Below, one piece after another: positions 1 through 55,275 of a stretch of DNA of 55,275 bases. The notes beneath the pieces are model-generated. The model ran no database searches and was not told the DNA's origin. It saw only the letters and a program-made list of their open reading frames with translations. The stretch's first letter is position 1. Each line of letters starts with the position of its first letter. Made by a program: the position numbers and the translations under genes. The DNA is from Deltaproteobacteria bacterium (GTDB lineage Bacteria > Desulfobacterota > Desulfomonilia > UBA1062). The stretch lies in assembly GCA_017992605.1 (NCBI GenBank), contig JAGOOG010000006.1, positions 1-55,275 of the forward strand, in the 5' to 3' direction.

Positions 1-152
1 CATGGGCGTCTTCTCAGACCGGACAAGCATGGACAGAATCCTGTTCGCTGTCTTCACCCACGAAAACTACAAACAGGGCATCAATACCCCCTTCATGCTT
101 ACTGACACAAATATCTAGACATGACCGGAGAAAGGCTTGGAGGATCGTGCGT

Positions 153-563
153 TTACTTGTGGTACGGTTCTCCCCTGATAATGGTAAGGGCACGATAGAC
201 CTGTTCCAGGAGCATGACCCGGACAAGCTGATGGTTGAAAGTCATGCTCGACAGGGACAGGGACATGTCCGCATTCTCGATGACCGCGGGAGCGATACCC
301 TCGGGCCCTCCCGTATAGAGGAAAAGGTGCTTGGTACCGGAGATCTGGTAGCGCTCCAGGAGCCTGGCAAAGCCTTCCGAGCTCAGGGTGCTGCCGTCAG
401 GGACGAGGATGATGTGCCTGCCTTCCCTGGTCTGGGGCCGCAGCGTCTTGGGCTCGATGACCTCCACAGGGACATACCTCCTGATCCTCGTGAAATAGTC
501 TTCCATTGATTCCCTGACAGGGCCCTGGTGTGTCTTTCCCGTGAAGCAGAAGACCAGTTTCAT
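153..563 (-). CDS. rlmH: 23S rRNA (pseudouridine1915-N3)-methyltransferase RlmH
   Basis: RlmH methylates pseudouridine 1915 in helix 69 of 23S rRNA, using SAM, on the assembled 70S ribosome. The 136-residue length is slightly below the usual 150-160. The SPOUT-fold signature is clear: the SAM-binding loop FLYTGGPEGI about residue 82, the LSLSSMTFNHQL stretch about 102-113, and the family C-terminus EQVYRALTIIRGEPYHK. It is the last gene of the rplU operon. Its ATG follows the rsfS stop codon with no gap (TAAATG), which implies translational coupling. Family assignment is firm; the function is taken from the family. Confidence 0.96.
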   Translation of the reverse strand: MKLVFCFTGKTHQGPVRESMEDYFTRIRRYVPVEVIEPKTLRPQTREGRHIILVPDGSTLSSEGFARLLERYQISGTKHLFLYTGGPEGIAPAVIENADMSLSLSSMTFNHQLVRVMLLEQVYRALTIIRGEPYHK

Positions 564-881
564 TTACCTGACTTTCCTCGCCTCGTACCACATGCCTTCA
601 ATGTCATAGTACTTTCTCAGATCAGCCTGGAAAATATGGATGACGACATCCACATAATCGAGCAGTACCCACCTGCCCTGTTCGACGCCCTCCCTGCCGA
701 AGGGCTTTCCGTAAGTCTCTATCACGTGTTCTGCCATGGCCCTGATCTGCCGGTCGGACATGCCGGTACAGACGATGATGTGATCCGTGAAGGAACACAC
801 ACCGCGCACGTCGAGCACCGAGACATCGGTGGCCTTCTTGTCTTCCAGGGCCGAAACCAGGGTGTCCCACTTGGGCTTCAT
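564..881 (-). CDS. rsfS: Ribosomal silencing factor RsfS
   Basis: RsfS (RsfA/Iojap family) binds ribosomal protein L14 on the 50S subunit and blocks subunit joining, lowering translation in starvation. The 105 residues cover the whole single domain, with the typical segments DVSVLDVRG, FTDHIIVCTGMSDRQ, the GRWVLLDYVDVVIHIF strand and the YYDIEGMW C-terminal motif. The ATG comes directly after the nadD stop (TAGATG) and the gene ends directly before rlmH, so nadD-rsfS-rlmH are translated as a coupled block, an order common in bacteria. Confidence 0.96.
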   Translation of the reverse strand: MKPKWDTLVSALEDKKATDVSVLDVRGVCSFTDHIIVCTGMSDRQIRAMAEHVIETYGKPFGREGVEQGRWVLLDYVDVVIHIFQADLRKYYDIEGMWYEARKVR

Positions 882-1511
882 CTATACGTAGATCCTCTCT
901 TTTGTGATGTATGCACAAGCACTGTCGGTCACGAGGTAGCGTATGGAACCCCCATGCCTGCACAGTTCCCGTATCCGTGACGATGAGACTGCATAGGCGG
1001 TGACGTCGACGAACATGATCTCGTTGCCTGCGTCATTGACATATCCCCTGTCCGTCGGGCGGAATCGACCGGCCGCTCCACCGAGGACGTCGCCCAGAGA
1101 CGGCCTCGGCACGTCGGGCCTCGACATGACCGCAAAATGCGCCAGGTCGAAGAGCCTCTCGGCCTGGTACCACGTGGAGATCTCGTTAAAGGCGTCCTGC
1201 CCCAAGATGAAAACCGGAATCGTGCCGAATACGCCCCGAAAGTGTTCGATGGTCCGTATGGAATAGGAGTTGCCGGGCCTGTCCACCTCGTAGGAAGAGA
1301 CCTCGAAGAAGGGGTTGTCTCCGATGGACATCCTCACGATCTCGAGCCGTCTCGCCCCTTCCACGTCGTCGTCGAGTTCCTTGTGCGGCGGGATGCTGGA
1401 CGGCACGAAGACCACCTTCTCGAGATCGAGGGCCTCTCTCACCTCTTCAGCGACACGCAGGTGCCCGACATGGACGGGGTTGAAGGTGCCTCCGAAGATA
1501 CCCAGTCTCAT
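882..1511 (-). CDS. nadD: Nicotinate-nucleotide adenylyltransferase NadD
   Basis: NadD transfers AMP from ATP to nicotinate mononucleotide, giving deamido-NAD in NAD synthesis. The 209 residues begin with the nucleotidyltransferase signature GGTFNPVHVGHL (the HxGH-type ATP motif) and contain the late SSSRIRE motif equivalent to ISxTxxR. The open frame extends far upstream, but the ATG at 1511 fits the family start and overlaps the proA stop by four bases (ATGA), a coupled junction. Its place in the ribosomal/proline operon rather than with nadBAC (7965-11463) means the two halves of the NAD pathway are separately transcribed here. Confidence 0.95.
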   Translation of the reverse strand: MRLGIFGGTFNPVHVGHLRVAEEVREALDLEKVVFVPSSIPPHKELDDDVEGARRLEIVRMSIGDNPFFEVSSYEVDRPGNSYSIRTIEHFRGVFGTIPVFILGQDAFNEISTWYQAERLFDLAHFAVMSRPDVPRPSLGDVLGGAAGRFRPTDRGYVNDAGNEIMFVDVTAYAVSSSRIRELCRHGGSIRYLVTDSACAYITKERIYV

Positions 1512-2760
1512 TGCCTGATCTGTCCGTTCCCGAAGCAGACGAACTTCTGGATGGTGAGGTCCTCGATCCCCATGGGACCGTACGAGTGGATCTTCGAGGT
1601 GCTTATCCCCACCTCCGCGCCCAGGCCGAACTCGCCTCCGTCGGAGAACCGGGTGCTGGCATTGACGAGAACCGTGGATGAGTCCACCTGGTGAAGGAAC
1701 TCCATGGCCCTGGTGTAGTTCTCCGTGATGATCGCCTCGGTGTGGTTTGACCCGTACTTCTCGATGTGGTCGATGGCCTCGTGGAGGTCTTCCACGATTT
1801 TTACCGCCAGGATCAGGTCGAGGAACTCGGCATACCAGTCGTCCTCGGTGGCCGGCCTGATGTCGGGGAGGTGTGCGCGGGTCTTGCTGCACCCCCTGAG
1901 CTCCACGCCGTTTTTGGTGAAGAGCTCGGCCATCTTCGGCAGGAAGATGCCTGCCACGGGGGAGTCGACGAGGAGCGTCTCCATGGCATTGCAAACGCCG
2001 GGGCGTTGAACCTTGGCGTTCAGGCAGATGCTGTAGGCCTTTTCGAGGTCGGCCTGCCGGTCCACGAAGATGTGACATACGCCCTTGTAGTGCTTGAGCA
2101 CCGGGATAAGGGAGTTCTCGGAGACCGTCCTGATGAGCCCCTCGCCCCCCCTGGGTATGACCAGGTCGATGAGGTCCTCCAGGCGGAGCATGTCCATGAT
2201 GGCCTGGCGGTCGGCGACAGGGATGAACCCGACGGCTTCCGGATCGATGCCCGTGCTCCTCAGGGACTCCCTGAGTATCTTCACGATGGCCGCATTGGAA
2301 TGGATGGCCTCTGACCCCCCGCGCAGGATCACGGCGTTGCCCGATTTCAGGCACAGTGCAGCCGCGTCGGCCGTCACGTTGGGCCTGGACTCGTAGATGA
2401 TGGCCACGACTCCCAGGGGTATGCGCATCCTTCCGACCACGAGACCGTTGGGCCTCCTGGCCATGCCCGTGATCCTGCCTACCGGGTCGGGGAGCTCGGC
2501 GATTTCCTCCATGCCACGGGCCATGCCCTCAATGACCTTTTCGCTGAGGGTGAGCCGGTCGATCATGGCGGGACTCAGACCGGTCGCGTGTGCCGTTTCG
2601 AGGTCCCTGGCGTTCTCTTCCTGGAGATACGTCGCATGATGCCTGAGGGTTTCTGCCATGTGCCTCAGGGACGTGTCCTTGGCCGCGCTGGAAAGCACCG
2701 CAAGCTTACGGGAGGCCTTTCTCGCAGCTTCGGCGATGTCCCTGATCATCTCGCTGGGCA

Positions 2761-2761
<1 letters not shown>
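1508..2761 (-). CDS. proA: Glutamate-5-semialdehyde dehydrogenase (gamma-glutamyl phosphate reductase)
   Basis: ProA reduces gamma-glutamyl phosphate to glutamate semialdehyde with NADPH, the second step of proline synthesis. The 417 residues match the family length. The catalytic cysteine lies in QRPGVCNAMETLLVD about residue 254, and the nucleotide-binding region YESRPNVTADAAALCLKSGN is intact. The start is GTG at 2761, sharing one base with the proB stop (TAGTG) and preceded by AAGGAGA at suitable spacing. It sits directly downstream of proB, as expected for a channelled pair, and its stop overlaps the nadD start. Confidence 0.96.
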
Positions 2762-4894
<2,133 letters not shown>

Positions 4895-5155
4895 CTAGGC
4901 GGTAATGGATACGACTTTCACCTTCTTGCTGGTGCTTTCCTGCGTTTCGAACTTCACTACACCGTCCTTCAGGGCAAACAGGGTGTAGTCTCTCCCGCAC
5001 CCCACGTTCTCGCCGGGATGGATCTTGGTGCCGCGCTGGCGCACGAGGATGCTCCCCGCCTTGACCTGCTGGCCAGCGAACCGCTTGACGCCCAGACGCT
5101 TGCCGGCAGTGTCCCTGCCGTTGCGCGATGTTCCGCCGGATTTCTTGTGTGCCAT
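4895..5155 (-). CDS. rpmA: 50S ribosomal protein L27
   Basis: L27 sits near the peptidyl-transferase centre of the 50S subunit; its N-terminal tail reaches the tRNA acceptor ends. The 86 residues start [16 protein letters not shown], the unprocessed (non-Firmicutes) N-terminus, and contain the signature [20 protein letters not shown]. It lies between rplU and obg in the standard order. Confidence 0.98.
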
Positions 5156-5170
5156 GGCTGAAAACGCCTC

Positions 5171-5482
5171 CTAATCTTTCGAGATCTTGGTGATGCGCAC
5201 TTCGGTCAGGTACTGCCGGTGCCCCTGGGTCTTGCGGTATCTCTTCCGGCGCTTCATCTTGAACACGACGATCTTCTTGTCCCGGAACTGCCTGACAACC
5301 GAGGCGCTCACGCTGGCGCCCTTTACCGTGGGCGTCCCGATGGCATACTCGTCCCCGCCTATGAGCAGGACATTGTCGAAGGTGACCGCATCACCCTTTT
5401 CAGCCTCAATCTTCTCCACTCGGACGATGTCGCCCTCTTCAACCTTGTACTGCTTGCCGCCTGTCTTTATAACCGCATACAT
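5171..5482 (-). CDS. rplU: 50S ribosomal protein L21
   Basis: L21 binds 23S rRNA in the 50S subunit. The protein of 103 residues starts [18 protein letters not shown] and ends with the basic segment [24 protein letters not shown] typical of the family. An upstream in-frame start would add six residues, but the ATG at 5482 has GAGG six bases before it and gives the normal L21 N-terminus. It is the first gene of the operon, with a promoter about 40 bases upstream. Confidence 0.97.
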
Positions 5483-5523
5483 GGTGCACCTCGAACACAT
5501 GGTTGTGCTTTAAGAATGGTGAG

Positions 5524-5552
5524 CTATTAATGAAATTGTCCGGGGTTGTCAA
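5524..5552 (-). promoter_or_regulatory. Sigma70-type promoter for the rplU operon
   Basis: On the minus strand a perfect -35 box TTGACA (5547-5552) is followed by a 17-base spacer and a TAATAG -10 box (5524-5529). Transcription would begin about 5517, leaving a leader of about 35 bases before the rplU ATG. It is the only good promoter upstream of the eight-gene run, so it probably drives rplU through rlmH. Confidence 0.7.
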
Positions 5553-5596
5553 GGGAAAACGGCCTTCGACGAGATGTCGTGGTCCTTCACCGGGAC

Positions 5597-5662
5597 AAAA
5601 AAAATGCCAGAAGAATCAGGTGTGGGGACGGTTGCGGAATGGTATGTCCCTTCTTCTGGCAT
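5597..5662 (-). terminator. Rho-independent terminator upstream of the rplU promoter
   Basis: A perfect 12-base inverted repeat (ATGCCAGAAGAA at 5604-5615, complement at 5651-5662) encloses a second five-base stem (GGGAC/GTCCC at 5625-5629 and 5646-5650). Read on the minus strand the hairpin is followed by eight T residues (5604-5597), so it terminates minus-strand transcripts. It lies 45 bases before the -35 box of the rplU promoter and so separates that operon from upstream transcription. Confidence 0.75.
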
Positions 5663-5976
5663 CAAAAAGGAGGTTTCAGTTAAGAACTTGTTTTCTCGAG
5701 TATTGCCTCTTCCTTCCTTTGCTTCTTTTCTGGCCCCTGTAAGCTTTCCTCTGACGGTCCGGCCCCCATGTCGCGTGTGGTGTCACCCCTCGTGCTGCGG
5801 GGCCGGCTCTTTCCGTTGTCATTCATATTGCGAGATCTGTGCCAGTGGCTGAAATCATTTATCTTGCTGATATCACTATCTTTATGCATCACCAGCTCAG
5901 GGTCTGTGGTGTCTTCACCAAAACCGGGGGGTGCTGGCTATGGCATCACGACCATACCGTATGGTCTGGCGCCCTG
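5663..5976. other. Stretch without a supported gene
   Basis: Between the terminator and the zinc-binding small protein there is one minus-strand open frame of 70 codons (5680-5892), very rich in S, R, K, E and D, ending 18 bases before the terminator hairpin. It has no clear ribosome binding site and matches no family I know. It could be a short gene cotranscribed with the upstream zinc protein, or simply the 3' untranslated region of that transcript. Confidence 0.4.
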
Positions 5977-6276
5977 TCATATCTTGAGCTTGATCTTGAA
6001 CCTGTTTGCCTTTGTCTGCTCCTGGTTGACCATGTCGGTCACCTGGCCCAGCCCGAAGACCCTGGTGCCCTTCTCCCCCTTGTCCGCCCCGGCATCGTCC
6101 CGACATTGAGGACAGAAATACCGTATGCTCACCTCTTTTCCGGGTGAACGCCATATCTCAATGCTCCGGCACTTCTTGCACAGCGGTCTCTGACATCCAT
6201 CGCACTCGATGACCGCCTCACGCTCATTGCATATGCTGCACATGCTGCCGTTTCTCTTCTCCGGGTTCACTCGCAT
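5977..6276 (-). CDS. Small cysteine-rich zinc-binding protein, unknown role
   Basis: The frame encodes a compact treble-clef or B-box-like zinc module: CSICNEREAVIECDGCQRPLCKKC followed about 22 residues later by FCPQC. Four CxxC-type pairs (about eight cysteines) would bind two zinc ions. The C-terminal 40 residues are polar and basic (ending RFKIKLKI). The start is uncertain: ATG at 6276 gives 99 residues, ATG at 6243 gives 88 and begins right at the first zinc knuckle (MCSIC), and an ATG at 6336 is possible. I recall similar short proteins in deltaproteobacteria but know no function. It is monocistronic or precedes only the terminator at 5597. Confidence 0.75.
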   Translation of the reverse strand: MRVNPEKRNGSMCSICNEREAVIECDGCQRPLCKKCRSIEIWRSPGKEVSIRYFCPQCRDDAGADKGEKGTRVFGLGQVTDMVNQEQTKANRFKIKLKI

Positions 6277-6446
6277 ACCTTGCAGACTGGAATGTTCAGG
6301 GTGATTGCGAATGCCATGCCATCTCCCGGGAATCATTTTTCATTCGTGATATCATCTTATTGGGCATTCACACGCCACCCTTGCAAAGGGTTCCGTAACC
6401 CGAAACCCTTATGCCTTTTCACCATAGTGTGGTGCGAGGGCCATAA

Positions 6447-6475
6447 TTGACAAGTCATCGTAAATCCTCTAACAC
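6447..6475 (+). promoter_or_regulatory. Sigma70-type promoter for the acyl-CoA synthetase gene
   Basis: TTGACA (6447-6452) is followed by a 17-base spacer and a TAACAC -10-like box (6470-6475). The predicted transcript start near 6482 lies after the first in-frame ATG (6481) and before the ATG at 6520, supporting the latter as the true start. Confidence 0.55.
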
Positions 6476-6519
6476 ATCTCATGCAGCACATTCAGACATC
6501 GCGTGAGGGTCATGCATCC

Positions 6520-7917
6520 ATGGATTTCTTTTTCAACCCCCGGGGCATAGCGGTCATCGGCGCCAGCGACAATCAGGCAAAGGGCGGGTTCCATCTTTTC
6601 AGGAACACGCTCCACAGCTACAGGGGAGATGTCTTCCCCGTCAATGCACGGCTGTCCTCCATCTTGGACAGACCCTGCTATCCCGACGTGTCGTCCATCC
6701 CGACCGACTTCGACCTGGCCCTGTTCTTCGTGCCTGCGCCCTCACTGCCGAGGACCATCGAGGAGTGCGCGGCCAAAAAGGTCAAGGGCATCGTCATTGA
6801 GTCGGCGGGCTTCGCCGAGGTCGGCCCTAAAGGCAGGAGGCTCCAGGAGCAATGCGTCTCCCTGGCGAGAAGGCATGGCATCCGGCTCTGGGGTCCCAAC
6901 TGCATGGGGCTCCTGGATGCTCACAGCGGACACGTGTTTTCCTTCATGTACACCGATGCCTGGAAAAAGCTGCTCAAGCCGGGCGATGTGTCCATGATCG
7001 TCCAGAGCGGCATGCTCTCCGCCGGATTCCTCATGATGATCCTGGAGCGGGGAGGCCTGAACATCAGCAAGATGTGCTCCATCGGCAACAAGTGCGACGT
7101 ACACGAGACCGAGCTTCTCGAGTACTTCATCAACGACCCCACGTCAGAGGCAATCGGCCTCTATGCCGAGTCCATAGTCGAGCCCAGGAGGTTCCTCCGC
7201 CTTGCGTCGGACACGGACAAGCCCATCGTGCTGCTCAAGGGCGGCCGCAGTCCGGGTGGTGCCAGGGCTGCCATGAGCCACACCGCGAGCATGGCTTCGG
7301 ACCACGCCATCATGCGTTCCGCCATAAGGCAGTCCGGCATCATCGAGGCGACGGACATGAACGAGCTCATGGACCTGCTCAGGGGCTTTTCCACGTCACG
7401 GAGCTGCCGTATCCACCACGATGCCGGCACCGCGGTGATCACCTTTTCCGGCGGCGGGGGCATCGTGACCTCGGACCTGCTGCATGATGCCGGCCTGTCC
7501 CTGGCGGAACTGCGCCCGGAGACCCTGAAGTCGCTCAAGGCCGTCTACCCTCCCTGGATGGACCCCTCCAATCCTGCGGACATATGGCCCGCCATCGAGT
7601 ACAGCGGTGTCCAGAAAGTCTATACGGAGGTCAGCGAGGCGATCATGCATGACCCGGCCGTGGATTCGGTGGTCGTCCACATTTTCACCAACATGGCCGA
7701 CCGCGCCATGTTCTCGGACATGGCCAGGCTCAAGAACGAGCTCGGCAAGCCCGTGGTTGCCTGGCTCGCCGGTATGGGCGACGGGATGAGGTCGTTCAGG
7801 TCGGAACTCGAGGAGCTGGGCATCCCTGCCTATGACGAGATGCACCGTTGCGTCTCCGTGCTCGCGGCCATCAAGGAGCACAACCGGAAGCGGGGCAGCG
7901 TTCACTGTAGAGAGTGA
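6520..7917 (+). CDS. ADP-forming acyl-CoA synthetase, alpha-type (CoA-binding/ligase) protein
   Basis: The 465-residue protein has a CoA-binding Rossmann domain (NPRGIAVIGASDNQ near the start), a middle domain ending in the conserved MSHTAS loop whose histidine is the phosphorylated residue of the family, and a second flavodoxin-like ligase domain (TFSGGGGIVTSDLL). This is the organisation of the alpha subunit of acetate:CoA ligase (ADP-forming), which makes ATP from acyl-CoA. No ATP-grasp beta domain follows, and the next gene converges on it, so the partner must be elsewhere. An in-frame ATG exists at 6481 but lacks a binding site; GAGGG precedes 6520. The acyl substrate is unknown. Confidence 0.85.
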   Translation: MDFFFNPRGIAVIGASDNQAKGGFHLFRNTLHSYRGDVFPVNARLSSILDRPCYPDVSSIPTDFDLALFFVPAPSLPRTIEECAAKKVKGIVIESAGFAEVGPKGRRLQEQCVSLARRHGIRLWGPNCMGLLDAHSGHVFSFMYTDAWKKLLKPGDVSMIVQSGMLSAGFLMMILERGGLNISKMCSIGNKCDVHETELLEYFINDPTSEAIGLYAESIVEPRRFLRLASDTDKPIVLLKGGRSPGGARAAMSHTASMASDHAIMRSAIRQSGIIEATDMNELMDLLRGFSTSRSCRIHHDAGTAVITFSGGGGIVTSDLLHDAGLSLAELRPETLKSLKAVYPPWMDPSNPADIWPAIEYSGVQKVYTEVSEAIMHDPAVDSVVVHIFTNMADRAMFSDMARLKNELGKPVVAWLAGMGDGMRSFRSELEELGIPAYDEMHRCVSVLAAIKEHNRKRGSVHCRE

Positions 7918-7964
7918 GAGGTGACACATGAACCTCCCCGAAGGCGCTGCAGTGCATTTCGCCC

Positions 7965-9596
7965 CTACCTGATCGCCGGATAGCTGCTCTCGAGGCCCAC
8001 GGACGGGGCGATGTAGTGGCACCCGATGGAGGTGCGGTTTCTCAGGGCCGCCTCTGCCACCATGATGGCCGAAGCCGTCCCCTGGAAGAGGCTGATGATG
8101 TCCTTGGACACCGGGGTCTCCTTGTAGAACTCCTCGATCCTGAGGTACATGTGCCGCATGTCCTCGATGGCACGCTTGAGCCGGGGCGGGGTACGCACGA
8201 TGCCCACGTAGTTCCACATGGTGTTCTTGATGGCCATCCAGTCCTGGGCGATGAGCGCAGGGTCCTCGTTCTCCATGCTGCCTGTGGGGATCCAGTCCCG
8301 GGCCGATCCAAGGACCCTGGGGGGTACGGTCTTCCCCCCGTTGATCCGTTCCGTGATGTCGACCGCCGCATAGTAGCCCCAGGTGAGACCCTCGAGCAGC
8401 GACGTCGAGGCCAGCCGGTTGGCGCCGTGGAGTCCGGTGCACGAGACCTCCCCGACGGCGTGGAGACCCTTCAGGGACGTGCGTCCCCGGATGTCCACGT
8501 GGACCCCGCCGCAGAAGTAGTGTGCCGCCGGCACCACCGGCACCGGCTCCCTCGTGATATCGATGCCGGCTTCCCTGCAGGTTGCGCAGATGGTGGGGAA
8601 CCTCTTCGGTATATCCTCGTCCACAAAGCCCGCGATGTCCAGGAGGACGTGGTCTTCTGAATAGTGGATCATCTCCTCCCAGATGGCGCGCGCCACTTCG
8701 TCACGCGGCGCCAGATCCCTGAGTTCGGGGTTGTAGCGCTCCATGAAGTACTCGCCGCGGAGATTCCTGAGCCTCGCACCCTCGCCGCGCACCGCCTCGG
8801 ATATGAGGAATCTCCGTGCCCCCGGGATGTAGAGCGTGGTGGGGTGGAACTGCATGAACTCCATGTTGATCATACGTGCCCCTGCCCGCTGGGCCATGAC
8901 CATACCGTCGCCCACCGTACCCTTCTCGTTGGTGGTGTGGAGGTAGATGTCCCCCAGTCCGCCCGTGGCAAGCACGGTGTACTGGGCAAGAATGGGTATC
9001 ACCTCTTTCTTCCTGTTCAGGAACACATATGCACCCAGGCACCGGTTGTCGAGCTGGTAGGATGCCTGGATGTCATTGGAATGGTGGTGGAGCGTGATGA
9101 GGTCGATGGCAGTGGCCTCGGTGAGGACCTCAACGTTCGGGTGCCCCTTCACCGCCCTGATGAGGGCCTTCTCGATGACCTCGCCCGTGTTGTCGGCCGA
9201 GTAGAGGATACGGTTCACCGAGTGCGCGCCCTCGCGGGTGAGGTCGAAATCCTCGTCCTGGGCACCGGTGAGGTGGGTGAAGTCCACCTTGAGGTCATCG
9301 ATGAGCACCTCCTTGACCACATCCGGGCCCTTCTCAGCGAGGAATTCCACGGCCTCCGCCGAGTTGATGCCCCTGCCCGCCCGTATTATGTCCGCCACGA
9401 GCATCTCGACCGTGTCGCCGTTGCCCCGGTACACGATGCCGCCCTGGGCCCGGTTCGTGTTGGTGGCGAATATGTCCGACCGCTTGGTGATGAGACAGAC
9501 CCGTATGCCCATCCTGGCAGCCATGAGGGCGCACGTGGCACCGGCAATGCCCGTACCGATGACGAGGCATTCGGCCTCCTTGCGAGGGGTTCCCAT
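7965..9596 (-). CDS. nadB: L-aspartate oxidase
   Basis: NadB oxidises L-aspartate to iminoaspartate, the first step of de novo NAD synthesis. The 543 residues carry an N-terminal FAD-binding fold (CLVIGTGIAGATCALMAA), the TNRAQGGIVYRG flavoprotein motif, the substrate loop FHPTTLYIPGARRFLISEAVRGEGARL region, and a C-terminal three-helix domain. The fold is shared with fumarate reductase and succinate dehydrogenase flavoproteins, but the adjacent nadA and nadC settle the assignment. The ATG at 9596 lies two bases after the nadA stop. In anaerobes the electron acceptor is usually fumarate. Confidence 0.95.
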   Translation of the reverse strand: MGTPRKEAECLVIGTGIAGATCALMAARMGIRVCLITKRSDIFATNTNRAQGGIVYRGNGDTVEMLVADIIRAGRGINSAEAVEFLAEKGPDVVKEVLIDDLKVDFTHLTGAQDEDFDLTREGAHSVNRILYSADNTGEVIEKALIRAVKGHPNVEVLTEATAIDLITLHHHSNDIQASYQLDNRCLGAYVFLNRKKEVIPILAQYTVLATGGLGDIYLHTTNEKGTVGDGMVMAQRAGARMINMEFMQFHPTTLYIPGARRFLISEAVRGEGARLRNLRGEYFMERYNPELRDLAPRDEVARAIWEEMIHYSEDHVLLDIAGFVDEDIPKRFPTICATCREAGIDITREPVPVVPAAHYFCGGVHVDIRGRTSLKGLHAVGEVSCTGLHGANRLASTSLLEGLTWGYYAAVDITERINGGKTVPPRVLGSARDWIPTGSMENEDPALIAQDWMAIKNTMWNYVGIVRTPPRLKRAIEDMRHMYLRIEEFYKETPVSKDIISLFQGTASAIMVAEAALRNRTSIGCHYIAPSVGLESSYPAIR

Positions 9597-9598
9597 GA

Positions 9599-10633
9599 CT
9601 ATATCCTCAGCATGGCGGTCAGAGCCCTGCTCGCATCCTCTGCGATGCCCTTCGGGACGACCACCCGTCTTTCGGTCCCACCGACCCCCATGAGCGTCTC
9701 GGCCAGCTTCGTCAGGGTGATCTTTGCCATGTCTGCGCAGTATACCTCTTTGAGCGGCAGGATCTCAACACGTCCGGCACTCTTGAGGGCCGCGCGGTAC
9801 ACCATGTTCGCCTCGGTGCCCACGGCGAGCCTTTCGCCGTCGGGCAGCGACTCGATGGCCGAGAGTATCTGGGAGGTCGATCCTGCCTCCCCCGCAACCT
9901 TGACCGTGCCCGGGTCGGTCTCGGGGTGCACCATGACGCGGATGCCCGGGTATCGAGACCTGACTAGCCGCACGTCGTCCACCGTAAACTGCGGGCAGTG
10001 CACGGGACACCAGCCCTTCCACAGGACTATGCGGGCCTTCCGGACCTCCGCCTCGGCCAGCCCGCCGTCTGCCCTCTCGCTGTCCCACAGCGCGATCTCG
10101 TCCTCGGGGATGCCCAGGGCCCTGGCCGTGTTCCTCCCCAGATTCATGTCGGGCATGAACAGGACCTTCCGCCCCTTCTCCAGTGCCCATGTCATGACCC
10201 TGCCCGCATTGGCCGAGGTGCACACCGCACCGCCCCGGACACCGCAGAAGGCCTTGAGTGCGGCCGATGAGTTCACGTAGGTGACCGGTACCACCGATGG
10301 CTCAAAGGCGGTGAGTGCGACCCACGCCCTGCCCGCGAGTTCCACCGGCGCCATGTCCGCCAGCGGGCATCCCGCTTTCCGGTCCGGTATGTACACCTGC
10401 CTGGATGGGGCCAGGATAGCGGCCGTCTCCGCCATGAAGAACACGCCGCAGAACACTATGTATTCCGCCCTGTCAACCTGCGCGGCCGCTCGGGCGAGCT
10501 CCAGGGAATCTCCCGTGAAGTCGGCGAACTCGACGATTTCATCCTTCTGATAGTGGTGTCCCAGTATGACGAGACGGTCTCCCAGTTCCTGCTTCCTGCC
10601 TGCAATGATCGCACGCGCCTCCTGATCCGTCAT
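9599..10633 (-). CDS. nadA: Quinolinate synthase
   Basis: NadA condenses iminoaspartate with dihydroxyacetone phosphate to quinolinate using a [4Fe-4S] cluster. The 344-residue protein begins MTDQEARAIIAGRKQELGD and has ILGHHYQKDEIVEFADFTGDS, a signature of the family. The three cluster cysteines can be placed: VFCGVFFMAET about residue 62, one in the KGWCPVHCPQ loop about 140 residues further on, and VYCADMAKITL near the C-terminus. The frame is open further upstream, but the ATG at 10633 overlaps the nadC stop by four bases (ATGA), fixing the start. Confidence 0.96.
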   Translation of the reverse strand: MTDQEARAIIAGRKQELGDRLVILGHHYQKDEIVEFADFTGDSLELARAAAQVDRAEYIVFCGVFFMAETAAILAPSRQVYIPDRKAGCPLADMAPVELAGRAWVALTAFEPSVVPVTYVNSSAALKAFCGVRGGAVCTSANAGRVMTWALEKGRKVLFMPDMNLGRNTARALGIPEDEIALWDSERADGGLAEAEVRKARIVLWKGWCPVHCPQFTVDDVRLVRSRYPGIRVMVHPETDPGTVKVAGEAGSTSQILSAIESLPDGERLAVGTEANMVYRAALKSAGRVEILPLKEVYCADMAKITLTKLAETLMGVGGTERRVVVPKGIAEDASRALTAMLRI

Positions 10634-11463
10634 CGCGCCTCCTCGATGATCATGGAAATGTCGAGCGCCCTCACGGAATGGGTGATCTCGCCTGCGGAGA
10701 TATAGTCGACCCCGGTCAGCGCCACGTCCCGCACGGTCTCCAGCGTGATCCCGCCCGAGGCCTCCAGGGGAACCCGGCCTGCCACCAGCGCCACTGCCCG
10801 ACGCATCATGTCGAGGCTGAAGTTGTCCAGCATGATGCGGTCCACCTTCAATTCCAGCAGTGTCCTGACATCGTCGATGGTCCTGGCCTCTACCTCCACG
10901 GGTATACCGGGGCATGTCCGTCTCACCCTGGCCACCGCCTCGGGCATTGACCCCGCCGCATCGATATGGTTGTCCTTGATGAGGGCCATGTCGAAAAGGC
11001 CCATGCGGTGGTTCTGCCCCCCACCGCACCGAACGGCGGCCTTGTCGAGGAGGCGCTGTCCCGGCGCGGTCTTCCGGGTATCGAGGATCCTCGCCTGGGT
11101 CTCTTGGAGCCTGTGAACGTATTGGGCCGTCATGGTGGCGATGCCGGACATGCGCTGGAGAAAATTGAGCGCCACCCGTTCTGCCTTGAGGATGCCCCGG
11201 GCAGGTCCCGTGACAACGGCTATCCGTTGCCCCGGGCTCACCGCGTCGCCGTCCTTGACGTCAAAGGTACACACGATGGCCGGGTCCGTGATGAAGAAGA
11301 CGCCCGCTGCAACGTCCAGGCCTGCGATCACACCGTGTTCCTTTGCCTTCATGACCGCATCGAGCGTCGCTTCCGCCGGGAAGATCGCCTCGGTGGTTAT
11401 GTCCGGGCCGTCCTCTTCCAGGGCAAGACGGATGATATCATCGATGAGCCTGTGTGTATGCAC
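10630..11463 (-). CDS. nadC: Nicotinate-nucleotide pyrophosphorylase (carboxylating)
   Basis: NadC converts quinolinate and PRPP to nicotinate mononucleotide with CO2 release. The 277-residue protein has the family start HRLIDDIIRLALEEDGPDITTEAIF, the LNFLQRMSGIATMTAQYV helix, the DTRKTAPGQRLLDKAAVRCGGG catalytic region and the C-terminal EASGGITLETVRDVALTGVDYISAG barrel end. I chose GTG at 11463 because GGGGGA lies eight bases before it; an ATG at 11487 would give 285 residues. Both starts overlap the preceding Cys-rich gene, so the two are translationally coupled. Confidence 0.95.
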   Translation of the reverse strand: MHTHRLIDDIIRLALEEDGPDITTEAIFPAEATLDAVMKAKEHGVIAGLDVAAGVFFITDPAIVCTFDVKDGDAVSPGQRIAVVTGPARGILKAERVALNFLQRMSGIATMTAQYVHRLQETQARILDTRKTAPGQRLLDKAAVRCGGGQNHRMGLFDMALIKDNHIDAAGSMPEAVARVRRTCPGIPVEVEARTIDDVRTLLELKVDRIMLDNFSLDMMRRAVALVAGRVPLEASGGITLETVRDVALTGVDYISAGEITHSVRALDISMIIEEAR

Positions 11464-12250
11464 TGCAGAAATCCCCCATGAGATCATGTATTATCAGATT
11501 TGCCCGGTTGAGCTCATCCTTATTCTTGAAAAAAGACGACAGGCTCGCAAATATGGCATCGTAGGGCGACGGTTCGGCGCCGAGAAATTGATAATCGATG
11601 CGGGCGATGTCGTACTCCTCGCCGACAAAGTAGTATTTCCCGAATCGCGGTCGGCTGGTATCCCTGAACGGCCAGGAGGACTTGAGCTCGAAGTAGCGGC
11701 TGACGATGTCCAGGAGGTCTCTTCGATGCTCGATAATGCCTGCGTCCAGTGCATCGCCGAGGGTGTTCTGCACGATGGAGAAAAAGGTCTTCACGAAATC
11801 GATGTCTGTGACCACTGCGCCGTAGAGGTACCAGTCGTCAAGGGCGGCCAGGAGGATCTTGACCTCGTGGCTCTCGAGCTTCTGGTAGCTGGGACAGAAG
11901 TGGCCTTCACATATATCCCTCCCGTAGAAGCTCGCGGTTCGCAGGTCGTTCCCTCCGTTGCCAAGGGGATGGAGCAGGCATCCCACCTTCCGGCGCCCCT
12001 CGTCGAGAAACCCCACGAACTCGCAGGTGTAGATGGTGGCATAGATACGCTTGGCGTTCTCCCGGTGACGGATCACCTCCCGGTAATCCTCTATGGACAT
12101 CCTGTTCTCCCGCACGCGGTCGAAGAGCCTTGTGCGGAAGAGGAATCGACCCGCAAGGGCATCCCGCGTGTTCTCCACGTAGTTGTAGATTCCGCAGCAT
12201 GCTGCGCAGGACTTGGCCCCGTCGGGCTGGCAGAGGTGGATGTCGGTCAT
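11438..12250 (-). CDS. Cysteine-rich putative metal-cluster protein in the NAD operon
   Basis: No function is known to me. The 270 residues carry three cysteine groups in the first half: CQPDGAKSCAACCGIYN near the N-terminus (a CxxCC core like the YkgJ-type metal-chelating proteins), CEFVGFLDEGRRKVGCLLHP about 75-95, and CEGHFCPSY about 113-121. The conserved style CxxxxxCLLHP with CEGHFC suggests a [4Fe-4S] or zinc centre. The second half is soluble, alpha-helical and rich in aromatic and acidic residues. It overlaps nadC by 26 to 50 bases and is followed by nadC-nadA-nadB, so it is cotranscribed with quinolinate synthesis; a link to the NadA cluster is only a guess. Confidence 0.85.
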   Translation of the reverse strand: MTDIHLCQPDGAKSCAACCGIYNYVENTRDALAGRFLFRTRLFDRVRENRMSIEDYREVIRHRENAKRIYATIYTCEFVGFLDEGRRKVGCLLHPLGNGGNDLRTASFYGRDICEGHFCPSYQKLESHEVKILLAALDDWYLYGAVVTDIDFVKTFFSIVQNTLGDALDAGIIEHRRDLLDIVSRYFELKSSWPFRDTSRPRFGKYYFVGEEYDIARIDYQFLGAEPSPYDAIFASLSSFFKNKDELNRANLIIHDLMGDFCSAYTQAHR

Positions 12251-12266
12251 TGCTGGAGGCTGGTCA

Positions 12267-12488
12267 TCATCTGATGGAGATGATCACGTCGACCCCGTCG
12301 ACCCCGATGGTGTAGCTGACGTCCCCGTGCTGAAACCTGTAGAGTTCTCCGCAGTCCTCTCCGGCCTCGAACGCCCCCTGGCCGATGAGGTCGTCAAGGA
12401 GGCTGTGCAGCGCAGTGAATGCGATGTCTTCCTCGACGATGATGTTGTACATCCGCTGCCGGTGGAGAAAGGGTATCTTCTCGATCAT
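12267..12488 (-). CDS. Small acidic protein heading the NAD operon, unknown
   Basis: The 73-residue acidic protein (IEKIPFLHRQRMYNIIVEEDIAF at the start, HGDVSYTIGVDGVDVIISIR at the end) has a predicted helix-rich N-terminus and a C-terminal beta hairpin. It matches no family I can name. It lies 16 bases before the Cys-rich gene on the same strand and is probably the first gene of the nad operon. No strong ribosome binding site precedes the ATG at 12488; an internal ATG at 12452 would give 61 residues. It could be a small folding partner of the next protein. Confidence 0.65.
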   Translation of the reverse strand: MIEKIPFLHRQRMYNIIVEEDIAFTALHSLLDDLIGQGAFEAGEDCGELYRFQHGDVSYTIGVDGVDVIISIR

Positions 12489-12582
12489 AGGGGGGTAGTG
12501 TTAGCACATTCCTGCGGATCAATGAAGACGAAAGAGAAGACATCCCGGGGCAGACTCCTTGCCGCCGAGATCGTCGGCATGC

Positions 12583-13512
12583 CTACCCGGCCTCTTCTCC
12601 AACGATCTTCTTCGTAACAGATGAGACGACCGCGAGCACGAACCCCGCGATGGCAGGGGCATGCAACCCTGGAGGGAAACGCCTGTCCGATGCGGCAGTC
12701 GAGATGAAACAACTATCATCATCACAGTATCCGTCACAATCATCATGACAGCAGTCTGACCCGTAATCGTAGAATAAGGTCCGGGTGGCATCCTGATATT
12801 CCGTTCGAGGGTCGTCCTGCACGTCGTTATCCAGTTCTCTGTATGGTCTGCCGGCCGTGTCGTAGTAGTACAGGGAGATGTAATCGATCAGGCCGTCGTC
12901 ATCGTAATCCTCCTCCTGGCTCTCTACCCTTCCTGATTCATCGTAGGAGTAGAAGGTCGTCTGATCATCCCACGCGGGGTCGCTGGAGTAATGGTCCCCC
13001 CGTACCACCCTCCCCGATCGATCATAGCTGTATTCAGTCACCTCGTCCGGCGTTCCATCGAGGTCGTAGTCGATCTCCCTCTGCACCAATCTCCCGGCGT
13101 AATACGAATAGTACACGGCCTCATCAACTTCATTGTCGGCGTCGAAATCCATGCGCAATCGGAACAGCATGTCGTTTGAGTTGTAGTCATAATAATAGAC
13201 CTCGTCTATCGTGCCGTCGTCATGGTAATCCCACTCCTCATATTCGAGCCTCCCGTATGCATTGTAATACAAGTCCTGGTAATGCGTATCATGCGGGGTA
13301 TCCCATCTCTTCCAGAGCAGCCGACCCCGGTCGTCGTAGTGGCTGTAGACGATTTCGTCCAGGGAGCCGTCATTGTCCAGATCCGTTTCTACGTGCGACC
13401 ATCCCCACTGCGCCTCCATTGCGATCCTCTGGTCAGGCGTCACGGCCGGGAACCAGGCCGTCAGGAACAACGACGACAAGGTCAACAGAGCAAATCCGAT
13501 CATCTTCTGCAT
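12583..13512 (-). CDS. Secreted acidic repeat protein with CFI-box C-terminus
   Basis: The 309-residue protein has a signal peptide (MQKMIGFALLTLSSLFLTAWF), then about eight imperfect repeats of 25-30 residues built on DxDxDGxxDE followed by a Y-rich strand and SGR (for example DYDLDGTPDEVTEYSYDRSGR). The acidic loops resemble calcium-binding EF-type loops and the YxYDxxGR strands resemble YD repeats. The C-terminus is a cysteine/aspartate cluster, the motif CFISTAAS and a hydrophobic helix (APAIAGFVLAVVSS) with basic residues after it; this is the layout of CFI-box C-terminal sorting domains. Start: ATG at 13512 has GAGGGG four bases upstream; the frame is open further but without a signal peptide. 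Export and surface anchoring are inferred. Confidence 0.8.
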   Translation of the reverse strand: MQKMIGFALLTLSSLFLTAWFPAVTPDQRIAMEAQWGWSHVETDLDNDGSLDEIVYSHYDDRGRLLWKRWDTPHDTHYQDLYYNAYGRLEYEEWDYHDDGTIDEVYYYDYNSNDMLFRLRMDFDADNEVDEAVYYSYYAGRLVQREIDYDLDGTPDEVTEYSYDRSGRVVRGDHYSSDPAWDDQTTFYSYDESGRVESQEEDYDDDGLIDYISLYYYDTAGRPYRELDNDVQDDPRTEYQDATRTLFYDYGSDCCHDDCDGYCDDDSCFISTAASDRRFPPGLHAPAIAGFVLAVVSSVTKKIVGEEAG

Positions 13513-13553
13513 AGTGCCCCTCGCTTTGCACGGGTTCGATGCGGTCTCGACGC

Positions 13554-14108
13554 TTACTGACGGCGATATCGCCTGACCTCGGGTCTCTGCTGGTACTGCT
13601 GCTGTCTCTGATGCCTCATTTCCTGTCGCTGCTGGTGCGGCCGTGGCTTGTAGCTGTGTACGCCCCATGGTCCCTGCCGCTCCCACTGTCGATTGTCGTG
13701 CCAGTCCCTCCAGTTCTGCTGAAGGTGTCCGTGGGGGATCCTCACATAGTTCCACCGGTGGCCGTACCAGGACCGGTCTCTGTAGTATCTTCTCCAATGC
13801 GGGTCTACATCGTAATAGAATTTCGGAATATACCGGTAGTGGACCCAGCCCCGGTCATAATAGCGCGAGCAGAACCACCTGCCATCCCATGGACGCCACC
13901 ACCATCCGTTCCAGAAAAACAGATCGATATCTATGTCGGGGACAACGTACACGTCGTAGGTATCGGGCAGCACGACCATTTCCGGGGGACCCTCAAACAC
14001 GATGGGGGGTAAAGAGATACCTATATCTATATCGGTATCTGCCGTTGCCGGTAGCGGGACAAAGACGATCACCGCCGAGAGAACTGTGCCCAGAAGCAGT
14101 CTATTCAT
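13554..14108 (-). CDS. Exported W/Y/R-rich protein, unknown function
   Basis: A signal peptide (MNRLLLGTVLSAVIVFVPLPATA) precedes about 160 residues of mature protein. The middle is extremely rich in tryptophan, tyrosine and arginine (LFFWNGWWWRPWDGRWFCSRYYDRG, then PHWRRYYRDRSW), and the last 45 residues are rich in Q, R and H. GGAGGGG lies just before the ATG. Proteins of this composition are frequent in deltaproteobacteria as hypothetical periplasmic or surface proteins; no role is established. It lies 41 bases upstream of the CFI-box gene on the same strand, so the two may be cotranscribed. Confidence 0.8.
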   Translation of the reverse strand: MNRLLLGTVLSAVIVFVPLPATADTDIDIGISLPPIVFEGPPEMVVLPDTYDVYVVPDIDIDLFFWNGWWWRPWDGRWFCSRYYDRGWVHYRYIPKFYYDVDPHWRRYYRDRSWYGHRWNYVRIPHGHLQQNWRDWHDNRQWERQGPWGVHSYKPRPHQQRQEMRHQRQQQYQQRPEVRRYRRQ

Positions 14109-14285
14109 AGCCCCTCCCCATCCTTGTCTGTTGTCATCTATGACGAGTGGGATGTCTGGATTGTCTACATCGGGAAGGAAAACGGCGCGGTTTTTCTGTC
14201 AAGGGGGGACACCTCTCGGACGCGAGGCTTCACCCGTCGATCCGGTCATCCCGAATCGCCCGCCCCCCATGGTCTCCACGACCGG

Positions 14286-14621
14286 TCAGACGAAGATCTG
14301 CTGGAGTATGAAGCTCACCACCGAGAAGACGAGGCTGAAGAGAATCGCCCACCAGATGTTCACGACCGAAAAACCGCTCACGAGAACGCTTGCCAGGAGG
14401 ACGAGAAGCCCGTTCAGAATGAAGATGAAGAGCCCCAGTGTAATTACCGTCAGGGGAATGGTCAGCACGAGCAATATGGGGCGCAGCACCGCATTGATGA
14501 GCCCGAGCACCAGTGCCGCGAGAAGCGCCGTGCCGAATCCCTGGATCGAGACACCGGGAAGCACATAGGCGGTGATGATGATAGCCACAGTCATTAGGAG
14601 CCACTTGACGAGTATCCCCAT
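14286..14621 (-). CDS. Four-helix membrane protein of the phage-holin 4/YvlD family
   Basis: The 111 residues are almost entirely hydrophobic with four predicted membrane helices (about 3-20, 28-48, 56-78, 86-109) and the family motif GLINAVLRPILLVLTIPLTVITLGLF. The family (PF04020 type, YvlD in Bacillus) is chromosomal and common; despite the name there is no sign of phage here. GGGGGG lies four bases upstream of the ATG. Molecular function is unknown; envelope-stress roles are reported for YvlD-type proteins. Confidence 0.88.
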   Translation of the reverse strand: MGILVKWLLMTVAIIITAYVLPGVSIQGFGTALLAALVLGLINAVLRPILLVLTIPLTVITLGLFIFILNGLLVLLASVLVSGFSVVNIWWAILFSLVFSVVSFILQQIFV

Positions 14622-15106
14622 GGAACCCCCCCGTACCAGTATTTTCTTTCTTTACCGGAACACCATACCAAGTATGGAGAATTCATGCACATAAAATTCG
14701 GGAGGGCATGTGCTGCCCTCCCCGATGATCTCATTCATGGTGTGTTCTCTCGTTGAACAATAGGAGGAATCACCCCCCTGGAAGCATACCGTGTGCCAGA
14801 TGGGTCATCAGTGATTTCATGTGGATACCTGATGTAACTGTGGTATTTCCGACACAGGCCTGTCAAGGCCACGTGATCGTGGGGATCGAAGCAAAGAAGA
14901 TGACCTTCAGCCACGATTGAGCAAGGGGATAATTCCAGGGGACCGCTGGCAGGATAGAATTGCACGCCTGCCTGTGCTTCGCATGGTCCCGCTCCCTCGC
15001 TGAAAGCGGCCCCGGTTCAAGGCCATGAACTCATCCGGAAAGCCGTTCGTCCGCCGGGGCCCGGCTCATCACCGGACCTTCTGTGCAGCCCTTGGGGCGA
15101 GGTGGG
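14622..15106. other. Intergenic stretch with one strong hairpin
   Basis: No gene is supported here. The one notable element is the inverted repeat at 14700-14722. A 76-codon minus-strand frame (14735-14965) has no ribosome binding site or recognisable product. The segment 14640-14700 is AT-rich compared with its surroundings. Confidence 0.5.
14700..14722 (-). terminator. Stem-loop, possible terminator
   Basis: A perfect nine-base stem (GGGAGGGCA/TGCCCTCCC) with a five-base loop. On the minus strand it is followed by GAATTTTAT, a short T tract, so it may weakly terminate transcription coming from the DUF2158 gene. No T run follows on the plus strand. Confidence 0.45.
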
Positions 15107-15298
15107 TTATTTCTTCTTGGGTTTTATAGAGGCAGCGAGATCAAGGCACTCGTACGAAAACTTCCTCGCAACGATTTCATTCCTGTCGTTGTCGTACCAG
15201 ACACAGCTGAGCGTACCGTCGGAATCGACATTCTCGACCGTCATGGCAGGGCTTCCGCTCTTCAACTTCACGACATCGCCTTTCTTGATTTCTCCCAT
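15107..15298 (-). CDS. DUF2158 (YodC-like) small protein
   Basis: The 63-residue protein MGEIKKGDVVKLKSGSPAMT matches the DUF2158 pattern: GDVVxLKSGSPxMTV, a central CVWYD strand and a late FxxxCL segment, folding as a small beta barrel. Function is unknown. The open frame extends upstream to 15493, but the ATG at 15298 has GGGAG six bases before it and gives the family N-terminus. It ends with a lysine-rich tail (KPKKK). It is divergent from glgP. Confidence 0.88.
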   Translation of the reverse strand: MGEIKKGDVVKLKSGSPAMTVENVDSDGTLSCVWYDNDRNEIVARKFSYECLDLAASIKPKKK

Positions 15299-15458
15299 AG
15301 TATGCTCCCTTTCTAATGATATCTCCCTCGTATCCGCCAAGGCACCGGTGGAGTATATCCAGATCGAGGGCTTAAAGCAACAAGCTGTTCGGTGCTGGCT
15401 GCCCCGGATCGCATGCCCTGCTTTCGAGCAGTATCCTTCCTTATCCCATTCAATTCGA

Positions 15459-15487
15459 TCAACAGCTCGCTTCTTTTGTGTTAGAAT
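15459..15487 (+). promoter_or_regulatory. Putative promoter for glgP
   Basis: TCAACA (15459-15464), 17-base spacer, TAGAAT (15482-15487, five of six matches to the -10 consensus). The start would lie near 15494, about 35 bases before the glgP ATG. Confidence 0.5.
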
Positions 15488-15529
15488 GCCCACATCATTT
15501 CATTTCAATGACAAGGAGGGAAGCTGCCC

Positions 15530-17665
15530 ATGGCAGATGCGAGGAACCACCTGCACGACCGCCTCAGGGTCCTGGCCCAGAACCTCTGGTGGACATGGCA
15601 CCCGGAGGTCATCAACCTGTTCACCGATCTGGACCCGCACCTGTGGCGCGAGGTCGAACACAACCCCATCGCCTTCCTGAACCAGATAACACCCGAACAG
15701 GTGGAGGAACGCGCCGCCGAACTGGTACTCCACAGCCGCATCAACCACGCGTTCCGCCGACTCAACGAGTACATGGAGAACGAGAGGACCTGGGGCGCCA
15801 TTCACTGCGGGAACGTGAACAACCGGCCCGTTGTCTACTTCTCGGCCGAATTCGGCCTGCACGAGTCTCTGCCTGTGTACTCGGGAGGCCTGGGCATCCT
15901 GGCCGGCGACCACCTCAAGAGCGCCTCCGACCTCGGCATCCCCCTCATCGGGATCGGCCTCCTCTACCAGCAGGGCTATTTCAACCAGAGGCTGAACCAT
16001 GACGGCTGGCAGGAGGAGGACTACGTCGACCTCGACATAGCCCGGCTCCCCTTCAAACCTGTCCTGGACCAGCAGGGTGAGCATCTTGTCGTCCGGATCG
16101 ACACGAAGACCACCCCCCTGCATGCCCGGGTGTGGCAGCTCCAGGTAGGGCGCGTGAGGCTCATGCTGCTCGATTCCAACGTTCAGGCCAACTCCGCCGA
16201 AGACCGGGAGCTCACGAACCGTCTCTACGGAGGAGACAACAGGCTGCGCATCCGCCAGGAGGTATTGCTGGGAATCGGTGGAGCCCGTATACTCCAGGCA
16301 CTGAACATCCACCCGGGCGTGCTGCACCTCAACGAGGGGCACAGCTCGTTTGCCATCCTCGAGGAGATCCGCCGTATCATGGAATACGACCAGATCCCGT
16401 TTCACCGGGCACTGCGCCGTGTCTCTCTCTATACCGTCTTCACCACGCATACACCGGTGGCGGCAGGGCATGACCGTTTCGCTGCGGATCTCATAGAGGA
16501 CCATCTCGGCATCTTCCGTGAGAAGCTGGGACTGTCCCACGATGAGTTCATGGCCCTGGGCCGCGTGAACCCGGACAACCACACCGAAACCTTCTGCATG
16601 ACCGTCCTCGCCATCAAGGGGTCCCGTCGGGCCAACGGCGTTTCCGCCATCCACGGGACCGTGAGCCGACTCATGTGGAAGGACCTGTGGCCCGGCAGGC
16701 CGGAGGTGGAAGTGCCCATCGGCCACATCACCAATGGCGTGCATGTCCTGTCCTGGCTTGCCCCGCAGATGTACCAGCTCTTCGAGACCCGCCTCGGGCA
16801 GAACTGGGCAACGCGCATGGTTCACCCGGACGTGTGGGAAAGGGTCGACGACATCGACGACGGCGAGCTGTGGGAGACGCACCAGTATCTGAAGATGCGC
16901 CTCATCCGCTTTGTCAGGCGCCGCCTGCGGATTCAGTCGGAACGACTGGGCCAGAAGGACCTGCTCAGGCAGATCGACCATATCCTCGATCCCGACGTGC
17001 TCACCATAGGCTGCGCCAGAAGGTTCGCCACGTACAAGCGGGGAGACCTGATCATATCTCAGCTCGACCGCATGACCAAGCTGATCAACGACGCCCGACG
17101 CCCCATCCAGATCATCTTCGCAGGCAAGGCGCATCCCCGCGACGATGACGGCAAGAGGCTACTCCAGCGGATCGCGCAGCTGAGCTACAGCAGACAGCAC
17201 CGCAGCAGCATCGTGTTCGTCGAAAACTACGACTACAACGTGGCGCGTCACCTCGTCCAGGGCGTGGACGTCTGGCTGAACACCCCCCGTCGCCCCCTCG
17301 AGGCGTGCGGGACCAGCGGGCAGAAAGTGGTCCTCAACGGCGGCCTCAACCTTTCCGTCCTGGATGGATGGTGGAACGAGGCATACGACGGCAGGAACGG
17401 CTTCGCCATCGGCCATGGCGGCATGCACAACGACCTGTCCGTGCAGAACCAGCGCGATGCGGACTACCTCTACGAAACCCTGGAGAAGGAAGTGATCCCG
17501 ATGTACTACCAGCGCGACATGAGCGGCACGCCCACCGAGTGGGTCAGGCGCATGAAGCACGGCATCAAGAGCATGGGCTGGCGCTTCATCGCAGACCGGA
17601 TGGTGAAGGACTACGCCCAGCGCTTCTACCTGCCCGCTGCCAGTGCGACTTCGGCAGAGACCTGA
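15530..17665 (+). CDS. glgP: Alpha-glucan (glycogen) phosphorylase, short form
   Basis: This GT35 enzyme releases glucose-1-phosphate from glycogen or maltodextrin with phosphate. At 711 residues it is the compact bacterial/archaeal form. Visible motifs are YFSAEFGLHESLPVYSGGLG (N-terminal), the VLHLNEGHSSFA region, and the PLP site EACGTSGQKVVLNGGLNLSVLDGWW, where the lysine after GTSGQ holds the cofactor as phosphate relay. GGAGG lies ten bases before the ATG. No other glycogen gene lies next to it; pth converges on its 3' end with a gap of 22 bases. Confidence 0.95.
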   Translation: MADARNHLHDRLRVLAQNLWWTWHPEVINLFTDLDPHLWREVEHNPIAFLNQITPEQVEERAAELVLHSRINHAFRRLNEYMENERTWGAIHCGNVNNRPVVYFSAEFGLHESLPVYSGGLGILAGDHLKSASDLGIPLIGIGLLYQQGYFNQRLNHDGWQEEDYVDLDIARLPFKPVLDQQGEHLVVRIDTKTTPLHARVWQLQVGRVRLMLLDSNVQANSAEDRELTNRLYGGDNRLRIRQEVLLGIGGARILQALNIHPGVLHLNEGHSSFAILEEIRRIMEYDQIPFHRALRRVSLYTVFTTHTPVAAGHDRFAADLIEDHLGIFREKLGLSHDEFMALGRVNPDNHTETFCMTVLAIKGSRRANGVSAIHGTVSRLMWKDLWPGRPEVEVPIGHITNGVHVLSWLAPQMYQLFETRLGQNWATRMVHPDVWERVDDIDDGELWETHQYLKMRLIRFVRRRLRIQSERLGQKDLLRQIDHILDPDVLTIGCARRFATYKRGDLIISQLDRMTKLINDARRPIQIIFAGKAHPRDDDGKRLLQRIAQLSYSRQHRSSIVFVENYDYNVARHLVQGVDVWLNTPRRPLEACGTSGQKVVLNGGLNLSVLDGWWNEAYDGRNGFAIGHGGMHNDLSVQNQRDADYLYETLEKEVIPMYYQRDMSGTPTEWVRRMKHGIKSMGWRFIADRMVKDYAQRFYLPAASATSAET

Positions 17666-17687
17666 CGGTCGGGGTCATACCGGTGTG

Positions 17688-18263
17688 TCACTCCTGCTGC
17701 TCGGTGCTCGTGACGCGTCTGTTGAAGGCGTTCATGGCCCGGGTCACCTCGCCCCTGACGCACAGCTCCACCGCAGAGGCGGCCTTCTCTATCTGCTCGA
17801 CAAGTCCTTCCCGGTCGACGGGGGGAATGTCCTCGAGCACGTAGTCGCTGGGATCCATGTCCCCGGGGGGTCTGCCGATGCCGAAGCGGACACGGAGGAA
17901 CTCGCCCGTGCCCAGGGCGCCCCGAATGGATTCCAGCCCCTTGTGGCCACCGGTTCCACCGCTCTTCTTGATGCGTACCTGCCCGAACGGTATGTCCATG
18001 TCGTCGTGGATGACGACGAGGTCCTCAGCGTCGACATGCAGCATCCTCAACGGCGCCCCGCTGAGGTTCATGAAGGTCTGCGGCTTTGCCAGCGTCGTTT
18101 CCACCCCGGCAACCCTGCCCGAGCCGCAGAGCACGTCGACCTTCATCCTCTTCACGGAAATGCCCCACTTCCGTGCGATGTGATCCACCACCATGAATCC
18201 CACGTTGTGCCTGTTGCGCTCGTATCTTCCGCCCGGGTTTCCCAGGCCGTATATCAGTTTCAT
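17688..18263 (-). CDS. pth: Peptidyl-tRNA hydrolase
   Basis: Pth cleaves the ester bond of peptidyl-tRNA dropped from ribosomes. The 191-residue protein starts MKLIYGLGNPGGRYERNRHN, including the catalytic histidine of RHNVGF, and continues with KPQTFMNLSG, the HDDMDIPFGQVRIKKSGGTGGHKGLESI signature and FRVRFGIGRP-like segment. The start at 18263 has GGGGA four bases upstream; the frame extends 12 codons further without family similarity. The gene is divergent from uvrC. No rplY or ychF neighbour is present. Confidence 0.96.
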   Translation of the reverse strand: MKLIYGLGNPGGRYERNRHNVGFMVVDHIARKWGISVKRMKVDVLCGSGRVAGVETTLAKPQTFMNLSGAPLRMLHVDAEDLVVIHDDMDIPFGQVRIKKSGGTGGHKGLESIRGALGTGEFLRVRFGIGRPPGDMDPSDYVLEDIPPVDREGLVEQIEKAASAVELCVRGEVTRAMNAFNRRVTSTEQQE

Positions 18264-18386
18264 CGCATCCCCATGCATTCCGGCAGAGACTCGGATCACC
18301 AGTATCTTTGAAGTTCTCGTGAACTCCTGTCAACAGGGAATTCAGGCCCGCTTTGCCTGTCATCCCGTTCATGGTATCATCGTGTC

Positions 18387-20153
18387 ATGGCACTGACCGA
18401 GGCCATGATAAGAACCCTCCCCAGGGAAACGGGCGTCTACATCCTGCGCGACGCCGCGGAGCGGATCGTCTACATAGGCAAGGCCAGGAACTTGAGGGCA
18501 CGCCTGAGATCCTACCTCCACCAGGACGACCGCATCCAGACCCCCCGGATCGTCGGGGACACGCAGAGGATCGACTTCATCCTCACGCGCAGCGAGGCCG
18601 ATGCCCTGCTGCTCGAGAACCAGATGATCAAGGCCCACAAGCCCCGGTACAACATCGACCTCAAGGACGACAAGACCTATGTCAGGATCAAGATCACCGC
18701 ATCGGCCGAATGGCCTTCCATCAGCGTCACCCGCAGGGTCGTCTCCGATGGCTCCCGTTATTTCGGCCCCTACTCCTCCGCCCAGGCCACCCGCAGGACG
18801 CTCTCTGCCATAGGCCGCATCTTCCCGGTCAGGCGCTGCAAGGATACCGAGTTCGCCAACCGCACGAGGCCGTGCATCTTCCATTCCATCGGGTTGTGCC
18901 TGGCACCGTGCGTGTACAGGCACGTCAGGAACGACTACGACCAGGCCGTCCGCGACCTCGTAGCGTTCCTCGAAGGCCGGGACAGGGACCTGGTCAGGAC
19001 CCTGCACGAACGCATGGAGCGGGCTTCCGAACTGCTCGATTTCGAGAAGGCGGCGAAGATCAGGGACCAGATCGATGCCATCAGGTCAACCCTGGTGCCC
19101 CAGGTGGTGGTGGGTCATGCCAGGGGCGACAGCCATGTCTTCGCCACGTTCGGTGCCCGGGATCGGGTGGAGGTGGCGGTCCTGCAGGTAGAGAAGGGAA
19201 CGCTGACCGACAGCCACAGCATCTCGGTCAAGCCGGCGGCCGAGGAGGACCTCATGACTGCGGTGATACTCCAGTTCTACCTCGGCGGCAACGAGATACC
19301 CGGGTCGATTCTCGTGGAAACGATTCCCGAAGACCGCGGGATGCTCGAAGAGGTGCTGGGCAGGCTCAGGGGATCCCGGGTGAGGATCTCGAGACCCATG
19401 CGCGGGAAGCCCCTCCAGTGGATGGCCATGGCCCTTGACAACGCACGCACCCATGCCCAGGGCTCGGATTCCTCGTCGCTCGAAGAGATCGCCAGGGCGT
19501 TTCACCTGTGGGCCATACCCTACCGCATGGAGTGTTACGACATATCCACCCTCCAGGGTGGTTCGTCGGCGGCATCACGGGTGGTCTTCATTGCAGGCGA
19601 GCCCGACAAGTCATTGTACCGCCACTACCGTATCCGAACCGTTCAAGGCCAGGACGATTTCGCCATGCTCAAGGAGGTGTTCGAGCGCAGGCTGAAGGGC
19701 GACGAGACCCGGCCGGACCTCATCGTCATCGACGGCGGCAAGGGCCAGCTGAACATGTTTCTCAGGGCGCTGGAGGAACTCGGCCGGCCGAGGATCCCGG
19801 TGGCCGCCATGGCCAAGGCACGGCGGGGTACGGTGGACCGCTTCTTCCTGCCGGGCAGGAAGGACGCGATCAGGCTCCCGGAACGGAGCGCAAGCCTGCG
19901 CACCCTCCAGCGCCTCCGCGACGAGGCGCACCGTTTCGCCTTGAAATATCACCGGCAGCTGCGCTCGGGCACTTCGGCATCATCATTCGAGGACATCCCC
20001 GGCATCGGGAAGAAGAAGGCGAAAACCCTGCTCCGGTTCACCGCCGGCATGAAAGATCCCTCGACGATCAGCGCCGCGGACCTGCAGAAGGTCCCGGGAT
20101 TGAACCGGAAGGACATCGAGAACATACTCGCCCGCCTGGCCGGGCAGGCATGA
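18387..20153 (+). CDS. uvrC: UvrABC excinuclease subunit C
   Basis: UvrC makes both incisions in nucleotide excision repair. In order: GIY-YIG nuclease domain (GVYILRDAAERIVYIGKARNLRARL), a cysteine-bearing segment (RRCKDTEFANRTRPCIFHSIGLCLAPC), a UVR motif about 205-240 (LLDFEKAAKIRDQIDAI), the RNase H-like endonuclease domain (MECYDISTLQGGSSAASRVVF, then LIVIDGGKGQLN) and a C-terminal helix-hairpin-helix pair (DIPGIGKKKAKTLL, KVPGLNRKDIENIL). The 588-residue length is normal. No uvrA or uvrB lies nearby. The ATG has no strong ribosome binding site. Confidence 0.97.
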   Translation: MALTEAMIRTLPRETGVYILRDAAERIVYIGKARNLRARLRSYLHQDDRIQTPRIVGDTQRIDFILTRSEADALLLENQMIKAHKPRYNIDLKDDKTYVRIKITASAEWPSISVTRRVVSDGSRYFGPYSSAQATRRTLSAIGRIFPVRRCKDTEFANRTRPCIFHSIGLCLAPCVYRHVRNDYDQAVRDLVAFLEGRDRDLVRTLHERMERASELLDFEKAAKIRDQIDAIRSTLVPQVVVGHARGDSHVFATFGARDRVEVAVLQVEKGTLTDSHSISVKPAAEEDLMTAVILQFYLGGNEIPGSILVETIPEDRGMLEEVLGRLRGSRVRISRPMRGKPLQWMAMALDNARTHAQGSDSSSLEEIARAFHLWAIPYRMECYDISTLQGGSSAASRVVFIAGEPDKSLYRHYRIRTVQGQDDFAMLKEVFERRLKGDETRPDLIVIDGGKGQLNMFLRALEELGRPRIPVAAMAKARRGTVDRFFLPGRKDAIRLPERSASLRTLQRLRDEAHRFALKYHRQLRSGTSASSFEDIPGIGKKKAKTLLRFTAGMKDPSTISAADLQKVPGLNRKDIENILARLAGQA

Positions 20154-20187
20154 ACCCGCGGCGGAGCTGAACGGTCCGGGACCGCCC

Positions 20188-22110
20188 CTATTTCTCGAAG
20201 TAGGGATAGCCTCTGAGCCCTTCCTCGTACATCCTCATGATCTCCCTTCGTTCAAGGGGTGTGATGAGGTTGTCTTCGATGGCCTGTTCCGCTATGGCCC
20301 TGAACTGCTTGGTCATGGCCTTCGGTTCGTACTCGACGTAGGACAGGACGTCGGCCACGGTGTCCCCTTCGATCTCCCTGACGAAGCTGTAGCTCCCGTC
20401 CTTGTGCACGCGGATGCTCACCACGTTGGTGTCTCCGAGAAGATTGTGGAGGTCTCCGAGGGTCTCCTGGTACGCCCCGACCAGGAACACTCCCAGGTAG
20501 TAGTCCTGGCTGTCGTTGACCGCATGGAGCATGAGGGCGCGCCTGAACCCCTGCTTGTCGATGAACCGGTCGATCTTCCCGTCCGAGTCGCAGGTGATGT
20601 CCGCAAGGATAGCGTTTCTCTTCGGCATCTCGTTCAGACGGTGAACCGGCATGACCGGAAAGAGGTGCCCGATGGCCCAGGAATCCGGCAGGGACTGGAA
20701 CACGCTGAAATTGGCGTAATAGGTATCGCACAGGGCGGTATCGATGTCCACGAGGTCCTTGGGAATGAACTTCAGCTCCTTGACCTTCTCGCTTATGGAA
20801 CGGATGATGTTCCAGAATATCCTGTCACCCAGGGCACGCTGCCTCATGGTGAGGTCGCCGATCTTGAACATCTGTCGCACTTCGTCCCGGTAATACAGCG
20901 CGTCGTTGTAGCATTCCTGGAGATTCCTGACCGTGAGCGACCTGTGAACCTCAAGCAGGTTGCAGATGATGTCCGGTGTGCCGTCCGGCAAATCTTCGGG
21001 CACCGGGTCCGTGTCGATGGAACTGGTCTCGAAGATGTTGAACAGCAGCACGGAGTAATACGCCACCGTCGCCCTGCCCGACTCGGTGATGATGGTGGGG
21101 GGGCGGGCGATCCTGTGTTCGCTCAGGATCTCCATTATGGCCTCTATGACGTCGGCGCAGTACTCGTCCAGGGTGTAGTTGCGCGAGTTCATGTAGTTGG
21201 TGTGGGACCCGTCATAGTCCACGGCAAGGCCACCGCCCAGGTCGAAATAACCCATGGCCGCTCCTTCGAGCACGAGCCCGGCGTACACGCGGCAGGCTTC
21301 CTGGATGGAGGCCCTTATGTCACGGATATTGGGAATCTGGGACCCCAGGTGATAATGGAGGAGCTGGAGGCGGTCCAGCATGCCCAACCCCTTGAGTTTC
21401 TCGATGGATTCGATGATCTGGGAGATGGTCAGGCCGAAGATGCTCCTGTCGCCGCCGGATTCGGTCCAGTGACCGCCGGCCTGAGTTGACAGCTTCAGAC
21501 GGACACCCAGGAGAGGCTTGATGCCAAGCGTCTTCGACCGTTCGAGGATCAGGTCCAGCTCACCCGGCATCTCCAGGACGAAGAAACACTTGAATCCCAT
21601 CTTGCAGGCATACAGCCCCAGATCGATGAATTCCCGGTCCTTGTAGCCGTTGCAGATCAGGCAGGCCTCCTTGTCATCGAAAAAGGAAAGGGCAGCGATC
21701 AGCTCGGACTTGCTCCCGGCCTCGAGACCGTGATGATAGACCTTTCCGATGCGGGTGATGGCTTCTATGACCTGTTTCTGCTGGTTCACCTTGATGGGGT
21801 AGACCCCCCTGTATTCCCCCTTGTAGTCGAACCGTGCGATGGCCGAGCGGAAACTCTCGTGCAGCTGGATGATCTGGGAGTCGAGGATATCCTCGAACCG
21901 CAGCAGCATCGGCATGTCATAGCCTCGCGCGATGATGCCAGATATGATCTCGGGCAGGTTGACCGACACGTCCTTCCTGTCCTTCAAGGGCGTGACGATG
22001 ACATCCCCGTCCTCGGAAATGCTGAAGTACCCGGCGCCCCATTCCCGTATCTGGTAGAGGTCCGCGGAATCCTCAACGGTCCATCGAGTCATTGTCCGTT
22101 TCTGTTTCAT
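20188..22110 (-). CDS. speA: Biosynthetic arginine decarboxylase
   Basis: SpeA decarboxylates arginine to agmatine for polyamine synthesis. The 640 residues match the long fold-III PLP family. YPIKVNQQKQVIEAI holds the PLP lysine about residue 105, LGVRLKLSTQAGGHW and FDLGGGLAVDYDG (PLP phosphate glycine loop) follow, and CDSDGKIDRF lies in the C-terminal domain. Two ATGs exist (22116 and 22110); GGGGAG is one base from the first and seven from the second, so the second is preferred. It is convergent with uvrC and divergent from plsB. No agmatinase gene is adjacent. Confidence 0.95.
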   Translation of the reverse strand: MKQKRTMTRWTVEDSADLYQIREWGAGYFSISEDGDVIVTPLKDRKDVSVNLPEIISGIIARGYDMPMLLRFEDILDSQIIQLHESFRSAIARFDYKGEYRGVYPIKVNQQKQVIEAITRIGKVYHHGLEAGSKSELIAALSFFDDKEACLICNGYKDREFIDLGLYACKMGFKCFFVLEMPGELDLILERSKTLGIKPLLGVRLKLSTQAGGHWTESGGDRSIFGLTISQIIESIEKLKGLGMLDRLQLLHYHLGSQIPNIRDIRASIQEACRVYAGLVLEGAAMGYFDLGGGLAVDYDGSHTNYMNSRNYTLDEYCADVIEAIMEILSEHRIARPPTIITESGRATVAYYSVLLFNIFETSSIDTDPVPEDLPDGTPDIICNLLEVHRSLTVRNLQECYNDALYYRDEVRQMFKIGDLTMRQRALGDRIFWNIIRSISEKVKELKFIPKDLVDIDTALCDTYYANFSVFQSLPDSWAIGHLFPVMPVHRLNEMPKRNAILADITCDSDGKIDRFIDKQGFRRALMLHAVNDSQDYYLGVFLVGAYQETLGDLHNLLGDTNVVSIRVHKDGSYSFVREIEGDTVADVLSYVEYEPKAMTKQFRAIAEQAIEDNLITPLERREIMRMYEEGLRGYPYFEK

Positions 22111-22188
22111 GAGCATGCTCCCCTGAAAAAATCAACCTGTATATAGCCTCAAAAATCGACGCGTTCTACATAAAAATGCCGGCCGTGC

Positions 22189-24747
22189 ATGCAGAGAAAC
22201 GGTACAGGCACGCAGGCAACTCCCTTCTTTTCATTCAGGTTGATCTGTTCTATGATCGCGGCCATGCATGAGAAAGAACCGGGCTCTCCCTTCACGTTCT
22301 CGGGCACCTATGGCCCTCTCCTGCGACCCTTTATGCGGCGGCTGTTCTCGCCCATCAACGTGCCGGAGCTCTACAGGGAGTCGATCGCAATCCTGGCCGA
22401 ACAGGGGCACATCGTCTACGCCCATGCCTCCAAAAGTTCAATGGACGCCCTTCTCCTCAACTTCCGCCTGAAACGTGTAGGGCTTCCCACCCCCACCCTG
22501 ATCTTCGGAAGCACCTTCCCCCTCTTCCAGCCCGTCATGAAGGCCGTATGGGGGCTCATGAGCAGGTTCATGCGTTCGTCTCCCTTCGACAAGGGTTTTT
22601 ACAACGACTTCATGCGGGGCGGCCGGAACGCCTCCCTGATCTACCTCGACCATGAGCCTTCCAACGATCACCCCGACCCCGTGCTCGAACTGCTCAGGCT
22701 TCAGCGGGAGATCGATACGCCCATCTTCCTCGTGCCCCAGCGCATCGTGTACAAGCGTGCCCCGCTGAAGCTCAAGGACACCTCCGATGAGGAGCAGGTG
22801 AAGATCACAGGCTTCAGGAAGTTCGTCACACTCATCAGGGGCCGCGAGCACGGCTTCGTGGAGCACGGGGAGCCGGTCAACCTCAAGGAGGAGCTGAAGC
22901 GTGCCCTGTCCAGCCGCAAGTTCTTCGAGGAGCTCGCCCAGGAGATCACGGGCGAACTGATGCACAGGCTCGCGGTGCTGGGCAGCAACATATCGGGTGC
23001 ACCCATCCGTGACCGGTCCTTCCTCATCGAGAAAACGCTGCGGGACCCCATGCTCCAGTCCTACCTCCAAGCCCACGCCAAGGGTGACAAGAAGGCCCTC
23101 GAGGATGCCGAGGCCACGGTAAAGAAGCACCTCGACCAGATCGCGGCAGACCTCAGCCCCGTCGCCGTCAATCTCCTCGACCGGTCGCTCACCTGGGTCT
23201 TCAACAACATATTCGAGGGTGTCGACATGGACGAGAAGGGACTCCAGTCCGTGCGTGACCTGGCGCGGAACGGTTCACTCGTGTACGTGCCCTGCCACAA
23301 GAGCCACATCGACTATCTGATCCTGTCCTACTGCCTCTATCAGAGCTGGATGAGCGTGCCGGTCATCGCGGCGGGCATCAACCTCGCCTTCTTTCCCATC
23401 GGCGGCTTGCTCCGCAAGGGAGGGGCGTTCTTCATGAAGCGGACCTTCAAGGACAACCCGCTCTATGCCCAGTCCTTCGGCGCCTACGTGCGTACCCTCC
23501 TGGGCGAACGCATACCCATGGAGTTCTTCATCGAGGGGACCAGGAGCCGGTCCGGCAAGCTCATGCTCCCGAAGAAAGGGCTTCTCACCATGATCGTACA
23601 GGGATGGGAGTCCGGTGTGAGCAGGGATGTCATCTTCGTGCCTGTCTATGTGGGGTACGACACCGTGGTCGAGGAAAACGCCTACATCCGGGAGATGAAG
23701 GGGGCGCCCAAGGAGAAGGAGAACTTCTGGGGGCTGGTCAAGGCCGGCTCCATACTGAAAAACCGGTACGGGAAGGTGTACATACGCTTTGCCAAGCCCA
23801 TCTCGCTCAACGACTACATGCAGCAGCATGCCAAGTCGCCCTATTCCCAGATGGACACGGGGCAGAAGGATGGCGTCTACGATGACGTTGCGAACAGGAT
23901 CATCTCCGCCATCTACCAGCAGACCGTGGCGACGCCCATGACTCTGATGTCCAGCGTGCTGCTGAGCCAGGGTGGGGCCATCGAGGAGGCGGTCGCGAGA
24001 CAGGGATTCCATATCTTCCTCGAATACCTCGCCTACCTCGGCTGCAACATCTCTTCCACCCTGAACAACGAGGACGAGGCCTTCGTCGAGGCCCTTGCCC
24101 TCATGAAGACGAAGGGCCTCGTGACCATCGACGCGGGCGAGACCGTCGCCGACAGCAACCTCGTCGTGGTTGAGAACGAAGACCGTATCCACCTCGAGTA
24201 CTACAAGAACACCATACTGAACTTCTTCGTTCCCGCCTCCCTCATAGCGAACGTGATCCTCAAGAATCGTGGCGGCATTGCCGAAAAACCCCTCCAGAAG
24301 CAGGTCAGGAACCTGGCCTCTCTCCTGGAGAACGAGTTCATCCTGGATATCGAGAGCTTCTACAGGGCGATTCGGTTCATGACCGAAAGGGGAATCGTTA
24401 CCGTCACCAAGGGGACGTATACCGTGGGCGAGAACTCCCTGGACCTCCTGAAGATGTTCGACGGCCTCATCGAGAATTATCTCGAATCATATCTCTGTGT
24501 GGCCACCAACCTCGACAAGGTCAGGGACGCCAGCAGCAGGGATATCCTGAAGGCTATCAACCGCCATGCCACCAGGATGTTCAAGAAGGGCGAGATCAAG
24601 CGCTTCGAGTCTCTCTGCCTGCCGGTGTACAAGGGAGCGTTGGACACCTTCAGGACAAAGGGCCTCATCGACGAGAAGTACCGCATCATCGACGAAGGCC
24701 GCATCAAGGAGCTCGTGCATGAGATCACCGAATACCTTGAAACGTAG
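22189..24747 (+). CDS. plsB: Glycerol-3-phosphate acyltransferase, PlsB type
   Basis: PlsB acylates glycerol-3-phosphate at sn-1 at the inner membrane, the first step of phospholipid synthesis. Acyltransferase motifs are in order about residues 360-500: CHKSHIDYLILS (catalytic HxxxxD), GGLLRKGGAFFMKR, FFIEGTRSRSGK and FVPVYVGYD. The protein is long (852 residues) with the extended N- and C-terminal regions of the PlsB/DHAPAT group. The start is uncertain: ATGs at 22252 and 22264 would remove 21 or 25 residues, and none has a strong binding site. The 3' end overlaps the rlpA-like gene by 29 bases. Confidence 0.93.
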   Translation: MQRNGTGTQATPFFSFRLICSMIAAMHEKEPGSPFTFSGTYGPLLRPFMRRLFSPINVPELYRESIAILAEQGHIVYAHASKSSMDALLLNFRLKRVGLPTPTLIFGSTFPLFQPVMKAVWGLMSRFMRSSPFDKGFYNDFMRGGRNASLIYLDHEPSNDHPDPVLELLRLQREIDTPIFLVPQRIVYKRAPLKLKDTSDEEQVKITGFRKFVTLIRGREHGFVEHGEPVNLKEELKRALSSRKFFEELAQEITGELMHRLAVLGSNISGAPIRDRSFLIEKTLRDPMLQSYLQAHAKGDKKALEDAEATVKKHLDQIAADLSPVAVNLLDRSLTWVFNNIFEGVDMDEKGLQSVRDLARNGSLVYVPCHKSHIDYLILSYCLYQSWMSVPVIAAGINLAFFPIGGLLRKGGAFFMKRTFKDNPLYAQSFGAYVRTLLGERIPMEFFIEGTRSRSGKLMLPKKGLLTMIVQGWESGVSRDVIFVPVYVGYDTVVEENAYIREMKGAPKEKENFWGLVKAGSILKNRYGKVYIRFAKPISLNDYMQQHAKSPYSQMDTGQKDGVYDDVANRIISAIYQQTVATPMTLMSSVLLSQGGAIEEAVARQGFHIFLEYLAYLGCNISSTLNNEDEAFVEALALMKTKGLVTIDAGETVADSNLVVVENEDRIHLEYYKNTILNFFVPASLIANVILKNRGGIAEKPLQKQVRNLASLLENEFILDIESFYRAIRFMTERGIVTVTKGTYTVGENSLDLLKMFDGLIENYLESYLCVATNLDKVRDASSRDILKAINRHATRMFKKGEIKRFESLCLPVYKGALDTFRTKGLIDEKYRIIDEGRIKELVHEITEYLET

Positions 24748-25354
24748 CTTCATGGCACTCCTCTTCGCTGTCGTTCTCCTGGGCGGGTGCGCCCACCAGT
24801 ACCGGCCGGGACCGGGATGGGTGGAGACCGGCACGGCCTCGTGGTACGGTGAGGACTTCCACGGCAAGCCCACGGCGCAGGGTGAACCGTACGACATGTA
24901 CGGCGTCAGCGCGGCACACAAGACCATCCCCCTGGGAACCAGGGTGCGGGTCACCAACCTCACGAACGGGAACCAGGTCGTCTGCATGATCAATGACCGG
25001 GGCCCCTTCGTCGGTGACCGGATCATAGACATGTCGTACGGGGCAGCCCGGAAGCTCGGCATGGTGGATGCGGGCCTCGCCAGGGTGCGTGTCGAGGTCC
25101 TGGAAATGCCGAGATACTATTCAGGGGGCAGGTACACCCTGCAGTTCGGCTCCTTCTCGGCCAGGGAGAATGCCCTGCGGCTCGCCGGGACCATCGAGTC
25201 AAGAGGATACCAGCCAAGCATTGAACAGGCCACCGTGTACGGCAGCACCGTGTACCGCGTCCGCCTCGGGGCGTTCACCTCCATGGACGGCGCACGGAAC
25301 CTCATGCAGTCGTTTACATCCCAAGGCATCTCCTGCTATATTGTGGGTCTCTGA
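24719..25354 (+). CDS. rlpA: RlpA-type septal lytic transglycosylase lipoprotein with SPOR domain
   Basis: The 211-residue protein has a lipoprotein signal ending in the lipobox LLGGC (cysteine about residue 24), so it is anchored in the outer membrane. A double-psi beta-barrel follows (GTASWYGEDFHGKPTAQGE, then INDRGPFVGDRIIDMS with the catalytic-type aspartate), and residues about 137-211 form a SPOR domain (YTLQFGSFSARENALRLA) that binds denuded septal peptidoglycan. RlpA proteins cleave such glycan strands during division. ATG at 24719, inside the end of plsB, gives a complete signal peptide; ATG at 24752 would leave only twelve residues before the cysteine. Coupling to plsB is likely. 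Confidence 0.92.
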   Translation: MRSPNTLKRSFMALLFAVVLLGGCAHQYRPGPGWVETGTASWYGEDFHGKPTAQGEPYDMYGVSAAHKTIPLGTRVRVTNLTNGNQVVCMINDRGPFVGDRIIDMSYGAARKLGMVDAGLARVRVEVLEMPRYYSGGRYTLQFGSFSARENALRLAGTIESRGYQPSIEQATVYGSTVYRVRLGAFTSMDGARNLMQSFTSQGISCYIVGL

Positions 25355-25389
25355 GACACGCACCGGTCACAGGACCACAAGCCTTATGA

Positions 25390-26691
<1,302 letters not shown>

Positions 26692-26700
26692 AAGACAACC

Positions 26701-26738
26701 CGGCAGGGGCGACGTGGTGCCGCTCCTGCCGCTTCTTT
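26701..26738 (+). terminator. Probable terminator after eno
   Basis: A seven-base stem CGGCAGG/CCTGCCG (26701-26707 and 26725-26731) with an internal GGC/GCC pairing is followed by CTTCTTT. It starts ten bases after the enolase stop codon. The T tract is interrupted, so strength is moderate. Confidence 0.55.
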
Positions 26739-26905
26739 CCAAACACCATATCGTACACCTCACGGGTCTTCTCGATGGCGGTTCCCTTCCCTGCAATACC
26801 CTGCCTGATGTCAACGTGCACCTGCACAAGGATCATGCCCTTCTCTTCAAGGTAAACCTTGCTTTTTCCGTTTGTTTGTTCTAACCACCCGATTCATATG
26901 GTTAT

Positions 26906-26923
26906 CCTTCCCTGCAGGGAAGG
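26906..26923. promoter_or_regulatory. 18-base perfect palindrome upstream of the thiolase gene
   Basis: CCTTCCCTG followed by its exact complement lies 36 bases before the thiolase start and downstream of a weak promoter-like pair (TTGCTT at 26859, TAACCA at 26882, 17-base spacing). A half-site CCTTCCCTGCA recurs about 120 bases upstream near 26785. It has the look of an operator for a dimeric regulator. No regulator gene is adjacent. Confidence 0.45.
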
Positions 26924-26959
26924 CTTCTCATGCAGGTCATCAATGAGAGAGGAGTACCT

Positions 26960-28135
26960 ATGAAGGAAGTGGTCATCACCTCGGCGGTCAGGACACCCAA
27001 CGGCGGCTTCAACGGAACCCTCGCCCAGACGGGTGCGACGAAGCTCGGCGCCATAGCCATCGAAGAGGCCATCAGACGCTCAGGGATCGAGAAGGAACAG
27101 GTCGACGAGGTCATCATGGGCATGGTGCTGCCCTGTGGCTATGGCCAGAACCCGGCCAAGCAGGCCGCGGTACTGGCAGGCATGCCGTGGAAGGTCGAAT
27201 GCATCACCATCAACAAGGTGTGCGGTTCCGCACTCAAATCCATGATGCTCGCCGCCCAGGCCGTCCAGACGGGCGACGCCGACGTGGTGGTGGCGGGCGG
27301 CATGGAGAACATGAGCATGGCCCCCTACTACCTCGAGAAGGCCCGTTTCGGCTTCCGCATGGGACCCGGCCGTATCGAGGACCACATGGTGCACGACGGC
27401 TTGTGGGACGTCGTGAACGACTTTCACATGGGCATATCCAACGAGCTGTGCTCGGAGAAGTACACCATATCCCGCGAAGACCAGGACCGGTATGCCGAGC
27501 GCTCCTACCGCCTCGCCATGCAGGCGATACGAGACGGGAAGTTCTCCGCTGAGATCGTGCCGGTGAGCATCCCCCAGCGCAAGGGCGACCCGAAGCTCTT
27601 CGGCGTGGACGAGTGCCCCCGGGAGACCACCTACGATCAGCTCGCGGCCATGCCCCCGGCATTCAAGAAGGGCGGCGTCACCACGGCCGGCAACTCCTCG
27701 GTCATTTCCGACGGGGCCTCCGCGGTGGTGATCATGTCTCGCCAGCGTGCCAACGAACTGGGCTGCAAAGTCCTGGCGACCCTGGGCGCCCAGGCCAGCG
27801 CAGCCCTCGACATGAAGTATGTGCTCGTCGCCCCTATCCTGGCCATTCCCAAGGTCCTGAAGAAGGAGGGCATCACCATCGACCAGGTCGACTCCTTCGA
27901 GATCAACGAGGCCTTTGCGGGCTCCACCCTGGCGGTCATCAGGGAGCTGGGCATCGACATGGACAAGGTGAACGTGAACGGCGGCAGCGTGGCTCTGGGC
28001 CATCCCATCGGCTCCAGCGGCACCCGGGTGTTCACCACCCTGCTGAGTGAGATGCAGCGTTCGGACAAGTCCATCGGCGTCGCCAGCCTTTGCCTGGGAG
28101 GAGGCGAGGCCGTGGCGCTGGTCGTGAGGCGTTAA
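26960..28135 (+). CDS. Acetyl-CoA acetyltransferase (thiolase)
   Basis: The 391-residue thiolase condenses or cleaves acyl-CoAs, here probably acetoacetyl-CoA. The three active-site regions are present: the nucleophile in NKVCGSALKSMMLAAQ about residue 88, the histidine in GGSVALGHPIGSSG about 348, and the second cysteine in ASLCLGGGEAVAL about 378. AGGAG lies five bases before ATG 26960; an upstream in-frame start at 26930 lacks such a site. It is followed after 21 bases by a 3-hydroxyacyl-CoA dehydrogenase, so the pair forms a short operon for butanoate-type or beta-oxidation chemistry. Confidence 0.94.
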   Translation: MKEVVITSAVRTPNGGFNGTLAQTGATKLGAIAIEEAIRRSGIEKEQVDEVIMGMVLPCGYGQNPAKQAAVLAGMPWKVECITINKVCGSALKSMMLAAQAVQTGDADVVVAGGMENMSMAPYYLEKARFGFRMGPGRIEDHMVHDGLWDVVNDFHMGISNELCSEKYTISREDQDRYAERSYRLAMQAIRDGKFSAEIVPVSIPQRKGDPKLFGVDECPRETTYDQLAAMPPAFKKGGVTTAGNSSVISDGASAVVIMSRQRANELGCKVLATLGAQASAALDMKYVLVAPILAIPKVLKKEGITIDQVDSFEINEAFAGSTLAVIRELGIDMDKVNVNGGSVALGHPIGSSGTRVFTTLLSEMQRSDKSIGVASLCLGGGEAVALVVRR

Positions 28136-28156
28136 GGCTACTGAAAGGAGCTGACC

Positions 28157-29008
28157 ATGGAGATAAGGACCTTCGGCGTCATAGGATCCGGACAGATGGG
28201 CGGCGGCATCGCCCAGGTGGCTGCAGCCAGCGGCCTGAGTGTGATCATGAACGACATCAACGAGCAGTTCGTGCTCAACGGGATGAAGGCCATCACGAGG
28301 AACCTTGCACGTCAGGTGGGAAAGGGCTCCCTGAGCCAGGACGACTCCAAGGCCGTTCTGGGAAGGATCAGGACGAGCACCAGCCTCAAGGACATGGCGG
28401 AGGCGGATATGGTGGTGGAGGCCGCCACGGAGAACCAGGACATCAAGTTCTCCATCTTCCGGGAGCTCGACGACGCCTGCCCCGGACATGCCATCCTGTC
28501 GACCAACACCTCGTCCATCCCCATCGGCAGGATCGCGGCCCAGACCGAACGTCCCGACAAGGTCATCGGCATGCATTTCATGAACCCGGTGCCGGTGATG
28601 AAACTCTGCGAGGTCATCCGGGGGATAGCCACCTCGGAGGAGACCTTCAGGATCACCTGGGACCTCGCCCTGAAGTTCGGCAAGACCCCAGCAGTGGCCA
28701 ACGACTACCCCGGCTTCATATCGAACCGCATCCTCATGCCCATGATCAACGAGGCCGTGTACTGCCTCTATCACGGCGTGGGGACCAAGGAATCCATCGA
28801 CACGGTCATGAAGCTCGGCATGAACCACCCCATGGGTCCGCTGGCCCTGGCCGATCTTATCGGCCTGGACACCTGCCTCGCCATTATGGAGACCCTGTAC
28901 CACGGATTCAGCGACTCCAAGTACCGCCCCTGCCCCCTGCTGCGCAAGTACGTAGAGGCAGGCTGGCTCGGGAAGAAGACCGGCAAGGGATTCTACGAGT
29001 ACACATGA
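28157..29008 (+). CDS. hbd: 3-hydroxybutyryl-CoA dehydrogenase
   Basis: The enzyme oxidises 3-hydroxyacyl-CoA to 3-oxoacyl-CoA with NAD(P). Residues 1-185 form the Rossmann domain (FGVIGSGQMGGGIAQVAAASG; VVEAATEN; STNTSSIPIGRIA; GMHFMNPVPVMKLCEVI with the catalytic histidine), and 186-283 the helical C-terminal domain (SNRILMPMINEAV; NHPMGPLALADLIGLD). The length of 283 residues is that of the short clostridial-type Hbd. AGGAG precedes the ATG. No crotonase follows, so the pathway is completed elsewhere. Confidence 0.94.
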   Translation: MEIRTFGVIGSGQMGGGIAQVAAASGLSVIMNDINEQFVLNGMKAITRNLARQVGKGSLSQDDSKAVLGRIRTSTSLKDMAEADMVVEAATENQDIKFSIFRELDDACPGHAILSTNTSSIPIGRIAAQTERPDKVIGMHFMNPVPVMKLCEVIRGIATSEETFRITWDLALKFGKTPAVANDYPGFISNRILMPMINEAVYCLYHGVGTKESIDTVMKLGMNHPMGPLALADLIGLDTCLAIMETLYHGFSDSKYRPCPLLRKYVEAGWLGKKTGKGFYEYT

Positions 29009-29095
29009 TGGCCCGGGCATCCCTCTTGCAGCGAACGGGCCGGCATGATGCTATGGATTTTAATAACAGCATATGATAGATAATCACTCACGCAT

Positions 29096-29119
29096 CTTCG
29101 ATGCTGCTCGAAGCCTTTT
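29096..29119 (+). terminator. Weak terminator-like hairpin between hbd and the OmpA-family gene
   Basis: A six-base stem CTTCGA/TCGAAG with a six-base loop followed by CCTTTT. An alternative stem GCATC/GATGC overlaps it at 29093-29105. It may end the thiolase-hbd transcript or belong to the leader of the next gene. Confidence 0.3.
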
Positions 29120-29185
29120 GCATTCTTAATGTGAAAATCCTGTCTCTTCGAGAGGTTGTCGGAGAGGAAGAAGGGGGAGGTATCC

Positions 29186-30232
29186 ATGACAAACCGCTCT
29201 GTTGTCATCATTTCATTGGTTTTGACTGCCTGTATCCTGTGCGCGGGCACGAGCACCGCATGGGCTGAACACCGCGCAGGAACCTTCGACGTAACCCCGT
29301 GGCTCGGTGGGTACGCTATCGACGGCGATCTGCCCTATGACAACGGCTGGACCGCCGGACTGAGCATGGGATACAACTACACCGAGAAGTGGGGTGCCGA
29401 GCTGTCCTTCAACTACGTCGACGCCGACTATGATGGCCCGCCTCTCATCACCGGGACCGGGATCGACTTCAACGACGATGATGCAGCCGTTTATCTCTAC
29501 CGGTTCGATGTGCTTTACCACTTGACCGGGATACTGCCGGACGAGGTGGTCCCGTATCTGGCAGGCGGCGTGGGCATGACGACCTATGATCCTGACAGAA
29601 AGGGCCTCGATTCCGACAACGATTTCATCCTGAACTACGGTGGTGGCCTGAAGTATTACCTAACAAGGGACCTGGCGCTCAGGGGCGACCTGCGACACGT
29701 GATCGATTTCAACAGTCAGGGTTCCGGCAATGAGAACAATGTCCTCTACGCCATCGGGCTGACCTGCGAGATGGGGGGCAAACCAAAGCGCGCAGAGGTT
29801 GAGCCGGCTGCCGTCCCGGAACCGCTATCTCCCCCTGCCCAGGAAACGGCGGCCACACCACCGCAACCGTCAACACCCCCCCCGGGGGAGCAGGGCTCTA
29901 TTGTGTTCAGGAACATACTCTTCGATTTCGATAAGTCTGACATTAAGGCTGAGTCCTATCCGATCCTCGATGAGGTGATGGATTACCTCGACGACCATAC
30001 GGACATCAAGGTGGAGATCCAGGGTCATACGGACAGTATCGGGACCGCTGCGTACAACATGGGCCTTTCCAACCGTCGTGCCGCCTCTGTCAAGAAATAC
30101 CTGGTGGACAAGGGGATCGAGACGACAAGACTCGAGCCAATGGGTTTCGGGCTGACCAGGCCCGTGGCACCCAACGATTCAGAAGAGAACAGGGCAAAGA
30201 ACAGGAGGGTCGAGTTCAAGCCCATCCAGTAG
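29186..30232 (+). CDS. OmpA-family outer-membrane protein
   Basis: The 348-residue protein has a signal peptide (about residues 1-28, ending STAWA), an N-terminal eight-strand-type beta barrel (TPWLGGYAIDG, then alternating strands such as WGAELSFNYVDADY, to about 205), a proline-rich linker (about 210-240) and a C-terminal OmpA domain. That domain has ILFDFDKSDIKAESYPILDEV, IQGHTDSIG, NMGLSNRRAASVKKYLVDKG and ENRAKNRRVEF, which bind diaminopimelate in peptidoglycan. GGAGG precedes ATG 29186. The role is probably envelope anchoring and a small pore. Confidence 0.93.
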   Translation: MTNRSVVIISLVLTACILCAGTSTAWAEHRAGTFDVTPWLGGYAIDGDLPYDNGWTAGLSMGYNYTEKWGAELSFNYVDADYDGPPLITGTGIDFNDDDAAVYLYRFDVLYHLTGILPDEVVPYLAGGVGMTTYDPDRKGLDSDNDFILNYGGGLKYYLTRDLALRGDLRHVIDFNSQGSGNENNVLYAIGLTCEMGGKPKRAEVEPAAVPEPLSPPAQETAATPPQPSTPPPGEQGSIVFRNILFDFDKSDIKAESYPILDEVMDYLDDHTDIKVEIQGHTDSIGTAAYNMGLSNRRAASVKKYLVDKGIETTRLEPMGFGLTRPVAPNDSEENRAKNRRVEFKPIQ

Positions 30233-30278
30233 CCGTCGCACCGCGCCCATGGTCAAAGCGGCAGGGATACAGACCCTA

Positions 30279-31526
30279 TCACGCCCCGGGCTGCATGAGG
30301 TACTGTACGGTCCCGTCCGGGACCACGGCCACCCGGGCATCGGACGGGTATTCCTTCTCGAGCATGGCCAGCACCTCGGGCCAGGTCTTCACCACCTCGG
30401 CATCCCCGTTGTCGCAGACCAGGTCGAGGAAGGTCCTGTCCGGCGCCGGGTTGAGCACGATGAGCCGCTTCATGAGCAGAGGGATGAAGCCCTTGCCCCG
30501 GGCCGCAAAGTGCCTGCCGCCATAGTCCGATCCCCAGGCCCTGAACACGTAGTGGGGGACCTGACCCTCGGGACTGTCGGCGATGAGGACCCCGGTCCCC
30601 TGGGCCCCGGTCTTGAGCAGCATGACCAGGAACGACAGGGCGATGGCCGACTCGTTGGCCTTGCCGTAGGCGTTGGAGACCACGATGTCATAGCCCGTCC
30701 TGTAGGGGATGCCGTAGTGGACCTTGCCGTCCTCGGCACCCCTCGCGTGGGTGGCCCTGAACGGCCCTGCATAGAGCGAGGCGATCTCGCCGCGCCGGTT
30801 GACCAGGCAGTCTACCTTGAAGTTCATCCCCGCCATGTCTCCGGCCGCGTCGCACTCTGTCCGCATGATGTTGTTGTCGAAGTTGCCGAGGCCCGTGCGG
30901 CTGAAATCACGGAACTGCTGGTTGTGGAACTGGTTGATGGTCTCGATACCGGCCACGCCGGGAAGGATGAGCTTGGCCCCGCCGCCGAAACCAACGTGCA
31001 CGTGGGCGGTGATGCAGCCGATGCCGATCTTCAGGTCACAGGCCATGAACTCGCGGTTGAACCAGAGCTCCACCCCGGTGGGGGTGCGCCCGACGCGCAC
31101 CGTGTTCTGGAAGGGGTCGTGGTTGTACACGGCATAGTTCTCCACGATCCCGTCACCGAGTTTCTTGCGGGCAGCGATCATGTCGTAGGCGCCGTGGCTG
31201 CCCAAGGCCCAGAGAAACCGTATCTGGTCCTTCCGCATGCCGGCCCTGTGGAGCTGCTCCAGGACCACGGGGGCAACATCCTTCACGGGCGTGGGCCGTG
31301 TCATGTCGTCGAACACGATGACGGCCTGGTTCTTTCCCCTCGCCAGCTCCTCGAGGGTCGGCCCCTCCACGGGGTGCTCGACGCAGTCCCTTATCTGAGC
31401 GGGGCTGAGTCCCGGCTTCTCGAGGCCCGGCGCGGTGAGCTCGTCGACCTGCCAGCGGTCGGGGAAGGAGAGCTCGCGCTCGATGTTCTCGTACCAGAGC
31501 CTGGATGGCACCTTGACCGTCTTCAT
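30279..31526 (-). CDS. LarA-family (nickel-dependent racemase-like) protein
   Basis: The 415-residue protein belongs to the LarA/DUF2088 family, whose type member racemises lactate with a nickel-pincer cofactor. Key features align: DDMTRPTP about residue 73 (arginine binding substrate), ALGSHG about 108-112 (first catalytic histidine), and AHVHVGFGGGAKLILPG about 170-186 (second histidine and the pincer lysine). GGAGAG lies before ATG 31526; the frame is open upstream without similarity. It is the last gene of the TetR-headed cluster. The cofactor genes larB, larC and larE are not in this window. Substrate could be another 2-hydroxy acid, since the family is diverse. Confidence 0.85.
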   Translation of the reverse strand: MKTVKVPSRLWYENIERELSFPDRWQVDELTAPGLEKPGLSPAQIRDCVEHPVEGPTLEELARGKNQAVIVFDDMTRPTPVKDVAPVVLEQLHRAGMRKDQIRFLWALGSHGAYDMIAARKKLGDGIVENYAVYNHDPFQNTVRVGRTPTGVELWFNREFMACDLKIGIGCITAHVHVGFGGGAKLILPGVAGIETINQFHNQQFRDFSRTGLGNFDNNIMRTECDAAGDMAGMNFKVDCLVNRRGEIASLYAGPFRATHARGAEDGKVHYGIPYRTGYDIVVSNAYGKANESAIALSFLVMLLKTGAQGTGVLIADSPEGQVPHYVFRAWGSDYGGRHFAARGKGFIPLLMKRLIVLNPAPDRTFLDLVCDNGDAEVVKTWPEVLAMLEKEYPSDARVAVVPDGTVQYLMQPGA

Positions 31527-31546
31527 GGTTTCTCTCCTTTCCTCTT

Positions 31547-31918
31547 TCATTTCCTTTTCAGGATCCCGGTGGCATACCCGAAGAAGAACAGGAACCAGAT
31601 GCTCAGGGTCGTGTCCCCCTTCATCTCCAGGTCCCAGTTGGCAATGGCCTTGTGCATGCCCACCGGGTCGTTGGAGGTGAGCACCTTGAACGCGGTGTCC
31701 CCGTCCTTCCACACATACGCGAGGTCATAGTCCGTCAGGACCCGGTCCGAAGAGAAGGCCCCGTCCCTGATGATGAACCTCCTTCCCCTCTTCCCGTCCT
31801 TGGTCATCATCACGATGGTGTGGTTCTTGTACGTGATCATGTCCCTGACATGCTTCTTGGTCCTGAGCATGAGCTTGATGAGAAGGGTGATGACCTCCAT
31901 CAGGATGGTGAACTTCAT
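31547..31918 (-). CDS. SCP2-like small protein, unknown role
   Basis: The 123 residues begin with a hydrophobic amphipathic helix (KFTILMEVITLLIKLML) and contain a stretch, DLAYVWKDGDTAFKVLTSND then LEMKGDTTLSIWFLFFFGY, that resembles the sterol-carrier-protein-2 fold, in which a hydrophobic groove binds lipids or acyl-CoA. The similarity is by eye and tentative. ATG 31918 overlaps the MocA stop by four bases (ATGA). Position between molybdenum maturation genes and larA suggests a role in the same pathway, perhaps carrying a CoA ester. Confidence 0.75.
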   Translation of the reverse strand: MKFTILMEVITLLIKLMLRTKKHVRDMITYKNHTIVMMTKDGKRGRRFIIRDGAFSSDRVLTDYDLAYVWKDGDTAFKVLTSNDPVGMHKAIANWDLEMKGDTTLSIWFLFFFGYATGILKRK

Positions 31919-32568
31919 ACGCCCCGCACCTCCATCATGTCTTTCATCCGGCCTTCCTGCGACATGGCAGACCACCGTCTCAGGCATTCCTCGTAGTCTT
32001 CCGGCGTGTCCAGGTCGAAGAGAATGTTCCGGTCGTCCACCGGCACCTCGAGTAGTTCATCAGGGAACTGCCCCAGCGCACCCCTGAGCCCGTTTTCACC
32101 GCTGAATGACCTGACGGCATCGAGATGCATCCCGGGGATGGCCACCGGGTGTCCCCGCCTGCCCCGGAAGGTCGGGATCAGGATCTTCTCCCGGTCCTGC
32201 ACATGGCGCTCCACGAGACAGCTCAGTGTCCAGGGCAGGACGAGGGGTATGTCCACGGGATGGACAAAGACAGCCCCGGTGACGTCATCAAGGTCCCCGA
32301 TGGCCCTGAGCACCGAGGAGAACATGCCCTCCCCGTGTCTCTCGTTCACCAGGACACGTACCTCGAGCCGTTCCAGTACGGCCTCCAGCTCCTCCCTGCA
32401 ATGCCCGACCACCACCCTGATGTCGAGGATGTCCGCCTCCCTGAACAGGGAGACGACCCGCTCGACGATAGTCCTGTCACCGAGCTCCAGGAGAGGCTTG
32501 AACCGCCCCATCCGCCGGGAAGAGCCGGCCGCGAGAATCACCGCCTTCATGCCCGTGGTCTCCGTCAT
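31915..32568 (-). CDS. mocA: MobA/MocA-like molybdenum cofactor nucleotidyltransferase
   Basis: The 217-residue protein has the MobA-type nucleotide-binding start VILAAGSSRRMGRFKPLLEL (GTP/CTP loop), VFVHPVDIPLVLP with the metal aspartate and GRRGHPVAIP. Beside xdhC and molybdenum-hydroxylase genes it most likely attaches CMP to molybdopterin, giving the MCD cofactor used by this enzyme family. The gene is coupled on both sides through four-base ATGA overlaps with xdhC and the SCP2-like gene. Discrimination of CTP from GTP use cannot be made from the sequence by eye. Confidence 0.88.
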   Translation of the reverse strand: MTETTGMKAVILAAGSSRRMGRFKPLLELGDRTIVERVVSLFREADILDIRVVVGHCREELEAVLERLEVRVLVNERHGEGMFSSVLRAIGDLDDVTGAVFVHPVDIPLVLPWTLSCLVERHVQDREKILIPTFRGRRGHPVAIPGMHLDAVRSFSGENGLRGALGQFPDELLEVPVDDRNILFDLDTPEDYEECLRRWSAMSQEGRMKDMMEVRGV

Positions 32569-33608
32569 CTCCTTTTCGCTCGCTCCTTGATGAGCTCGGC
32601 CACGATGCTCACCGCGATCTCCTCAGGGGTACCCGCGTCGATGGCTATGCCGATGGGGCTGTGGACCCTCCGGAGGTCATCTTCCATGAATCCCTCGGTC
32701 ACGAGCGCCCCGTAGATGATGTCGCGCTTCCTCGTGCTGCCGATCATGCCGATGTACCCGGCCTTTGTCCCCAGGGCCTGTTTGAGCACGGTCCTGTCAT
32801 GTTCGTGACCCCGGGTCACGATCACCACGAAGCTGTGACTATCCACGTGGAGCCCGTGGAAACAGTCCGAGAACGAATCCAGCACCCTGGCCTCCATGGG
32901 AGGAGGAAACCTTTCCGCATTGGCGAATTCGGCCCGGTCGTCCAGCACGCAGGGACCGAATCCCACTCGGCAGCCGAGCACAGCCACCTCCCTGGCCACG
33001 TGCCCCGCGCCAAAGATGTAGAGGGGGTCCAGGTCCTCCACGACATCGATGCACACGGTCCCGCCATCAGTTTCGATCAGGGCCGAACCGGCCAGGGACC
33101 CTTTCTGCCCCTCGATCCTCGTCATGAGGTCCCTGTTCGCTACGTCATGCTCGTGGAGGGTGTCCGGGCAGAAAAGGCGCCTGGAGATCGGATACAGCCC
33201 AGCTCCCTCGCGCTTGAATTCCGTCATGAGGACCCGTTTCCATCGGACTTTGCTTCTTGAATCGATCTGGTCGAAGGTGCCGATCGTCTCCTCGTCCGCA
33301 TGGACGTATTCACAGAGCATCTTCATGCTCCCGCCGCAGATCATGTCTGTCCCGGTCACATCGACACCGTTCATGTCCAGGGTCCACACCGCCGAAACTT
33401 TCCTGTTGAAAAGCCCGCCGGCTCGTTCCATCACGTAGGCCTCGGCCAGCCCCCCGCCCACCGTTCCCTCGATGGCGCCTCCCCTCCGTACGATCATGCG
33501 GGCACCCGCATTCCTCGGGGCCGAGCCGTTGCAGCCGACAACCCTGGCCAGGACAAGCCCACCGTCCTCTCTGAGGATTTCCGCAACCTGGGCGAGCACC
33601 TCTCTCAC
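32565..33608 (-). CDS. xdhC: XdhC/CoxI family molybdenum-hydroxylase maturation factor
   Basis: XdhC-type chaperones bind the molybdenum cofactor, help its sulfuration and insert it into the apo-enzyme. The 347 residues contain the N-terminal XdhC domain (GTVGGGLAEAYV about 50) and a C-terminal Rossmann domain (YIFGAGHVAREVAVLGCRVGF about 200, VIVTRGHEHD, GYIGMIGSTRKR). The cysteine in MICGGSMKML matches the conserved segment. Start is GTG at 33608, three bases after the FAD-subunit stop with GGGGGA upstream. Confidence 0.92.
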   Translation of the reverse strand: MREVLAQVAEILREDGGLVLARVVGCNGSAPRNAGARMIVRRGGAIEGTVGGGLAEAYVMERAGGLFNRKVSAVWTLDMNGVDVTGTDMICGGSMKMLCEYVHADEETIGTFDQIDSRSKVRWKRVLMTEFKREGAGLYPISRRLFCPDTLHEHDVANRDLMTRIEGQKGSLAGSALIETDGGTVCIDVVEDLDPLYIFGAGHVAREVAVLGCRVGFGPCVLDDRAEFANAERFPPPMEARVLDSFSDCFHGLHVDSHSFVVIVTRGHEHDRTVLKQALGTKAGYIGMIGSTRKRDIIYGALVTEGFMEDDLRRVHSPIGIAIDAGTPEEIAVSIVAELIKERAKRR

Positions 33609-33611
33609 CGC

Positions 33612-34589
33612 TCATCCCCCGCAGGCCAGGATTGACCTCTTGACCAGGGTCCTGGCCACCTGGACCATGTATGCGTTGTTCTCCAGGGGCCGCGCGTCTT
33701 GCACGGCTGCCTCGGCTGCCTCCCCGGCCACCCCGTCAGCGATGATCCGGCCCTGGAGCATCTGCTCGGCACCGGTGACCCTGCGGGGTACCACGTGCAC
33801 TGCATTGAGACATATCCGGGCAGATGCCACCTGTTCATGGTCAAAGGCAAGCGACGCTGCACAGTTCACGATGGGGAAGTCGATTGCCTTCCTCAGGGCG
33901 AACTTCAGGAAAGCGCTCCTGGTCCCTTCCGGCGGCTCGGGTATGCGGATCTCCGTGACGATTTCGCCAGGCTCGAGGACCGTGGTTCCGTTCAGCCTGA
34001 CGTTGAAGAACTGCTCTGCGTTTATGGTCCGCCTGGACGTGACCACGGATGCACCCAGTGCGATGAGCGCAGGGGCCGTGTCGCTGGGATGGACCGCCAC
34101 GCACCCCTTCTCCACGCTGCCGCCGAAGATGGAATGGAACCGGTTGTCCCCCTTGAGGGCATAGCACCTGCCGCCGCCCTTTCTCAGGCACGAGAACCGG
34201 TTGCCCGGACCCCGGTAGTACCAGCACCTGATGTCCTGGCAGAGGTTGCCGCCGATGGTGCCCATGTTCCGCAGCTGGGGAGAGGCTGTCCTCCCTGCAG
34301 CCTCGGCCAGGGCACGGTACTTCGACAGGACCACCGGGTGGGCCGCCACCGACGACAGTCTCGCGAGCGCCCCGATGCGCAGTACGCCACCTTCCTCCCG
34401 GATGGCGTCGAGTCCGGGGATGGTCTTGATGTTGACGAGCGCCTCGGGATAGGAGGGCAGGATCCGGTCCTTCATCTTGACGAGCAGATCGGTGCCACCC
34501 GCCATGATGCATGCTTTCCCGTCGTAGCCTGCCATGAGCGATGCCGCCTCGTCCACCGAGTGTGCGTTGAAGTGCCTGAAGGGCTTCAC
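33612..34589 (-). CDS. Molybdenum hydroxylase FAD subunit with extra four-cysteine insert
   Basis: The 325-residue medium subunit (CoxM/XdhB/HcrB group) passes electrons from the iron-sulfur clusters to FAD. FAD loops are MAGGTDLLVKMK about residue 31 and MGTIGGNLCQD about 110. After the second loop comes an insert with cysteines spaced C-x11-C-x7-C-x20-C (from RCWYYRG to EKGCVAVHP, about 118-160). This resembles the [4Fe-4S] insert of the 4-hydroxybenzoyl-CoA reductase beta subunit. The start is GTG at 34589, with GGGGAGG upstream and overlapping none of the previous stop; the longer open frame is not family-like. Confidence 0.9.
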   Translation of the reverse strand: MKPFRHFNAHSVDEAASLMAGYDGKACIMAGGTDLLVKMKDRILPSYPEALVNIKTIPGLDAIREEGGVLRIGALARLSSVAAHPVVLSKYRALAEAAGRTASPQLRNMGTIGGNLCQDIRCWYYRGPGNRFSCLRKGGGRCYALKGDNRFHSIFGGSVEKGCVAVHPSDTAPALIALGASVVTSRRTINAEQFFNVRLNGTTVLEPGEIVTEIRIPEPPEGTRSAFLKFALRKAIDFPIVNCAASLAFDHEQVASARICLNAVHVVPRRVTGAEQMLQGRIIADGVAGEAAEAAVQDARPLENNAYMVQVARTLVKRSILACGG

Positions 34590-34590
34590 A

Positions 34591-35193
34591 TCACACCTCC
34601 CCGTTGTCTTTCTGTCCGGACAGTTTGCCTGCCGCTTCCCGGACGGCAATGATGTGCTGCGGGTAGGTGCCGCACCGGCACAGGTTGCCGGACAGGGCGT
34701 CCCTGATCTCGTCCTCGGTGGGGTCCGGGTTCCGGTCGAGCAGTGCCTTGGACGTCACCACGAAGCCCGGGGTGCAGTACCCGCACTGCATGGCGTGGTG
34801 CTCGACGTAGGCCTCGATGAGCGGATGCCCGGCCCGGGCGACGCCCTCCACGGTCTCGATGGTCTTGCCGTCGCACTCGATGGCCAGGACCATGCAAGAC
34901 AGCACGGGAAAACCATCCATGATGACCGTGCACGACCCGCACGCCCCCCGGTCGCAGAACTGCTTGGAACCTGTCATGCCCAGGTGGTCGTGGATGAGGT
35001 GGTACAGGGTCCATTCCGGCTCCACCTGCACGACGTGCACCTGGCCATTGATGACCAGCCTGACCTGCCCTTCCTGGGCAGGCAGGGGCATTCCCCGGTG
35101 ACTGGTCAGGATGTCATGTTTCAGCTCGTCGAAGGTGTCGAACCGTTTGCCGCAGTAGGGGCAGGTGAAACCTGCCTTGGCCTGTTCCGTCAC
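34591..35193 (-). CDS. Molybdenum hydroxylase 2Fe-2S subunit with zinc-finger-like N-terminus
   Basis: The 200-residue small subunit (CoxS group) carries two [2Fe-2S] clusters: a plant-ferredoxin type (FCDRGACGSCTVIMDG, then SCMVLA) and a helical type (MQCGYCTPGFV and NLCRCGTY). Unusually, the ferredoxin domain starts only about residue 40. Before it is FTCPYCGKRFDTFDELKHD and a further TSH, a C2H2 zinc-finger-like pattern (C-x2-C-x11-H-x5-H). Start is GTG at 35193 with GGGAGGG seven bases upstream; the upstream TTG frame lacks a site. The gene lies between the large and FAD subunits. Confidence 0.92.
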   Translation of the reverse strand: MTEQAKAGFTCPYCGKRFDTFDELKHDILTSHRGMPLPAQEGQVRLVINGQVHVVQVEPEWTLYHLIHDHLGMTGSKQFCDRGACGSCTVIMDGFPVLSCMVLAIECDGKTIETVEGVARAGHPLIEAYVEHHAMQCGYCTPGFVVTSKALLDRNPDPTEDEIRDALSGNLCRCGTYPQHIIAVREAAGKLSGQKDNGEV

Positions 35194-35230
35194 GTCTGAA
35201 CCCTCCCTGCCGGCTCGTGCTCCCGGCCTG

Positions 35231-37690
35231 TCATATCTTCCCAAGGGCTTTCAGGACCTTGTCCGGGGTGATGGGGTGATCGTCTATCCACACGCCGATG
35301 GCGTTGTGCACCGCCGGGGCCAGGATGCCGGTCATGACCGTGCCGATGTCCTCGCCGATTCCCACGGAACCGTAGGGTCCGTAGCCCATGCCGCTCTCCA
35401 CCAGGATGGTGCCGATGGGACAGTCCACGTCCCTGATGGTGGCGATCTTGTAGTCGAGCAGGTTTCCGTTGAGCATGACGCCGGTGACCGGGTCGTAGAT
35501 CATCTCCTCGAACCTGCCACGGCTGAGCCCCATGACGGTCCCGCCATACTGCTGTCCCTCGCAGCTCATGGGGTTCATGGCCTTGCCCACGTCGTTGACG
35601 TTGACCACCCTGATGACGAAGACATCCCCCGTCTCGGTGTCCACCTCCACCTCCACGAAATGTGCCTGGCGGGTGAGGTGGGGCCGGGGGTTCTCCGGGT
35701 TGTAGCTGCCCAGCTGGACATGGTAACTGAAGGCGAAGAACGGCTCGGTGAAGGCCCACCTGAACCCGGCGTTCTCGGTGGACGAGATGGGGCCCGACTG
35801 CCCCGCCTCCATGACGAATTCGGCCAGGCTCTTGCGCACCGACGGGTCGGACTTCCTGAAGATGACGCTGTCCTCGATGTCCAGGTCGTCCGGAGCGCAT
35901 CCCGGGAACGCCGGCCGGTACTCACCCCGCTGGGTCTTTGCCGTGGGGCTGACCGCCGCCTCGAGGATCTGCTGCTTCAGGATCCTCGCCGCATGGCGCA
36001 CGGCCCACCCGTTGACCGAGCAGTTGGTGGACGAGTCGGGTGACATGCGGAAGAACCCCGGATCGATCTGCTGGTTGTAGTGGACGTCTTCCAGGCTCAT
36101 GCCCAGCTCGTCGGCCGCGATGCGGCAGTAGGTGTTCTCCGCGTCCACCCCGTTGTCGCACCCCATGGCCAGGATGGATGCGGTCCCGTCGTTGCGCTCG
36201 ATGCGGATGGCGATCTCGCCCGTGCCGAGCGAGTCGTCCCACTCGTTCGTCCAGGTGAAGGCCGCCCCGTGCATGCGCCCGTTGGGCAGTCTCCTGGTAC
36301 CCGGCAGGTGCCGCTTTTCGTCCCACCCGAAGGCCGCCTTGCCCTTCTCCACGCAATCCCTGAGGCTGTCGACGAGGGGAAAGCCCCGCTGCCTCTTCGC
36401 CTCGTCGAGACCTTCCATGTCGTGCCCCTCGTACCCGTCGTTCTTCAGCGCGACCTCGACGGGGTCAAGCCGGCACTCGGCGGCGACCCGGTTGAATACC
36501 ATGGTCATGCTCAGGGTGGTGGGGAGCTGCTCGCACCGCGTGGGCACGGCCGGCCCCTTGTTGACCCAGACGCTTTCGGTGGTTCCGTGGAGGTGGGGAA
36601 TCCTCGTGTTCTCCTTGAAGTGGTTCAGGATGTTGAACATGGGCCACTGCTGGTTCGCTATGGTGGACACCCCCTCGACGGCCAGGATGGTGCCGTCGCT
36701 GCTGAACCCCACCTTGAAGCGGTACCTCCCGTTGTCCATGGACTCGCCGTAGAAGTCCTCGCGCCGGGTGAATGCATATTTCACGGGCCTGCCGGTCTTC
36801 TTCGCCACGAAGCCTGCACAGTACAGGGGGCCCATGTTCCACTGGACCTGGATCCAGCCGCCGAAGCTCGCCCCCTGGTAGAGGCAGTGGAGCTGGATCT
36901 TGTTCATGGGCACGCCGCCGTACCAGGTGGACAGGTTCTTCTTGACCAGGTGGGGCCGCTGCTGCTTGACCCACACCTCGGGGCAGTCGCCGTTCCACCT
37001 GAACACGCCGCAGGGTCTCTCGGGTCCGATCCAGGTGTGTCCCCTCCGGAAGAACTCGAACTCGATGATCCTCTCCGATGCCTTGAAGCCTTTCTTCACG
37101 TCCCCCTGGACGAGCTCGTTGAACATGCCGTTGTTCCAGTAGTTCCCGGCCGAATAGATCTCCGGGTAGGACAACGGGGCATCGTCTTCCCGGGCCCTGA
37201 TCACGTCGAGGTTGAAGGGTCGCTGCTCCCACTCGACCTCGACGAGGGTCAGCGCCTCCTCGGCGATGGCCTCGGTATCGGCCGCCACTGCCACGCCGAC
37301 CGGTTCCCCCTCGAAGTGGGCGATGCCGGGCAGCGGCGGCGGGTCGCCGAAGAGCCCGGGCAGCTTTCCCATGCTCGCCCTTTCCGGCAGCTCAGGGTTG
37401 TCGTAGCGCAGGACGTACCTGACCCCGGGCAGCTGCTCTGCCCTGGACGTGTCCAGCCTCGCGATCTTCGCGTGGGGGTACGGCGCGTCGAGGAACCGCA
37501 GGTGCAGCATGCCGGGAAGCTGGACGTCCATGGTGTAGTCCGCCTCGCCGCATGCCTTCTTGTGCCCGTCAAGCCTGCGGCCCGAGCGCTCCCCGATGTG
37601 CTTGAACCGCTTCAGGGGGGAGGCGTCCGCACGCAGGTTGTCCTGCAGCTCCTTCATCTTCCGGATCTGTTCATCGGTATGGATGCCCAC
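35231..37690 (-). CDS. Molybdenum hydroxylase large (molybdopterin) subunit, divergent
   Basis: The 819-residue subunit binds the molybdenum cofactor. The a/b hammerhead domain lies about 35-150 (GEADYTMDVQLPGMLHLRFL, HFEGEPVGVAVAADTEAIAEEAL) and the cofactor domains follow. The catalytic glutamate is in GSVGIGEDIG about 780. Two usual signatures are changed: the GQG pterin motif reads CDNGVDAENTY about 510, and the substrate-loop region reads GPAVPTRCEQLP about 387. It lacks the CO dehydrogenase loop (AYRCSFR), so it is not CODH; the substrate is open. Start: GTG 37690 has AGGAGG six bases upstream; ATG 37696 would touch that site. Confidence 0.88.
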   Translation of the reverse strand: MGIHTDEQIRKMKELQDNLRADASPLKRFKHIGERSGRRLDGHKKACGEADYTMDVQLPGMLHLRFLDAPYPHAKIARLDTSRAEQLPGVRYVLRYDNPELPERASMGKLPGLFGDPPPLPGIAHFEGEPVGVAVAADTEAIAEEALTLVEVEWEQRPFNLDVIRAREDDAPLSYPEIYSAGNYWNNGMFNELVQGDVKKGFKASERIIEFEFFRRGHTWIGPERPCGVFRWNGDCPEVWVKQQRPHLVKKNLSTWYGGVPMNKIQLHCLYQGASFGGWIQVQWNMGPLYCAGFVAKKTGRPVKYAFTRREDFYGESMDNGRYRFKVGFSSDGTILAVEGVSTIANQQWPMFNILNHFKENTRIPHLHGTTESVWVNKGPAVPTRCEQLPTTLSMTMVFNRVAAECRLDPVEVALKNDGYEGHDMEGLDEAKRQRGFPLVDSLRDCVEKGKAAFGWDEKRHLPGTRRLPNGRMHGAAFTWTNEWDDSLGTGEIAIRIERNDGTASILAMGCDNGVDAENTYCRIAADELGMSLEDVHYNQQIDPGFFRMSPDSSTNCSVNGWAVRHAARILKQQILEAAVSPTAKTQRGEYRPAFPGCAPDDLDIEDSVIFRKSDPSVRKSLAEFVMEAGQSGPISSTENAGFRWAFTEPFFAFSYHVQLGSYNPENPRPHLTRQAHFVEVEVDTETGDVFVIRVVNVNDVGKAMNPMSCEGQQYGGTVMGLSRGRFEEMIYDPVTGVMLNGNLLDYKIATIRDVDCPIGTILVESGMGYGPYGSVGIGEDIGTVMTGILAPAVHNAIGVWIDDHPITPDKVLKALGKI

Positions 37691-37715
37691 GGTCATCCTC
37701 CTTTGCATGCATGGT

Positions 37716-38945
37716 TCACAAGCCTGCCGCCCTGCCCCTGACGTAGGCCGACTGGCGGATGAGCGCATCGTACTCGTCGCGGAAATACCTCAGCGAGTCC
37801 AGGACCGGCACCGGGGCTGCCTGACCGAGCCCGCACAGGGAGGCCAGCGACATGGCCTGCGCCAGGTCCTGGAGGGTCCTGATGTCCTCGGGTCTGCCCT
37901 GACCATCCATGAGCCTGTGGAATATCTCCACCATGGCCTCCAGCCCGTCACGGCACGGGGTGCATTTCCCGCAGGACTCCTCGTGCAGGAAGAGTATGTC
38001 CTTGTACACGATGTCGATGATGTCTCTTTTGGAACTGAACACGACCACGGCCCCCGAGCCGAGCACGTTCTCGTGGCACAGAAGGGTGTCCATCCTGTCC
38101 GACGGGACGATGCTGCCGGCGGCCCCGCCTACCTGGACCGCCTTGATGTCATCCGCCCCTGCCAGGTCCACGACCAGCTCCCCGAGCGGGCTGCCCATGG
38201 GCAGCTCGTAGACGCCAGGCCTGCTCACGTCCCCGCTCACGCAGAACACCTTGGTCCCCTTGCTCCGCGACGTCCCCATGGCGCTGAACCACGGGACGCC
38301 GTTTTCGATGATGTGCGGGACGTTCATGAGGGTCTCCACGTTGTTGATGACCGTGGGTTTCCCCCAGAGGCCGCTCACCGGCGGGTACGGGGGTTTGTAC
38401 CGGGACTCTCCCCTCCTCCCCTCAATGGATTCCATGAGCGCCGACTCCTCGCCGCAGATGTAGGCACCGGCACCCTCGAAGACCTGCAGGTCCATGTGCT
38501 TCAGGAATCCGTGGCGCCTCACCTGCTCGACGGCCTCCAGGAGCGGTTCATGGAGTCGATGATACTCGACTCTCAGGTAGATGTACGCGCGTCCGGCCCC
38601 TATGGCGAGGCCGGCGATGCACAGACCCTCGATGAGTCCGAAGGGGTCGTTCGTGAGAAGGTACCGGTCCTTGAAGGTCCCGACCTCCCCCTCGTCGGCG
38701 TTGCAGATGAGGTACTTCTCCCTCGAGGCGGTCTTCCGGGCCAGCTCCCACTTCAGGCCGCACCCGAACCCGGCGCCACCCCTCCCGGTGAGCCCCGATA
38801 GCTTGACCTCGTCGATGATCTCCCCGGGCTTCATGGTGTCGCGCGCCTTGAGGAAGGCCCTGAACCCGCCGCGGGCAAGATATGTAGAGATATCCCCGGG
38901 ATCGACGACGCCGCAGTTCTTCAATACGATGCGCTGTTCAGGCAC
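37716..38945 (-). CDS. NuoF-like NADH-binding flavoprotein
   Basis: The 409-residue protein belongs to the NuoF/HoxF/HydB group: FMN and NAD(H) binding with one [4Fe-4S] cluster. Motifs in order are GRGGAGFGCGLKWELA (NADH-binding glycine loop), CNADEGEVGTFKDRYL, ICGEESALMESIEGRRGE (FMN), and the cluster ESCGKCTPCRDGLE with a final C in SLCGLG. It has no N-terminal thioredoxin-like or C-terminal ferredoxin extension. Start is GTG 38945 with GGGAGGA upstream. It follows the NuoG/NuoE fusion gene by 17 bases, so the two form an NAD-reducing module feeding from the molybdenum hydroxylase or from ferredoxin. Confidence 0.92.
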   Translation of the reverse strand: MPEQRIVLKNCGVVDPGDISTYLARGGFRAFLKARDTMKPGEIIDEVKLSGLTGRGGAGFGCGLKWELARKTASREKYLICNADEGEVGTFKDRYLLTNDPFGLIEGLCIAGLAIGAGRAYIYLRVEYHRLHEPLLEAVEQVRRHGFLKHMDLQVFEGAGAYICGEESALMESIEGRRGESRYKPPYPPVSGLWGKPTVINNVETLMNVPHIIENGVPWFSAMGTSRSKGTKVFCVSGDVSRPGVYELPMGSPLGELVVDLAGADDIKAVQVGGAAGSIVPSDRMDTLLCHENVLGSGAVVVFSSKRDIIDIVYKDILFLHEESCGKCTPCRDGLEAMVEIFHRLMDGQGRPEDIRTLQDLAQAMSLASLCGLGQAAPVPVLDSLRYFRDEYDALIRQSAYVRGRAAGL

Positions 38946-38962
38946 GCTTTTCCTCCCGTTCG

Positions 38963-40084
38963 TCAGCCGGCTTCCTGCCGGTACTCCCTGAGGACGTCCG
39001 CCACGCGATCCGGCGTCAGGTTTCCGTAGAGCTCGTCGTTTATCAGCATGGCCGGGGCCTGGTCGCAGGCGCCTATGCAGCCGACCAGCTCCAGGGAGAA
39101 CATGCCGTCTGCGGTGGCCTCCCCCGGGAGGATGCCGAGCTCTGTCTGGATCGTCCCGATCACTGTGGAAGCGCCCTTGAGGTCGCACGGTACGCATTTG
39201 CAGATCCTTATCCTGTGCTTCGCCCCGCCGTGCAGGGGCAGATACGCATAGAAGGATGCCGTTCCGTACACGTCGCTCAGCGGTATCCCGGTCTTGACGG
39301 CCACCCTCAGCATGGCCTCCCTCGACAGCACGCCGGACCGGGCGAGCTCCTGTCTGAGCACGGGCAGGAGGTCTCCACGGCCGGTCCCGTCCCTTCCGGC
39401 GCCCCCCGGGGAGGGGTGTCCGGCCCGTATCTGCGTGAACCCTGAAGGCCTGCTCAGGGCGCCCGTGGGGCAGTAGTCGATGCACACGCCGCAGTCCCTG
39501 CAGGACTCGGTTGTCAGCGGCTCGTCGTACCCGGTGATGACGGCCGAGGTGAACCCTCGGTAGCCGATGGCCAGCACGTCCCTGCCCGCGATCTCCCTGC
39601 ATGCCGTGATGCACCTGCGGCAGAGGATGCACTTGGAGAGGTCCCTGCGGACATAGGGGTTGTCGTCCTCGGCGGGATAGAACCGAGGCCTGGTCACGTT
39701 GAACCGCGGTGCCCCGACCTCGTGGTCGGAGGCCAGATTGTGCAGGCCGCAGGTGTCGGCATTGGGGTCGGTGACGCAGGTCCCGGTGTGGGCGGTGAGC
39801 ATGAGCTCCACCACGGCCTTGCGCACCGCGATCACTCTCGGGGTGTCCGTCCTGATGACCATGCCCTCGGTCAGGGGCGTGTGACATGCCCCCACCAGGG
39901 CCCGCGAGCCCTGAACCTCCACCACGCAGACCCGGCACACACCGCTGGGCCGCTGGCCCTCAACGTGGCACAGGGTGGGGATCTCGATGCCCGCCTGACG
40001 GGCGGCCTCGAGGATCGTTGCCCCCCGCGGGGCCTTGATCTTCCTGCCGTCGATCACCGCATGCGTCTTGAAGAGGGTGAACAT
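38963..40084 (-). CDS. NuoG N-terminal/NuoE fusion iron-sulfur protein
   Basis: The 373 residues join two subunits normally separate. Residues 1-80 are a [2Fe-2S] ferredoxin domain (PTLCHVEGQRPSGVCRVCVVE, GACHTP); about 90-125 is the His/Cys cluster segment (HTGTCVTDPNADTCGLH); about 145-210 holds two [4Fe-4S] sites (CILCRRCITACREI and CRDCGVCIDYCPTGAL). After a glycine-rich linker, about 235-373 is a full NuoE thioredoxin-like domain with C-x4-C equivalent CKCVPC and GCIGACDQAPAM. This gives five potential clusters. AAGGAGG lies four bases before the ATG. With NuoF it would make a soluble diaphorase module. Confidence 0.9.
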   Translation of the reverse strand: MFTLFKTHAVIDGRKIKAPRGATILEAARQAGIEIPTLCHVEGQRPSGVCRVCVVEVQGSRALVGACHTPLTEGMVIRTDTPRVIAVRKAVVELMLTAHTGTCVTDPNADTCGLHNLASDHEVGAPRFNVTRPRFYPAEDDNPYVRRDLSKCILCRRCITACREIAGRDVLAIGYRGFTSAVITGYDEPLTTESCRDCGVCIDYCPTGALSRPSGFTQIRAGHPSPGGAGRDGTGRGDLLPVLRQELARSGVLSREAMLRVAVKTGIPLSDVYGTASFYAYLPLHGGAKHRIRICKCVPCDLKGASTVIGTIQTELGILPGEATADGMFSLELVGCIGACDQAPAMLINDELYGNLTPDRVADVLREYRQEAG

Positions 40085-40102
40085 GGATCCTCCTTCGCCA
40101 TT

Positions 40103-40774
40103 TCAATCCTGCCCGGTCACGAAGATCACGATGACCTTCACGGGCCCGTGCATGCCCTTGAACTGGACCGCCTGGATGTCGCCGGTGGAGCTCGGTCCCG
40201 TGATGAAGCAGAACTGGCTCGGCGCTTCCAGTCCCTGTGAGAAGACCTGTTCCACCGCGTTCTCGTAGACCGGGTACAGCCTGCCTGCGGGCACGACGGC
40301 GATGTGGACGGGCGGGGCTATGGAGGCAAGCCTCGGCTGCCCGCTGCGGAAGATCAGGCCGAGAGACCCTGTCTCCGCTATGGCGAAATCCGTGGAGGTG
40401 ATGCCTGCATCCGAGGAGAAGGCTGCCTGCCTGAACGCCTCCCGGTCCGGAACGTCATCGGCCGTGAAGACGTCGACACCGGCAGTCCTGCCCCAGCTCG
40501 CGAGGTCCAGGGCCCTGACCGTATCGTCTCCGGATGCGACGGCCTTCCTAATCCCCTCGGCTGCGGCGATCGCTGTCAGGACGCGCAGGGTTTCCTCCCT
40601 CCCTGCGGCCTGGTGGACGACCCCGGTCTGGGCGTTCAGCTCGGAGGTGAAGCGCTCGATGAGCCGTTCACGGTCCAGGGAAAGTTCGGACAGCGGCGGC
40701 ATGGTCGGTCTCGCCGGGGCCGTGCCTCGCGGGGCGGCCCTTAACCGGGCAAGGATCTCTTCCCGTGCAGACAT
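40103..40774 (-). CDS. lutC: LutC-like LUD-domain protein
   Basis: LutC is the small LUD-domain component of the LutABC L-lactate oxidase. The 223-residue protein has the family core: SDAGITSTDFAIAETGSLGL, VHIAVVPAGRLYP, and the C-terminal FITGPSSTGDIQAVQFKGMHGP. ATG 40774 was chosen; a GTG at 40780 would overlap the lutB stop (GTGA) and is equally possible. It is followed by the NuoG/NuoE gene after 18 bases. Confidence 0.9.
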   Translation of the reverse strand: MSAREEILARLRAAPRGTAPARPTMPPLSELSLDRERLIERFTSELNAQTGVVHQAAGREETLRVLTAIAAAEGIRKAVASGDDTVRALDLASWGRTAGVDVFTADDVPDREAFRQAAFSSDAGITSTDFAIAETGSLGLIFRSGQPRLASIAPPVHIAVVPAGRLYPVYENAVEQVFSQGLEAPSQFCFITGPSSTGDIQAVQFKGMHGPVKVIVIFVTGQD

Positions 40775-40776
40775 GC

Positions 40777-42210
40777 TCACCCCTTCCTGCCTTTCGCCTT
40801 CCACCATTCATGGAAGGTCTTCTCCGGCATGCCCGGCAGGTCCCTGCAGGCGAACCAGCCCTTCAGGCCAAAGGGTATGTTCCGGATGTAGCCGTTGTTT
40901 TCCAGCCGTTTCATGACCGGCTTCATGCTTCTTGCAGCAAGATTCCACGCCGCTGCACTGCTCATGCCCAGCGAAACGAGACCCGCCCCGATCCTCTCGA
41001 TGAAGGCGCTCATCCTTTTGTCGTCCCGCACCCGGGACGCCACCTGCCGCTCACGATAGGCCAGCATGAGCGAGGGATGGTCCACGCCGGCCGGGCAGAT
41101 CTGCCTGCACGCACCGCACAGGGTGCAGGCGCGGTAGAGATCCGCGGTCTTGTCCAGGCCAAGGAGCAGGGGGTTCATGACCTGCCCCATGGGTCCTGAA
41201 TAGGTGAATCCGTAGGGGTACCCGCCGATCTTGGCATACACGGGGCAGGTGTTCAGGCAGCCTCCGCAGCGGATGCACCTGAGCACCTGCCTGGTGAGTG
41301 GGTCCCGGTAGATCTCGGAGCGGCCGTTGTCCACCACGACGATGAAGAGCTCCTCGGGGCCGTCGATCTCGGCGGTCTTCTTGGGTCCGGTGTCCATGGA
41401 CACGTAGCTGGAGATCTTCTGCCCCGTGCAGTTCCTGCACAGGATGCGGATCATGTGGACCGCGTCGGCCATGGTCGGGATCACCTTCTCCGGGCTCATG
41501 ACAGCCACCAGGGTTCTCGGTGACGACTTCGTCATGCGGATGTTGCCCTCGTTCTCCACGTTGATCACCGTGCCCGTGGCGGCAACCGCCATGTTGACGC
41601 CCACGATGCCCATGTCGAGGTGTCTGAACTTCTCGCGCAGGTACACCCGGACCGCCTTGCCGAGCTCGATGGGGTTCGTCGTCGTCTCCTTGATGATGCC
41701 CTTTTCCAGGAATGTCTTCGAGATCTCCTCCGGGGGCACGTTGATGGCCGGACCCACGATATGGAAGGGCGGCAGGGACAGCAGCTGGGTGATGACCTCG
41801 CCGAGGTCGGTCTCGAAGGCGTCCACTCCATTCCTGATGAGATGGTCGTTGAGACCGATCTCCTCGGTGATCATGGACTTGCCCTTGGTGACGTAGGTGA
41901 CGCCGCGCTGCCTGGCGATGTCCAGGATGATCTCGTTCGCCTCGGCTGCGTCCCGGACCCACAGGACCCGTGCCCCGCTGGCCGCGGCATTCCTCTCGAA
42001 CTCTTCGAGCAGCTCGGGCAGCCTCTCGACCACCTCGGCCCTGATGGCGCGGGCCTGCTCCACTGCTGAATCCGGGTCAGGGAACGAGGACATGCCGATC
42101 TGGCGCAGTATGGTGAACCCCGGGGGCAGCAGCGAAAGGAAGATCTGGCTCAGCTCGTTCCTGAGTTCCCTGCTCGCCGTCTCCTTGAATCTCTCGGTAC
42201 GTGCCTCCAT
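40777..42210 (-). CDS. lutB: LutB-like iron-sulfur oxidoreductase subunit
   Basis: The 477-residue protein has an N-terminal LUD domain (about 65-290, with KGKSMITEEIGLN and MAVAATGTVINVENEGN) and a C-terminal pair of [4Fe-4S] motifs, CIRCGGCLNTCPVY and CTLCGACRQICPAGVD. This is the layout of LutB, which with LutA and LutC oxidises L-lactate to pyruvate. A C-terminal tail of about 90 residues (KGWFACRDLPGMPEKTFHEWW) is as in other long LutB proteins. The ATG is one base after the lutA stop region, with GGGGG upstream. Electron acceptor is not known. Confidence 0.93.
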   Translation of the reverse strand: MEARTERFKETASRELRNELSQIFLSLLPPGFTILRQIGMSSFPDPDSAVEQARAIRAEVVERLPELLEEFERNAAASGARVLWVRDAAEANEIILDIARQRGVTYVTKGKSMITEEIGLNDHLIRNGVDAFETDLGEVITQLLSLPPFHIVGPAINVPPEEISKTFLEKGIIKETTTNPIELGKAVRVYLREKFRHLDMGIVGVNMAVAATGTVINVENEGNIRMTKSSPRTLVAVMSPEKVIPTMADAVHMIRILCRNCTGQKISSYVSMDTGPKKTAEIDGPEELFIVVVDNGRSEIYRDPLTRQVLRCIRCGGCLNTCPVYAKIGGYPYGFTYSGPMGQVMNPLLLGLDKTADLYRACTLCGACRQICPAGVDHPSLMLAYRERQVASRVRDDKRMSAFIERIGAGLVSLGMSSAAAWNLAARSMKPVMKRLENNGYIRNIPFGLKGWFACRDLPGMPEKTFHEWWKAKGRKG

Positions 42211-42211
42211 G

Positions 42212-42940
42212 TCACACCCCCTTCACGTTGTCTGTGAGGAAGCTCGCGAGGTGCATGGCCCGGGCGCCAGGGTGGTTCCTGTGGAGGTAGCCGTTAATGT
42301 TGAGCAGGCAGCCGGGTTCGCACAGGAGGAGCACGTCGGCGCCGGAGCTGATGAAGTTTGCGGCCTTGTCCTTGACCAGGGCCTGGGATATCTCGGGAAA
42401 TCCGATGGAGAACTCTCCCCCGAAGCCGCAGCAGGCGGTCGCATTGTCGAGCTCCACGTAGCGGGCCCCTCGTACACTGGAAATAAGCTTCTTGGGCTGT
42501 TCGGAGACCCCGAGCGCGCGCAGGATGTGGCACGACTCGTGGTAGGTCACGGTCCCCTCGTAGGCCGCACCCACATCGGTGATGCCCAGGACATCCACGA
42601 TGTACTGGCTCAGCTCGTAGATCCTCCCTGCCAGTTCGATTGCCCTCCCGTGCCATGACGGTTCATCGGCAAGGAGTTCGGGGTACCGGTGCTTCACCAT
42701 GCTCACGCAGGATCCGGACGGGCTCACGATGGTCTCGTCATCACCGAAGACCTCGATGAAGTGCCTCGCCACCCGCCTGGCCTCGTCCCGGTACCCCGCA
42801 TTGAACAGGGGCTGGCCGCAGCAGGTCTGCCCGTCGTGATAGATCGGCCGCCTGCCCAGTCGTTCCAGAAGCCGGCAGGTCGCCACACCGATCTCCGGCA
42901 TGAGCAGGTCCACCGTACACGGGATGAACAGGGACACCAT
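42212..42940 (-). CDS. lutA: LutA-like CCG-domain Fe-S oxidoreductase
   Basis: The 242-residue protein carries two cysteine-rich CCG domains (HdrB/GlpC/LutA type): FIPCTVDLLMPEIG...TCCGQPLFNAG in the first half and ESCHILRALG...TACCGFGGEFSIGFP in the second, ending with CEPGCLLNINGYLHR. Such domains hold noncubane [4Fe-4S] clusters that move electrons. ATG 42940 has GGAGGAGG eight bases before it; a TTG at 42958 would lie within that site. It is followed by lutB and lutC, completing a LutABC set. Confidence 0.92.
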   Translation of the reverse strand: MVSLFIPCTVDLLMPEIGVATCRLLERLGRRPIYHDGQTCCGQPLFNAGYRDEARRVARHFIEVFGDDETIVSPSGSCVSMVKHRYPELLADEPSWHGRAIELAGRIYELSQYIVDVLGITDVGAAYEGTVTYHESCHILRALGVSEQPKKLISSVRGARYVELDNATACCGFGGEFSIGFPEISQALVKDKAANFISSGADVLLLCEPGCLLNINGYLHRNHPGARAMHLASFLTDNVKGV

Positions 42941-42944
42941 GGCC

Positions 42945-44087
42945 CTATCCTCCTCCAATCAGGGCCCTGAAAACCGGGTCGGCCCTGTCCAGGTAGATGA
43001 GGTCGTCATCGCTGTGCGTCCTGAGCTTGAGGTTCCGTATGGCCGTGCGTTTCTTGTGCATGGCCGCGGTCTTCAGGTTCTCGAGGTTGCCCTCGGGCAC
43101 CTCCCTGAACTGAAGCAGCCGCTTCTTCCTGGCGAGCTCCATGAGCTCGAGTCCCAGCGCGGTGCGGGCGATGACCTGGTTCCACTCCCTGGCCTCCTCC
43201 CAGGGCTCGTTCAGGAGCGCGGAGCCCACGGAGATATCGCTGAACTCCGAGGTCAGGTCGAAGCAGTAGTGGCAGGCCCCCCTGATGCACTTCTTCGCCT
43301 CGTCGATGGGGATCTTCACCGTGGAGTCCCTGGTGAAGACCTCCATGGTCCCGTGCTCCACCGGAGGGATGTCCATGCCCGTGATCGTGGACGGATCGAC
43401 GATCTTCTTCAGGAGCGCGAGGAACGGATCCCATGCGAGGGCCCAGCTGCAGAAGAGACCGACGACGAGCTTGAGGCTGTCGATATTGTTCACGTTGTCG
43501 GGAATCGGCTTCATGCGCATCTTTGCGTATGCCAGGGCCTGGCACGGGGTGGCGACGGCGCCGACCTTGGTGGATCCCTCCCTGGCGAGCCTGTTGAACT
43601 CGGCCACGCCGGGCGACACCACGAACGAGCTCCTGCCGTGCCGTACGACCCTCTTCGCCTGGGTCTCCGAGATGCCCTCGGTGAGGATCGACTCGTTCAT
43701 CCGTGCCATCACCGCGGTATCGATGAGGCCCTCCCTCAGCGCGAGCGCCATGATCGTGGAGACCGTGCCGCCGTGCTGGGAGCGCGTCCTGGTCTGCTCG
43801 CTCGCAGCCCGTGCGATGAAATACTCCTTGACCGCGCCGATCTCGGGGGTGAGGTCCTCCCTGTCGAAAAGGCGGGCCCGCAGTCTCTCGAGATCCACCG
43901 GGGTACGGGGGCAGAAGGCATAACACCTTCCCTCGTCTATGTCACAGTCGAAGAGCGCGACGATCCTGTCCTCGTGGCCGCGCTGATAGGGGCACAGGTT
44001 CACGCACGCCCCGCAGCCGGTGCAGAGCTTGGCGTCCCTCACCTTCTCGTTGAGCTCCTTCTGCCCTTTATGAACTTTTTCTTCCAT
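42945..44087 (-). CDS. FrhB/FpoF-family iron-sulfur flavoprotein
   Basis: The 380-residue protein starts with a ferredoxin-type motif CTGCGACVNLCPY, then the FrhB domains: HGGTVSTIMALALREGLIDTAV, VATPCQALAYAKMR, CSWALAW and the conserved CIRGACHYCFDLTSEFSDISVG. The family oxidises or reduces coenzyme F420 in archaea, but in bacteria without F420 genes its members use ferredoxin or NAD(P)H through FAD. It is placed between iorB and lutA, so it may couple the lactate-type dehydrogenase to the ferredoxin made by IorAB. No F420 synthesis gene is visible here. Confidence 0.9.
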   Translation of the reverse strand: MEEKVHKGQKELNEKVRDAKLCTGCGACVNLCPYQRGHEDRIVALFDCDIDEGRCYAFCPRTPVDLERLRARLFDREDLTPEIGAVKEYFIARAASEQTRTRSQHGGTVSTIMALALREGLIDTAVMARMNESILTEGISETQAKRVVRHGRSSFVVSPGVAEFNRLAREGSTKVGAVATPCQALAYAKMRMKPIPDNVNNIDSLKLVVGLFCSWALAWDPFLALLKKIVDPSTITGMDIPPVEHGTMEVFTRDSTVKIPIDEAKKCIRGACHYCFDLTSEFSDISVGSALLNEPWEEAREWNQVIARTALGLELMELARKKRLLQFREVPEGNLENLKTAAMHKKRTAIRNLKLRTHSDDDLIYLDRADPVFRALIGGG

Positions 44088-44127
44088 CCTGTCCTCGCTT
44101 TCACGAATCCATGCTACAGGCCTGCCT

Positions 44128-44751
44128 TCAACACCCCCTGACCAGGGCCTCTCCTATCTCGTAGGCCTTCAGGTTGACGGCTACCTTGTCTGCCGGCATG
44201 TCCCGGCCGATAACCTCCCTGAAATCGTCGATGGAAACAGGAAGCAGGTCCATGCCTCCCACCGCTCCGATCATGATGACGTTCTGGAATATCGGGTTGC
44301 CGAGCTTGAGGGCCTCGTCGGTGGCGCTGATCATGAAGCTCCGTGCCGTGAGGCTGTCTATGGTGGCCCTTATCTCGTCCATCGTGGGATATCTGTCATC
44401 ACCGGCGATGACCCTGACCGGGTAGACCGGCCTGTCGTTGCTCAGGCTCTGGCTGAATGGGTTCCCGTACGCCGAGAGCACCTTGATGGCCTCGGAAGGC
44501 TCGAGCGCCACCACCAGGTCGACCTTCCCCTTGGGGATCTGGGGGCTCCACGCGCCCATGGACGATATCCTCACATGGCTCATGACCGAACCGCCCCGCT
44601 GGGAGGCGCCGAAGGTCTCGCCGATGGTCACGGCATATCCCTTGGCCACCAGCATGCCTGCGAGCATGCGCGACGCGGTGACGTTGCCCTGGCCTCCCAC
44701 GCCCGTGATGATGACGTTGTAAGGGTCTTTCTGCAGTGTGCTCTTCTCCAT
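44128..44751 (-). CDS. iorB: Indolepyruvate:ferredoxin oxidoreductase beta subunit
   Basis: The 207-residue gamma-type domain of 2-oxoacid:ferredoxin oxidoreductases binds CoA and completes the active site. Motifs are IITGVGGQGNVTASRMLAG, GETFGASQRGGSVMSHVR and NVIMIGAVGG. With IorA it converts aryl 2-oxo acids (indolepyruvate, phenylpyruvate) to aryl-acetyl-CoA, CO2 and reduced ferredoxin. The ATG lies three bases after the iorA stop, so the two are coupled. Confidence 0.93.
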   Translation of the reverse strand: MEKSTLQKDPYNVIITGVGGQGNVTASRMLAGMLVAKGYAVTIGETFGASQRGGSVMSHVRISSMGAWSPQIPKGKVDLVVALEPSEAIKVLSAYGNPFSQSLSNDRPVYPVRVIAGDDRYPTMDEIRATIDSLTARSFMISATDEALKLGNPIFQNVIMIGAVGGMDLLPVSIDDFREVIGRDMPADKVAVNLKAYEIGEALVRGC

Positions 44752-44754
44752 GGC

Positions 44755-46692
44755 CTATGCCACCTCCACCTTCTGAATGGCCCCGGTCGGACAGACATTG
44801 GCGCAGACGCCGCAGCCCGCACAGATGACCTCGTCGATCCGCGCGACCTTATGGTCCGCATCCCAGTAGATGCCTGGACACCGCAGGATGCGCGTGCACA
44901 TCCTGTTGCAGCCGCATTTCTCCCCGAGGCAGAGGTCCTCGCGGACCGACATCTCGTACTTCTTCTTGCCGCGCTTCTCCGGGCTCAGGGCGCATATCTG
45001 CTTGAGTATCACGACCCGGGCTCCCTGCCTCTTCAGCATGGCTGTGAGCGTGTTCTCCGTGGTCTGCACGTCGAAGGGATCGCACTGCGCGACCTCGGCG
45101 CCGACGGCCCTGCAGATTTCCGCGATGTCCACCGGGGGCGATGCCTCGCCCATGGCGTTGACCGTGAGACCTGGATGGGGCTGGAACCCGGTCATGGCCG
45201 TGCCGCTGTTGTCGAGCACCACCAGGGTGACGTCGGACTGGTTGTGCACCGCGTCCACCAGGGCAGGCATCACTGCGTGGAAGAAGGTCGAGTCGCCGCA
45301 CACTGCTACCACCGGCTGGTCCATGCCGAATCTCGTGAGCTGGCCGAATCCCGTGGCGAGCCCGAGGCCGCTGCCCATGGAGAACATGGTCTTCACGGTG
45401 CTGAAACCGGCGGGAAGCACCCCGATGCCGTAGCACCCCACGTCGCCGCACACGAACCCCTCCCGTCCATCGAGGATGAGGGCGTTGTGCAGGGACAGAA
45501 ACGAGGCGCGGTGCGGGCATCCCGGGCAGAAGGTGAGCTCTCGGCCCGGCGACTTGAACATGGACGAGAACGCCGTGGCGGCATAGTCCTGTGGCACCGG
45601 CTCATACTGGACACCGAGGATCCCTTTGACCGCGGTGACGATGAGGTCGGGGTTGAGCTCGCCCGAGGTGGGGAGGTGGCCCGATTTCTTGCCGAAGAAG
45701 GTCTTGAAGCCCACCTCGACAGCGGCCTCTGCCGCCAGGATCTTTATGTTCTCCTCCATGAAGTCCTGGGGCTCTTCCACGATGAGGACCTTCTCCGTTG
45801 TCGCGAGGTGTCTCCTGACGAGACCTTCGGGCAGGGGCCAAGTGGTGCCCAGCTTCAGCAGCCCCACCCTGTCTTCGAGGTTCAGGGTGTGGATCGCCTC
45901 CTTGCTGTAGAGGTAGCACGCACTGCCGGTGACGACGAGGAGCTCGGGTCTGTCGGGTCCTGCATAGCTGTTGAACGGTGACTGCTCGAAGAGCGAGATC
46001 GCCGTCTTGAGCCTGCCCTGCTGGACCGTGCGGGCATAGGCCACGACGCCGGGGCCGGTGACCATGGGTCCGGTGAGGAAATTCAGCAGGGGGCCCTTGT
46101 GGCTGAAGTAGGCACGGGGCTTCAGGTCGGGGAGTCTCCCCAGCCTTACGTTCCCGCTGGCATGTGACATACGGGTCACGCTCCTGAAGATGACAAAGGT
46201 CTTGAGCTCCTCCGAGAGCTCGAGGGCCCACTTCATCATGTCCTTGGCCTCCTGGAAATCCCCGGGTTCCAGCAGGGGAACCTCGAACATCTTGGCGAAG
46301 TAGCGGGCATCGGCCTCGTTCTGGCTGGACAGGGCTCCAGGGTCCTCGCAGACCGTCACCACCATGCCACCACGAACCCCGGTCCCGGTCAGGTGGAGGA
46401 GGAAGTCCGACGCCACGTGGATGCCGTTCTGCTTCATGGTGCAGATGGACCGCAGGCCCGCAAACGATGCTGCCGCCGCGATCTCGGTGGCGATCTTTTC
46501 GTTGGTCGCCCACTGAACGTAGAGGTCTTTCTCGCCGGCCACGCGGGAGAGGTTCTCGATGATCTCAGAGGACGGTGTGCCCGGGTACCCGGCTGCGACG
46601 CTCACTCCGGCCTCCAGTGCACCCCGGGCGATGGCCTCGTTGCCCATGAAGAGGCACTGTGTTCCTTCGTTCGGATCAAGCAGGTTCGACAT
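44755..46692 (-). CDS. iorA: Indolepyruvate:ferredoxin oxidoreductase alpha subunit
   Basis: The 645-residue subunit has the pyrimidine-binding domain first (FMGNEAIARGALEAGVSVAAGYPGTPSSEI), a middle domain, then the TPP-diphosphate domain (CPGCPHRASF; VCGDSTFFHAVMPALVDAV; LDNSGTAMTGFQPHPG) and a C-terminal pair of [4Fe-4S] motifs (CNRMCTRILRCPG and ICAGCGVCANVCPTGAIQ). This is IorA, not the pyruvate enzyme. ATG 46692 has GGAGG five bases upstream; a GTG two codons earlier is the alternative. It is the first structural gene after tetR, 71 bases downstream of that gene's stop. Confidence 0.95.
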   Translation of the reverse strand: MSNLLDPNEGTQCLFMGNEAIARGALEAGVSVAAGYPGTPSSEIIENLSRVAGEKDLYVQWATNEKIATEIAAAASFAGLRSICTMKQNGIHVASDFLLHLTGTGVRGGMVVTVCEDPGALSSQNEADARYFAKMFEVPLLEPGDFQEAKDMMKWALELSEELKTFVIFRSVTRMSHASGNVRLGRLPDLKPRAYFSHKGPLLNFLTGPMVTGPGVVAYARTVQQGRLKTAISLFEQSPFNSYAGPDRPELLVVTGSACYLYSKEAIHTLNLEDRVGLLKLGTTWPLPEGLVRRHLATTEKVLIVEEPQDFMEENIKILAAEAAVEVGFKTFFGKKSGHLPTSGELNPDLIVTAVKGILGVQYEPVPQDYAATAFSSMFKSPGRELTFCPGCPHRASFLSLHNALILDGREGFVCGDVGCYGIGVLPAGFSTVKTMFSMGSGLGLATGFGQLTRFGMDQPVVAVCGDSTFFHAVMPALVDAVHNQSDVTLVVLDNSGTAMTGFQPHPGLTVNAMGEASPPVDIAEICRAVGAEVAQCDPFDVQTTENTLTAMLKRQGARVVILKQICALSPEKRGKKKYEMSVREDLCLGEKCGCNRMCTRILRCPGIYWDADHKVARIDEVICAGCGVCANVCPTGAIQKVEVA

Positions 46693-46763
46693 CTCCACCT
46701 CCAGGTGCTTGGTTCTATCTCCGTCACAGCCTCATGCGGAAGAAGGCAGTGACTCGATCCGTT

Positions 46764-47432
46764 CTAACACGTTCTCGAGACCCTGCAGGACAGGATCTCC
46801 CGCACGAATCCGTCGTCTATGAGCGAGAGCATCCGTTCTTTCACCGCGGATGGATTTTCATGCATGTAGGTGAGCAGGGTGTTGTTTGTCCCCGCGATAT
46901 ACCCGTGCAGGGTGCTCCAGTAGTACACCAGCAGGAACCTGGCGTCGCCCTCGGTGACGGCATACCCTTCATCAACGCACTCCTTGATGGCCTGGATGGT
47001 CACGCTGGCGACCTGCAGGGAGGTCTCGAGTTCGACCTGGGCCGCAGGCTCCAGGCGGGTACCGAGGTAGTCGTTGTATTTGGGCACGTGCCAGGTGAAC
47101 ATGAGGTTGTAGAAGTGTGCACAGTTCAGCCCGAAGTCCATGTAGGCCCGGGCAATGGCCTTCATCCGCTCCAGGGGTTTCGCTGAGCTCCCGTACGCCT
47201 TGAGCACCAGGTCGTACAGCCTTGAGAACCCCTCGGTCAGGATGCACAGGTAAAGTTCGTCCTTGTCGTGGAAATAGCTGTACAGGGTGGGCGGCGTCAC
47301 CTTGATCTCTCGCGCGAGCCTCCTCATGCTGAATTCCTGGAAACCCACCCGGTTCATGAGGTCTACCGCCTGCCTGAGGATACGTTCCTTTATGGCCTCG
47401 ACCTCTTCCGGTGTCCTCTGCCGCTTGGGCAT
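46764..47432 (-). CDS. TetR-family regulator of the catabolic cluster
   Basis: The 222-residue protein has an N-terminal helix-turn-helix (about 18-62: ERILRQAVDLMNRVGFQEFS, then PPTLYSYFHDKDELY) and a C-terminal ligand domain of about 150 residues of the WHG type. Such proteins usually repress nearby catabolic genes until a CoA ester or aromatic acid binds. It lies at the head of the minus-strand run and 37 bases from two overlapping palindromes that sit on its own promoter, so it probably represses itself and, by read-through, the genes from iorA on. GGGGAGG precedes the ATG. The ligand is unknown. Confidence 0.93.
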   Translation of the reverse strand: MPKRQRTPEEVEAIKERILRQAVDLMNRVGFQEFSMRRLAREIKVTPPTLYSYFHDKDELYLCILTEGFSRLYDLVLKAYGSSAKPLERMKAIARAYMDFGLNCAHFYNLMFTWHVPKYNDYLGTRLEPAAQVELETSLQVASVTIQAIKECVDEGYAVTEGDARFLLVYYWSTLHGYIAGTNNTLLTYMHENPSAVKERMLSLIDDGFVREILSCRVSRTC

Positions 47433-47468
47433 GTGATGGCCTCCCCGGATACCACTACAGAACCACTA

Positions 47469-47503
47469 TTAATCTTACTCGTGTTAGATTAACAGGTGTT
47501 AAT
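47469..47503. promoter_or_regulatory. Two overlapping palindromic operators at the tetR promoter
   Basis: Arm TTAATCTTAC (47469-47478) pairs with GTTAGATTAA (47483-47492) with one mismatch and a four-base centre. A second palindrome, ATTAACAGGTGTTAAT (47488-47503), overlaps its right arm. The size and symmetry fit TetR dimer sites. Both overlap the tetR promoter. Confidence 0.65.
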
Positions 47504-47514
47504 GTATAAGTCAA
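47486..47514 (-). promoter_or_regulatory. Promoter of tetR and probably of the whole catabolic cluster
   Basis: On the minus strand TTGACT (47509-47514), a 17-base spacer and TAATCT (47486-47491) precede tetR. The spacer and -10 box lie inside the palindromes described at 47469-47503, as expected for autorepression. No second promoter of similar quality is visible between tetR and iorA. Confidence 0.6.
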
Positions 47515-47617
47515 TGCCGATCTCGCCAGGTGCCCCATGGACAGGGGTCATCGTTCCACCGCGAGATCTCCACTTGCCTTTCCCCGACCGAAACCCTAGT
47601 TGAATTGGGTGATACCT

Positions 47618-48700
47618 ATGAGGTGGAGAAACAGGAGAACTTTTCCAATACTGCTCTTGACAATGGTGGCCATCATGATCGTGCCTGCTCATGCAGACAG
47701 AGCATCTCACGAACCCGAGAGGGACACGCGCACCATGAGTCTCGAAGAAATCGCGCAGGCCAAGATACATCACACCTCCGGCTCCTTCCTCAACCCGTTC
47801 TCCGAGTCCGGCATCCACCGTCGCAACATGCTGGAGCTCATCACATGGAAGCTCTTCTCAGAAAACAGGTTCGAGCAGGACTATGCCCGTGAGAAGGTCA
47901 CGCCCGTTCGTATCGACTGGAACGCGGCCATTGCCCACAGCTCGGTGAGCATCACCTGGATAAACCACGCAAGCGTGCTCATCAGGGACAGCGGATCGAG
48001 CATCATTGTCGATCCCGTGCTCTTCGGCCTGTTCTGGCCCATCAGGGACTTCAGCCCCATCGCCTTCCCTGTCGAGGACATCCCGCCGGTCGACGCCGTG
48101 CTCGTCACCCATGGCCACTATGATCACCTCGACATCGATTCGCTGAAGGTCTTCAAGGACCATGCACGGTACATCGTCCCGCTGGGTTACGGCCATCTGC
48201 TGAGGGAAAACGGCATGAGCAGGATCCAGGAGCTGGACTGGCTGGACGGAACCAGGGCGGGATCATTCGAGATCACGTTCCTGCCGAGCAACCACTGGAC
48301 CATGCGCAACCCCTTCACCGGTCCCAACACGGCGCTGTGGGGAGGGTACCTCGTCAGGACCCCTTCGGGCCGTGCCATCTACATCTCCGGCGACACTGCA
48401 TACTTCGACCGGTTCGAGGAGATCGGCAGGATGGCGAGGATCGATCTGGCCGTCATAAACCTTGGCGCGTACGAGCCGCGCTGGTTCATGAAGAAGTCCC
48501 ACATGAACCCCGAAGAGACCGTCAGGGCCTTCCGTGAGCTTGGTGCCGACAGGCTCCTCGTGGTGCACTGGGGAAGTTTCAGGCTCGGCGACGAGCCGGT
48601 CTATCAGCCGATCACCGAAATCGGGCAGGAGATGGCCAAGGCCGGCCTGACGGACAGGCTCGTCGAACTCAGACACGGTCAGACCATGTATCTCGAGTGA
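47618..48700 (+). CDS. Exported MBL-fold metallo-hydrolase (UlaG/NAPE-PLD-like)
   Basis: The 360-residue protein starts with a basic region and hydrophobic segment (RRTFPILLLTMVAIMIVPAHA), so it is likely exported. The metallo-beta-lactamase core follows: SITWINHASVLIRDSG, VDPVLFG, the zinc motif THGHYDHLDID, SNHW, ISGDTAYF and a late VVHWGSF. Overall it resembles the NAPE-phospholipase D/UlaG branch, which hydrolyses phosphodiester or lactone bonds. ATG 47618 has GGGTGA upstream; a TTG six codons earlier is unlikely. It is divergent from tetR and could share its operator region, although the distance to the palindromes is about 115 bases. Confidence 0.88.
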   Translation: MRWRNRRTFPILLLTMVAIMIVPAHADRASHEPERDTRTMSLEEIAQAKIHHTSGSFLNPFSESGIHRRNMLELITWKLFSENRFEQDYAREKVTPVRIDWNAAIAHSSVSITWINHASVLIRDSGSSIIVDPVLFGLFWPIRDFSPIAFPVEDIPPVDAVLVTHGHYDHLDIDSLKVFKDHARYIVPLGYGHLLRENGMSRIQELDWLDGTRAGSFEITFLPSNHWTMRNPFTGPNTALWGGYLVRTPSGRAIYISGDTAYFDRFEEIGRMARIDLAVINLGAYEPRWFMKKSHMNPEETVRAFRELGADRLLVVHWGSFRLGDEPVYQPITEIGQEMAKAGLTDRLVELRHGQTMYLE

Positions 48701-49033
48701 CGTCTTCCCTAGGCCTGCTCCCGGCCCTCCACGGTGATGCTGCCGGCAGGCAGGTCCGTCAGGAACGGTTCCGGCACCCTCAGTGGCCGGTGTCCATGAG
48801 ATATCATTGAGCTCCCATCGTGCTCGTGAAGCAGGTTCAGGTGTGCCTCTCTCCGGGGCTTTCTTCGCACCGTCCGGCACGCGTCGTTTATTATCATTAT
48901 CTGCATTAATTTTATTATTGATATTATCATTATTATCGTGATAACCTTCGGCACGTGAGGAGCCGGACCCGTCGAAGCTGCTCAAGAACCGTGGCTGGAC
49001 CGACACCCAAAGTCAGACCAAGGAGGAGCACAC
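48701..49033. other. Gene-free stretch with an AT-rich tract
   Basis: About 48890-48947 is made of A/T-rich trinucleotide-like repeats of TTA/ATT, ending with a small palindrome TTATCGTGATAA (48933-48944). This contrasts with the surrounding GC-rich DNA. A minus-strand 81-codon frame across it is explained by this tract and has no supported product. The tract lies about 90 bases before the WGR-domain gene and could hold its promoter or mark an insertion boundary. Confidence 0.5.
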
Positions 49034-49297
49034 ATGATCGTTCTCGACTCGATCGCCCCGGAGGACAGCCGTTACCGCCAGTATGTCATTGGTATACAGA
49101 ATTGCCTGTTCGGGGGGGTCTACCTCACGACAAGCTGGGGACGGGTCGACGGCAGCCGCCTCCAGCGAAGGGAGTACTGGTTCGCCACCGAGGATGAGGC
49201 GCTCGCCAAGGCACGCTCCGTCCTCAGGACAAGGATGCGCCACAACTATCAGGTAATCAGCGAAGGGCCTCTGTTCGAGAGGATACAGGCCCAGTAG
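49034..49297 (+). CDS. Small WGR-domain protein
   Basis: The 87-residue protein is essentially one WGR domain: a beta-strand YVIGIQNCLFGGVYLTTSWG with the WGR triplet about residue 35, the REYWFATEDEALAKARSVL strand-helix, and a final QVI strand. WGR domains bind nucleic acid or modified nucleotides in PARP and MolR proteins; stand-alone bacterial copies have no settled role. AGGAGG lies seven bases before the ATG. It is followed by an RHH protein gene 12 bases downstream, so the two form a small operon beside the AT-rich tract. Confidence 0.82.
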   Translation: MIVLDSIAPEDSRYRQYVIGIQNCLFGGVYLTTSWGRVDGSRLQRREYWFATEDEALAKARSVLRTRMRHNYQVISEGPLFERIQAQ

Positions 49298-49309
49298 ATA
49301 CGACCCGCT

Positions 49310-49492
49310 ATGGCCAGATCAGCTGCACGCACGCCGAAGGAGGCCGCGCCGAAGAGATCCCCGGCACGGACCTCGAAGTATCTCCTGAGCATACCCGAAG
49401 ACCTCCGGAGGGAGATCCGCATCGAGGCCATAACCCTGGGTATCGACATGAGCACCTACATCTGCTCGATCCTCAGGAAAAGGCCCGGTTGA
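49310..49492 (+). CDS. Ribbon-helix-helix (CopG/Arc-like) small DNA-binding protein
   Basis: The 60 residues have a basic, disordered N-terminus (ARSAARTPKEAAPKRSPART) and a C-terminal strand-helix-helix KYLLSIPEDLRREIRIEAIT then LGIDMSTYICSILRKR, matching the RHH pattern in which dimers insert the strand into the DNA major groove. RHH proteins of this size are often antitoxins or autoregulators. It is preceded by the WGR gene with a gap of 12 bases. It could be an autorepressor of that pair. No toxin fold was recognised. Confidence 0.72.
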   Translation: MARSAARTPKEAAPKRSPARTSKYLLSIPEDLRREIRIEAITLGIDMSTYICSILRKRPG

Positions 49493-49519
49493 CAGGGCCC
49501 TGTGCGGTTTTACGGCAGG

Positions 49520-50839
49520 TCAGAAGGAATAGTCGAGACCGAGGGCGAGGGCCGTCGAAGCACTGTTCTCTATCTTTACGTCCCCGGTGCCTGTCCGTAC
49601 GGTCCCGTCCTTGTAGATGATATATCCGGTGCCGAGGTTCACCCTGCAGCCCGGGGCGACCTCGTAACCGAACCCTACCCCGAACATGACGTCATCCGCA
49701 TAGTAGACCTCGATGGCACCCAGGTTGCTGGTGTAGTAGCCGTCGAAATCGGGGAATTCGTACCACGTGTACAGGAATCCGCCACTGAGCTCCAGCCCGG
49801 GTGCGAGCTGATAGGCCCCGGCGAGGCCCGCGCTCCAGGAGTCCCCGGCAAGGCTCGCGTTGTTTCTCCCATCGGCTGCCCTTCCCCAGTCGGCATCCTC
49901 CTGGAACCAGTAGTTGAAGTCCACCTCGCACCTGAGCCTCGGACTGAACCGGTATGAGGCGCCGAGCCCCACCATGGCGGGCAGGTCCCTCGGGTTCTCC
50001 TGGCCGTCGATGAACAGTCCCGACTCTTCGCTGACAGTGTCCCCGCTCCTTATGTCGGTCTCCAGGTCGAGCCGCACCGGGGTCTCGTAATGGAGGGCCA
50101 GGTTCAGATCCTCGGCCGGCTTCACTTGGATGCCCAGGACGAGTCCCCAGCCCTGCCCCGTCTCCTTCACGTCCACCCGCAGCGGCACATCCTCCGTCAG
50201 CGGCCCGAACAGGCCGTCGGTAAGCGTCAGGCCGCCCTCGATCTCGTTGTTCACCGTTATGGTGCGGACGCCCACTGCCAGGGAGACGTTCCCGTTCAGG
50301 CGGTATGCCCCCCCGATGCCGACGGCGAGATAGAGGGAGCTTCCCTCGAGATAGTCGTCTTTGATGTCCCTGTAGAGGATCGCAGGCGATCCTTCCTCAT
50401 GGATGATCCCGTCGCCGAGGGCCCTGGTCGTGTAGGACCCGTCCGGGTAATCGACGGATGCACCACCCCCGGGTATATAGATCGAGCCGAAGACCGACCA
50501 GTCGTCCTGCCCGTAGACCGCATGGAGGTTCGGCACAAACCAGTCGGTGCCTTCCTGCTCGAAGGTGAGCCTGCCGTCTCCCAGGGGGTCGTCGAAGGTG
50601 TGGCTGGGCCTGTTGAACCATATCTGGTTGGACACGTTGAGGTGGAAACCGTCGGGCAAATCCACCAGGCCTGCCGGATTGTAGACGATGATGTCCGCTG
50701 CGTCATTGGCCGCATTGCGGTTGACCATGCGGGCATACTCGGCGCTCTGGCAGGTCTGGTTGTAGATCTGGGCCGTGCCGGTTGTGCTCATGAACAGAAG
50801 CCACGCAAGCACCCCGATGCTGAACATACACGGTTTCAT
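49520..50839 (-). CDS. FadL/TodX-family outer-membrane transport protein
   Basis: The 439-residue protein has a signal peptide (MKPCMFSIGVLAWLLFMSTTGTAQ), a segment containing ADIIVYNPAGLVDLPDGFH that matches the NPA-type motif of the family's N-terminal plug, and about 14 alternating beta strands ending with ALGLDYSF, a C-terminal aromatic residue for outer-membrane insertion. The family imports long-chain fatty acids or aromatic hydrocarbons. The protein fits a hydrophobic-substrate role in a genome with beta-oxidation and aromatic-acid genes nearby; the substrate is not determined. Confidence 0.9.
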   Translation of the reverse strand: MKPCMFSIGVLAWLLFMSTTGTAQIYNQTCQSAEYARMVNRNAANDAADIIVYNPAGLVDLPDGFHLNVSNQIWFNRPSHTFDDPLGDGRLTFEQEGTDWFVPNLHAVYGQDDWSVFGSIYIPGGGASVDYPDGSYTTRALGDGIIHEEGSPAILYRDIKDDYLEGSSLYLAVGIGGAYRLNGNVSLAVGVRTITVNNEIEGGLTLTDGLFGPLTEDVPLRVDVKETGQGWGLVLGIQVKPAEDLNLALHYETPVRLDLETDIRSGDTVSEESGLFIDGQENPRDLPAMVGLGASYRFSPRLRCEVDFNYWFQEDADWGRAADGRNNASLAGDSWSAGLAGAYQLAPGLELSGGFLYTWYEFPDFDGYYTSNLGAIEVYYADDVMFGVGFGYEVAPGCRVNLGTGYIIYKDGTVRTGTGDVKIENSASTALALGLDYSF

Positions 50840-50888
50840 GACATGTGCCGGGACATGGGTTTCCCCTTGCTCTGTGCCTGACAGGGTC

Positions 50889-52094
50889 TTAACGCCTCTT
50901 TCTCTTTCCAGCCAGCTTCAATGCCCGGTCCAGGTCGTCGATTATGTCGTCCACGTCCTCAAGGCCCACGGCGAGGCGGAACAGGGTATCGATGATGCCG
51001 AGCTCGTAGCGCTGCTCGCGGGTGTAATCGTAGTAACTTACCGTGGCCGGGTGCGTGATGAGGGTCTCGGCTCCGCCGAAGCTCGGCCCTATGAAAATCA
51101 TGCCGAGGGAGTCCAGGAACCGTTTGGCCGCAGCCATGTCCCCCTTCAGGACAAAGGTGACTACGCAGCCGCCGCCGGTCATCTGTTCCCTCGCGATGTC
51201 ATGGTGCTGGTGGCTCTCCAGGAACGGGTAGTACACACGCTCGACGCCGGGGTGCGATTCCAGGAACCCGGCGACCTTCAAGGCCGTCCTGTTCATGCGC
51301 TCCACCCGCATGGGGAATGTCTTGAGACCGCGCAGGAGCAGGTAGCAGCAGTGGGCGTCGATGAGGCCGCCCATGGACTTGTGGAGTGTGCGTATGGGTG
51401 CGATGAGCTCCTTGCTGCCCATCACGACACCTGCCAGGATGTCGTTGTGGCCCGAGAGGTACTTGGTGGCACTGTGGGTGACCAGGTCGATGCCGTACTC
51501 GAGGGGCCGCTGGTTGATGGGTGTCGCAATGGTGCTGTCGATGAGGGTCATGACGCCGTGCTTTTTCGCGATCTTCTTGAGGAGCACCAGGTCGAACACA
51601 TTGAGGTACGGGTTGGTGGGCGACTCCGAGAAGACGAACCTGGTGTTCTTCTTTATGGCCCTGTCCAGTGCACCGTAGTCACCGAAAGGCACGATGGTGC
51701 ACTCCACACCGAAGCGCTGGAGGTAGGAACGGCAGAATTCGAGGGTCTTCTTGTAGCTGTCGTCGGTGATCACGATGTGGTCGCCCGTCTTGACCAGGGA
51801 GAGGATCGTGGTGGTGATGGCCATCATGCCCGAGGAGAACACCAGGCAGTCTTCGGCCCCTTCCAGGTCTGCAAGCCTGCGCTCTGCGATGAGCTCGGTG
51901 GGGTTCCCGTAGCGGCCGTACTCAAACCGCGGTTTGTTCCCCTTGGTATATTCCTCGATGTCTCTGCTGTCCTTGAAGACAAAGGTCGAGGTCTGGAATA
52001 TAGGGGTGGTCAGCGTGTCCGCGTAGCGCTCCCTGGGCTCACCGGCATGGATGGCACGGGAGGCCATGCCGGGTGTTCTCTTCTTTCCGCTCAT
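50889..52094 (-). CDS. Cystathionine gamma-synthase/lyase family PLP enzyme
   Basis: The 401-residue protein belongs to the Cys/Met metabolism PLP group. Features are TTPIFQTSTFVF, YGRYGNPT (PLP-phosphate tyrosine), FSSGMMAITTTIL, DSTIATPINQRPLEYGID, and the lysine in THSATKYLSGHNDILAG. The group includes cystathionine gamma-synthase, beta- and gamma-lyases, O-acylhomoserine sulfhydrylases and methionine gamma-lyase; nothing in the neighbourhood decides between them. The ATG at 52094 has AAGGAG upstream. A perfect TTGACA lies at 52162-52167 on this strand but with a poor -10 box. Confidence 0.88.
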   Translation of the reverse strand: MSGKKRTPGMASRAIHAGEPRERYADTLTTPIFQTSTFVFKDSRDIEEYTKGNKPRFEYGRYGNPTELIAERRLADLEGAEDCLVFSSGMMAITTTILSLVKTGDHIVITDDSYKKTLEFCRSYLQRFGVECTIVPFGDYGALDRAIKKNTRFVFSESPTNPYLNVFDLVLLKKIAKKHGVMTLIDSTIATPINQRPLEYGIDLVTHSATKYLSGHNDILAGVVMGSKELIAPIRTLHKSMGGLIDAHCCYLLLRGLKTFPMRVERMNRTALKVAGFLESHPGVERVYYPFLESHQHHDIAREQMTGGGCVVTFVLKGDMAAAKRFLDSLGMIFIGPSFGGAETLITHPATVSYYDYTREQRYELGIIDTLFRLAVGLEDVDDIIDDLDRALKLAGKRKRR

Positions 52095-52119
52095 GTGCCG
52101 CTCCTTTGCAGGTCATTCA

Positions 52120-52139
52120 ATGAAATCTGCAGGTTTCAT
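52120..52139. promoter_or_regulatory. Inverted repeat upstream of the cystathionine-family gene
   Basis: ATGAAA (52120-52125) and TTTCAT (52134-52139) flank TCTGCAGG. It lies 26 bases before the start codon, in the leader or core promoter, and could be an operator. No known methionine operator or SAM riboswitch pattern was recognised. Confidence 0.3.
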
Positions 52140-52219
52140 CGGTAATATAGAGGCGATATGCTGTCAAGGCAAAAGCGGGATGCCTTCCATCGCTGGCCCT
52201 TGTCGGAAAGGAACGGGAT

Positions 52220-52879
52220 GTGGTAACAGCCTTCAGGATGAACGGCATGATCGATGAAATAAGGCGGATTGCCCATGATCATTTCGCCGGCGCCACGTTC
52301 AGCCACGACTGGGAGCACACCGAGCGGGTCTACCGTCTCTGCATGCACATCGGCGCCATCGAGGGGGCAGACCTTCAGGTGCTTGCCATGGCCGCCTTTC
52401 TCCACGACATCGGGCGGGCACACCAGGACAGGGCCAGGGGCTCGGTATGCCATGCCGAGGTGGGGTCCAGGATCGCCCGGGAAATCCTTGGGGGATTCGA
52501 CATCCCGCAGGACAAGAAGGACAACGTCATCCAATGTGTCCTGACCCACCGGTACCGCAACACTCATGTCCCAGAAACGCTGGAGGCCAAATGTCTCTTC
52601 GACGCCGACAAGCTCGACGCCATCGGTGCCGTTGGTATCGCGAGGGCCTATCTTTTTGCCGGCGAGGTCGGGGCTGTCCTGCACAACATGGATGCCGTAC
52701 CGGAAGAGTCGGAGCCTTACAGCAGGGACGACACGGGGTACCGGGAGTTCAGGGTCAAGCTGAGCAGGATAAGGGACAGGATGATCACCGCCGAAGGCAG
52801 GCGTATGGCAGAAGGGCGTCATGCCTTCATGGAGTCCTTCTTCGCGCGATTCCTCAAGGAACACGAGGGGATCCTCTGA
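52220..52879 (+). CDS. HD-domain phosphohydrolase
   Basis: The 219-residue protein carries the HD superfamily metal motif: FSHDWEHTERVYRL (first histidine), FLHDIGRAHQD (the HD pair) and DADKLDAIGAVGIARA (last aspartate). This resembles the YedJ group of nucleotide-cleaving or phosphate-ester hydrolases, whose substrate is unknown. Start is GTG at 52220, with GGAAAGGA upstream; ATGs at 52238 and 52247 are alternatives. It is followed after 48 bases by hypA on the same strand. Confidence 0.9.
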   Translation: MVTAFRMNGMIDEIRRIAHDHFAGATFSHDWEHTERVYRLCMHIGAIEGADLQVLAMAAFLHDIGRAHQDRARGSVCHAEVGSRIAREILGGFDIPQDKKDNVIQCVLTHRYRNTHVPETLEAKCLFDADKLDAIGAVGIARAYLFAGEVGAVLHNMDAVPEESEPYSRDDTGYREFRVKLSRIRDRMITAEGRRMAEGRHAFMESFFARFLKEHEGIL

Positions 52880-52927
52880 TGAATATCCTCTCCAGGCCGT
52901 GTATTCTGCGTGCGGGGTATTGAATCC

Positions 52928-53278
52928 GTGCACGAGCTCCCTGTCATGCAAAGCATCCTGACCATCGTGCTCAGGCACGCGACCATGCACCGCGTGCGGA
53001 GGGTCCATGCCATCAGGCTGTCCGTGGGCACCCTGAGCGACCTGGAAGAGGAGTGGATGCAGAAGTACTTCGACCACCTCAGCGCAGGCACCGTGGCCGA
53101 GGGGGCCAGCCTCAGGATCGAATGGGTACCTGCGGTGCTCCGGTGCGACGGGTGCGCCACCAGCTTCGAGCTCGACAAGACGAAACTCGACGGCATCGCC
53201 TGCCCCGCCTGCGGACAGGCGCGATTCTCTCTGGTTTCCGGCAGGGAGTACCATATCAAGGACATGGAGGCCGAGTGA
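52928..53278 (+). CDS. hypA: Hydrogenase nickel-incorporation protein HypA
   Basis: HypA delivers nickel with HypB to [NiFe]-hydrogenase. The 116 residues begin HELPVMQSIL after the initiator, so the essential His2 of the nickel site is in place only if GTG 52928 is the start; the GTG at 52910 would bury it. A zinc domain follows, CDGCATSFELDK then CPAC. The stop shares a base with the hypB start (TGATG). No hydrogenase genes lie in the window. Confidence 0.94.
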   Translation: MHELPVMQSILTIVLRHATMHRVRRVHAIRLSVGTLSDLEEEWMQKYFDHLSAGTVAEGASLRIEWVPAVLRCDGCATSFELDKTKLDGIACPACGQARFSLVSGREYHIKDMEAE

Positions 53279-53946
53279 TGGCAGACATAAAACTTATCGA
53301 GATCAAAGAGGACATCCTCTCGGACAACAAGAAGGACGCTGACGAGCTCAGAACGAGGCTGAGGGAGCGGAAGACCTTTCTCCTGAACCTCATGAGCTCC
53401 CCGGGGTCAGGCAAGACCACCATCATACTCAGAACCATCGAGCGCCTCAGGGACCGTCTGCGCATCGGTGTGCTCGAGGCGGACATCGACTCGGTCGTTG
53501 ATGCCGAGAAGGTTGCGGACACGGGCATCCCTGCCGTACAGATCCGCACCGGCGGGTTCTGTCACCTGGACGCCTCCATGGTCTCCAGGGGGCTCGATGC
53601 CTTCGATCTTGCGACCCTGGACCTCGTCATCATCGAGAACGTGGGCAACCTCGTGTGCCCTGCCGAGTTCGACACCGGGGCTGTCCGTAACGCCATGATC
53701 CTGAGCGTTCCCGAGGGAGACGACAAGCCCCTGAAGTACCCGCTCATGTTCTCGGTCTGCGACGCACTGCTCGTGAACAAGGTCGACTACATGGGCATGG
53801 CGGACTTTGACATGCAGGCGTTCAGGGACCGCGTCACCGGACTGAACCCCAAGATCACCATCATGGAGACATCGGGCAGGACAGGCCAGGGCATCGAGGC
53901 CTGGTCGGACTGGCTGGAAGCGGAAGTCAAACGCTTCATTGCGTAG
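53278..53946 (+). CDS. hypB: Hydrogenase maturation GTPase HypB
   Basis: HypB is the GTPase that drives nickel insertion. The 222 residues have the P-loop NLMSSPGSGKTTIIL, the switch-region EADIDSVVDAEKV, the metal-site segment NVGNLVCPAEFDTG, and NKVDYMG (G4). The N-terminal CxxCGC nickel-binding motif of E. coli HypB and the histidine-rich stretch of other HypB proteins are both absent, so nickel must come from HypA or the switch site. The ATG overlaps the hypA stop. Confidence 0.94.
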   Translation: MADIKLIEIKEDILSDNKKDADELRTRLRERKTFLLNLMSSPGSGKTTIILRTIERLRDRLRIGVLEADIDSVVDAEKVADTGIPAVQIRTGGFCHLDASMVSRGLDAFDLATLDLVIIENVGNLVCPAEFDTGAVRNAMILSVPEGDDKPLKYPLMFSVCDALLVNKVDYMGMADFDMQAFRDRVTGLNPKITIMETSGRTGQGIEAWSDWLEAEVKRFIA

Positions 53947-53967
53947 CCCTTGCTCCCTGTGTATAGT
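53939..53967 (+). promoter_or_regulatory. Putative promoter for dapL
   Basis: TTGCGT (53939-53944) with a 17-base spacer and TATAGT (53962-53967, five of six matches) overlaps the end of hypB. It would start transcription near 53974, about 60 bases before dapL. Confidence 0.5.
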
Positions 53968-54032
53968 TCCCCGGGCGATTCGGGGCTGCTTGCCCGGACA
54001 GAACATGAACCCATGGAATGAGAAGGTGTGAG

Positions 54033-55271
54033 ATGATACGGATCAATGAGAACTACCTGAAACTGAAACCGTCCTACCTCTTTTCCGAGATATCCCGGCG
54101 GGTGAGCGCCTATCATGATGCAAACCCCGACAATGCCATCATCCGGCTCGGCATCGGCGACGTGACCAGGGCATTACCCGGGGCATGCATCGAGGCCTTT
54201 CACAGGGCCGTGGACGAGATGGCATCCGACGGCACGTTCAAGGGTTACGGCCCGGAACAGGGTTATGCCTTTCTGAGGGAGAAGATCGCCCGGTACGACT
54301 TCACGGAACGGGGTGCGGACGTCCAGGCGGATGAAATCTTCATCAGCGACGGCGCCAAGAGCGACACGGCCAATATCCAGGAGATCTTCGCCGGTGACAT
54401 CCGCGTCGCCATACCGGACCCGGTCTACCCCGTGTACCTGGACACCAACGTCATGGCGGGCCGTGCCGGCGAGCTGTCGGAGGGCCGTTATGCCGGGATT
54501 GTCTACCTCGATGGGACGGCGGAGAACGGCTTTGTCCCGGGTCCCCCGGACGGAAAGGTGGACCTCGTATACCTGTGTTTCCCCAACAACCCCACAGGCG
54601 CGACGATCACCCGGGAGCAGCTCAAGGCATGGGTCGATTATGCCCGCTGCAACAGGGCACTTATCCTCTACGATGCCGCCTACGAGGCCTTCATCAAGGA
54701 CGAGGCACTTCCCCGCTCCGTCTACGAGATCGAGGGCGCCAGGGATGTGGCCATCGAGTTCAGGAGCTTCTCCAAGACGGCAGGGTTCACCGGCACCCGC
54801 TGCGCCTTCACCGTGGTGCCGAAGTCCTGCATGGCATACGATACGGCAGGGAACGCCCATTCCCTCCACGCATTCTGGAACCGCCGCCAGTCCACCAAGA
54901 TGAACGGCGTGTCCTACCCGGTACAGAAGGCTGCCGAGGCGGTCTATTCTGATGAAGGCAGGGCACAGGTGAAGGAGTTCGTCGGTTCCTACATGGCCAA
55001 TGCCTCCCTGATCAGGGGGACCATGGAACGCCTCGGGTACGTCTGCACGGGTGGCGAGAACTCACCCTATATATGGGTGAGGACCGGCATGGACTCCTGG
55101 GATTTCTTCGACCTGCTGCTCGCCGGGGCGAACGTGGTATGCACCCCGGGCGCGGGGTTCGGCAGGTGCGGCGAGGGCTACATCCGTATCAGCGCATTCA
55201 ACAGCCTGCAAAACGTTCGAATGGCCCTGGAGAGGATAGCCGGGGTCCTCAGGAACGAAAAGAGGCCATAA
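54033..55271 (+). CDS. dapL: LL-diaminopimelate aminotransferase
   Basis: DapL converts tetrahydrodipicolinate directly to LL-diaminopimelate using glutamate, a one-step route to lysine and peptidoglycan precursors found in Desulfobacterota among others. The 412 residues start [20 protein letters not shown], the family N-terminus, and contain [63 protein letters not shown] and the PLP lysine in [17 protein letters not shown]. The frame extends five codons upstream, but ATG 54033 has AAGG before it. It ends four bases before the window edge. No other lysine gene is adjacent. Confidence 0.96.
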
Positions 55272-55275
55272 AACA

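Follow-up and report, generated by a model that had tools for sequence, protein, structure and literature searches.

A molybdenum hydroxylase with a PaoB/HcrB-type cluster insert encoded beside a Hyd/Nuo-type NAD(H) module, and relatives with a permuted GltD/NfnL-like domain in the same loop: a candidate electron exit port

Both HcrB, the FAD subunit of 4-hydroxybenzoyl-CoA reductase from Thauera aromatica (1rm6_B), and PaoB, the equivalent subunit of the Tat-exported PaoABC enzyme of Escherichia coli (5g5g_B), bind a [4Fe-4S] cluster at an insert for which CO-dehydrogenase-type medium subunits have no counterpart. The role of this extra cluster throughout PaoB/HcrB-type enzymes is usually deduced from HcrB alone, for which it represents a point of entry for low-potential electrons. 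The locus considered here lies within a 55,275-nucleotide stretch of deltaproteobacterial DNA (the window), and its gene neighbourhood, together with the domain architecture of related proteins, suggests an alternative in which the cluster would serve to wire an NAD(P)H module to the Mo/FAD core.

A single open frame on the minus strand (33612..34589; 325 aa), initiated by a GTG codon at 34589 with GGGGAGG ahead of it, encodes the FAD subunit of a xanthine-oxidase-family molybdenum hydroxylase, predicted from Pfam, PDB matches and an AlphaFold model to carry a PaoB/HcrB-type [4Fe-4S] insert. The assignment of the subunit, already made in the initial annotation, was confirmed by matches above cut-off to FAD_binding_5 and CO_deh_flav_C (143.8 and 54.4 bits respectively) and by the two FAD loops that it contains, AGGTD at residue 30 and TIGGN at residue 111. 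Past the second loop, the four cysteines reported in that annotation were found exactly as described, in the arrangement C122-x11-C134-x7-C142-x20-C163, occupying a cluster loop at 34101..34226 on the minus strand (codons at 34226, 34190, 34166 and 34103 respectively). Alignment of 52 homologues of 34-82% identity demonstrated that C122, C134 and C142 were each retained in all 52 and C163 in 51, whereas the five other cysteines of the subunit were kept in 3-31 of the 52; C117 of the NLC motif, which immediately precedes the four, is one of these five (31/52). It is highly probable that the four bind a cluster, and very likely that this would be one [4Fe-4S] of the PaoB/HcrB type. A serine replaces C163 in the sole exception, L124, and the same GGGPS motif recurs in L136 and L141, which would accommodate a reading in which the four cysteines hold zinc, or else a cluster that is vestigial and redox-silent; that reading is scarcely credible given the near-complete cysteine conservation over so wide a range of identity, and the [4Fe-4S] clusters borne by HcrB and PaoB as solved relatives with the same insert. 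Around the serine the three sequences read GGGPSYIVHPS or GGGPSFIVHPS, from which three-cysteine clusters appear possible in these proteins.

The PDB sequence matches of the FAD subunit were 5y6q_B, the aldehyde oxidase subunit from Methylobacillus sp. KY4400, 1rm6_B and 5g5g_B, and multiple alignment with MAFFT matched the four cysteines one-to-one with the four of each of these proteins, which puts them where the HcrB ligands lie, within an insert of ~40 residues after the second FAD loop. The apparent absence of an equivalent for one HcrB ligand in a pairwise phmmer alignment, in which the loop was partly misplaced, was ruled out by the multiple alignment. Structure comparison (VIA) undertaken with the AlphaFold model (pLDDT 93.7, pTM 0.93) ranked the same three chains highest, with 5y6q_B (Z 41.1, 317 residues) ahead of 1rm6_B (38.1, 306) and 5g5g_B (37.5, 306), while insert-less three-subunit enzymes (CO-dehydrogenase-type, nicotinate and quinoline) aligned over just 267-277 residues. 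The insert was judged in the model by these aligned lengths, the additional 30-50 aligned residues being, as modelled, the insert itself, and the alignments and structure comparison together bore out the claim that it is missing from the medium subunits of CO dehydrogenase and ordinary xanthine dehydrogenase.

The proposed likeness to HcrB held in respect of position, the insert site and all four cysteines being equivalent, but not in respect of type. Spacing in HcrB is x15-x7-x8 as opposed to x11-x7-x20 in the FAD subunit, and the latter shares with PaoB and 5y6q_B, at 33-34% identity and over the same fold of 306-317 residues, both the C-x7/8-C pair and a lengthy loop from Cys3 to Cys4 that includes N-R-x-H-[AS]-[IV], here GDNRFHSIFGG. 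Furthermore, the best structural match was to an aldehyde oxidase rather than to HcrB (Z 41.1 versus 38.1). Scores against the HcrA, HcrB and HcrC equivalogs (TIGR03194, TIGR03195 and TIGR03193) of 239, 164 and 153 bits all fell below the respective cut-offs of 995, 405 and 258, and the window enzyme was for that reason not placed in HcrABC; the PaoA and PaoC equivalogs were similarly missed (124/322 and 166/1180 bits). A reductive enzyme of the HcrABC kind, in which reduced ferredoxin would feed electrons into the cluster and so drive FAD and Mo in reverse, is consequently improbable. The homology of the cluster cysteines to those of HcrB, the fact that the large subunit finds its best PDB match in HcrA and the probable anaerobic habit of the organism are all compatible with such an enzyme, but it is opposed by the missed cut-offs, by the PaoB-type spacing, by the adjoining NADH module and by the occurrence of the same insert in the oxidative PaoB and 5y6q enzymes.

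The insert is itself of a known and widespread type: a genome scan recorded at least 80 insert-bearing loci from many phyla, and the four-cysteine form was present in many Tat-exported enzymes of Gammaproteobacteria, Gemmatimonadota and Acidobacteriota. Being so widely distributed, exported enzymes included, it is on its own uninformative with regard to either direction or ferredoxin. The suggestion in the initial annotation that the cluster would permit exchange with ferredoxin or reductive operation was thus left unsupported, given the exported carriers, the neighbouring NADH genes and the missed HcrABC cut-offs.

On the minus strand the genes run in the order HoxU-NuoE, NuoF, large Mo subunit, [2Fe-2S] subunit, FAD subunit, XdhC and MobA-like. 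The first (38963..40084, minus) encodes an electron-transfer subunit in which a part resembling HoxU and the HydA N terminus is fused to NuoE, as indicated by Fer2_4, Fer4_Nqo3 and 2Fe-2S_thioredx matches and by its cysteine motifs, with PDB matches to HydA1 (8a6t_A) and HydC (8a6t_C). The second (37716..38945, minus; Complex1_51K, SLBB, NADH_4Fe-4S) encodes a NuoF/HydB-like NAD(H)-FMN subunit of ~409 aa, matched in the PDB by 9bov_B, 7t2r_B and 7q4v_B with E values of ~1e-115 to 1e-113. Taken together, the NuoF sites for FMN/NADH and a [4Fe-4S], the NuoE [2Fe-2S] motif and the HoxU motifs for a 2Fe-2S and two [4Fe-4S] clusters correspond to an NAD(H)-reducing module of the HoxFU/Fds/Hyd1 type. 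The window module shares these parts and motifs with HydABC, HoxFU and Fds-type modules, but is encoded beside a xanthine-oxidase-family enzyme rather than a hydrogenase or formate dehydrogenase, has a reduced NuoF, and has Asp in place of the middle Cys at the N5-type site of HoxU, where H-x3-C-x2-D-x5-C-x-L-H is the pattern throughout the clade.

The nearest solved structures to NuoF, HoxU and NuoE are subunits of HydABC, NfnABC and StnABC, which lends itself to a reading in which the molybdenum hydroxylase bifurcates or confurcates, using NAD(H) and ferredoxin jointly. Such a role is very unlikely: NuoF spans only residues 123-528 of the 599 in HydB, so that in the PDB alignment it lacks both the N-terminal [2Fe-2S] and the C-terminal 2[4Fe-4S] domains, the ~120 and ~70 residues in which the extra Fe-S centres reside, and a paucity of Fe-S centres in the beta subunit is described as the mark of non-bifurcating enzymes (PMC7311640).

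Downstream of NuoF, the molybdopterin-binding large subunit (35231..37768, minus; Ald_Xan_dh_C, MoCoBD_1, MoCoBD_2) is encoded by an open frame of 845 aa whose start overlaps NuoF, making Met25 (37696) the likelier initiation site; its best PDB match was 1rm6_A, and its C-terminal motif contains the Glu of GIGE. The [2Fe-2S] subunit (34591..35193, minus; Fer2_2) begins with a GTG at 35193 preceded by GGGAGG. Beyond the FAD subunit, the XdhC-type maturation factor (32565..33608, minus; NF045664) passed the model named 'XdhC family aldehyde oxidoreductase maturation factor' with 374.3 bits against a cut-off of 350, and was followed by a MobA-like molybdopterin nucleotidyltransferase (31915..32568, minus; NTP_transf_3) that scored below cut-off with NCBIfam models. 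The genome as a whole encodes a single molybdenum hydroxylase large subunit, and NuoF genes number two.

Upstream and on the same strand (40103-46698, minus), LutC, LutB, a CCG protein (LutA-like), FrhB-like, POR-gamma and IorA-like genes are found, with a TetR regulator following, perhaps constituting an island for the oxidation of 2-hydroxy/2-oxo acids. The LutABC, Ior and FrhB products could be alternative partners of the NADH module, and gene adjacency, being circumstantial, does not prove the existence of a complex. It is nevertheless unlikely that the Nuo-type genes serve another enzyme such as these, leaving the hydroxylase with a different acceptor. Among the matches listed, nine further loci of the clade had HoxU-NuoE and/or NuoF next to the hydroxylase genes, whereas LutC held such a position in the same-genus relative L021 alone, with distant Lut matches at most in the other scored loci; independently of gene order, insertion of a GltD-like domain (see below) ties the enzyme family to NAD(P)H. 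The order HoxU, NuoE, NuoF, large, [2Fe-2S], FAD, XdhC, MobA was reproduced on a Dehalococcoidia contig (L107), the clade loci devoid of Nuo genes (L057, L065 and L108) reached a contig edge, and a Pfam scan of the genes near L102 returned no alternative electron carrier. The neighbouring genes favour NAD(H) over ferredoxin as the partner.

In 21 loci among the matches listed, 19 of them complete, the FAD subunit was found to contain a GltD/NfnL-like domain between cluster cysteines 3 and 4, which the window subunit itself does not possess. These proteins (L026:11230-13584, L075-L084, L093-L101 and L105) are distributed over several phyla, carriers including Acetobacterium tundrae DSM 9173, Chloroflexi, Elusimicrobia, an actinobacterium and Desulfobacterota, and measure ~780 aa, of which the inserted NAD(P)H domain accounts for ~450. 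The domain matched Fer4_20 and Pyr_redox_2 in Pfam, and NfnL/GltD (5jca_L, 4ylf_B) in both sequence and, by Foldseek searches with its model, fold; the model of the fused L093 protein (pLDDT 84.2, pTM 0.77) was used for fold identity alone. The domain opens with C-x3-CP and, in all 19 complete copies, closes with RC-x2-C-[GSA]-C, whose final cysteine is the fourth ligand in the cluster loop. The RC-x2-C pair is normally situated at the GltD N terminus, so that its C-terminal location within the cluster loop distinguishes the inserted domain from NfnL/GltD as a circular permutation, one that would be expected to set two Fe-S systems side by side. No account of a GltD domain within the FAD subunit of a molybdenum hydroxylase emerged from a search of open-text literature, which is weak evidence of absence; as far as could be searched, the NAD(P)H-wired variants are undescribed.

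In a quick tree of the large subunits, with long branches flagged, the GltD insert appeared in several separated lineages, and the starred branches forced at least eight label changes. L093 has a large subunit of the window clade (1024 bits), within which the tree places it with 100% SH-aLRT, and yet a GltD insert, with Nuo genes not found in its 12.4 kb. Close kin of the GltD-inserted proteins in which the domain is missing were also recorded (L022 and L023), each with a longer Cys3-Cys4 loop (x31) that is possibly the scar of a loss.

The window [2Fe-2S] subunit starts VTEQAKAGFTCPYCGK and has no Tat signal, unlike Tat-exported PaoABC, nor was a Tat motif present on this subunit in the other Nuo-associated loci. 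More generally, the motif was absent from all 28 rows with an NAD(P)H module, two of which derive from the same contig, while 46 of the 74 rows without a module possessed it. The association, with a Fisher p of 2.8e-8 by count with phylogeny ignored, did not attain significance over phylogeny-independent pairs, of which three were usable within a tree set of 22 versus 73 rows. The pattern fits NAD(P)H wiring confined to cytoplasmic forms.

The window enzyme would be described as a cytoplasmic, three-subunit molybdenum hydroxylase acting on an aldehyde, N-heterocycle or similar C-H substrate. The electron path that we infer would run from substrate to Mo, through two [2Fe-2S] clusters to FAD, and thence via the loop [4Fe-4S] to HoxU-NuoE/NuoF, which would reduce NAD+ or, were the direction reversed, draw electrons from NADH. 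On this view the extra cluster would be an electron exit port, with different NAD(P)H modules attached to it in different lineages: a separate complex of Hyd/Nuo type in the window and a GltD/NfnL-like domain within the loop elsewhere. This explanation as a whole, an exit from the loop cluster to interchangeable modules, is probably correct, although the Asp at the N5-type site of HoxU counts against it. The broader proposition has slightly better than even prospects: the insert would be a general plug-in socket, and cytoplasmic members of this hydroxylase family would have been linked to NAD(P)H several times, either by a docked Hyd-type module or by an in-loop permuted NfnL/GltD, the latter, by virtue of its placement beside ligand 4, wiring the extra cluster to the NAD(P)H flavin. 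If the cluster is such a wire, molybdenum hydroxylases linked to NAD(P)H would form a group of their own in anaerobes, one that offers biocatalysis an oxygen-independent, NAD(P)H-producing means of C-H hydroxylation.

Two further features of the gene run were recorded. At its end lies a gene of the LarA-like nickel-pincer racemase family (30279-31712, minus; Lar_N), which scored below every LarA equivalog cut-off. At the N terminus of the [2Fe-2S] subunit, a C2H2-like zinc-finger stretch, FTCPYCGKRFDTFDELKHDILTSH, was present throughout the Nuo-associated clade and also in L099 and L114, and was absent from L093, which has GltD instead of Nuo; this finger might dock the NADH module.
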